A stretch of DNA of 37,549 bases from Chitinophaga pinensis (GTDB taxonomy: Bacteria; Bacteroidota; Bacteroidia; AKYH767-A; OLB10), in the NCBI GenBank assembly GCA_943332105.1, contig CALQOD010000017.1, positions 1 to 37,549 of the forward strand, read 5' to 3'. The position numbers and the translations under genes are program-made. The notes under the pieces are model-generated. The model was not told the DNA's origin. It was given only the letters and a program-made list of their open reading frames with translations, and did not search any database. The stretch's first letter is position 1, and each line of letters opens with the position of its first letter. Positions 1 to 37,549 of this stretch are shown one piece after another.

Positions 1-1
1 G

Positions 2-1822
2 TTAACAGGACATTCATTAATTCACAATTTATATTTTCAACTGATTCTGACAAGTATCGTATATGCAATTGGCATTATACATTTTGGAAAAAGCGCTGCT
101 GGTTCATTATTACAATTGAGACCTAATATGGATGTATTAATCATGATGGGAGCATCGACCTCCTTCATTTATAGCATTGCAGGTTTTTATTTATCTGATT
201 CTCCTCAAGCATGGATGAATTATAATTTTTTTGAAACCTGCGCATCAATTATCACATTTGTTTTAATCGGGAATTTAATTGAAGAAAAAAGTCTTAAAAA
301 AACCAACGTTGCAATTTCTTCTTTAATAAAGATGCAACCTTTAAAAGCAAGGCGCATTACGAATGCCTATTCCAATAATGAAGGATTTGTTGAAGTGACT
401 ATTGATTTATTGAATCCTAATGATTTGATATTGGTTAATGCAGGAGATAAAATTCCCGCTGATGGATTAATATATGATGGATACGCATTAATTGATACAG
501 CTGCATTAACAGGAGAATCAATTCCGGATTCGAAAGCTATCAATGATCGAGTTTTTGCTGGAACAATTTTAATAGAAGGATCTATTAAATTTATTGTAGA
601 AAAATGTGGGAATGCTACTACTTTATCCAGCATGATTGAATTAGTAAAAAAATCAACTTTTAAAAAACCCAAGATTCAAAAACTAAGTGATCAAATAAGT
701 GTAGTATTTGTACCTACTGTTATCGGAATTGCATTAATTACTTTTTTAATAAATCATTTTGTATTTGACCTTTCCACAACACTATCAACGCTAAGAGCAA
801 TTGCAGTATTAGTAATATCTTGTCCATGTGCGATGGGCTTAGCAATCCCAACAGCTGTTGCAGTTAGTATCGGAAATGCTGCTAGAAAGGGAATACTAAT
901 AAAAGGTGGTGACATATTCGACAAATTAGAATCCATAGAGGAAATTGTTTTTGATAAAACAGGAACATTAACAACTGGTGAATTTAAAATTGAAAAAATA
1001 AATTACACTAACAATGATGAATTAACCCCATCCATTTTATTTCAACTAGAACAATACTCCAGTCATCCAATTTCTAAATCCATAATTCATCATTTACAGG
1101 AACAGAATACATTATTTTCAACAATTAGTTTTAAAGAAATTAAAGAAGTTAAAGGAAAAGGAATTATTGCAACTGATAAGGAAAATAACGAGTATTACTT
1201 AGGAAGCGGGAAATTCGCTCCTGTTCCAACGGACGCAAATTATCAGGTTTATTTATTTAAAAATAAAGAGCTACTCGCCTTTATTGCATTAAAGGATGAA
1301 ATCAGAAAAGAGGCTAAAGAAATTATCAATTGGATAAAATCACAAAATATAAAAACCACTCTACTTAGTGGAGATATATTAAACAGATGTAATGACATTG
1401 CAAGCGAATTAGGCATAGACAATGTACTTGCACAACAATTACCGACGGATAAGGCGAAGTACATTGAAGAAAAATCTAAAATGTATTCAATAGCCATGAT
1501 AGGAGATGGAATTAATGATGCTGCTGCCTTAAGTTTAGCCAATTTAAGCATTGCAATTGGTGATGGAAGCGCTATAGCAATTAACAGTGGAGAAATAATA
1601 TTAATGACGAAAACACCGCTACTAGGAATTAAAAGAATTAAAGAATTAGCTTTGTCGACGAATATGATAATAAAGCAAAATTTATTTTGGGCATTTATTT
1701 ATAATATTTTAGCCATACCATTCGCTGCGATGGGATATTTACATCCAATGATTGCGTCGTTATCGATGGGTTTTTCTGATGTAATTGTTATAGGAAATTC
1801 ATTAAGACTTAAAAACAAATAA
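2..1822 (+). CDS. copA: Copper-type P1B heavy-metal ATPase, 5' truncated by the window edge
   Basis: Inner-membrane ATP-driven exporter of Cu(I) or a similar soft metal. The frame is open from base 2, so the N-terminal metal-binding part and first helices lie outside the window; the TTG at 116 is internal, inside the conserved PNMD segment. Visible in order: membrane pair, actuator-domain TGES (509-520), membrane CPC (821-829), phosphorylation loop DKTGT (953-967), an SHP motif in the nucleotide domain, GDGIND (1502-1519), and the last two helices with the YN pair and MGFSD. The CPC, YN and Met of the final helices fit the Cu(I) class. The second Ser of the usual MxxSS is Asp here. The next gene begins at the base after the stop, so the two are probably co-transcribed. 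A FixI/CcoI-like role in oxidase assembly is possible; family assignment is firm, metal is inferred. Confidence 0.9.
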   Translation, partial: LTGHSLIHNLYFQLILTSIVYAIGIIHFGKSAAGSLLQLRPNMDVLIMMGASTSFIYSIAGFYLSDSPQAWMNYNFFETCASIITFVLIGNLIEEKSLKKTNVAISSLIKMQPLKARRITNAYSNNEGFVEVTIDLLNPNDLILVNAGDKIPADGLIYDGYALIDTAALTGESIPDSKAINDRVFAGTILIEGSIKFIVEKCGNATTLSSMIELVKKSTFKKPKIQKLSDQISVVFVPTVIGIALITFLINHFVFDLSTTLSTLRAIAVLVISCPCAMGLAIPTAVAVSIGNAARKGILIKGGDIFDKLESIEEIVFDKTGTLTTGEFKIEKINYTNNDELTPSILFQLEQYSSHPISKSIIHHLQEQNTLFSTISFKEIKEVKGKGIIATDKENNEYYLGSGKFAPVPTDANYQVYLFKNKELLAFIALKDEIRKEAKEIINWIKSQNIKTTLLSGDILNRCNDIASELGIDNVLAQQLPTDKAKYIEEKSKMYSIAMIGDGINDAAALSLANLSIAIGDGSAIAINSGEIILMTKTPLLGIKRIKELALSTNMIIKQNLFWAFIYNILAIPFAAMGYLHPMIASLSMGFSDVIVIGNSLRLKNK

Positions 1823-3118
1823 GTGCTAAAAATAGCTAGCAGAATAACTCCATCGAATTACCTTCAGTTCTTTCAAATTGCAAGGTATGCAGGATTGTTT
1901 TTATCTGGAGTTTTTCTGGCAAAATTTGGGGTTTCAATAAATATAATTGGTCAGTATGAATTCATTCTTTTTTTAAGTGGAATCATAAGTTTTTTTTGGA
2001 TTGGCGGAGTATTTCAAACTGTTTTATCTACCTATCATTCATGTGACAACAAGATTGAATTACTAAGTAAAACAATCAGTGCACAATTAGCATTGGGTTT
2101 AATTAGCTCCTTGCTTGCATTTTTATACTTAGTATTTATCGATAAAAAAAACAACTTCAATTATCAAACAATTATTGCTATAACCGTTTATCTTTTATTA
2201 AACACATTAACATTTTTCAACGAAAACTATTATCTGATAAAAGAAAAATATAATAAGTTAACTTTATACGCTATTGGCAATTTCAGTTTACAAATTCTAG
2301 CTATTTTAATAGTAATTATTGTTGATCCTAGTATTAAAAATTTCATTTATGCTTTATTGTGCATTTCCATTTGGAAAACTATAATATTAATGTACAATTT
2401 ATGGGTAGAAAAAATCAAAGTAAGTTTAATACCAGATATTGGTTTTTTAAAACTTTGTAGTCCGCTGATAGCAGGAATACTTATCAGTGGATCGTCGGAT
2501 TATATCGACAGTTTTTTAGTCTTACATAACTTCGGTAGCGAATCGTTTGCAATTTTCAAATTCGGAGCAAAAGAATTTCCATTATCATTGCTATTGGCAA
2601 ATTCATTAAGCATGGCAATGATTCCATCTATTGTAAAAAAAGAAAATATTAATGATGGCATAAATGAACTCAAATCTCAGGGCGAAAGATTAATGAATAT
2701 ACTCTTCCCTATTACATGGGTGTTTTTAATATCAAGTAAGTACTTATATCCGATAATATTCAGCTCTCAATTTTCAGATAGTGCCGCTATATTTAATGTT
2801 TATTTACTGCTAGTTATTAGCAGGACAATTTTTCCTCAAACGGTTGTAATGGCCTCACAGCGCCGTGATATCATCTTAAATACAGCCTATTGGGAAATCA
2901 CCATAAACGTATTTTCTAGTCTAATTTTAATGTGGAAATTTGGAATTATTGGAATTGCCTACGGAACAGTGGTTGCATTTTTAAGCGAAAAATTGATTTT
3001 AGCTTATCGCCTTAAAAAATTAAATGTTGATTTTCAACAATATACAAACTTTAGTAAGTGGTTTTTATTCACAGTAATTACGGTTTTACTGTATTTTTTT
3101 GTTGAAAACTTTCTATAG
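1823..3118 (+). CDS. Flippase of the MOP/polysaccharide-export family
   Basis: Predicted inner-membrane lipid-linked oligosaccharide flippase (Wzx-like, MATE/MOP superfamily), 431 residues and almost entirely hydrophobic, with about 12 membrane segments. The N-terminus (ITPSNYLQFFQIARYAGLF followed by a GQYEF segment) is like that of lipopolysaccharide/O-antigen flippases. It starts with GTG directly after the TAA of the P-type ATPase, with no spacer, which suggests translational coupling. No glycosyltransferases or other polysaccharide genes are adjacent in the window, so the substrate is unknown. The gene is AT-rich with ordinary codon use, in contrast to the next gene. No terminator was seen after it. 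Confidence 0.78.
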   Translation: MLKIASRITPSNYLQFFQIARYAGLFLSGVFLAKFGVSINIIGQYEFILFLSGIISFFWIGGVFQTVLSTYHSCDNKIELLSKTISAQLALGLISSLLAFLYLVFIDKKNNFNYQTIIAITVYLLLNTLTFFNENYYLIKEKYNKLTLYAIGNFSLQILAILIVIIVDPSIKNFIYALLCISIWKTIILMYNLWVEKIKVSLIPDIGFLKLCSPLIAGILISGSSDYIDSFLVLHNFGSESFAIFKFGAKEFPLSLLLANSLSMAMIPSIVKKENINDGINELKSQGERLMNILFPITWVFLISSKYLYPIIFSSQFSDSAAIFNVYLLLVISRTIFPQTVVMASQRRDIILNTAYWEITINVFSSLILMWKFGIIGIAYGTVVAFLSEKLILAYRLKKLNVDFQQYTNFSKWFLFTVITVLLYFFVENFL

Positions 3119-3138
3119 GTTAAAATTCATATTTTTAG

Positions 3139-3168
3139 TTGGTAATAAATTAAAAACTATTAGATTTG
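3139..3168 (+). promoter_or_regulatory. Bacteroidota-type promoter of the T9SS Asp-box protein
   Basis: TTG at 3139-3141, a 19-bp spacer, then TAGATTTG at 3161-3168, a full match to the Bacteroidota -7 consensus TAnnTTTG. Transcription would start near 3175, leaving a leader of about 70 nt that is A/C-rich and has no Shine-Dalgarno sequence. It lies in the only sizeable gap before the gene and fits that gene's codon bias, which suggests strong expression. Confidence 0.7.
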
Positions 3169-3243
3169 TCGGTCGGGGGTTTTTACTACTCGAAAACAAT
3201 AAAATTCTTAACAATTAACAATCAATAACCAAAAACCATTAAC

Positions 3244-5163
3244 ATGAAAAAACTACTACTTTGCGGATTCGCATTCTCAGTAGCACTTTCTGTTTCTGCT
3301 CAAGATCGTTTAAGTAACCATGTTACTTTAAAGAATGCGAGTCGTTACAATAAAGTAGCTACAGCTCAAAAGCAAACAACTGGCATCGACAACTACACAC
3401 CAGTTCGTGTACCTGCTGCACCATCAGCAAGTGTTTCTCACTCTTACAGAACAAGCTCAACTCAAACTGAGTTTGTAATTGGAAACACATTGTATGATTT
3501 ACAATCTAACCGTGGACCAGCTCGTCGTATCGTTAACAACGGTGACGGAACTATCTCTGCTGCTTGGACATTCTCAGCTAACCAATCAGGATACCCTGAT
3601 CGTGGTACTGGTTACAACTATTATGATGGATCAGCTTGGGGAGCAATTCCTACAGCTCGTATTGAAGGTGTAAAAACTGGATTTACAAACATGTCTGTAT
3701 CAGGTGGTAATGAGTATACTTTAACTCACAATATTACTGGCGCTGGTGTTTTATTAAAGAGAACAAAAGGTGCTGGTGCTTGGACAACTTACACTCCAGT
3801 AGGTGGAACATCTCCAGGAACTGACGTATGGTTCAGAATGGCAACTGGTGGAGCTAATGGCAACACAGTACATGCTATCGTAAACTCTCAAGGTTCTGGT
3901 ACAACTGCAATCTTAGGTCAAAATGGTCCTTTAACTTACTCTCGTTCACAAGACGGTGGTGTAACTTGGGATGTTCAACACGTTGTATTACCTGGTTGTG
4001 ATGCAGCTTTCTACGCTGGTTTCAGTGCAGAAAACTATAGCATCGATTGCAGTGGAAACACTGTAGTTATTGCTGCTTGCGACCTAATGTGTGATGTTGT
4101 TATGTGGAAATCTACTGACAACGGAACAACTTGGACAAAAACAATTATCGAAGCTGCTCCAATCTCAGATTACAATACAGCTTCTGATTATGCTCCATTA
4201 TTATCTGATGTTGATGGTGACGGCGTAGCTGATACTATCTTATCAAATGCAGGTGATATGAACGTAACATTAGATAACAACGGAATAGTTCACGCTACGT
4301 GGAGCTTAATGCGTTGTTTAGATGATGATACAACTGCTGGTACTTCATTAGGAGTATTCTTAACAACATCTGGTATCATGTACTGGAACGAAGGTATGTC
4401 AGCTCCAGCTGAAGTTGCTGGTTTAGTTGACCAAAATGGTGACGGACAATTCACATTACCTGCTGGTAACGGAACTGACCTTCCATTTGGCCGTTACGGT
4501 AATGGTGGTTTAACAATTCACCCACAAATTGGATTTGATGGAAATAATAATGTATTCTTAGTTTACTCTGCAGTTTCAGAAGCAACAGATACTATTAACT
4601 ACAATGCAGCATTACGTCATATCTTCTTAACTTACTCTTCTGATATGGGTGCTACATGGTCACTTGGTGAAGATTTAGTTCCTTCAGCTGCACAAGGTGG
4701 TGACGGTGAATACCAAGAAGCTGTTTGGCCATCTATCGCTAAGAACAATGGCAACTTCGTTAATGTAGTTTATCAACGTGATCCATGTCCTGAGTATTTC
4801 GTAAACAATACTTCAGTTTATGGTCCTCAAAACACTTCAACAAACGACATTATCTATGTATCTTGGAATAATGCTGTTGGTGTTTCTGAAATCACGAAAG
4901 CAAACTCATTCTCAATGAGCCAAAACTACCCTAACCCAGTTAACGGTAACACTCGTTTCGAATTGAATTTAAATGCTAATTCTGATGTAACTGTTGAATT
5001 ATACAATGTGTTAGGTAAATTAGTTAAGACTGAAACGTTTACAAGCTTAAATGCTGGTACTAACGTTATCAATTTAGATCTTGCTGGTTTCAACGCAGGA
5101 TTATATACTTACTCTGTAACAGTTGGTGCTGAGAAATTAACTCGTACTTTAATGGTTAAGTAA
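3244..5163 (+). CDS. T9SS-secreted Asp-box (BNR/sialidase-like propeller) protein
   Basis: Secreted or surface protein of 639 residues. It has a Sec signal peptide (MKKLLLCGFAFSVALSVSAQ), then a propeller-like region with Asp-box repeats of the SxDxGxTW form (SQDGGVTW near residue 236, STDNGTTW near 290, SSDMGATW near 465). Two Ca-binding-like loops, DVDGDGVAD near 322 and DQNGDGQF near 396, follow the dockerin/thrombospondin pattern. From about residue 559 (SQNYPNPVNGNTRF) to the end (RTLMVK) is a type A T9SS sorting domain. Codon use is strongly skewed (CGT for Arg, AAC, GGT, GCT) compared with its neighbours, as in highly expressed genes. It is monocistronic, with its own promoter and terminator. 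Catalytic residues of true sialidases were not recognised, so enzyme activity is not claimed. Confidence 0.85.
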   Translation: MKKLLLCGFAFSVALSVSAQDRLSNHVTLKNASRYNKVATAQKQTTGIDNYTPVRVPAAPSASVSHSYRTSSTQTEFVIGNTLYDLQSNRGPARRIVNNGDGTISAAWTFSANQSGYPDRGTGYNYYDGSAWGAIPTARIEGVKTGFTNMSVSGGNEYTLTHNITGAGVLLKRTKGAGAWTTYTPVGGTSPGTDVWFRMATGGANGNTVHAIVNSQGSGTTAILGQNGPLTYSRSQDGGVTWDVQHVVLPGCDAAFYAGFSAENYSIDCSGNTVVIAACDLMCDVVMWKSTDNGTTWTKTIIEAAPISDYNTASDYAPLLSDVDGDGVADTILSNAGDMNVTLDNNGIVHATWSLMRCLDDDTTAGTSLGVFLTTSGIMYWNEGMSAPAEVAGLVDQNGDGQFTLPAGNGTDLPFGRYGNGGLTIHPQIGFDGNNNVFLVYSAVSEATDTINYNAALRHIFLTYSSDMGATWSLGEDLVPSAAQGGDGEYQEAVWPSIAKNNGNFVNVVYQRDPCPEYFVNNTSVYGPQNTSTNDIIYVSWNNAVGVSEITKANSFSMSQNYPNPVNGNTRFELNLNANSDVTVELYNVLGKLVKTETFTSLNAGTNVINLDLAGFNAGLYTYSVTVGAEKLTRTLMVK

Positions 5164-5182
5164 TTAGTATATCACTGATAAT

Positions 5183-5216
5183 AAAAAACCCTGTAGTGAA
5201 AACTACAGGGTTTTTT
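5183..5216. terminator. Bidirectional rho-independent terminator
   Basis: Perfect 9-bp stem CCCTGTAGT / ACTACAGGG (5189-5197 and 5202-5210) with a GAAA loop, flanked by six A on the left and six T on the right. It can therefore stop the plus-strand T9SS gene and also the convergent bshB1 transcript. Confidence 0.9.
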
Positions 5217-5240
5217 ATTGCTTATAATTTTTTTGTTTAT

Positions 5241-5966
5241 CTACTTGATGTCAAATAAAGAATTCAATCCTATCAATCTTTCAATTAAAAATCCTTCTCC
5301 AAATTTCGAGTTTATCGGACGACCATAATCTAAACCTCTTGCCATAACAAAATCCATAAACTCTTTAGTAGATATTAACGTTTGAGGTTCATTCTGGTCC
5401 TGATCTAGTGAAAAAAACTGACTTTTAAATGCACCAATCGCAGATAACTTCTTATCAAGATACTTTTCTACATCCACAACAAAATCAGGTTTGTGATAAT
5501 AATCCTGGATATAATGATAGACAGCATTTGGCCTCCATTCTTTTTGTGCTATTCCATCATAAACTGTTTCTATCTTTCTCAATCCAGCTAAAAAGCAAGC
5601 TGTTGAAACCAGTTTACTTGCTTTACCATGATCTGTATGTCTATCATTGATTACATTACATAAAACAACTTCTGGTTGAAAATAACGAATCCATTTTATC
5701 ACTTCCAATTGGCTTACCTCATTATCTAGAAAAAATCCATCGCGAAGTCCTAAATTCATTCGCATTTCAACACCTAAAATACGAGCGCTTTCAATTGCTT
5801 CCTTATCTCGAACATCAGCATTGCCTCTCGAGCCCAATTCACCACGGGTTAAGTCGATAATGCCAACCTTTTTTCCATTGGCTACTTCCATTGCAATTGT
5901 TCCACCTGCACCTAACTCCACATCGTCGGGATGAGCACCAAAGGCTAAAATATCGAGCTTTATCAT
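5241..5966 (-). CDS. bshB1: Bacillithiol biosynthesis deacetylase BshB1
   Basis: Zn-dependent LmbE-family (PIG-L) deacetylase of 241 residues, the usual size. It removes the acetyl group from GlcNAc-malate in bacillithiol synthesis, the low-molecular-weight thiol pathway. The metal site is visible: AHPDD at residues 11-15 and the later RHTDHGKA, which carries the HxxH pair, preceded by the family's typical LTRGELGSRG and the LGLRDGFF segment. It stands alone, convergent with the T9SS gene and divergent from the ccm operon; bshA and bshC are not in the window. Deacetylation of other N-acetylglucosamine conjugates is an alternative. Confidence 0.88.
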   Translation of the reverse strand: MIKLDILAFGAHPDDVELGAGGTIAMEVANGKKVGIIDLTRGELGSRGNADVRDKEAIESARILGVEMRMNLGLRDGFFLDNEVSQLEVIKWIRYFQPEVVLCNVINDRHTDHGKASKLVSTACFLAGLRKIETVYDGIAQKEWRPNAVYHYIQDYYHKPDFVVDVEKYLDKKLSAIGAFKSQFFSLDQDQNEPQTLISTKEFMDFVMARGLDYGRPINSKFGEGFLIERLIGLNSLFDIK

Positions 5967-6046
5967 TGTTGAAAATTTAAAAATTTATCTTAAAATTGAA
6001 AACAAACCCATCCAAATGAAAGATTCACTTTTTCGATTCTATTTTG

Positions 6047-6078
6047 TTGCAATATTATTAAATTAAATAGCACCTTTG
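6047..6078 (+). promoter_or_regulatory. Candidate promoter of the ccm operon
   Basis: TTG (6047-6049), 21-bp spacer, CACCTTTG (6071-6078), one mismatch from TAnnTTTG. Transcription would start around 6083-6085, so ccmB (ATG 6086) would be leaderless or nearly so. Confidence 0.5.
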
Positions 6079-6085
6079 CAATCAA

Positions 6086-6748
6086 ATGTCTTTTACTCGT
6101 AAAGTTGCTCAATTAGTGCTTTTAGAAGCCAGGTTAGAATGGAAAAACAAACAATCCATTACCGCACTGCTTATTTATTCGCTAGCTAGCATTTTTGTTA
6201 CCTACCTCGCCTTTCAACAAACAATCGATTTAACAACATGGAATTCCTTGTTTTGGCTTATTATGTTGTTCGCTTCAACAAACGCAATTGCTAAAAGCTT
6301 TTTGCAAGATTCAAAAGGACTACAACTTTACTATTACAGTATGCTTTCTCCTAAGCATTTAATTCTTTCAAAGATCATCTATAATCTCATATTGCTTAGT
6401 GGACTATCACTCGTCAACTTTTTTATATTTCAGCTTATATTTCCAATTAGTATTGACCAAACAGCTCAATATCTGCTGAGTATTTTATTGGGCTCCATTG
6501 GATTATCTACGGTATTAACGATGGTTGCAGGTATTGTATCAAAAGCCAATAACAACGCAGCATTACTAGCCATTTTAGGATTCCCGTTACTATTTCCACT
6601 TTTAAGTATCATTATACAATGTTCGATGAATGCCATTAACGGTTTCGATTGGATGGTTAATCAGCAATTGTTTATCGTACTCATCAGTTTAAATTTAATT
6701 ACCGTACTCCTATCCTACTTACTGTTTCCTTATCTTTGGCGTGAATAA
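6086..6748 (+). CDS. ccmB: Heme exporter protein B (CcmB)
   Basis: Membrane subunit of the CcmAB(C) ABC-type complex that drives release of heme-loaded CcmE in System I cytochrome c maturation. 220 residues with about six membrane segments. The N-terminal LLEARLEWKNKQSI and the SFLQDSKGLQLYYY...SPKHLILSKI segments are family features. It is the first gene of a ccmB-C-D-E-F operon. The partner ATPase CcmA is not in the window and must be elsewhere if the system works in the classical way. Confidence 0.88.
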   Translation: MSFTRKVAQLVLLEARLEWKNKQSITALLIYSLASIFVTYLAFQQTIDLTTWNSLFWLIMLFASTNAIAKSFLQDSKGLQLYYYSMLSPKHLILSKIIYNLILLSGLSLVNFFIFQLIFPISIDQTAQYLLSILLGSIGLSTVLTMVAGIVSKANNNAALLAILGFPLLFPLLSIIIQCSMNAINGFDWMVNQQLFIVLISLNLITVLLSYLLFPYLWRE

Positions 6749-6749
6749 A

Positions 6750-7439
6750 ATGGACTCGTTTTACAAAAATAAAATTGCTCGTGCGTGGTGGTGGAAAATC
6801 ATCGCAATCGTGTGTTTAGTGTACACCTGCTATTACGGTTTTATAGGCGAAGTACCTGCAATGGTTGTATTGCATGAAACAATTCGAAACCTTTATTTTC
6901 ATGTAACAATGTGGATGGCAATGATGCTATTGATGTTAATCAATGCTATCTATTCCATAAAATATTTGAGTAGTTTAAATCGCTATCACGACATTGTTGC
7001 TGAAGAGTCAGGTAAAATGGCAATGGTATTTGCTGCAGCTGGTTTGATAACAGGAATGGTTTGGGCTAATTATACTTGGGGCGCACCTTGGACGAATGAT
7101 CCGCAGTTAAATGGGACTGCTGCAACTATTTTAATGTATGCGGCTTACTTTATCTTACGAAATGCAATTCCTGATGAAAATAAAAAGGCAAAAGTTGCTA
7201 GTGTATATGCGATTTTTGCGTTTGTGATGATGTTTGTATTCATCATGGTTATTCCTAAAATGTACAATTCACTTCATCCAGGCAAAGGAGGCAATCCGGG
7301 TTTCAATAAATACGATTTAGACTCTAACATGCGCATGGTCTTTTATCCTGCGGTGATAGGCTGGTGTTTATTAGGAACATGGTTAATGAGCTTAAAAGTT
7401 CGTATCCGAAGAATAAAAGAAATTACTGAAGAAAATTAA
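6750..7439 (+). CDS. ccmC: Heme-handling protein C (CcmC, HCP family)
   Basis: Six-helix inner-membrane protein that loads heme onto CcmE. The WWD-type periplasmic loop appears as WGAPWTNDPQLNG, with the flanking conserved His near HETIRNLYFHV and later in SLHPG. 229 residues from ATG 6750, one base after the ccmB stop; an in-frame GTG at 6741 inside ccmB would add three residues. ATG is preferred because it gives the tight stop-start junction. The WWD loop is shorter and more divergent than in proteobacteria, as is usual for Bacteroidota. Confidence 0.88.
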   Translation: MDSFYKNKIARAWWWKIIAIVCLVYTCYYGFIGEVPAMVVLHETIRNLYFHVTMWMAMMLLMLINAIYSIKYLSSLNRYHDIVAEESGKMAMVFAAAGLITGMVWANYTWGAPWTNDPQLNGTAATILMYAAYFILRNAIPDENKKAKVASVYAIFAFVMMFVFIMVIPKMYNSLHPGKGGNPGFNKYDLDSNMRMVFYPAVIGWCLLGTWLMSLKVRIRRIKEITEEN

Positions 7440-7441
7440 TT

Positions 7442-7663
7442 ATGAAAAAAACAATTATTCTCTCCATACTGTTCTTGTTTATGTTAGTTTCAGCACATGC
7501 ACAAGACACTAACCAAGTAGATATGGCAGATGCGCTTTATGCGAATGGGAAAATTTATGTTGTTGCAATAGTTGCGGCTATCGTTATTACAATTCTTACT
7601 GCTTATGTTGTTTTGATAGATAGAAAAGTAACTAAGCTCGAAGAAAAAATTAATCAGAAATAA
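7442..7663 (+). CDS. CcmD-family small membrane protein
   Basis: 73 residues: an N-terminal hydrophobic signal-like segment ending near AHAQ, a short acidic periplasmic piece, one membrane helix (YVVAIVAAIVITILTAYVVL) and a charged tail ending EEKINQK. This fits the CcmD-like proteins that sit between ccmC and ccmE in Bacteroidota, where they help release holo-CcmE. The call rests on position and layout as much as on sequence. The cleavable signal is unusual compared with proteobacterial CcmD, which has a single anchor. Confidence 0.7.
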   Translation: MKKTIILSILFLFMLVSAHAQDTNQVDMADALYANGKIYVVAIVAAIVITILTAYVVLIDRKVTKLEEKINQK

Positions 7664-7689
7664 AATCACTTTTGATTCTTTAAATCGAA

Positions 7690-8106
7690 ATGAAAAAAAT
7701 ACACATCGCCTTAATAGTTTTGATCGCCATTTTATTGGGCGTTATTATAAGCACGGTAAGTGAATCCGGGACCTATGTTAGTTTTAAAACAGCTGCGGAA
7801 AAACCAGGTAGCACGTATCATATAATTGGCAAGGTAAATCTTGACAAAGAATTTATTTATAATCCGGAGAAAGATGCTAATGTGTTTGGCTTTTACATGA
7901 CAGATACTATTGGAACTGAAAAGAAAGTTCTATTCAACGGAACAAAACCACAAGACTTCGAAAAAGCAGAACGCATTGTGGTAGTTGGAAAAATGAAAGG
8001 AGAAGAGTTTATAGCATCGCAGGTTTTAATGAAATGTCCTTCGAAATATAATAAAGCAGGAGAAGAAGAAGGTGAAGATTCGAGTAATGGTTCACAAAGA
8101 CCATAA
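7690..8106 (+). CDS. ccmE: Heme chaperone CcmE, CxxxY type
   Basis: Membrane-anchored periplasmic heme chaperone of System I. The N-terminal anchor (residues 4-22) is followed by an OB-fold domain (TYHIIGKVN...FYMTDTIG...VLFNGTKP...ERIVVVGKM). Near the C-terminus is KCPSKY: Cys116 replaces the His that binds heme covalently in the classical HxxxY motif, with Tyr120 kept. CxxxY CcmE is known from archaea and some bacteria and marks a variant System I. The tail is acidic and Ser/Gly-rich. It lies between the CcmD-like gene and ccmF, 26 bp after the former. Confidence 0.88.
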   Translation: MKKIHIALIVLIAILLGVIISTVSESGTYVSFKTAAEKPGSTYHIIGKVNLDKEFIYNPEKDANVFGFYMTDTIGTEKKVLFNGTKPQDFEKAERIVVVGKMKGEEFIASQVLMKCPSKYNKAGEEEGEDSSNGSQRP

Positions 8107-8124
8107 TAATTTAAGAAAACATTG

Positions 8125-10548
8125 ATGGGAATACAGTACTTAAACGAACATTTAATGTTCGGAAAAATTGGAAATGCATTTGTTGTTTTATCATTCACTG
8201 CTGCTATTGTTGCAATGCTTTCGTATGCTTTACAAGTTTTCAGAAAAGAAGAAGAAATTCAATCATGGAACAAACTTGCACGATTTAGTTTTTTCATTCA
8301 TGCGTGCAGTGTATTCGGAATTATCTCATTGTTGTTTTATTTGATTCAATCGCATTATTTCGAATACTATTATGTTTGGCAACATTCGAGTTCCACTTTG
8401 CCAGCAAAATACATGTGGGCTTGCTTATGGGAAGGACAAGAAGGAAGTTTTTTAATCTGGACTGTATGGCATGTAGTATTATCTATTTTGTTAGTATGGA
8501 AAGGAAAAAAATGGGAAGCACCAACCATGATGTTCATCATGATGATTCAGGTATTTTTAGCATCTATGTTATTGGGATTAAATTTTGGCGATATTAAAAT
8601 CGGCTCGAATCCATTTATACTTTTACGTAATCATCCTGATTTTGCTAATCTTCCATTCATTCACATGCCTGATTATTTAGCTAAGCTAAAAGATGGTCGT
8701 GGTTTGAATCCTTTATTACAAAACTATTGGATGGTGATACACCCTCCTACATTATTTTTAGGCTTTGCTGCAACTGCTATTCCTTTTGCATTTGCGATGG
8801 GTGGCTTAGTGACGCGACAGTATCGTGAGTGGGTAAAGCCAGCATTACCATGGACATTTTTCGGAATTGCCATTTTAGGAATCGGAATTTTAATGGGTGG
8901 TGCTTGGGCATATGAAGCGCTAAGCTTTGGTGGGTTCTGGGCTTGGGATCCTGTTGAAAACGCATCGCTCGTACCTTGGTTAACGTTAGTAGGAGGCGCG
9001 CATGTAATGTTGATTTATAAAAAGAATGGCACTTCTTTATTTACAGCAGTTATGTTACTTGCTGTATCATTCATTCTAGTACTCTACTCAACCTTTCTTA
9101 CTCGTAGTGGAATATTAGGAGAAACATCAGTGCATGCTTTTACTAATTTAGGTATGACAGGACAGTTGATTTTATACATGTCATTCTTTATTGTTCTTAC
9201 CATCATCTTAGTTTTAAAACATCGTAAAGCTATTGCCAATCCAACTGAAGATGAAGCCTTAAATAGTCGTGAGTTTTGGATGTTTATGGGTATGCTAGTT
9301 TTATTAATATCAGCAATACAAATTACATTTACTACTTCGATTCCTGTTATCAATAAAGTCTTCGGATTAAAAATGGCACCGCCGGTTGATGTTATTGATT
9401 TTTACAATTCATGGCAGACTCCTTTAGCAGCTATTATTGGTTTACTGTTAGCCGTTGGTCAGTTTTTCAAATGGAAACAATCAGACTGGAAAGATGTTAC
9501 GAAAAAATTGGCTGTTAGCTTTGTAATATCATTAGTGGTTACAATTATTTTTCAAATAATTATTGGATTTTCAAGAGTTCAACACTCGATTTTATTCATG
9601 ACCTCATTGTGGGCTATCGTAGCTAATCTTGATTATTTGATTCGTGTTCTAAAAGGCAAGTTTAATTTTTCTGGAGGCAGCGTTGCACATATTGGAATTG
9701 GGTTTATTCTCTTAGGTGCGTTAGTATCGAACGCAAAAAAAGAAATCATAAGCGAGAACCGATTGAATGTCGATTTAGGAAAAGACTTTCCCAACAAAGA
9801 AAACATTTTGCTTTACCAAGGTGACACATTAGCTATGGGTGAATACTATGTTACCTATAAAGGAAAAGAGAAAGAGGGAATACATCAGTATTACGAAGTT
9901 GAGTATTTAAAAGCTAATCATAACGCTGGTGGCTTTACGAAAGAATTTTCCTTAAAGCCTTTTATTCAGATGAATGAACGAATGGGAAATGTAAGTGAGC
10001 CTGCTACTCGTCATTTCTTGCACAAGGACATATATACGCATGTAACCTATGCAGAGATGGAAAATAAAAATCAGGTAGATCAAAAAGGCTATAAAGAACC
10101 TAAGAAACATTTGCTAGCTGTTGGAGATACCATTGTTATAAGTAATAGTTTATTCACCTTACTGGAAATTGATAAGGCTGTCGATAAAAAAACAAATTCA
10201 TTAAACGAAAATGATATCGCCGTAGGGTTAAAATTAAAAGTCACCGACATTAACAAAAAAGATTATTTCGTTGAACCACTCTTTGTGATTAGAGAAAATG
10301 AACAAATTACGGTTCCTGCCGAAATTGAAAAATTAGGATTAAAATTCGATTTCTCTTCTATTGACACAGAAAATAACAAATTTGAAATTAGCCTATCAGA
10401 GAAGAGAACTAACAGCCGTGATTTCATTATCATGAAAGCATTGATTTTCCCAGGAATTAACATACTTTGGATTGGATGTATCTTGATGTTCGTTGGAACC
10501 TGGATTGCTATACGTAAACAAATTTCTGATTTAAAGCGCGAAGCATGA
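8125..10548 (+). CDS. ccmF: Cytochrome c assembly protein CcmF
   Basis: Heme lyase subunit that transfers heme from CcmE to apocytochrome c. It has many membrane segments. Family motifs are the HPPTLFLGF histidine segment, the WWD domain GGFWAWDPVENASLVPWL, and SGILGETSVHAF with the second periplasmic His. At about 807 residues it is longer than the roughly 650 of proteobacterial CcmF; the extra length is a large soluble domain before the last helix (about residues 545-770), typical for Bacteroidota. The start at ATG 8125 is preferred to TTG 8122. Its stop overlaps the next ATG by 4 bp. No ccmG or ccmH follows. Confidence 0.9.
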   Translation: MGIQYLNEHLMFGKIGNAFVVLSFTAAIVAMLSYALQVFRKEEEIQSWNKLARFSFFIHACSVFGIISLLFYLIQSHYFEYYYVWQHSSSTLPAKYMWACLWEGQEGSFLIWTVWHVVLSILLVWKGKKWEAPTMMFIMMIQVFLASMLLGLNFGDIKIGSNPFILLRNHPDFANLPFIHMPDYLAKLKDGRGLNPLLQNYWMVIHPPTLFLGFAATAIPFAFAMGGLVTRQYREWVKPALPWTFFGIAILGIGILMGGAWAYEALSFGGFWAWDPVENASLVPWLTLVGGAHVMLIYKKNGTSLFTAVMLLAVSFILVLYSTFLTRSGILGETSVHAFTNLGMTGQLILYMSFFIVLTIILVLKHRKAIANPTEDEALNSREFWMFMGMLVLLISAIQITFTTSIPVINKVFGLKMAPPVDVIDFYNSWQTPLAAIIGLLLAVGQFFKWKQSDWKDVTKKLAVSFVISLVVTIIFQIIIGFSRVQHSILFMTSLWAIVANLDYLIRVLKGKFNFSGGSVAHIGIGFILLGALVSNAKKEIISENRLNVDLGKDFPNKENILLYQGDTLAMGEYYVTYKGKEKEGIHQYYEVEYLKANHNAGGFTKEFSLKPFIQMNERMGNVSEPATRHFLHKDIYTHVTYAEMENKNQVDQKGYKEPKKHLLAVGDTIVISNSLFTLLEIDKAVDKKTNSLNENDIAVGLKLKVTDINKKDYFVEPLFVIRENEQITVPAEIEKLGLKFDFSSIDTENNKFEISLSEKRTNSRDFIIMKALIFPGINILWIGCILMFVGTWIAIRKQISDLKREA

Positions 10549-11306
10549 ACGTAAGTATTGTTGGATCGGGCAATCTCGCTTCTCATTTAATTCCTCGATT
10601 AATCGAAAAAGGAATTAAGGTCCAGCAAATTTTTTCTCGGAATGCTACTACTGCAAAATCACTTTCTAGAAAGCATAAAATATCCTTCGCTCCTACCCTC
10701 AACGATATAGATTTAAACGTTGACATAATTTTACTTTGCGTTTCCGATACAAGTATTAGAACGATTACACCGCACTTTAAAAATTACAAAGGGATTTTAG
10801 TGCACACATCCGGAACAGCGCCTATAAGCGATTTAAATAAGCACAAAGGAAACAATGGAGTGCTTTATCCTTTACAAACATTTATTCCGAAAGTAAAAGT
10901 TAACTGGAACGACATACCTGTTTTTGTAGAAGGGAACAATGAAGCAATTGAAAAGACGCTATTATTGATTGCTAAAAAACTTTCTAAGAAGACCTATAGC
11001 TTAAACAGCAAGCAACGCAAAGAGCTACATCTCGGAGCTGTATTCGTGAATAATTTTGTGAATGCTTGTTACGATATTGCTTACACTCACTTACAGAATA
11101 AAAATTTGAAGTGGGAATATCTTTTACCATTGATTCATCAGACTACTTTAAAAATTGAGCGCAACGCACCGAAAGATGTGCAAACGGGTCCTGCGCGCCG
11201 CAACGATCAAAAGATTATCAACGAACACTTACAGCTTTTGAAAAAGGAGAAGAATGCGATGGAGGTGTATCGGGTTATGACGGAGTATATTAAATCGAAT
11301 TATTAG
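10545..11306 (+). CDS. Rossmann-like DUF2520 oxidoreductase-type protein
   Basis: 253 residues. The N-terminal dinucleotide-binding fold (VSIVGSGNLASHL, i.e. GxGNxA) is followed by a DILLLCVSD-like strand and the HTSGTAPISDL segment; the C-terminal all-helical DUF2520 part includes LHLGAVFVNNFVNACYDIA and TGPARRNDQKIINEHL. The family resembles F420/NADP-dependent reductases and 6-phosphogluconate-type dehydrogenases, but the substrate is unknown. ATGA overlap with ccmF indicates translational coupling; a role in cytochrome maturation is not known and may be only operon placement. Confidence 0.8.
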   Translation: MNVSIVGSGNLASHLIPRLIEKGIKVQQIFSRNATTAKSLSRKHKISFAPTLNDIDLNVDIILLCVSDTSIRTITPHFKNYKGILVHTSGTAPISDLNKHKGNNGVLYPLQTFIPKVKVNWNDIPVFVEGNNEAIEKTLLLIAKKLSKKTYSLNSKQRKELHLGAVFVNNFVNACYDIAYTHLQNKNLKWEYLLPLIHQTTLKIERNAPKDVQTGPARRNDQKIINEHLQLLKKEKNAMEVYRVMTEYIKSNY

Positions 11307-11350
11307 GTGCGGGATTGCCTGTAGTGTTCTACTACAGGCCCACACCTAAT
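11302..11350 (+). terminator. Two-tier hairpin at the end of the ccm operon
   Basis: Inner perfect 9-bp stem GCCTGTAGT / ACTACAGGC (11317-11325, 11331-11339) inside an 8-bp outer stem ATTAGGTG / CACCTAAT (11302-11309, 11343-11350), which includes the stop codon of the preceding gene. There is no T-run after it, so it may be an RNA-stabilising 3' structure rather than a classical terminator. Confidence 0.5.
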
Positions 11351-11389
11351 TGAATAATATACGTGTTTTGTTTTGGCTTTCTAATTATT

Positions 11390-11539
11390 TACCCTAATTC
11401 TGTGTCATATTTTACAATAAACTACCCTAATTCTGTGTCAAATTCTGAAATAATTTACCCTAATTATGTGTCAAATTTTGGAATAAATTACCCTAATTTT
11501 GTGTTGGTTTTTTGAATTATTTACCCTAATTTTGTGACA
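11390..11539 (+). repeat. Five direct repeats of 33-bp exact period before the DUF4143 ATPase
   Basis: An 18-bp core, TACCCTAATTYTGTGTCA, starts at 11390, 11423, 11456, 11489 and 11522: every step is exactly 33 bp. The spacers are AT-rich and also resemble one another (AAATTYTGGAATAAAT type). The last copy reads TGTGACATG, so its end is the start codon of the ATPase gene at 11539. Each copy contains TAATTNTG, and copies 4 and 5 contain TAATTTTG, a full match to the Bacteroidota -7 box. Candidate operator array, tandem promoters or a mobility-related end. Confidence 0.85.
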
Positions 11540-12885
11540 TGTTTAAGAGAAAAATACAGGAAGAACTACGACAATGGGCGACTAGTAAAGACCGTAAACC
11601 ATTGGTTTTAAAGGGAGCACGACAAGTTGGAAAAACCACAATTGTGGGCCAATTTGCCGCAAACTACAAACAGTATATTTCCTTTAATTTAGAGCTGCAC
11701 TCTGACAAAGAAGCTTTTCTGAATATATCCGACTTTGAAGGCTTTGTACAATCGCTGTTTTTAATGAAAAATAAATCGTTTTCTAAACGAGCAGACACCC
11801 TACTTTTCATCGATGAAATACAAGAAGTACCTGAAGCATTTAACCTACTGCGTTTCTTTTACGAAAGAATGCCAGAATTAACGGTAATCGTTGCTGGCTC
11901 TATGTTAGAAACATTATTCAATTCAAAAGCAAGCTTTCCTGTAGGCCGTGTTGATTACCTAGTAGTACGACCAGTTTCATTTTTTGAATTCTTGGGTGCA
12001 TTAGGAGAAGAAGAAGCATTAGAGCAATTAAATATTGTCCCATTCAATGATTTTGCATTTGCCAAATTAATTGGCTTATACCACTTATATGCATTGTTGG
12101 GTGGCATGCCAGAGATAATTAAGAAGTTTGCCGAAACAAGAGACATAACCGCATTAAACAAAATATATAATAGCTTAATCACATCTTACCTTGATGATGT
12201 AGAAAAATATGCAACAAACAATAATCAAGTACAAACCATCAGACATGCAATAAAATCAAGTTTTTTTGAAGCAGGAAAACGTATCAAATTTCAGGGATTT
12301 GGAAAATCGAATTACGGATCTAAAGAAATGGGTGAAGCTTTAAGGACATTGGAAAAAGCATTTATCCTTTCATTAATCTACCCTACCACAGGAACCAAAC
12401 TTCCTATCATACCAGATTATAAGAAGTCGCCACGTCTACAATTATTAGACACTGGATTATTGAATTATATGGTAGGCTTACAAAAAGATTTGTTAGGTTC
12501 GGATGATTTAAATTCTGTATATCAAGGAACGTTAATAGAACATTTAGTTGGACAAGAATTAATTGCAGACCAATATCAAACATTGGCCAGTTTAAATTTC
12601 TGGACGAGAGAAAAAAACACTTCTTCAGCAGAGATAGATTACTTAATCAACCACGATGGACAATTAATCCCAATTGAAGTAAAAGCAGGAAAAGAAGGAA
12701 AACTAAAATCCTTGCATTTATTTATGGATGAAACTCCTGGCAATATTGCTGTGCGTTTTTATGCAGGAAAATTATCCATCACCAATGTAAAAACAGCCAA
12801 AGGAAAAGAATTTAAATTATTAAACCTCCCCTATTTTCTAGTTGGTAAGGTGAGGGATTATTTGGAATGGATGATGAGCTTATAA
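11539..12885 (+). CDS. AAA_14/DUF4143 ATPase with PD-(D/E)XK-like C-terminus
   Basis: 448-residue STAND/MNS-type ATPase of unknown function, a family present in multiple copies in many Bacteroidota and anaerobes. Walker A is GARQVGKTT (26-34) and Walker B LLFIDEIQE (about 88-96), followed by VIVAGSML and FPVGRVDYLVVRPVSFFEFL. The C-terminal DUF4143 region has the nuclease-like set AEIDYLI then IPIEVKAGKEGKL (about 364-387), the order E-D-x-E-x-K expected for a PD-(D/E)XK fold. The gene stands alone; the start codon is embedded in the last of five 33-bp repeats. No terminator is evident before the convergent methyltransferase gene 18 bp away. Confidence 0.87.
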   Translation: MFKRKIQEELRQWATSKDRKPLVLKGARQVGKTTIVGQFAANYKQYISFNLELHSDKEAFLNISDFEGFVQSLFLMKNKSFSKRADTLLFIDEIQEVPEAFNLLRFFYERMPELTVIVAGSMLETLFNSKASFPVGRVDYLVVRPVSFFEFLGALGEEEALEQLNIVPFNDFAFAKLIGLYHLYALLGGMPEIIKKFAETRDITALNKIYNSLITSYLDDVEKYATNNNQVQTIRHAIKSSFFEAGKRIKFQGFGKSNYGSKEMGEALRTLEKAFILSLIYPTTGTKLPIIPDYKKSPRLQLLDTGLLNYMVGLQKDLLGSDDLNSVYQGTLIEHLVGQELIADQYQTLASLNFWTREKNTSSAEIDYLINHDGQLIPIEVKAGKEGKLKSLHLFMDETPGNIAVRFYAGKLSITNVKTAKGKEFKLLNLPYFLVGKVRDYLEWMMSL

Positions 12886-12903
12886 ATTATATTCAAAGTT
12901 GAT

Positions 12904-13644
12904 TCAACCACCTTTCCTACACGAAATTCCTACTACCGGTTGGTCAGCTAATATTACTTTCCAAAAATCTTTAGAAAATTCATCCTCACCTTCTTTTGAT
13001 AATTCCATTATATGCCAATTGATGTCTGTGAATCCTGATGACTCTAAAATACGAGTATAGGTAGCTCTTTCTAAATGATAGTTCGTAACAGATACAAAGC
13101 TATCATCAGGCTGATAAAAGCGATATATAATTTCTGCACCTTCGTTATAACTTTCGTTTTCACGTGTAAACCGATAAGGCATTAAAGATTCAACTGTTCC
13201 TCTATAATCGGGATTACTATTGATGGTAATAAATTTTCCTCCTGGCTTTAAATGTTTGAATATTGAATCACACATAGCTTTTAACGATTGCTCATCATGC
13301 GCATAATTCAATAAATAACTAGCACAAATAAAATCAAATTGTTTGTCGAGCGAAAGTTCAGCTGCATCATTGCAAATGTATGTCAACAATAATGGCTTTG
13401 CATTCTCTGCTTCTTCTGCTAATGCAATCATACCTGCAGATAAATCAACGCCAACAACACCGGATGCACCTCTTAATTTAAACTGACGAGTATAAAATCC
13501 ATCCCCGCAAGCTAAATCTAAAACATCTTTTCCGGTTAAGTCGCCTATCAAATTAAAGTAAGTGTGTGCTTCAAAATGCTTTCTCCAAGGCATCAATTTA
13601 GAAGCCTGGTATTCGTTTGCTATTGCATCGTAATCTGTTGCCAT
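12904..13644 (-). CDS. Class I SAM-dependent methyltransferase
   Basis: 246 residues with motif I VLDLACGDGFYTRQF, motif II-like VVGVDLSAGMIALA and the post-motif DFICASYLLNYA, followed by LKPGGKFITIN: a standard seven-stranded methyltransferase of the Methyltransf_25/UbiE-like group. Substrate unknown; the sequence lacks features of a specific tRNA, quinone or protein methylase. It lies 17 bp downstream of the NCS1 transporter on the same strand, so the two may form an operon. Confidence 0.83.
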   Translation of the reverse strand: MATDYDAIANEYQASKLMPWRKHFEAHTYFNLIGDLTGKDVLDLACGDGFYTRQFKLRGASGVVGVDLSAGMIALAEEAENAKPLLLTYICNDAAELSLDKQFDFICASYLLNYAHDEQSLKAMCDSIFKHLKPGGKFITINSNPDYRGTVESLMPYRFTRENESYNEGAEIIYRFYQPDDSFVSVTNYHLERATYTRILESSGFTDINWHIMELSKEGEDEFSKDFWKVILADQPVVGISCRKGG

Positions 13645-13661
13645 GTTTAATCTATTTTATA

Positions 13662-15116
13662 TTAATTAGTTTTATTTTTATTCATCAATACTCGATATAC
13701 AATTGCAGCCAATGCAAATCCAACAAACCACGAATAATTGTAAACATGTATTAACCATTCCGGAAATAAATCATTATTTACAACATGTATTGCAGTAAGA
13801 AACCCAGGTACGTTCGGTAATACACCAATCACAAAAGCTATAATTGCCTTGCTATTAAATCCATTGTTAAATTGATAAATACCATCATGACGATACAGGT
13901 CATCAATAACAAGTTGTTTTTTACGAATGAAAAAATAATCGACAATCATAATTCCTCCAATTGATCCTAAAAGGCTGGAGTATGCAATCAACCAGGTAAA
14001 AATATACCCTGATGGATCTGCGATTAATTTCCATGGAAAAATTAAAAGTCCAATAATGCCCGTTATATAGCCACCTTTTTTAAAATCAATTTTTGAAGGA
14101 GATAAATTTGAAAAATCGTTTGCAGGACTCACAATATTTGCAGCAATGTTTGTCGCCAGCGTGGACAATGCTATTGCAATCATGGCAATACTAATCATCC
14201 ATTTGTTTTCAAAGTTGGAAGCTAAGTCAATAGGGTTCCAAATAACTTTTCCAAATATTATTGCAGTAGCTGATGTTACTATTACTCCAATAAAAGCAAA
14301 CAACGTCATTGAAGGTGCAAGTCCTAATGCCTGCCCTATTATATGAGCCCTTTGATTCTTTGCATAGCGTGTAAAATCAGGAATGTTTAATGAAAGTGTA
14401 GCCCAGAATCCAACCATACCTGTGAGGGCAGGAAAAAAGAAAGTAAAAAATTCTGATGATGATTTAAATTTAGAAGGCTGTGATAAAATGGGTCCTAATC
14501 CATGCACATCTTTAATTGCCCAATACAATAATGCTAAAGCTGCGAGTGGTAAAACAAATGCTTTAAAGACCAATAATTTTTTTATACTATCAACTCCTTT
14601 ATGCACGATGAACATATTTAACATCCAGAAGAGTAAAAATGTAATGGCGGGTCCTGTTTCCAACATCCATGATGAAGGAAAAACTGCAGGCAATGAATCA
14701 AGAGAAGGAATCCAGATTCGTAACATTTGATATAAGGCAAACCCTCCAATCCATGTTTGAATTCCGAACCAACCACACGCAACAATAGCTCTTAATAATG
14801 CTGGAATATTTGCACCTAATACACCAAAGCTTGCTCGCGCTAAGACAGGAAATGGAATTCCGTATTTCGCACCTGCATGTCCGTTTAATATCATTGGCAC
14901 CAACACGATTGCATTTCCTAAAAAGACAGTTAACACTGCCTGCCACCAATTCATTCCACCTTCGATAAGTGAACTAGCTAACATGTAAGTGGGAATACAC
15001 AAACTCATACTGATCCATAATGCAGTATAATTCCATATTCCCCATGTTCGTTTGTCTGATGTTACAGGTGCTAGGTCCTCACTAGAAAGAACCGATTGTT
15101 TCTGATTAGGCTGCAT
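13662..15116 (-). CDS. NCS1 family nucleobase/hydantoin/vitamin transporter
   Basis: 484-residue inner-membrane Na+ or H+ symporter of the NCS1 (Mhp1/allantoin/cytosine permease) family with about 12 helices. Typical are the cytosolic SSEDLAP...RTWGIWNYTALW lead, the helix-3 segment ACGWFGIQTWIGG, GFWATLSLNIPDFTRYAKNQ in helix 6 and NIAANIVSPANDFSNLSP in helix 8. Substrates in the family are purines, pyrimidines, allantoin, hydantoins and thiamine-like compounds. No catabolic genes are adjacent, so the substrate is open. It heads the minus-strand pair with the methyltransferase. Confidence 0.85.
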   Translation of the reverse strand: MQPNQKQSVLSSEDLAPVTSDKRTWGIWNYTALWISMSLCIPTYMLASSLIEGGMNWWQAVLTVFLGNAIVLVPMILNGHAGAKYGIPFPVLARASFGVLGANIPALLRAIVACGWFGIQTWIGGFALYQMLRIWIPSLDSLPAVFPSSWMLETGPAITFLLFWMLNMFIVHKGVDSIKKLLVFKAFVLPLAALALLYWAIKDVHGLGPILSQPSKFKSSSEFFTFFFPALTGMVGFWATLSLNIPDFTRYAKNQRAHIIGQALGLAPSMTLFAFIGVIVTSATAIIFGKVIWNPIDLASNFENKWMISIAMIAIALSTLATNIAANIVSPANDFSNLSPSKIDFKKGGYITGIIGLLIFPWKLIADPSGYIFTWLIAYSSLLGSIGGIMIVDYFFIRKKQLVIDDLYRHDGIYQFNNGFNSKAIIAFVIGVLPNVPGFLTAIHVVNNDLFPEWLIHVYNYSWFVGFALAAIVYRVLMNKNKTN

Positions 15117-15246
15117 TGCGTGATTATTATCAACACAATATAGGTAATTGGATAGTGATAAATTTTAAATGAGTAATAAGAAATGATTTAAATATTAACA
15201 AGACTTTATCGTAATAACGAGTTTTTGTACTTAAGCCGTACAGGCT

Positions 15247-15433
15247 CCTACTTTTTTCTCTAGCAAAAAAAGTAGGCAAAAATGCCACCGCTGTATAATT
15301 ATTGCGAAGCTACCTACTTGCGCAACGGAAATAATCGAACTCGCCCTATAGTATATACTATAGGTCTCAAACACCGCTTATTTCTTTTCGTTGCTTTATT
15401 CAGCATCTTATTTTCGCAATAATTATAAGGCGG
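15247..15433. repeat. Nested palindromic intergenic element
   Basis: In the 375-bp gap between the sirtuin and NCS1 genes. (a) An 11-bp stem CCTACTTTTTT / AAAAAAGTAGG at 15247-15257 and 15266-15276. (b) A 21-bp imperfect inverted repeat, 15288-15308 against 15413-15433, sharing TATAATTATTGCGAA. (c) Inside it, GCAACGG-AAATAA near 15322 faces TTATTTC..CGTTGC near 15379-15394. (d) At the centre, a perfect 20-bp palindrome at 15345-15364. There is no coding capacity. It looks like a dispersed Bacteroidota repeat or a non-autonomous MITE-like element; no target-site duplication was identified. Confidence 0.7.
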
Positions 15434-15444
15434 ATCTTTTTAAT

Positions 15445-15476
15445 AAAAAAAGTGATTTTTAACAATAAGAAAAATC
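15445..15476 (-). terminator. Probable terminator after the sirtuin gene
   Basis: On the minus strand, stem GATTTTT / AAAAATC (15470-15476 and 15454-15460) with a 9-nt loop, followed by a run of seven T (15451-15445). The stem is AT-rich and therefore weak. Confidence 0.45.
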
Positions 15477-15491
15477 GGTTTAAACCCCACC

Positions 15492-16169
15492 CTATAATTG
15501 ACCCAACACCTTCCTAACGCCATCCATAGCCGTAGAACGGATTAAGGTAAAATCGTTGGCGCCATGGGGTAATTCTGATTTTGGGTCGATTAAAAATTTT
15601 TGTATGGCTTTGTTTGCGTAGTGAACAAGTCCAGCTGCAGGATATACTTGTAATGATGTACCTACAACTAAAAAAACGTCTGCTTGTTCTACTATTTCGA
15701 TGGCTTTGTCCATCATTGGTACTTGCTCGCCAAACCACACAATATGTGGACGTAATTGAAATCCTCTTTCGCAGTTATCTCCAAGTTTTAATTCCCAGTC
15801 TTCTAGTTTGTAAATCAAATCTGAAAAAGCAGTACTGCGTACCTTCATTAATTCGCCATGCAAATGAATCACATTGGTTGATCCTGCACGCTCGTGTAAA
15901 TCATCTACATTTTGAGTTACGACTGTGACTTTATATTTACTCTCTAACTCAGCAATTGCTTTATGTGCATCATTAGGAGCACATTCCAATAATTGTTTTC
16001 TTCGCTCGTTGTAAAATCGTAATACTAATTCAGGATTAGCATGAAAAGCTTCGGGAGTTGCGACATCTTCTATTGCATGATTCTCCCATAATCCATCAGC
16101 ATCACGAAATGTTTTTAATCCGCTTTCGGCACTGATGCCCGCTCCAGTAAATACAACTATATGTTTCAT
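15492..16169 (-). CDS. SIR2 family NAD-dependent protein deacylase lacking the zinc cysteines
   Basis: 225-residue class III sirtuin (CobB type). It has GAGISAESGLKTFRD (9-23), TQNVDDLHERAG (85-96), catalytic His104 in HLHG, LRPHIVWFGE and VGTSLQVYPAAG. Tyr53 and Arg56 in FYNERR match the YxxR pair that lets SIRT5/CobB act on succyl- and other acidic acyl-lysines, so desuccinylation is likely. The four Zn-ribbon cysteines of CobB are not there: only Cys133 remains between the catalytic His and LRPHIVW. Its ATG overlaps the fmt stop by one base (TAATG), so the two are translationally coupled. Last gene of a five-gene operon. Confidence 0.9.
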   Translation of the reverse strand: MKHIVVFTGAGISAESGLKTFRDADGLWENHAIEDVATPEAFHANPELVLRFYNERRKQLLECAPNDAHKAIAELESKYKVTVVTQNVDDLHERAGSTNVIHLHGELMKVRSTAFSDLIYKLEDWELKLGDNCERGFQLRPHIVWFGEQVPMMDKAIEIVEQADVFLVVGTSLQVYPAAGLVHYANKAIQKFLIDPKSELPHGANDFTLIRSTAMDGVRKVLGQL

Positions 16170-17122
16170 TAAATTATTTTCCAGTCATCTTCAAATTGAA
16201 ATCCTCGTAATAGATCACCAATAGGCATTCGTTTTTTACCAGGCAACTGCGCTTCTAATACATTTACAAAACCATCTGCTCCACTGATTTTCAAAAATGA
16301 TTTTCCATCGGTCACTAATTGATGTGTTAGAAAAACTCCTGCTTCTTCTTTCTCAGATTTAAAAATCTTCATTGCAAAAATAGAATCATCCGTTTTCTGC
16401 ATTTCTACAAATGCACCAGGATAAGGCGATAAACCGCGAATATGATTATGTATTTCTGAAATCGTTTTTGAAAAATCTAATTTGCAATCCTCTTTAAAAA
16501 TCTTTGGAGCATGTTTAAGTTCTTCTGTAGATTTAAAAAACATTTCCTGAGGAAGAGCCTTTATTCCACCATGCTCAATATGCTGAACGGTTTTTAAAAC
16601 TAACCCTGCTCCTATTTGCATCATGCGGTCGTGCAATTCTCCTGCTAATTCATTTTCTCCGATTGAAACTTCTTCACGAAAGATAATACTACCCGTATCA
16701 ATTTCTTGTTGCAAAAAGAAAGTAGTCAATCCTGTTTTTGCTTCGCCATTCATGACTGCACGATTAATTGGCGCTGCGCCTCTATATTGAGGTAACAAAG
16801 ATCCATGTAAATTAAATGTCCCTAGTGCCGGCATCGACCATAACACTTCTGGCATCATACGAAAGGCAACTACAATTTGAAGATCGGATTGCAATGATTT
16901 AACTTCATCTAAAAAAGATTGCGCTTTTAACTTCTCAGGTTGTAACACTTTTAATCCTTTTAATAAAGCATATTCTTTAACAGCAGAAAAAGTTAGTTGT
17001 TGTCCGCGCCCTGAAGGCTTATCGGGAGCAGTAACTACAGCTACAACATCAAAACCATTCTCTACTAAAATATTTAAAGAAGGAACTGCAAATTCCGGAG
17101 TTCCGTAATAGATAATTTTCAT
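16169..17122 (-). CDS. fmt: Methionyl-tRNA formyltransferase
   Basis: Formylates the methionyl group of initiator tRNA using 10-formyl-THF. 317 residues, normal length. The N-terminal hydrolase domain has IYYGTPEFAVPSL and PDKPSGRG, the catalytic NLHGSLLPQYRGAAPINRAV with the Asn-His pair, and later QQEIDTGSIIF with the catalytic Asp. The C-terminal tRNA-binding domain includes RGLSPYPGAFV. It overlaps the upstream lipoprotein gene by 4 bp (ATGA) and the downstream sirtuin by 1 bp. The usual partner def (peptide deformylase) is not here. Confidence 0.95.
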   Translation of the reverse strand: MKIIYYGTPEFAVPSLNILVENGFDVVAVVTAPDKPSGRGQQLTFSAVKEYALLKGLKVLQPEKLKAQSFLDEVKSLQSDLQIVVAFRMMPEVLWSMPALGTFNLHGSLLPQYRGAAPINRAVMNGEAKTGLTTFFLQQEIDTGSIIFREEVSIGENELAGELHDRMMQIGAGLVLKTVQHIEHGGIKALPQEMFFKSTEELKHAPKIFKEDCKLDFSKTISEIHNHIRGLSPYPGAFVEMQKTDDSIFAMKIFKSEKEEAGVFLTHQLVTDGKSFLKISGADGFVNVLEAQLPGKKRMPIGDLLRGFQFEDDWKII

Positions 17123-17433
17123 TTTTTCAGATATACAATTTCACTCACTTTAATTAATGGTCCTCCCATACAAATCGAAACCCCTCCTTTCACAAAATTG
17201 AACTTCACTCCTATTTTTAATCCATTTACTTTTACTGAATCGGGTAAATTAGCTGGTTCATATCGCTTATTATTATCGTCTGACAATAAAAACTGACAAC
17301 CATCTACTTTACGGTTATCTAACACCGTTACATTCGTATAACCTTGTTTATTGAAATCCGACTCAATACTTTTTGTCGATTTACATCCAACAAAAAGAAA
17401 GTACAATATAAAAGCTAGTTTTATTTTATTCAT
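17119..17433 (-). CDS. Small predicted lipoprotein
   Basis: 104 residues from ATG 17433: MNKIKLAFILYFLFVGC, a signal peptide ending in a lipobox (LFVGC), then a soluble domain with DGCQFLL, YEPANLPDSVKVNGLKIGVKF and GGVSICMGGPLIKVSEI. The pairing of a DGC cysteine with an SIC cysteine about 45 residues later suggests a disulfide. It resembles unnamed Bacteroidota lipoproteins with an OB-like or META-like layout; no function is known to me. The upstream TTG at 17445 would place extra residues before the signal and is not preferred. It overlaps both neighbours (8 bp with MATE, 4 bp with fmt). Confidence 0.75.
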   Translation of the reverse strand: MNKIKLAFILYFLFVGCKSTKSIESDFNKQGYTNVTVLDNRKVDGCQFLLSDDNNKRYEPANLPDSVKVNGLKIGVKFNFVKGGVSICMGGPLIKVSEIVYLKK

Positions 17434-18778
17434 GATTGTAAGCAATAAGATTCATTTTAGATTTCCACTTTCCAGAATAAAGATAGCCAAAACAAAAAAC
17501 AGTCATCAACGACCAATAGAGAATTTCCACCATCCACATGGATGAAGCTGTTGACTTGAGTACTAAGGAGCAAATGAAAATATAGATCAGGTAAATTGAA
17601 ATATTAACGATCTCTAAATTCATAGCCACGCTAGTCGCACCCGTCCCCGAAAGAGCACTAAGTTGTATCATCCCAATAGAAAATAGCAATGTGGAAATGC
17701 AAATAATTGGAAAATCGCGAAAAGCACCTTCAATTAATGAGCTATCAGATGTAGTCAAATGAAATAACCAATCAGGATAAATTAAAATCAATCCAACGGA
17801 TACAATACCAACAACTAGACTAAATAATGTAATTTTTTTTACGAGCGGCATTACTTGCTCTGATTTGTTTTGTCCAATTAAATTAGAGACCATCGTATTT
17901 GCTGCTTGTGAGAAGCCCCAGATGGGAGTCATTAGCACCATGTAAATACTACGAAGAACATTAGAGATAGCTAAATCATGTGCTCCTAATCGTCCAATTA
18001 AAACAAAGAAGATAAACCAGGCCACCATTGAAATCAAATGTTGGAACACAATTGGCAAAGAAAGTATGGTTATTTGCTTCATCTGAAGGAAGCTCACCGA
18101 TTTAAACTTAAACAATTCAAATGCTTTAAATTCTTTATGCCAAAAAGTATAGACAATTGCATAAACCGCTGCAATAGTTTCTGAAAGTGATGATGCTAGT
18201 CCGCTACCAGCGACGCCTAGCGCTGGCGCCCCCCAATGACCTAATGTAAACATGTAATTAAATACAATATTGAGACCCATCATTAAGAAAGTAGAATAAC
18301 TAATGATTCGTGTATAAGCTATGCCTGTATAAAATGAACGGAGTGCGGTTAACACCATCATAAACATTAAACTCCAAGAACGCGTTTCTAGATAATCACG
18401 GCAATAACCTGCTATCTCCCTATCTCTGACGAACATGGATACAATAAATGGCAAAAAAGAATAAAGCACTAAAATCATTACGGCGGATATACCAACCGTT
18501 AGTAAAAGGCCATTATCAAATACTTTGTTTATTTCTTCATTGCGCCCTTCTCCATTTCTTCTAGCAATTAAAATCTGAATTCCTGTTCCGAATCCGAAGC
18601 CAATCATCACTCCAATGAAATAAAACAAACCACCTAATGCAGAAGCTGCTAATTGTGGCTCTCCCAAACGCGCTACAAATGCAACATCGGTAAAATTAAT
18701 AACTGCGTTCGCAAGCGAACCCAGCATAATGGGTGCTGCTATTTGCCAGATATTATGATAATCCGATTTAATCTTCAT
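17426..18778 (-). CDS. MATE family efflux transporter
   Basis: 450-residue, 12-helix multidrug/toxin extrusion protein of the DinF/NorM kind: IAAPIMLGSLANAVINFTDVAFVARLGEPQLAASALGG at the start is the characteristic MATE N-lobe, and GASGLASSL-like (VAGSGLASSLSE) plus FSQAANTMVSNLIGQ mark the second lobe. It presumably expels cationic drugs or metabolites with Na+ or H+. It overlaps the GNAT gene by 11 bp and the lipoprotein gene by 8 bp, inside a compact operon. Substrate unknown. Confidence 0.87.
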   Translation of the reverse strand: MKIKSDYHNIWQIAAPIMLGSLANAVINFTDVAFVARLGEPQLAASALGGLFYFIGVMIGFGFGTGIQILIARRNGEGRNEEINKVFDNGLLLTVGISAVMILVLYSFLPFIVSMFVRDREIAGYCRDYLETRSWSLMFMMVLTALRSFYTGIAYTRIISYSTFLMMGLNIVFNYMFTLGHWGAPALGVAGSGLASSLSETIAAVYAIVYTFWHKEFKAFELFKFKSVSFLQMKQITILSLPIVFQHLISMVAWFIFFVLIGRLGAHDLAISNVLRSIYMVLMTPIWGFSQAANTMVSNLIGQNKSEQVMPLVKKITLFSLVVGIVSVGLILIYPDWLFHLTTSDSSLIEGAFRDFPIICISTLLFSIGMIQLSALSGTGATSVAMNLEIVNISIYLIYIFICSLVLKSTASSMWMVEILYWSLMTVFCFGYLYSGKWKSKMNLIAYNHE

Positions 18779-19208
18779 AAACAGATAAAGAATAAATCAT
18801 TTTATAATGAGGGATATTCGCCTCGTAAAATAATTCACCAATAGGCTCAAATCCATTGCGAGAATAAACATTCATTGCCGCCACTTGAGCATGTAAGTAA
18901 ATTAATTTTTTAAAAGGAACTACATCAGACAGTACCTGTTTCACAAGTGCGCCTCCTATGCCATTATTCCTAAATTCAGGCAAAACAGAAAATCGTTCAA
19001 GTTTAATTCCATTATCGGTATGCCGCCAGCGTGATGTAGCGGCTGGTTGATTATCAACAAAAACGAGATAATGTGTGGCTATTGATTCATACTCATCATA
19101 CTCCTCTTCGCTATCTACTTTCTGTTCTTCCACAAATACTTTTTGACGAATATCAAAAGCCATATCTGCATGACTCTTATCTTGAATATCGAAAGAAATA
19201 ATCTTCAT
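18768..19208 (-). CDS. GNAT family N-acetyltransferase (ElaA-like)
   Basis: 146 residues. The N-terminal part (DIRQKVFVEEQKVD, then HYLVFVDNQPAATSRWR) is typical of ElaA/YjcF-type GNATs, and the acetyl-CoA loop is present as RFSVLPEFRNNGIGGALV (Q/RxxGxG/A form: RNNGIG). The C-terminal YSRNGFEPIGELFYEANIPHYKM completes the fold. Substrate unknown. First gene of the overlapping GNAT-MATE-lipoprotein-fmt-sirtuin operon; it begins 71 bp after the nucleoside phosphorylase stop and may be read through from it. Confidence 0.85.
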   Translation of the reverse strand: MKIISFDIQDKSHADMAFDIRQKVFVEEQKVDSEEEYDEYESIATHYLVFVDNQPAATSRWRHTDNGIKLERFSVLPEFRNNGIGGALVKQVLSDVVPFKKLIYLHAQVAAMNVYSRNGFEPIGELFYEANIPHYKMIYSLSVYED

Positions 19209-19279
19209 CTGTAAATAATTTTCACAAATGTAAACAACCTTACCTAATTCAAATGAATAACAACAATTGTTTAAAAACT

Positions 19280-20155
19280 TTACAAGGCAGCAAGTCTGTC
19301 GAGCGTAAGTTGAATCAAGTTATGCATAGACTCTTCAGACTTTTTACTAAATTCTTGCGTAATGCGATTAGCAACTATTACATTTACTGAGCAGCAATGA
19401 TGCCCTAGAAGCTTTGCTAAACCGAACATTGCACCTGTTTCCATTTCGAAATTAGTCACCTTATGTCCATGATAATCGAAGGATGTTAGCTTTTCAATTA
19501 AATCGTAACGACTAGCCTTTAATCGAAGCTGACGGACCTGAGGAGCATAAAATCCTGAGCAGGAAGCGGTAATACCAGTAAAAACATCTGGAGAAAGCAC
19601 ATTAAACAACAAATCAGATGACTTTGCAAGATATGACTCAGGAAATATACTTTTATTAGGAAGATGAATTCGGAATGCATCAATAATTTCTTTTTCTAGT
19701 CCCTCGTTTGTAAGTTCATAAAAATTCAACAATCCATCTAATCCTAATCCGTAACTTGAACAAACAAACGAATCAACTGGAATCTCGGCTTGCAAAGAAC
19801 CAGAAGTACCAATTCTAACTAGTTTCAGAGATGTCAGGTTTGGTTTTATCTCGCGAGATTTAAGATCAATATTCACTAATGCGTCTAATTCATTATAAAC
19901 AATATCAATATTATCTGTACCAATTCCTGTTGATAGTACGGTAATACGGCGGCCTTTGTATAAGCCAGTATGCGTAATAAACTCCCGTTTGTTTTTCTTA
20001 ATCTCAATTGAATCAAAATAATTGCTTACCATTGAAACACGATCAGGATCACCTACATTGATGATAATATCACTAATTTCATGAGGTAAAAGGTTCAAAT
20101 GATATACACTACCATCTTTATTTAAAATTAATTCCGATTCTGCAATTTTTGACAT
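19280..20155 (-). CDS. Nucleoside phosphorylase (uridine phosphorylase-like)
   Basis: 291 residues of the PNP/UDP family 1 fold: INVGDPDR with the phosphate-binding Gly and Arg, STGIGTDNIDIVYNELD, RIGTSGSLQ with the second phosphate site, and NFEMETGAMFGLAKLLGH with the ribose-binding Met-Glu pair. It cleaves a nucleoside with phosphate to base and ribose-1-phosphate in salvage. Pyrimidine rather than purine preference is inferred from the overall uridine phosphorylase-like layout and is less certain. It is divergent from the Usp gene with overlapping promoters. Confidence 0.83.
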   Translation of the reverse strand: MSKIAESELILNKDGSVYHLNLLPHEISDIIINVGDPDRVSMVSNYFDSIEIKKNKREFITHTGLYKGRRITVLSTGIGTDNIDIVYNELDALVNIDLKSREIKPNLTSLKLVRIGTSGSLQAEIPVDSFVCSSYGLGLDGLLNFYELTNEGLEKEIIDAFRIHLPNKSIFPESYLAKSSDLLFNVLSPDVFTGITASCSGFYAPQVRQLRLKASRYDLIEKLTSFDYHGHKVTNFEMETGAMFGLAKLLGHHCCSVNVIVANRITQEFSKKSEESMHNLIQLTLDRLAAL

Positions 20156-20175
20156 ATTTTTTTTGTATAATTTTG
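20149..20175 (+). promoter_or_regulatory. Candidate promoter of the usp-recQ-cdaA cluster
   Basis: TAATTTTG at 20168-20175 matches TAnnTTTG; TTG at 20149-20151 lies 16 bp upstream, slightly short. Expected transcript start near 20182 with a leader of about 23 nt. Confidence 0.5.
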
Positions 20176-20183
20176 TCCCTGAA

Positions 20184-20191
20184 CAAATATA
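20184..20191 (-). promoter_or_regulatory. -7 box of the nucleoside phosphorylase promoter
   Basis: Minus-strand TATATTTG, a full match to TAnnTTTG, giving a start near 20177 and a leader of about 22 nt before ATG 20155. No well-spaced -33 TTG was found (the nearest is 25 bp away). Confidence 0.45.
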
Positions 20192-20204
20192 ACAACATAC
20201 AGCT

Positions 20205-21086
20205 ATGTGCGCCTATCAAAATCACATTATTATTCCGGTAGATTTCAGTGAACAATCGATGATTGCATTGAATCAAACATTTAATCTTGCCCGTTTGACG
20301 AAATCAGATATAACTCTTTTACATGTAATTGATGGTGATGTTTTTTCTTCAATGATCAACATTTTCTCTCATAATGATTTTAAAGAAGAAATTTACAGAG
20401 AAGGAATCCAATCCAAACTAAATAAGATTGCTAACGAAACAATAGCAAAAACAGGTTTAGAAGTTAAAACAAGAATTGAAAAAGGTAAAATTTACGATTG
20501 TGTAAATGAGGTAGCGACCGAAATAAATGCTGCTTTTATCGTAATGGGTACAAATGGTGCTTCTTCAATTGCAAAACGTTTTATTGGCTCTAATGCTGTT
20601 AAAGTAATCGGAACAGCTCCATGTCCCGTGATTACAATCAAAGGGAAAGAACACAATGCTGGATGTAATACAATTGTTTTACCTCTTGATCTATCAAAAG
20701 AAACTAAAGAAAAGGTTGGTAAGTGCATAGAGATTGCTAAATTCTTTAATTCCTTTGTAAAAGTAATGACTGTTGATTCTTCCAGTGATGAATTCTTAAA
20801 TAAAAAACTAGAACGTCAGATGGATCAGGTGTTAGATTTTCTTCGTGAGAATGGAATTCAATGCTCTGGTGAATTTGTAGAAAATTCTGATGTTGCCGAA
20901 GGTGTACTTGATTATTCTAAAAAAGAAAATGCGGATTTAATTATCATCATGACGCAACAAGAATTAGAATTCACAGAATACTTTATAGGAACTGCATCTG
21001 CAAAGATTATTAATCATTCGGATATTCCAATTTGTAGTATTCGTCCGATGAAAAGAAAGGACACTACAACATTTGTTATACAATAA
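20205..21086 (+). CDS. Tandem-domain universal stress protein
   Basis: 293 residues with two UspA domains. Domain 1 starts at IIIPVDFSEQSMIAL and has an intact ATP site, GTNGASSIAKRFIGSNA, in the G-x2-G-x9-G-S form, then PCPVITI. Domain 2 (TIVLPLDLSKETKEKV to ICSIRP) has lost the first two glycines (MTQQELEFTEYFIGTASA), so probably only domain 1 binds nucleotide. It is followed 12 bp later by a paralogue of the same layout. Likely a cytoplasmic stress or nucleotide-sensing protein; partners unknown. Confidence 0.88.
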   Translation: MCAYQNHIIIPVDFSEQSMIALNQTFNLARLTKSDITLLHVIDGDVFSSMINIFSHNDFKEEIYREGIQSKLNKIANETIAKTGLEVKTRIEKGKIYDCVNEVATEINAAFIVMGTNGASSIAKRFIGSNAVKVIGTAPCPVITIKGKEHNAGCNTIVLPLDLSKETKEKVGKCIEIAKFFNSFVKVMTVDSSSDEFLNKKLERQMDQVLDFLRENGIQCSGEFVENSDVAEGVLDYSKKENADLIIIMTQQELEFTEYFIGTASAKIINHSDIPICSIRPMKRKDTTTFVIQ

Positions 21087-21098
21087 AACAAGAAACCT

Positions 21099-21974
21099 AT
21101 GAATAGAAGCTTTCATGTTACCAAACTGCTTGTTCCTTATGACTATTCTGAATCAGCCGCAATTGGCTTAGAACACGCTGTTATTTTTGCAAAATCTTTT
21201 GGGGCAGAAATATTCTTGTTGCATATTTTAGAAGCTTCTACATTTCAGAACTCTTTGACACATTTATTTTCTTCGGTAGAAAAAAAAGCCGAAGAAACTT
21301 CTAAAGAAAAACTAGAGGAAATTGCACTTTCAATTTCTAGTCGAAGTGGTGTTAAGGTATCTGTTATGACAGAAGTTGGAAAAACATACAAGATAATTTC
21401 TACAGTTGCTACCTCCGTTGCAGCTGATTTAATTTTTATGGGAACGCATGGAAGCAGTGGAAATAGTTATAGCATTGGCAGTAATACCACAAAAGTTGTA
21501 CAAGAAGCTCCATGTCCGATAATTGCTGTACAAAACCACGCTGAAAAATCTTCATACGATACAATTATTTTACCCATAGATGATTCTACTGAATCGCGAC
21601 AAAAAGTTACTTTCGCTTTGGAAATTGCGAGAAAGTATAAGTCCAAAATTGTTGTTGCTGGATTAATGCAAAGCTCTAACGATGATTATCAAAGGAAATT
21701 TTATTTGAAAATAGATCAGGTGCAAGATTTTCTTGCTGACCATGGTTGTGAGAGCATTTCTGCCATCTATCAAGGAGATTTATATAAAAACACAATCAAA
21801 GCATGTGAAGAGCATAATGGCGATTTATTAGTTATTATGACTGAACAAGAACCTGGAATTACAGGATTATTGATGGGCACATATGCTAACAAAGTGATTA
21901 ATGGGTCACGCATACCTGTCATGACTATCCGGCCAGCTGAAATCGACCCTGATCGAATTACTGTTTCATTTTAA
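21099..21974 (+). CDS. Second tandem-domain universal stress protein
   Basis: 291 residues, same two-domain plan as the preceding gene and probably a duplicate of it, though diverged. Domain 1 (LLVPYDYSESAAIGLEHAV) carries GTHGSSGNSYSIGSNTT, a nucleotide loop one residue shorter than the standard G-x2-G-x9-G-S; domain 2 ends MTEQEPGITGLLMGTYANKV and lacks the glycine-rich site. recQ begins 10 bp downstream, so it probably shares a transcript with recQ and cdaA. Confidence 0.87.
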   Translation: MNRSFHVTKLLVPYDYSESAAIGLEHAVIFAKSFGAEIFLLHILEASTFQNSLTHLFSSVEKKAEETSKEKLEEIALSISSRSGVKVSVMTEVGKTYKIISTVATSVAADLIFMGTHGSSGNSYSIGSNTTKVVQEAPCPIIAVQNHAEKSSYDTIILPIDDSTESRQKVTFALEIARKYKSKIVVAGLMQSSNDDYQRKFYLKIDQVQDFLADHGCESISAIYQGDLYKNTIKACEEHNGDLLVIMTEQEPGITGLLMGTYANKVINGSRIPVMTIRPAEIDPDRITVSF

Positions 21975-21984
21975 TATTTTTTAC

Positions 21985-23907
21985 ATGAACGAAATACATC
22001 AATTGCTTAAAAAGCATTTTGGATATGATGCATTTCGGCCACTGCAAGAAGAAATAATTGAATCCGTACTTCAAAAAAAAGATACACTCGCCATTTTACC
22101 TACTGGAGGAGGAAAATCAATTTGTTTTCAGATTCCTGCTTTATCAATTGGAGGATTATGTTTGGTTGTATCCCCGCTGATAGCCCTGATGAAAGATCAG
22201 GAAGAACAACTATTGAACAAAGGAATTCGAAGTGCGGCGCTAATATCTGGTATAACAAGAAGAGAAACAGATATAATAATTGGAAACTGTATTCATGGAG
22301 ACTATCGCTTTTTATATGTCTCACCAGAGCGATTGAGCAGCGATACCTTTATGATACAATTAGCGAACATGCCAGTAAGTATGATTGCTATTGACGAAGC
22401 ACATTGTATTTCGCAATGGGGGTATGACTTTCGTCCATCTTATTTAAACATTTTTAAAATTAGAGAATTATTTCCCGAAGCCCCCGTAATTGCGCTTACC
22501 GCATCAGCCACACCAGAAGTACAAATTGATATTTGTGATAAATTAAAATTTAAAAAAGGCCATCAGAAATTTTTAAAAAGTTTCAGCAGACCTAATTTAT
22601 CATATATTATCCGAAATGATGAAAATAAATACGAAAAAGTTCTTCAAGTATTAAAATCTGTTCAAGGAACCGCTATTATTTATGTAAGAAGTAGAAATAA
22701 AACACAAGACATCTCGGCATGGTTAAATAGCAATAAAATTACTGCAGATTATTACCATGCGGGATTAGATAGCCAATCAAGAGCTGAAAAGCAAACTAAA
22801 TGGATGAATAACCAAACGCGTGTTATTGTTGCAACAAACGCTTTTGGAATGGGCATTAATAAAGAAAATGTACGTTCTGTAATCCACTTCGATATACCTG
22901 ACGATTTAGAAAGCTATTATCAAGAAGCTGGTCGCGGTGGCCGTGATGAAAAACCAGCCTATGCTGTTTTAATTTACTCTGAAAGTGACCTGCTACAATT
23001 AAAAGAAAAAAAAGAAAAGAACTTCCCAGAGATTACCGAAATAAAACGCATTTACAATTCACTTTGTAATTTTTTAAATATCCCTGTTGAATCTGGATTG
23101 AATACTACTTTTCCATTTGATTTTTATAGTTTTTGCAATACCTATCAATTGAATAGTAATATTGCCATGAGCTGTTTAAAAGAATTGGTACATGCAGAAT
23201 TGATTGCAATGAGTGAAGCCGTATTCATGCCATCAAAATTAAAAATTATAGCCGACAAAATGGAGCTTTATAATTTACAAGTCAAATATCAACGATTTGA
23301 TAATTTGATAAAAGTAATATTAAGAAGCTATGGAGGTATATTTGACTACTATGTAAAAATCAATGAATTTCAATTATCAAAACAATTAAATACGGATAAA
23401 TCAACAATTGTAAATTTACTTAAAGAATTAACGAAGCTTAATATGTTAGATTATATTCCTTCCAGTGATTATCCACAATTAACATTTCTTCATTCAAGAG
23501 TAACTACTGCAAATTTGTATTTTAACCCTAACGATATAAAAGCGAGAAAAAATAGATTTCAAGTTAGAGCAGATTCCTTTCTAAACTATGTTACAAGTAA
23601 TTCAAATTGTCGAAGTTTAATGATTGCATCATATTTTGGAGAAAAAAATATTAATACATGCGAAACTTGTGACTTTTGTAGAGATAAAAAAAAGTCCATA
23701 ATTAATGAAGAAGAGGAAAATAAAATAATTGAATTAATCAAAATAAAACTAAAAGCCAAAGCACTTTTAGCAAGTGAATTACAATTACAAATGCCAAAAG
23801 AATACAAATTAAAATCCGCAGCAGTAATTCGAATGCTATTAGACAACGGAACACTATTTAATGATAAAGAAGAAAGACTTTCAATAAAAATAAACTTACC
23901 TCAATAA
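21985..23907 (+). CDS. recQ: RecQ family ATP-dependent DNA helicase
   Basis: 640-residue 3'-5' superfamily 2 helicase. Motif 0 is FGYDAFRPLQEEII, Walker A LPTGGGKSICFQIPAL, the DEAH box AIDEAHCISQWGYDFRPSY, then ALTASATPEV and the arginine finger region QEAGRGGRDEKPA. The zinc site is complete: the Cys of NCRSLMIASYFGE plus CETCDFC. A winged-helix region follows. No HRDC domain is visible, so this is the short form. Works in recombination and fork repair. Sits between usp genes and cdaA in one direction with short gaps. Confidence 0.92.
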   Translation: MNEIHQLLKKHFGYDAFRPLQEEIIESVLQKKDTLAILPTGGGKSICFQIPALSIGGLCLVVSPLIALMKDQEEQLLNKGIRSAALISGITRRETDIIIGNCIHGDYRFLYVSPERLSSDTFMIQLANMPVSMIAIDEAHCISQWGYDFRPSYLNIFKIRELFPEAPVIALTASATPEVQIDICDKLKFKKGHQKFLKSFSRPNLSYIIRNDENKYEKVLQVLKSVQGTAIIYVRSRNKTQDISAWLNSNKITADYYHAGLDSQSRAEKQTKWMNNQTRVIVATNAFGMGINKENVRSVIHFDIPDDLESYYQEAGRGGRDEKPAYAVLIYSESDLLQLKEKKEKNFPEITEIKRIYNSLCNFLNIPVESGLNTTFPFDFYSFCNTYQLNSNIAMSCLKELVHAELIAMSEAVFMPSKLKIIADKMELYNLQVKYQRFDNLIKVILRSYGGIFDYYVKINEFQLSKQLNTDKSTIVNLLKELTKLNMLDYIPSSDYPQLTFLHSRVTTANLYFNPNDIKARKNRFQVRADSFLNYVTSNSNCRSLMIASYFGEKNINTCETCDFCRDKKKSIINEEEENKIIELIKIKLKAKALLASELQLQMPKEYKLKSAAVIRMLLDNGTLFNDKEERLSIKINLPQ

Positions 23908-23938
23908 TTATCTAATTATATTTAATAAATTCGTTGTT

Positions 23939-24733
23939 ATGGAACTATTTCATATTGGATTTTTAACAGTTCGCCTACTCGACTTACTTGATATTTTGAT
24001 TGTATCATTTTTATTATACAAAGTATATCAGCTATTAAAAGGAGGAACTGCCATCAATATTTTTATTGGTATTGTTTCGATGTATTTACTATGGTTTTTA
24101 TTTGTAAAGATTTTCGAAATGCAATTGCTAGGAGCTATTCTAGGGCAATTTATGAGTGTAGGTGTATTAGCTTTAATCATAGTATTCCAACAAGAGGTGA
24201 GACGGTTTTTAGTTTTACTTGGATCTAGCTCACTAACGGGGAAGGATAGCCTAACGCGAAAAATATTGCCATGGAACTGGAAAGAAGAACAAGTAATAAC
24301 GGCTGATTTAATTCCTGTAATCAAAGCATGCGAAAGCATGTCGAATACAAAAACCGGGGCAATATTGGTTTTATCTAGAACCACGGATTTAAAGTTTTTC
24401 GAAAATTCAGGAGATGCTATGGATGCAGATGTATCAAAGCGATTATTAGAAAGTATATTCTTTAAGAATAGTCCTTTGCATGATGGTGCAGTTATAATAA
24501 GAAATAACAAAATTAAAGCTGCCCGTTGTGTATTACCAGTAACCGACAATAACGAAATTCCCGCACAGCTAGGAATGCGCCACAGAGCGGCCCTAGGTAT
24601 AACAGAACAAAGTGATGCAATCTCAATTATCGTTTCTGAAGAAACAGGTAACATCAGCGTAGCAAAAAACGGAATTCTAGAAAACAATTTATCAATACAA
24701 GAATTCGAACACTACTTACAGCGAGAATACTAA
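23939..24733 (+). CDS. cdaA: Diadenylate cyclase CdaA
   Basis: Membrane-bound enzyme that makes c-di-AMP from two ATP. 264 residues: three N-terminal helices (within residues 10-80), a short linker, then the DAC (DisA_N) domain with both signature motifs, HDGAVII (DGA) and MRHRAALG (RHR). 31 bp downstream of recQ. The usual CdaR partner and GlmM are not in the window. Its stop overlaps the convergent TPR gene by 4 bp, leaving no room for a terminator between them. Confidence 0.94.
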   Translation: MELFHIGFLTVRLLDLLDILIVSFLLYKVYQLLKGGTAINIFIGIVSMYLLWFLFVKIFEMQLLGAILGQFMSVGVLALIIVFQQEVRRFLVLLGSSSLTGKDSLTRKILPWNWKEEQVITADLIPVIKACESMSNTKTGAILVLSRTTDLKFFENSGDAMDADVSKRLLESIFFKNSPLHDGAVIIRNNKIKAARCVLPVTDNNEIPAQLGMRHRAALGITEQSDAISIIVSEETGNISVAKNGILENNLSIQEFEHYLQREY

Positions 24734-26604
24734 TTACTTTTATTCGCGCTTAATGATTCAGCACGCGTTAAATATTGCTGCGCCATCATCGCATTTCCCA
24801 TGTTTTTCCAAGTCATGCCTAGAAACCGATTAGTCATAATATTATTAGGATCGACGGCATATGATTTCTCAAAATAATTAAGTGCTTTTTGAAATTCATT
24901 TTTATTTCCATAAATACTACCTATATTATTTATTGCATCGGTGTAGTCTGCTTTTAAACTAAAAGCCTTCTCAAAATAAAACAAGGCTGAGTCGGGTTGA
25001 CTTGTATTGAAAAGCAAATTACCATAATTATTATTTATTTTAGGGTCATTACTATTACAGCTAAGAGCATTAACAAATGCAATTTTTGAGGAATCGTATT
25101 CTTTTAATCGCATGTAAGCTAATCCCATCTGATCCCACGAGTCTGCAAAATATGGTGTTAATTGCACTGATTTTTTAAGATAAGAAACACCTTCATTCAA
25201 AATCTTATTTTGATCAGGTTTAGACTTGCCAGCTAAATTACTTTCCTTAATAAGATAATTTCCTAAATAATAATTTGTTCTTGCGCTCTTTGGTGCTGAA
25301 ATCAAACCTGAACGATACAAAGTATAATTATTTTCCCATACATTATTTCGATTGATTGTGATACCACCATAAATCAAAACTACTATTGCTAATAATGCAG
25401 GTGATTGTTTAATATTAAACTTTGCTATACAAGCAATAACAGCTAAGCCAATACCAAAACTTGGCATAAACATCAGACGCTCTCCATACTGTGTACCTAT
25501 GAGCGTAAATATATTTGAGGATACAGAAGCAGTAATAAAAAAGAACATCAATGCAAAGCCATACAATTCTTTCTTTATAACCCCATAAATAGCTATTGCA
25601 AATAATGAACTTAAAACAACAAAAGCTAATAAGAATTCTATTGAACTAATTCCGACAACTGATAATTGCGGAAAAGATGCATCAAAGGTTAGTCCGTAAG
25701 GAACTACAATCCTAAGTAGATACAATCCCAAATAATAGATAGCAGTTGTATAGCGCTCAAATGAACCTACTACATTCACTAATAAATTATCGCTAGATGA
25801 AGGCAATGTGCCTATTGGGACAATTCCATAAACGTTAGACCTAATTAAAAAATAAAAAACTGTAATCCCAATAAAAGCAAGAAAAACAAAAATATTTTCC
25901 TTGAACTTTTCATCACCGAAATAATAAACTAACAAAGGAAATACTGCCAGTAATGTAATTGAGGACTCTTTGCATAATAGCGATAAGAAGAAAAAGAAAA
26001 TCGACATAATAACACTAAAAATCTTTTTACCAGCTAAATAATCTAAGAGTTTATTTAAAGCTAAGAACCCAAACAACATTGCCAGAATTTCATCTACGCT
26101 TTTTATATTAGCCACTACCTCTGTATGAATTGGAAATGATATAAAAAGCAAACAGGCTAGAAAGGAATACAACAAATTTCCTTTAAGAATTCGTTTGCAA
26201 AAACTAAATACAACAATAGCTAAAAACGCATACAAACCAACATTCATCCAATGACCTATATGCGCATTATTAGGAGAAAAAGCCCATTGCTTAGCAAACA
26301 ATAACTTTGGAATGGGACGGTATAATTCATCAGATGACATATAACTGCCATAACGATAACTAGTCTTGAAAATTTCTTTTACATCTCCTTTCTGAGTACT
26401 CCTGTTCTCTAAAATAGAAGCATAATCATCAAGTGCATAATCAAACTTAACTGTATTAAAATATAATAGTCCGGCAATTAATGCGACAATCCAAACATAA
26501 TAGTTGGACCAATTATTCTGTTCTTTAATTGAGTTTTCTTTTTTATAATTAATTGGAGCAGCAGAAAACTTTTCTTTACGAGTTAATTTTTTAGTTTCAG
26601 ACAT
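24730..26604 (-). CDS. TMTC-like membrane protein with C-terminal TPR repeats
   Basis: 624 residues. After a basic N-terminus there are about 10-11 helices in a GT-C-like layout: first-loop DYALDDYASIL with the paired Asp, ELYRPIPKLLFAKQW, then FPIHTEVVANIKSVDEILAMLF, which resembles the HPVHTEAV...RADLLA segment of TMTC O-mannosyltransferases. From about residue 435 to the end are four or more TPRs (ADSWDQMGLAYMRLKEYDSS, NNYGNLLFNTSQPDSALFYF, NNIGSIYGNKNEFQKALNYF). It could be a lipid-dependent glycosyltransferase; catalysis is inferred only from the layout. Last gene of the SDR-lipoprotein-TMTC run, 6 bp after the lipoprotein gene. Confidence 0.78.
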   Translation of the reverse strand: MSETKKLTRKEKFSAAPINYKKENSIKEQNNWSNYYVWIVALIAGLLYFNTVKFDYALDDYASILENRSTQKGDVKEIFKTSYRYGSYMSSDELYRPIPKLLFAKQWAFSPNNAHIGHWMNVGLYAFLAIVVFSFCKRILKGNLLYSFLACLLFISFPIHTEVVANIKSVDEILAMLFGFLALNKLLDYLAGKKIFSVIMSIFFFFLSLLCKESSITLLAVFPLLVYYFGDEKFKENIFVFLAFIGITVFYFLIRSNVYGIVPIGTLPSSSDNLLVNVVGSFERYTTAIYYLGLYLLRIVVPYGLTFDASFPQLSVVGISSIEFLLAFVVLSSLFAIAIYGVIKKELYGFALMFFFITASVSSNIFTLIGTQYGERLMFMPSFGIGLAVIACIAKFNIKQSPALLAIVVLIYGGITINRNNVWENNYTLYRSGLISAPKSARTNYYLGNYLIKESNLAGKSKPDQNKILNEGVSYLKKSVQLTPYFADSWDQMGLAYMRLKEYDSSKIAFVNALSCNSNDPKINNNYGNLLFNTSQPDSALFYFEKAFSLKADYTDAINNIGSIYGNKNEFQKALNYFEKSYAVDPNNIMTNRFLGMTWKNMGNAMMAQQYLTRAESLSANKSN

Positions 26605-26610
26605 GTAGCA

Positions 26611-27135
26611 TTAATTAGTTGTTATGACTGAATCCGATTGACCATTTAATTTTCGAATCAAATCTTCATCTGTCATATTTAATGTTTGCAGTAAGAGTTT
26701 AATTGTAGGTGTCATTTTATGATCTGGAAATTTAATTACAAAACGGTTGTAGTATTCGCGAGCAGCATTTTTATCCTGTAAATTATTTTCAGATAAAAAT
26801 CCCTGTAAAAACAATGCTCTTGCTATTTTACGATAAATTGGGAATCGTTGTGTATTGCCGTATAATTCTACGGCCTGTTTGAATTTTCCAACCTGCACAC
26901 TTAAATCAGCAGCCTTAAAAAAATAATCTGCACAAATAGTATCATCCTTATACAAGACGCAATAATTCTTATATAGTACAATTAGCGAATCACAATTAAC
27001 GGTATCAACATTTGATGCTACTGAAACAGACTTTTCCATTTCAACAATGTCACTTTGCAAGGAGGACTGACTCTTTGAGCATGCAGAAAAGAAACCTGCT
27101 ATTATCATAAAAAGTATCAGAGAATTAATTTTCAT
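26611..27135 (-). CDS. Small TPR-like lipoprotein
   Basis: 174 residues with a lipoprotein signal (MKINSLILFMIIAGFFSAC, lipobox FSAC), then a helical region with TPR-like pairs: CADYFFKAADLSVQVGKFKQAVELYGNTQRF and ALFLQGFLSENNLQDKNAAREYYNRFVIKFPDHKM. The layout recalls the BamD/YbgF kind of scaffold but it is too short and too different to call BamD. It sits one base after SDR and 6 bp before the TPR membrane protein, so all three are probably cotranslated. It may work with the TPR membrane protein at the envelope (inference). Confidence 0.7.
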   Translation of the reverse strand: MKINSLILFMIIAGFFSACSKSQSSLQSDIVEMEKSVSVASNVDTVNCDSLIVLYKNYCVLYKDDTICADYFFKAADLSVQVGKFKQAVELYGNTQRFPIYRKIARALFLQGFLSENNLQDKNAAREYYNRFVIKFPDHKMTPTIKLLLQTLNMTDEDLIRKLNGQSDSVITTN

Positions 27136-27136
27136 A

Positions 27137-27943
27137 TTATTTAAATGGACTATCTGGCTCTTTTGCCATGTGATTATACACTATTTTATCTAACAAACCT
27201 GGAATAATTTTATTTAACAATACCGTCAATTTGCCATTAAACGTCAACACTAAATCTCGTTTTCTTTTTTTAACTGCAACGAATATCGCATCAGCAACTT
27301 CTTCTGCCGACATCATCTTATGTTCATCACGAGGTGATTCACCTTGTATATTACCATCTGCTGCTAAAGCAGTTTGACGGATACGCGATGCCGTAAATCC
27401 GGGACATGCCACCAAAACATGTAAACCTTTTTTGATGTTTTCAGTTCGTAATGCATCTAGAAAACCTTCTAACGCAAACTTTGAAGAAGAATAACCTGTT
27501 CGTCCAGGCAACCCTTTTTTACCGGCAATGGAAGAAATCCCTACTACACTGCCTTTGTTTTTCAGAATAGAAGGCAGCGCATATTTTGCACAATAAACAG
27601 CTCCATAGAAATTGGTATCCATTACTTTTCGAATCACATCCAGATTTACATCTTCAAATAAAGCTCGCATTGATATACCGGCATTATTAATTAAGATATC
27701 AATTCGTCCGAACTTATTCAATGTTTCGTCCATTACTTTTTTACAATCAGATTCGATGCTCACATCAGCAACAATTGGCAAAACTTGATTTGACTGATTG
27801 TTTAAATCAATAACAGCATCCAGTAATCTTTTTTCATCACGACCGGTAACCACTACATGAAAGCCTTCCTTAAAGAACTTCTTTGCGCAAGCGAGGCCGA
27901 TTCCTGATGATGCACCCGTGATAACAATAACTTTTATTTCCAT
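27137..27943 (-). CDS. Short-chain dehydrogenase/reductase
   Basis: 268 residues, classical SDR: TGASSGIG cofactor loop (residues about 9-16), GRDEK suggesting NADP preference, ADVS, NNAG, the Ser of GISSIAGKKG, YSSSK with catalytic Tyr and Lys, and PGFTASRI. The C-terminal KKRKRDLVLTFNGKLTVLLNKIIPGLLDKIVYNHM is a hydrophobic, basic extension as in DltE/YqjQ-type SDRs that act on lipid-like substrates. Substrate unknown. First of a three-gene minus-strand operon. Confidence 0.87.
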   Translation of the reverse strand: MEIKVIVITGASSGIGLACAKKFFKEGFHVVVTGRDEKRLLDAVIDLNNQSNQVLPIVADVSIESDCKKVMDETLNKFGRIDILINNAGISMRALFEDVNLDVIRKVMDTNFYGAVYCAKYALPSILKNKGSVVGISSIAGKKGLPGRTGYSSSKFALEGFLDALRTENIKKGLHVLVACPGFTASRIRQTALAADGNIQGESPRDEHKMMSAEEVADAIFVAVKKRKRDLVLTFNGKLTVLLNKIIPGLLDKIVYNHMAKEPDSPFK

Positions 27944-27951
27944 ATTCGCAG

Positions 27952-27959
27952 CAAAAATA
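27952..27959 (-). promoter_or_regulatory. -7 box of the SDR operon promoter
   Basis: Minus-strand TATTTTTG, a full TAnnTTTG match, ends 9 bases before ATG 27943. The transcript would start at or within a few bases of the ATG, i.e. nearly leaderless. No clear -33 TTG at the right distance. Confidence 0.45.
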
Positions 27960-27996
27960 ATTTATTTGGTAACTTTAAGCCCTATTGTTGAATTAT

Positions 27997-29172
27997 ATGA
28001 AGCTCCACGAAGTTAAATCAAAGTCCGATATTAAAGAATTTCATCGGACACCTTTTGAAATTTATAGGAATGATACTCAATGGATACCCTATATAGAAAA
28101 TGATATTGAAAAAGTATTTAATCCCAAGCATAACAAACTTTACGCTGAGGGTGGGGAAGCTATTCGTTGGAATTTAAAAGATGACAATGGCAATTTAATT
28201 GGTCGAGTGGCTGCTTTTATAAATCCAAAGACTAAAAATACAACATCCTATACTACAGGAGGAATGGGCTTTTTTGAGTGTGTTAATGACAAACAAGCTT
28301 CATTTATGCTCTTTGATGCCTGCAAAATATGGCTAGAAGAAAAAGGAATGCAGGCTATGGACGGACCAATTAATTTTGGAGACCGAAACCAATTTTGGGG
28401 TTGCATGACAAGTAATTTTGACAACCCTCCTATATATCAAATGAATTACAATCCGGAATACTACAGCACTTTTTTTGAAGAGTATGGATTTGGGACATAT
28501 TTTAATCAATTAGTTTTCTGGAGATCGTTAAGAGAAGCCACCCAGCCAATTTTTCATCGCAAATACGAACAGATTAAAGATGATCCTAATTTTGTAATTA
28601 AGAATATTCGGGGAATGAAATTATCACAAGTGGCGGAAAACTTTAGAACAGTTTATAATGGTGCCTGGGGTGGCCATAGCCATTTTAAGCCAATGCCAGC
28701 TGTGACGGCTCAGAAAATCATGAATTCATTAAAACCTATTATTGATAGAGAAATTATTCTTTTTGTTTACTACAAGGGAGAACCTATTGCCTTTTATGTG
28801 AACATCCCAGAATTAAATGAACTTTTTAAGCATGTGGACGGAAAAATGAATTGGTGGGGGATAATTAAGTTTTTATATTTTAAATGCACTACAAAGCCTA
28901 AAAGGATGATAGGATTAGTATTTGGAGTAATAAAAGAATGGCAGGGCAAGGGAATTGAGGCTGCATTGGTGGTGCATGGAGAGAAATTCATCGTAGACCA
29001 ATTAAAATACGAGGATACAGTACTTACATGGATCGGCGATTTCAATCCTAAAATGCTTAAAGTAGCTGAAAATCTTGGTGCTACTCTTTGGCGAACCTAT
29101 AAGACATATCGCTATCAATTCGACAGAAATGCACCATTTGAACGAGCTCCTATTGTAGAATCAGCCAGTTAA
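27997..29172 (+). CDS. GNAT-like protein (YghO-type), substrate unknown
   Basis: 391 residues from ATG 27997; a TTG at 27985 would add MLNY-like residues and is less likely. Soluble protein with conserved-looking blocks TPFEIYRNDTQWIP, DGPINFGDRNQFWGCM, NPPIYQMNYNPEYY and, near the C-terminus, LVFGVIKEWQGKGIEAALV, which has the GNAT acetyl-CoA loop form (QGKGIE), then WIGDFNPKMLKVAENLGATLWRTYKTYRY. The family occurs widely in Bacteroidota without an assigned substrate. Divergent from the SDR operon across 53 bp; tRNA-Lys follows on the same strand after an independent promoter. Confidence 0.75.
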   Translation: MKLHEVKSKSDIKEFHRTPFEIYRNDTQWIPYIENDIEKVFNPKHNKLYAEGGEAIRWNLKDDNGNLIGRVAAFINPKTKNTTSYTTGGMGFFECVNDKQASFMLFDACKIWLEEKGMQAMDGPINFGDRNQFWGCMTSNFDNPPIYQMNYNPEYYSTFFEEYGFGTYFNQLVFWRSLREATQPIFHRKYEQIKDDPNFVIKNIRGMKLSQVAENFRTVYNGAWGGHSHFKPMPAVTAQKIMNSLKPIIDREIILFVYYKGEPIAFYVNIPELNELFKHVDGKMNWWGIIKFLYFKCTTKPKRMIGLVFGVIKEWQGKGIEAALVVHGEKFIVDQLKYEDTVLTWIGDFNPKMLKVAENLGATLWRTYKTYRYQFDRNAPFERAPIVESAS

Positions 29173-29255
29173 GACAAAAAAGCAAAAATATTTAACATAA
29201 ATTACTATTGAAAATCAGTAAAATCACGCTATGTGTAAAAATAAAATAGGATTTC

Positions 29256-29287
29256 TTGGGTATGGGAAAAATGAAATACTACATTTG
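29256..29287 (+). promoter_or_regulatory. Promoter of tRNA-Lys
   Basis: TTG at 29256-29258, 21-bp spacer, TACATTTG at 29280-29287: a complete Bacteroidota promoter. Start near 29294 gives a leader of about 38 nt before the tRNA. Confidence 0.75.
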
Positions 29288-29331
29288 CACCCGCGTTTGG
29301 CCTACATGACCAAAAGCTAACCAAAAATTTG

Positions 29332-29404
29332 GATTCCGTAGCTCAGTTGGTAGAGCAATACACTTTTAATGTATGGGTCCTGGGTTCGAGTCCCAGCGGG
29401 ATCA
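29332..29404 (+). tRNA. tRNA-Lys (anticodon TTT)
   Basis: Complete cloverleaf of 73 nt. Acceptor GATTCCG / CGGGATC (one G-U), D-stem GCTC/GAGC, anticodon stem ATACA/TGTAT around loop CTTTTAA with anticodon TTT at 29365-29367, T-stem CTGGG/CCCAG with TTCGAGT loop, discriminator A. CCA is not encoded. Promoter upstream and terminator directly after make it a single-gene unit. Confidence 0.97.
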
Positions 29405-29413
29405 CTAGTGAAT

Positions 29414-29449
29414 AAAAAGAGAAGGCCCCATTGGGGCCTTTATCTTTTT
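29414..29449 (+). terminator. Terminator after tRNA-Lys
   Basis: Stem AAGGCCCC / GGGGCCTT (29422-29429, 29433-29440), extended across a small bulge by AAAAAGA / TCTTTTT (29414-29420, 29443-29449), ending in T-rich sequence. Confidence 0.88.
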
Positions 29450-29460
29450 ATAACTGCGAG

Positions 29461-30222
29461 CAAGCTTGCTTGAACTCGCAAGTTTGAAAAGATAAAAAGT
29501 GCGAAGCACGCTCTTTTCATTCACAACTCGGATAGCTGGGTCCGCTATGTAGTACAAGCTTGCGCATACTACATCGCAATCCCAATCACTCACAAAAGTT
29601 AATAATTCCATAGGTCCATTTTTGTATAGAGGAATTGCGCAGCTCTCTCTTTTCATTCACAACTCGGATAAGCTGGGTTCCTATGCTTCCATCGGAATGC
29701 AACATCAGACGTAGCAAAGCGAAGTCAATCCGAAATCCTAATAAAGCTTTTTATTTGCAACTCGGATAAGCTGGGTCCGCGATGTAGTACAAGCTTGCGC
29801 ATACTACATCGCAATCCCAATCACTCACAAAAGTTAATCATTCCATAGGTCCATTTTTGTATAGAGGAATTGCATATCTCTCTCTTTTCATTCCCAACTC
29901 GGATAGCTAGGTTCCAATGCTTCGATCGGAATGAAACATCCGACGAAGCGCAGCGAAGTCAATCCCTAATCATAATAAAGCTTTTCATTCCCAACTCGGA
30001 TAAGCTGGGCTTCGATGCTTCAATCGGAATGAAACATCCGAAGTAGCGCAGCGAAGTCAATCCACAATCATAATAAAGCTTTTCATTCCCAACTCGGATA
30101 AGCTGGGTTCCGATGCTTCGATCGGAATGAAACATCCGATGTAGCGCAGCGAAGTCAATCTCAGTTTTTCATCAAGCTTGCTTAAACTCGCAGTTTAAAA
30201 ATATAAAAAGTGCGAAGTATCG
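29461..30222. repeat. Modular tandem repeat array next to tRNA-Lys (units B-A-B-A-A-A)
   Basis: Six units, each opening with AACTCGGAT(A)AGCTGGG, begin at 29525, 29661, 29759, 29896, 29993 and 30091. Units 2, 4, 5, 6 (type A, about 97-98 bp) carry GCTTCGATCGGAATGAAACA and the GCGCAGCGAAGTCAATC tail; units 1 and 3 (type B, about 136 bp) carry a different body with an 11-bp stem around CAAGCTTGCGCA and a TCCATTTTTGTATAGAGG block. The B-A pair is repeated with a 234-bp period. The array is flanked by imperfect direct repeats of about 50 bp (29461-29510 and 30173-30222) that share GTGCGAAG and CAAGCTTGCTT. There is no credible coding sequence in this 880-bp gap. Confidence 0.88.
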
Positions 30223-30243
30223 CGACGAACATACTTGCTCTAT

Positions 30244-30274
30244 ATAAAGCCACCAAATTGGCGGCTTTATTTTT
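30244..30274 (+). terminator. Terminator closing the repeat region
   Basis: 11-bp stem ATAAAGCCACC / GGCGGCTTTAT (30244-30254, 30260-30270) with one A-C mismatch and an AAATT loop, then TTTT. The T-run favours plus-strand transcripts coming out of the repeat array; it may also serve the convergent membrane-protein gene. Confidence 0.7.
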
Positions 30275-30286
30275 CTTAACAATATA

Positions 30287-31438
30287 TTACTTCATCCCAG
30301 TAACTGAACTTTCTATTGTTGCAACATACATTTGAGTTTTGGTAATGTAATCTAACACCACAAAATTGTTGTAGAGCACAATTTTTCCTTCCTCGAAGTG
30401 ATCAGTTGGAATTTTTAAAGCGTTAGATTTACCATTTAACAAATTGTATTCTTCGATCGAATTTTTAAACTGGCCATAAAGTAGTGCTCCATTTTGTCCC
30501 TCTTCAAATGCCGGTCCCAGATTTCTTTCTTCAAGAAATATATCCTCATTCTCAAAGTCATGAGCGACTTTAGATTTTCCAGTTGTGCGTATCAAAATCA
30601 AACTCTTTATCTGCTCGGCAGCATCGTTCATTTTTGAAATTATTAGTTGCTGCTGAGTATTACTTGCAGGTGCTTTACCTGGCATGCTTTGTAATCGTTT
30701 CAGCAAATCTTCGCTTTCTAAATATGCATACATTTTAACTTCTGTTTGATGATATGCTGGTCGCGTATCGATTAATGTAAACAACAAGCCAGCAGCTCCA
30801 ACAAACAAAATAGTACTAACAATAGTGTTTAATTTCGTATCAGGATTCCTAACTCCACTGAAGAAATACAGTGGAATAAAAATTAATACAAAAACAAATA
30901 ATGCACAAACACCCAAAACGTTAGCAAATGGCCAATGCATCACTTTAAATAAAACAGAAATACTAACCAACATACCTGCAAGCGTTCCAACTCCTGCTAC
31001 AACTTTTTCTCTTTTAGTATTTACATCTTTTATTTTCAGAACGAACATCAATGGCAAAAAGATTAAACTTAATGTCATAATCCCCAAAAACAAAAATACT
31101 GATGCACCTGGCAAATGCATAAATTTCAAGAATGATCCTAGTAGAAATGTTGCAACGGAAAATATTCCGCTGATAACCATAATTTTCTTCATTGTGTAGT
31201 AGTTTTTAAATGTTAGCAATAAAATAGTCTCTTCTTCAATTTCCTTTAATTCCATTTTGAAGAAGCGAGTAATTATATCTTGATAAAACTGATCGAAATC
31301 GTCATCAAGATTTAATTCGTTCTCAACAATACAACAAATATGATCCAAGAGGTTTAGCTGCAGATCCTCAATCACAACGCCACGCGATTTTATGTCGTTA
31401 AGAATAAAATCAATTTGCTGTTCGCTTAATGTATACAT
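30287..31438 (-). CDS. PadR-linked membrane protein with two GldL-like hairpins
   Basis: 383 residues from ATG 31438. Residues 1-75: a soluble helical part (LSEQQIDFILNDIKSRGV...LLDHICCIVENELNLDDDFDQFY) like the short cytoplasmic prefix seen on many PadR-linked membrane proteins. Then six or so helices holding two copies of a motif: LGSFLKFMHLPGASVFLFLGI and ISVLFKVMHWPFANVLGV. The form KxxHxPxAxxxxxxG is the same as in the N-terminal hairpin of GldL, the T9SS/gliding motor protein. Residues about 235-383 form a soluble, probably periplasmic domain. The start overlaps the PadR stop (TGATG). Function unknown; an envelope sensor or regulator-linked antiporter part is a guess. Confidence 0.72.
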   Translation of the reverse strand: MYTLSEQQIDFILNDIKSRGVVIEDLQLNLLDHICCIVENELNLDDDFDQFYQDIITRFFKMELKEIEEETILLLTFKNYYTMKKIMVISGIFSVATFLLGSFLKFMHLPGASVFLFLGIMTLSLIFLPLMFVLKIKDVNTKREKVVAGVGTLAGMLVSISVLFKVMHWPFANVLGVCALFVFVLIFIPLYFFSGVRNPDTKLNTIVSTILFVGAAGLLFTLIDTRPAYHQTEVKMYAYLESEDLLKRLQSMPGKAPASNTQQQLIISKMNDAAEQIKSLILIRTTGKSKVAHDFENEDIFLEERNLGPAFEEGQNGALLYGQFKNSIEEYNLLNGKSNALKIPTDHFEEGKIVLYNNFVVLDYITKTQMYVATIESSVTGMK

Positions 31439-31776
31439 CAACTTATCTGATGCTTAATATCCAACATGAATTTCATGGTATCGATGAACTCAGCAAACTC
31501 ATTGACTTTCTCAGTAGCTTTAAGCTTGCCTTTAGGAGTTAGAGTATAATATTTACGGACTCGCTTTCCTATGTTCACTATTTCGGTTGTTACAAATCCT
31601 TCCTTTTCTAGAGCATGCAGCGTAGGATATAAGGCACCTTCCGTAATTTGAATTCTATCGGAGGTTAATTCTTTTACTTTTTGAGTTATTTCATAACCAT
31701 ACATTTGGTTAGTTTGAGATAACAACTTTAAAACGATCGTTTTTAAAGTTCCTTTTATTAATTCAGATGAATACAT
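31438..31776 (-). CDS. PadR family transcriptional regulator
   Basis: 112 residues from ATG 31776. A longer reading to 31827 adds hydrophobic residues that do not belong to the fold. Winged-helix DNA-binding domain: LIKGTLKTIVLKLLSQTNQMYGYEITQKVKELTSDRIQITEGALYPTLHALEKEGFVTTE, with the PadR hallmark (I)TEGALYPTLHALEKEG, then RVRKYYTLTPKGK. Short C-terminus, as in PadR-s1 proteins. The next gene, a membrane protein, starts at its stop codon: a typical PadR-regulated pair, in which the regulator usually represses the operon. Confidence 0.9.
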   Translation of the reverse strand: MYSSELIKGTLKTIVLKLLSQTNQMYGYEITQKVKELTSDRIQITEGALYPTLHALEKEGFVTTEIVNIGKRVRKYYTLTPKGKLKATEKVNEFAEFIDTMKFMLDIKHQIS

Positions 31777-31788
31777 AACGCAATGATA

Positions 31789-31803
31789 CATAATATTATT
31801 ATG
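31789..31803. promoter_or_regulatory. Candidate PadR operator
   Basis: Perfect 7-bp inverted repeat CATAATA-T-TATTATG, flanked by ATAC and GCAT, 12 bp upstream of the regulator start. Position and symmetry fit autoregulation; the sequence is AT-rich, so chance is possible. Confidence 0.5.
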
Positions 31804-31935
31804 CATAAGAAACAATAACAATAACACAATCCATACAACATTGAATATCAGTTATAAAAATTAATGTCGACTTGATTCGTTCTTTATATTGAGCTTAAAA
31901 CCAAATTGCTGAGTTCTTTTATCTGCTTTTACTAC

Positions 31936-32220
31936 ATGCATTTTATTTACATACTTTATAGTAAAACGTTAAATAGATTTTACGTCGGAGAATCCGCTTT
32001 GGTAATAACTACTATAGATCAACATCTTTCAAAGTACTTTGAAAACCCAATATCCTTTGTAGCTTTAGATTGGGAAGTATATTATAAAACAGAATGCATT
32101 GACAAAATCCAAGCTCTCAAAATCGAACAGCATTTAAGAAAAATGAAAGGCGTTGATTATTTTGAAAATCTTGTTCGAAACTCAGATTCAGCAGAAAAGC
32201 TATTGAATCAGTATTTTTAA
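31936..32220 (+). CDS. Small GIY-YIG domain protein with a degenerate centre
   Basis: 94 residues from ATG 31936, the normal start (MHFIYILYSKTLNRFYVGES). The GIY and YIG elements appear as YIL and YVG. In active members a conserved Arg follows in the D..RL..HN segment; here the same place reads VITTIDQHLSKYF with no Arg. The catalytic Glu can be placed in ALKIEQHLRKMKG. Typical of the small UPF0213-like group found in many copies in Bacteroidota, but probably inactive or changed. It stands alone between the PadR unit and a gene remnant. Confidence 0.75.
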   Translation: MHFIYILYSKTLNRFYVGESALVITTIDQHLSKYFENPISFVALDWEVYYKTECIDKIQALKIEQHLRKMKGVDYFENLVRNSDSAEKLLNQYF

Positions 32221-32241
32221 AAGTGGATTAACAGTTACTTT

Positions 32242-32430
32242 CTACAACCCTAATTTACTTAAAAAACTAACATCATCAATAAATCCTTTATGTTGCCAAA
32301 CAAATTTTCCATGGTGATATAATTTTAAATAAAGGATACTATCATTTTTTTGTTTTTAGCAATACAGAATTGATATCTGCATCAACTTTAACTTGGGATT
32401 AAATCCTAAACCGCAATATTGAATAGAATG
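32242..32430 (-). pseudogene. Remnant of a thioredoxin-like (redoxin) gene
   Basis: On the minus strand a C-terminal piece reads NDSILYLKLYHHGKFVWQ, then HKGFIDDVSFLSKLGL and stop (TAG 32242-32244), much like the end of TlpA/thioredoxin-fold proteins (xLYxxGKxVWxHxGF). Upstream of it a second frame gives VKVDADINSVLLKTKK, broken from it by a T7 run at 32345-32351; one added base would join the two. Further upstream a third frame gives GFNPK. No intact start or CxxC site remains. It is either a decayed gene or a homopolymer sequencing error plus a second break. Confidence 0.55.
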
Positions 32431-32474
32431 CTAAAAAAACTCCTTAAACAATCAACATAAGCGTTAAAAAAATG

Positions 32475-34409
32475 CTAGTTAAATTTAGCTGACTCTACAA
32501 AGTACATATCAATTTGTCCTTTGTTTTTCGCTTCGATTTTACCTCGATGAATGCAATTAAAATTATCTTTTACAATTTCATATGTGGTTCCTGAAATATT
32601 AACACGTCCTACTTCTCCACTACTTTCCATACGTGAAGCAGTATTTACAGTATCGCCCCAAATATCATAAGCAAACTTTTTTATACCTACTATACCAGCT
32701 ACAACAGGTCCTGTATGTATACCTAATCGCAATTCAAAAAAAGGTTGTCCACTAGCTTGTCGTTCAACTTTATTACGCGCAATAAAATCGACCATTTCTA
32801 GTCCTGCGTGAATCACATCAACAGGATTAGTAGTATTAGCAACTGGTAATCCGCCGGCACACATATAAGCATCACCTATCGTTTTAATTTTTTCAATGTT
32901 ATATTTTGATATGATACGATCAAATTCTGAGAAGCAATGATTAATCTCTTCTACTAATTCTTCAGGACTTAAAATTTCACTCGCCAAAGTAAAGTTTTTA
33001 AAATCGGTAAATAGTACTGTTACCATTTCAAACCCTTTGGCTTTTGCAGTTCCAGTTGCTTTTAACTCTTCAGCTGTTTCTTCTGGAAGAATATTTAACA
33101 ACAATTCATCACTGCGTTTCTTAGCACTCGCAATTTTATTTCGTTGCTTAAAAACAACACCTCCAAAAATCAACACAACTAAGAACCCTCCAACAAATCC
33201 ATTGCGTACTAATTTTTGCCTGCTGATTTCTTTTTCTTTTAATTCCTGATCTTTCGTTAATAAATCAATCTGCCCTTGCTTCTTTTGAATATCAAAATCA
33301 AACTGAAGACTTGCTAATTTTTTATCAGAAGCTATATTGTACAAAGTATCTTTTAATCCTGTTAATAATGTTTGATACTTAAAAGCATTATTAAAATCTT
33401 TTAATTTCGAATAAGAGGATGCCAAACCCTGATAGGTTTCTTTCAATTCATTACCTTTTGAACCAATCTCTAACGACAAATACTCTGCTTCACGAAATGC
33501 AACTATCGCTTTATTGTATCCTCCAGATGCTTCATAGGCTATTCCCAACCCGAGTAATGACTGAATCATGTCGAGTTTTACATCTAAACTCTTACCCAGT
33601 TCATATGCCTGCAAATGGTTTTTCACTGCCAGTACATAATTTTTACGTTTCGTGTATACCCTTCCAATTTGATTTAAAGAATAAGGCACAGCTTCGGTAC
33701 CGTTATATGCAATAAGTGATTTATTAAAATAGTACAATGCTGAATCAAAATTTTCTTTTTTGAAATACACCTCACCTATTCCTACTGTTGTAGTTCCTAC
33801 TAAATTATTATCACCTAGTTGGTAACTGATAGGCAACGCTTTTAAATAGTAAGCAAGGGCTTTATCGAGTGTTGCATTTTTATTCAAATACACATTTCCA
33901 ATATTTCCTAAAGCAGAAGCAATTCGAAAACTATCATTAATTGCTTCAGAAATCTTTAATGATTTTAAGTAATTATCCAAAGCATTGGCATCATCACCTT
34001 GATCAAAATAAACTGTTCCAATATTGCTTAAAATGTTTGCTCTTCCTTGACGATCACCTAATTCATCAAAGCATTTCATTGATTTATTCCAATGTTCAAA
34101 TGTCTCAAGATACTTGCCTTGCATATAATATCCTATTCCGATATTTTTTAAAGCATAGGCCTCCCCTCTTTTGAATTTTATTTTTTCTGCAAGATTTCGT
34201 GCTTGTGTGGCTATTCTGATTGCCTCACCAGGTTCTTCACTAAAATATTTTTTACTTAAAAGCAACAGTGAATTAACTTTGTTGGTATCCTCATTTGACT
34301 TTCTGATTACTGACTTTATACTATCAATCTCTTTTACCTGACCAAAGCCATTATGAGCTAAAACAGCAAATAATACAACATAAAAAAGACTTTTTAGCTT
34401 TGAATTCAT
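32475..34409 (-). CDS. Membrane-bound class III adenylate cyclase with periplasmic TPRs
   Basis: 644 residues from ATG 34409; a GTG at 34415 adds two residues and is not preferred. Signal peptide (MNSKLKSLFYVVLFAVLAHN), about seven TPRs to residue 370 (e.g. ALKNIGIGYYMQGKYLETF, ILSNIGTVYFDQGDDANAL), a helical linker, one membrane helix (NGFVGGFLVVLIFGGVVF, near residue 400-420), a transducer helix (LLLNILPEETAEELKATG) and a CHD cyclase domain. The two metal Asp are in LFTDFKNF and GDAYMC, the base-selecting Lys is in KIKTIGDAY and Asp in YDIWGDTVNTASRMES, which also holds the transition-state Asn and Arg: ATP specificity. It is thus a sensor that makes cAMP in response to a periplasmic input. 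It is a single gene. Confidence 0.9.
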   Translation of the reverse strand: MNSKLKSLFYVVLFAVLAHNGFGQVKEIDSIKSVIRKSNEDTNKVNSLLLLSKKYFSEEPGEAIRIATQARNLAEKIKFKRGEAYALKNIGIGYYMQGKYLETFEHWNKSMKCFDELGDRQGRANILSNIGTVYFDQGDDANALDNYLKSLKISEAINDSFRIASALGNIGNVYLNKNATLDKALAYYLKALPISYQLGDNNLVGTTTVGIGEVYFKKENFDSALYYFNKSLIAYNGTEAVPYSLNQIGRVYTKRKNYVLAVKNHLQAYELGKSLDVKLDMIQSLLGLGIAYEASGGYNKAIVAFREAEYLSLEIGSKGNELKETYQGLASSYSKLKDFNNAFKYQTLLTGLKDTLYNIASDKKLASLQFDFDIQKKQGQIDLLTKDQELKEKEISRQKLVRNGFVGGFLVVLIFGGVVFKQRNKIASAKKRSDELLLNILPEETAEELKATGTAKAKGFEMVTVLFTDFKNFTLASEILSPEELVEEINHCFSEFDRIISKYNIEKIKTIGDAYMCAGGLPVANTTNPVDVIHAGLEMVDFIARNKVERQASGQPFFELRLGIHTGPVVAGIVGIKKFAYDIWGDTVNTASRMESSGEVGRVNISGTTYEIVKDNFNCIHRGKIEAKNKGQIDMYFVESAKFN

Positions 34410-34472
34410 AAACACTTGTTTTCAGAAAACAATAATAATGATGATTTCAATACAACCGTATAAAGTGAAATA

Positions 34473-34511
34473 AAAAGCAAAGGCGGCAAAAAATTTACCG
34501 CCTTTGCTTTT
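34473..34511 (-). terminator. Terminator of the SprB-repeat adhesin gene
   Basis: Perfect 14-bp stem AAAAGCAAAGGCGG / CCGCCTTTGCTTTT (34473-34486, 34498-34511) with an 11-nt loop. Read on the minus strand it ends in TTTTTATTT, 16 bases after the adhesin stop. Confidence 0.9.
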
Positions 34512-34526
34512 AAGATTACAATTTTA

Positions 34527-37500
34527 TTAATCCTTATAAATTCGCAAGTAACTTGATGATTTTGATGGCGATTCAAGTACAACTAAGTACATCCCGGATG
34601 TAATATCAGAAAGGTCCATATCAAAATTATTAAATCCTTCTTGGATTACTATTCTTTGCGTAATAATTAGGTGTCCAGTCAAATCGACAATTTTCATTAA
34701 TCCATCCACTGTAACATCTGAAGTAAACTCAACATTCACCTTGCCTTTTGTTGGATTAGGATAAACAGTTAAGTTAAACGAGCCATCATCCGTAGAAGAA
34801 TTAGATTCACGGCAAGAGAATGCAACAGAAATTGATTTATAAGAATTAATACCGCATGCATTGTTCGCAGTAACTTTCACCGTTCCTGCTGTTGTTCCAA
34901 ATTTTACAGTTACAGTATTTGTATTAGCTCCTAAAAGAATTGTAACTCCAGAAGGGAATGTCCAAGTATAAGATGTTGCACCATAAATAGCAGGAGTGCT
35001 GAATACTACTCCAGACTGATTTTTACAAATAGTAGCAGGGTAAGTAATTACTGTAGGAGTTGCTGGTTTTGCTGCTACAGTTACTGATCTGGCACTACTA
35101 CTTCCACAAGTATTTACCGACTTAACAGTAATTGACCCTGAAGTAGTGAATGTAGAGTTAAACTTAACAAACAAGGAAGTTGTACCTTGTCCTGATATAA
35201 TTGTAACTCCAGACGGAACAGTCCATGTATAACTTGTTGCACCAGCAACGGCAGTAGTTGTGTAATTTACATTTTGTTGCTGACAAACCCCATTCAAAGG
35301 ACCTGAAATTGATACCGGTATTCCAGGTGCGGACGTTATAGTCATTTTGGATTCATCACTTGAACCACAGCTGTTCACTGCTTTCACTTGAATATAAACA
35401 CTACTAGCCACTATTCCTGCATTAACAGTTAAAGTAGTAGTCCCTTGTCCACTTGCAATTGTAAATCCTGCAGGTAATTTCCACAAATAAAAGGTAGCAC
35501 CAGCAACTGGCGCTATAGAATATACTAAACCATTTTTACTACAAACACCAGATGAAAGACCACTGATCGTTCCTGGCTTTGTAGGTATTTTTGACACAGT
35601 TACTGATACAGATGATGTTGCTGTACATCCAGTAGAACTAGTTGCCAATACAGTATAGGTAGTAGTTGTTGTTGGAGTAAATGAAACAGTTGCACCAGCT
35701 TTGTTTCCTGGATTCCATAGATAAGTAGCTGCATTTCCAGTAGCAGTTAATGTTACACTTGAACCAGAGCAAATAGTAACGTTAGCACCTGCATTCACGG
35801 AAACAGTTGTTGTGCCAGGCATTACCCCAGCCACAGTTGAAGTACAACCTTTATTATCCGTTACAGTAAATGAATAAGCTGCAGAAGCATTAACCAAATA
35901 AGAACCCGTTCCAATATAAGGAGATGTTCCTCCTGTTGCAGAAACCACTATTGTTCCCTGATTAGCTATACAAGTTGGTGCAGTTGCGCTAGCTGAGGCT
36001 ACCAATAAAGCTGGAGTGGCATTAATAGTTGCTGATGCCGTAGCAGTACACCCTTTACTATCTGTAACAGAATAATTATAAATACCTGCAGATAAATTTG
36101 TGACTGCACTACCACCATATGTATAAGAAATGGTTCCTCCAGTAGCGTTTAATACTACTGATCCTTTTGTTCCAAAACATGTAGGCTGTGTTGCTGTTGC
36201 TGTTAATACTAACTGAGCAGGTGATGCATTAATTGTTACAGATGAACTTGAAGTACATCCTTTATTGTCTGTCACAACATAACTATAAGTCCCCGCTGAT
36301 AAATTTACGACTGCATCACCACTATAATTATAAGGACTCGTTCCTCCAGTAGCACTTAATACTACTGAACCTTTCGTTCCAAAGCATGTAGGCTGTGTTG
36401 CTGTTGCTGTTAATGTTAACTGTGCTGGTGCAGCATTAATAGTTGCTGATGAACTTGAAGTACATCCTTTATTGTCTGTCACAACATAACTATAAGTCCC
36501 CGCTGATAAATTTACGACTGCATCACCACTATAATTATAAGGACTAGTTCCTCCAGTAGCACTTAATACTACTGAACCTTTCGTTCCAAAACAGGTAGGC
36601 TGTGTTGCTGTTGCTGTTAATGCTAATTGAGCAGGCGCTGCATTAATTGTTGCAGATGAACTTGAAGTACATCCTTTATTATCCGTCACAACATAATTGT
36701 AAGTCCCTGCTGATAAATTTACAACCGCATCACCACTATAATTATAAGGACTCGTTCCTCCAGTAGCACTTAATACTATTGAACCTTTCGTTCCAAAGCA
36801 TGTAGGCTGTGTTGCTGTTGCTGTTAATACTAACTGTGCTGGTGCAGCATTAATAGTTGCTGATGAACTTGAAGTACATCCGTTATTATCTGTTACAAGA
36901 TAAGTATAAGATCCTGCTGATAAATTTACAACCACATCACCACTATAATTATAAGGACTAGTTCCTCCAGTGGCGCTTAATACTACTGAACCTTTTGTTC
37001 CAAAACATGTAGGCTGTGTTGCTGTTGCTGTTAATACTAACTGAGCAGGTGCCGCATTAATTGTAGCTGATGAACCAGAAGTACATCCGTTATTATCTGT
37101 TACAAGATAATTATAAGATCCTGCTGATAAATTCGAAATTGCATCGCCGCTATAGTTATAAGGACTTGTTCCTCCAGTAGCACTTAATACTACTGAACCT
37201 TTCGTTCCAAAGCATGTAGGCTGTGTTGCTGTAGCTGTTAATTCTAATTGAGCAGGTGCTGCAATAATTGATGCTGATCCAGATGCTGTACATCCGTTAT
37301 TATCTGTTACAAGATAATTATAAGTCCCTGATGATAAATTCACAATCGCGTCACCACTATAGTTATAAGGACTTGTTCCTCCAGTTGCACTTAAAGCTAC
37401 TGAACCTGTTGTTCCAGAGCATATAGGTTGTGTTGCTGTTGCTGTTAATACTAACTGAGCAGGTGCTGCATTAATAGTTACTGATGAACTTGAAGTACAT

Positions 37501-37549
37501 CCGTTATTATCTGTTACAAGATAAGTATAAGATCCTGCTGATAAATTTA
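34527..37549 (-). CDS. Giant SprB-repeat adhesin with T9SS sorting domain, N-terminus outside the window
   Basis: The frame is open through the window edge at 37549; about 1,007 C-terminal residues are visible, so the GTG at 37343 is not a start. First come eight SprB-type units of 69 residues (NLSAGTYxYxVTDNxGC ... TATQPTCFGTKGSVVLSATGGTSPYNYSGD); the last is diverged. Then one Ig-like/PKD-like domain (AGANVTICSGSSVTLTATG), three further PKD-like domains of the VAGATxYxWxxPxGxTIxxGQGTT pattern with a NSCGSS-type Cys, and a type A T9SS sorting domain (VYPNPTKGKVNVEF to the end). Each SprB unit has two Cys. Surface-anchored or secreted adhesin, as SprB is in gliding bacteria. The neighbouring cyclase gene starts 118 bp downstream of its stop. 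Confidence 0.92.
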   Translation of the reverse strand, partial: NLSAGSYTYLVTDNNGCTSSSSVTINAAPAQLVLTATATQPICSGTTGSVALSATGGTSPYNYSGDAIVNLSSGTYNYLVTDNNGCTASGSASIIAAPAQLELTATATQPTCFGTKGSVVLSATGGTSPYNYSGDAISNLSAGSYNYLVTDNNGCTSGSSATINAAPAQLVLTATATQPTCFGTKGSVVLSATGGTSPYNYSGDVVVNLSAGSYTYLVTDNNGCTSSSSATINAAPAQLVLTATATQPTCFGTKGSIVLSATGGTSPYNYSGDAVVNLSAGTYNYVVTDNKGCTSSSSATINAAPAQLALTATATQPTCFGTKGSVVLSATGGTSPYNYSGDAVVNLSAGTYSYVVTDNKGCTSSSSATINAAPAQLTLTATATQPTCFGTKGSVVLSATGGTSPYNYSGDAVVNLSAGTYSYVVTDNKGCTSSSSVTINASPAQLVLTATATQPTCFGTKGSVVLNATGGTISYTYGGSAVTNLSAGIYNYSVTDSKGCTATASATINATPALLVASASATAPTCIANQGTIVVSATGGTSPYIGTGSYLVNASAAYSFTVTDNKGCTSTVAGVMPGTTTVSVNAGANVTICSGSSVTLTATGNAATYLWNPGNKAGATVSFTPTTTTTYTVLATSSTGCTATSSVSVTVSKIPTKPGTISGLSSGVCSKNGLVYSIAPVAGATFYLWKLPAGFTIASGQGTTTLTVNAGIVASSVYIQVKAVNSCGSSDESKMTITSAPGIPVSISGPLNGVCQQQNVNYTTTAVAGATSYTWTVPSGVTIISGQGTTSLFVKFNSTFTTSGSITVKSVNTCGSSSARSVTVAAKPATPTVITYPATICKNQSGVVFSTPAIYGATSYTWTFPSGVTILLGANTNTVTVKFGTTAGTVKVTANNACGINSYKSISVAFSCRESNSSTDDGSFNLTVYPNPTKGKVNVEFTSDVTVDGLMKIVDLTGHLIITQRIVIQEGFNNFDMDLSDITSGMYLVVLESPSKSSSYLRIYKD
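35892..37549 (-). repeat. Eight in-frame 207-bp repeats (SprB units)
   Basis: Unit starts on the minus strand fall at 37547, 37340, 37133, 36926, 36719, 36512, 36305 and 36098, a constant 207-bp step equal to 69 codons. The copies at 36305-36926 are nearly identical in DNA, including third positions, while those at the two ends differ more. The pattern points to recent duplication or gene conversion in the middle of the array. Confidence 0.92.

What the first reader, a model, noticed from the sequence alone, without database searches (positions are those of the whole stretch)
29525..30190. Modular B-A-B-A-A-A repeat array downstream of tRNA-Lys
Six units share a common head and tail but have two alternative bodies (97-98 bp and 136-137 bp), and the B-A pair itself is repeated at 234 bp. 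Such a combinatorial structure is unlike simple satellite repeats. All bodies have stems. No coding capacity and no insertion sequence are present.
Basis: seen in the sequence. Interest (0 to 1): 0.65.

Follow-up and report, generated by a model that had tools for sequence, protein, structure and literature searches.

The report
Decayed tRNA-tail hairpin repeat array
Behind a lysine tRNA gene of a freshwater Bacteroidota bacterium lies a six-unit hairpin array whose unit heads are decayed, reversed copies of that tRNA gene's own 3' end; similar debris sits behind many other tRNA and tmRNA genes of the group, in the places where small GIY-YIG nuclease genes also cluster, which points to an undescribed kind of tRNA-targeting element or rearrangement hotspot.

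Summary
The six-unit B-A-B-A-A-A array is real and is found only here in its own genome. It is not an isolated satellite. Each unit's shared "head" is a decayed reverse-complement copy of the 3' end and trailer of the adjacent tRNA-Lys gene: of 90 tRNAs tested this one matches best (mean 25.5, next 18.0). The "bodies" stand where the T-loop would be and are hairpins. A fold-back of the tRNA's own terminator precedes the array; its arms differ between genus members but stay complementary within each lineage.

The same architecture occurs behind other tRNA and tmRNA genes: 7/30 tRNAs here and 5/29 in a congener carry inverted copies of themselves, another family shows direct copies (7/30), a Firmicutes control 0/30. 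The fold-back apex TCAAGCWTGCTTGA, when non-coding, always lies behind a tRNA or tmRNA. Small GIY-YIG nuclease genes share this niche (14 of 59 within 170 bp of a tRNA, same strand), often followed by a hairpin-interrupted tRNA copy; one lies 1.7 kb beyond this array. Best reading: debris of GIY-YIG-associated, break-driven rearrangement at tRNA 3' ends. Origin well supported; mechanism inferred.

The parts
29332..29405 (+). tRNA-Lys (anticodon TTT), the source of the copied 3' end
   Evidence: ARAGORN, Rfam RF00005
29412..29451 (+). intrinsic terminator of tRNA-Lys (inverted repeat around GGCCCC/GGGGCC followed by T-rich tract)
   Evidence: inverted repeat I4, sequence
29437..29500 (+). fold-back of the terminator tail: left arm 29439-29460, loop CAAGCTTGCTTGAA 29461-29474, right arm 29475-29496
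   Evidence: inverted repeat I1; fold z -5.7; arms differ between lineages but stay complementary within each
29499..29509 (+). mini-hairpin GTGC-GAA-GCAC between fold-back and first head
   Evidence: sequence
29511..29646 (+). unit 1, type B: head 29511-29540 (inverted tRNA-Lys 3' end + trailer), hairpin 29538-29583, tail with second hairpin
   Evidence: repeat family D2; head alignment
29647..29745 (+). unit 2, type A
   Evidence: repeat family D1; head score 31 vs null 99th percentile 19
29746..29880 (+). unit 3, type B; 18-bp stem 29772-29789/29802-29819 with loop CAAGCTTGCGCA
   Evidence: D2 and I5; fold z -4.1 whole unit, -5.8 hairpin
29881..29978 (+). unit 4, type A
   Evidence: D1, TRF period 98
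29979..30076 (+). unit 5, type A
   Evidence: D1, TRF
30077..30164 (+). unit 6, type A, truncated
   Evidence: D1, TRF
30170..30215 (+). second copy of the fold-back loop and right arm (CAAGCTTGCTTAAACTCGCAGTTTAAAAATATAAAAAGTGCGAAG), closing the array
   Evidence: families D5 and D6, spacing 711-712
31906..32220 (+). GIY-YIG nuclease gene (94 or 104 aa depending on start); in relative G002 a copy with an in-frame stop lies directly before a second array
   Evidence: Pfam PF01541 E 9e-8; tblastn; G002 sequence

Best explanation
The array is decayed rearrangement debris of the tRNA-Lys 3' end, belonging to a recurrent kind of locus in Bacteroidota. Copies of a tRNA (or tmRNA) gene's 3' end, trailer and terminator are laid down behind the intact gene, inverted and/or direct, with a hairpin at the T-loop (or anticodon) position and a fold-back at the terminator. 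SHOWN: the heads are inverted copies of this tRNA's 3' end; the terminator is folded back on itself; other tRNAs and tmRNAs have the same layout built from their own sequence; small GIY-YIG nuclease genes sit in the same niche, several followed by a hairpin-interrupted copy of the same tRNA. INFERRED: a GIY-YIG nuclease of the tRNA-associated type (one is encoded 1.7 kb downstream) cuts the tRNA 3' region; repair by snap-back or template switching at the T-arm and terminator hairpins leaves X-X'-X structures; the hairpin at the T-loop spoils the extra copy so that it is neither recut nor folded as a tRNA; unequal recombination or slippage then multiplies the units (B-A pair at 234 bp, A-A-A at 98 bp). 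The array itself probably has no host function.
For: Heads vs 90 tRNAs: own tRNA-Lys ranks first, mean 25.5, next 18.0, null 99th percentile 19; first head vs cross-pair null p 0.002. Inverted copies of self behind 7/30 tRNAs in own genome (binomial p 2e-8) and 5/29 in G005 (1e-5); direct copies behind 4/30, 3/29 and, in G035, 7/30 (2e-8); Firmicutes control 0/30 and 0/30. Apex TCAAGCWTGCTTGA: 13 non-coding places in 61 genomes, 10 within 44-82 nt of a tRNA/tmRNA 3' end and 3 further along such arrays. Fold-back arms are lineage-specific yet self-complementary. GIY-YIG genes: 14 of 59 top loci within 170 bp of a tRNA on the same strand (p 7e-20 against 0.5%). tRNA - terminator - GIY-YIG - tRNA copy with hairpin in T-loop or anticodon: L024, L107, L109, L110, L122, L213, L219. 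The window's GIY-YIG protein matches tRNA-adjacent GIY-YIG loci preferentially (10 of 14 vs 5 of 45, p 3e-5). Precedent: the phage T6 GIY-YIG nuclease SegB is tRNA-associated and drives segmental amplification of a tRNA locus (PMC13096335).
Against: The direct half of each unit (tail) is not recognisable above chance (rank 17 of 90), so the full X'-hairpin-X reading rests on the heads. GIY-YIG lies near the Lys array only in G000 and G002, not in G001, G006 or the parts of G004 seen. In the window a PadR/GldL_N gene pair separates array and GIY-YIG. Common apex sequences at different tRNAs are not expected from random template switching alone. No cutting or transcription data exist. Trees of the GIY-YIG genes were not built.
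Confidence: 0.55

Rival explanations
1. Pure replication error: the T-arm and terminator hairpins provoke snap-back or template switching (tandem inversion duplication / inverted triplication) with no enzyme; the arrays then grow by slippage. GIY-YIG genes are only co-tenants of tRNA 3' ends.
For: X-X'-X layout centred on two natural quasi-palindromes; interstitial inverted triplications are a known replication product (PMC4689423, abstract). Arrays exist without a nearby GIY-YIG gene (G001, G006).
Against: The same apexes (CAAGCTTGCTTG at the terminator, GC-GNA-GC at the T-loop) recur at different tRNAs, at tmRNA and in several genera; the control genome shows none; hairpins stand exactly in tRNA loops behind GIY-YIG genes.
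Confidence: 0.2
2. A non-autonomous mobile hairpin element (REP/MITE-like) that inserts at tRNA and tmRNA 3' ends and is moved in trans by a transposase or nuclease.
For: Recurrent conserved apexes and hairpins; constant position 44-82 nt behind tRNA/tmRNA genes; G002 has a second array 2.3 kb from the first on the same contig.
Against: Stem arms are made from the host locus, not from a shared element: each tRNA has its own arms, and the Lys arms differ between lineages. No dispersed copies of the Lys units in the genome.
Confidence: 0.12
3. A functional RNA: the fold-back and hairpins are kept by selection, for example to finish termination, protect the pre-tRNA trailer or act as an RNA sponge.
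For: Fold-back complementarity maintained with different sequences in three lineages; strong fold z-scores for B and for the fold-back.
Against: Array lies behind an intrinsic terminator; A bodies fold hardly better than shuffles; B stems gain unpaired changes in G002 and G006; most tRNAs in the genome lack the feature; G003 and G005 lack it at tRNA-Lys.
Confidence: 0.1
4. Old integrase attachment-site debris: integrating elements that used the tRNA 3' end left displaced 3' ends behind.
For: Direct copies start in the T-arm and run to the acceptor end, as att sites do; neighbouring gene content differs between genus members.
Against: Copies are also inverted, carry a hairpin in the T-loop, and occur in tandem within about 100 bp with no cargo; no integrase was seen among the proteins tested next to the array.
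Confidence: 0.08

Closest known systems
SegB-type free-standing GIY-YIG homing endonucleases next to tRNA genes (T-even phages; PMC13096335)
   Same: Small GIY-YIG nuclease gene beside a tRNA gene; tandem amplification of tRNA-containing segments; microhomology between tRNA and nuclease gene ends.
   Different: Here chromosomal in Bacteroidota, immediately behind the tRNA terminator; extra tRNA copies are interrupted by hairpins, inverted copies occur, and many arrays carry no nuclease gene. Cutting not shown.
Tandem inversion duplication / origin-dependent inverted triplication (PMC4689423)
   Same: X-X'-X order of a segment with palindromic junctions.
   Different: Units of about 100 bp, always at tRNA/tmRNA 3' ends, with conserved junction hairpins, repeated as arrays.
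REP/GTAG palindromic repeats with RAYT transposases (PMC3733652)
   Same: Short hairpin repeats in intergenic DNA, sometimes clustered.
   Different: Stem sequence comes from the adjacent tRNA, not from a dispersed family; no other copies in this genome.
tRNA 3'-end attachment sites of integrative elements
   Same: Displaced copies of the T-arm to acceptor segment behind an intact tRNA.
   Different: No cargo or integrase found here; inverted copies and T-loop hairpins.
Palindrome about 10 bp downstream of Methanopyrus kandleri tRNAs (PMC5217627)
   Same: Palindrome at fixed distance behind tRNA genes.
   Different: That is one common sequence behind about half of the tRNAs of one archaeon, with no tRNA copies.

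Membership tests
tRNA-associated GIY-YIG homing element (SegB-like) | GIY-YIG domain protein encoded near the tRNA | tested here: met
   PF01541 hit at 31906-32220, 2.5 kb from tRNA-Lys; closest matches are tRNA-adjacent GIY-YIG loci
tRNA-associated GIY-YIG homing element (SegB-like) | nuclease gene embedded in the repeated unit | tested here: not met
   Array units carry no ORF; met only in other genomes (L024, L107, L110; L219)
tRNA-associated GIY-YIG homing element (SegB-like) | site-specific cutting of the tRNA region | not testable with these tools
   needs a cleavage assay
Tandem inversion duplication / inverted triplication | inverted copy of a segment following the original | tested here: met
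   heads match inverted tRNA-Lys 3' end, rank 1 of 90; terminator fold-back
Tandem inversion duplication / inverted triplication | third, direct copy after the inverted one | tested here: inconclusive
   not recognisable in the Lys array (rank 17 of 90); present behind other tRNAs, e.g. L058, L064, L065
REP/MITE-type mobile repeat | dispersed copies sharing stem sequence | tested here: not met
   no second locus in own genome; arms locus-specific
Known structured RNA | match to an Rfam family | tested here: not met
   only the tRNA reaches the gathering score; nothing credible at relaxed thresholds
tRNA-integrase att duplication | integrase gene and cargo between two copies of the tRNA 3' end | tested here: inconclusive
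   no integrase among the 8 neighbouring proteins scanned; wider islands not examined

The most novel reading that the evidence does not exclude
A widespread, undescribed class of tRNA/tmRNA-3'-end elements in Bacteroidota: autonomous units carry a small GIY-YIG nuclease and restore the tRNA they enter, while nuclease-less units are hairpin arrays built from the host tRNA's own tail, in which a hairpin at the T-loop or anticodon disarms the extra tRNA copy and makes it immune to recutting.
Probability: 0.35. Interest if true: 0.78.

Novelty: new variant of a known kind. Interest (0 to 1): 0.6.

Why it matters
tRNA 3' ends are the classic landing sites of mobile DNA, nearly always explained by integrases. 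Here a different traffic at the same sites appears, linked to small GIY-YIG nucleases and leaving self-copied hairpin arrays behind tRNA and tmRNA genes. It would explain much unannotated intergenic sequence in Bacteroidota, suggests how a selfish nuclease can live beside an essential tRNA without destroying it, and gives a natural record of template-switch rearrangement. Seven papers' searches found no description of it in bacterial chromosomes, though the library holds open-access papers only.

Tried and rejected
Rfam at gathering and relaxed thresholds: only the tRNA. Exact and degenerate head patterns in genome contigs: only genus members plus one chance hit in a Lachnospiraceae MAG; none in viral contigs. 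Array as a dispersed repeat: rejected. Array with GIY-YIG always adjacent: rejected (G001 and G006 lack it). A first alignment test with a 900-nt search space was too weak to separate signal from chance and was replaced by a 260-nt window with a cross-pair null. Direct-copy reading of the unit tails: not supported. GCGAAGC as a universal mark of GIY-YIG gene ends: seen just behind the stop codon in L107 and L112 only. Four of the TCAAGCTTGCTTGA hits are inside ORFs (efflux-adaptor-like and RecG-like by inspection) and are chance. One Pfam call failed on a wrong frame.

Full report
1. Observation. The array is present as described: two B units 235 bp apart (96% identical) and four A units at spacings 234, 98 and 98. 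It starts right after a fold-back of the tRNA-Lys terminator (arms 29439-29460 and 29475-29496, loop CAAGCTTGCTTGAA), and the loop plus right arm of that fold-back recur at 30170-30215, closing the array (families D5 and D6). B hairpins and the fold-back are far more stable than shuffles (z about -5.7); A bodies are only weakly so. No other copy exists in the own genome, and no Rfam family matches.

2. Relatives. Among 100 genomes, matches to the array occur in the genus only, apart from one 34-base hit at E 0.008: G001 (one B plus a partial head), G002 (an array behind tRNA-Lys and a second one 2.3 kb further on), G004 (short units), G006 (B then A); G003 and G005 have none at tRNA-Lys. The records are freshwater Bacteroidota MAGs. 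In G002 the second array follows a GIY-YIG gene copy with an in-frame stop.

3. What the units are. Reading downstream of all 30 tRNAs found in the own genome showed that many carry the same layout made from their own sequence: trailer, terminator, a short hairpin apex, the reverse complement of terminator and trailer, then a copy of the T-arm and acceptor end whose T-loop is replaced by a mini-hairpin such as AGC-GAA-GCT. A test with a cross-pair null (tRNA i against the downstream region of tRNA j) found inverted self-copies at p below 0.01 for 7 of 30 tRNAs, tRNA-Lys among them (p 0.002), and direct self-copies for 4 of 30. In congener G005 the numbers are 5 and 3 of 29; in G035 of another family 1 and 7 of 30; in a Lachnospiraceae control 0 and 0 of 30. 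For the Lys array, each of the six heads scores 22-31 against the inverted tRNA-Lys 3' end plus trailer, while 89 other tRNAs give a 99th percentile of 19; the own tRNA-Lys ranks first of 90. The direct half is not recognisable (rank 17 of 90). So the head is an inverted tRNA tail and the alternative bodies are hairpins standing where the T-loop would be.

4. The fold-back apex. TCAAGCWTGCTTGA occurs at 17 places in 61 genomes. Four are inside ORFs. The 13 others all belong to tRNA or tmRNA loci: ten lie 44-82 nt behind the 3' end of tRNA-Cys, -Ser, -Val, -Arg, a degenerate tRNA, or tmRNA, and three lie further along arrays. L130, L132 and L134 carry tandem arrays of the same style. In the genus, the Lys fold-back arms have three quite different sequences that remain complementary within each lineage and not across lineages, apart from one intermediate pairing.

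5. The nuclease link. Small GIY-YIG genes lie within 170 bp of a tRNA on the same strand in 14 of 59 top loci; chance would give about 0.5% (p 7e-20; the 0.5% is my estimate from tRNA density). In L024, L107, L109, L110, L122, L213 and L219 the order is tRNA, terminator, GIY-YIG, then a copy of the same tRNA with a palindrome in its T-loop or anticodon arm; L107 and L219 continue into a further nuclease copy. The window encodes such a protein at 31906-32220, and its matches fall preferentially on tRNA-adjacent loci (10 of 14 against 5 of 45; adjacency of contig-end loci could not be judged). A published precedent is SegB of phage T6, a tRNA-associated GIY-YIG nuclease that drives amplification of a tRNA segment (PMC13096335).

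6. Mechanism. Shown: inverted tRNA-tail origin, terminator fold-back, recurrence at other tRNA and tmRNA genes, and the shared niche with GIY-YIG genes. Inferred: cutting near the tRNA 3' end, snap-back or template-switch repair at the T-arm and terminator hairpins, disarming of the extra copy by a hairpin, and later growth by recombination. The weak points are the absence of a GIY-YIG gene at the Lys locus of G001 and G006, the unrecognised direct halves, and the lack of any biochemical evidence. Pure replication error is the main rival; conserved apexes argue against it as the whole story.

7. Novelty. I found no description of this in the papers searched, which cover open-access literature only. 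I rate it a new variant of a known kind: known parts (GIY-YIG at tRNAs, inverted triplications) in an undescribed combination.

Noticed in passing
L024, L107, L109, L110, L112, L115, L122, L213, L219: tRNA - terminator - GIY-YIG gene - hairpin-interrupted copy of the same tRNA, in several families and classes of Bacteroidota.
   Followed up: partly
L129, L130, L131, L137: tmRNA genes followed by a fold-back with apex TCAAGCTTGCTTGA; in L130 also tandem copies of the tmRNA 3' end with GCGAAGC/GCGCAGC in the T-loop.
   Followed up: partly
30287-31827 and L069 720-2230: A PadR regulator plus GldL_N-like membrane protein pair sits between tRNA-Lys array and GIY-YIG gene in G000 and G002; in G001 and G006 a different gene follows the array, so gene content behind this tRNA changes.
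   Followed up: no
36019-37549: 207-bp tandem repeat (7.4 copies, 87% match) inside the large ORF 34527-37343 on the minus strand, running to the contig end.
   Followed up: no
11383-11536: 33-bp tandem repeat (4.5 copies, TTACCCTAATTCTGTGTCAAATTTTGAAATAAA) in an intergenic stretch directly before the ORF at 11539.
   Followed up: no
L174, L187, L195 (G035) and window A units: T-loop hairpins in another family share the loop TGAAAC with the A body (CGGAATGAAACATCCG), perhaps a conserved element sequence.
   Followed up: no
L134 and L164 region (congeners G003, G005): tRNA-Arg followed by a tandem array built on the same plan as the tRNA-Lys array.
   Followed up: no
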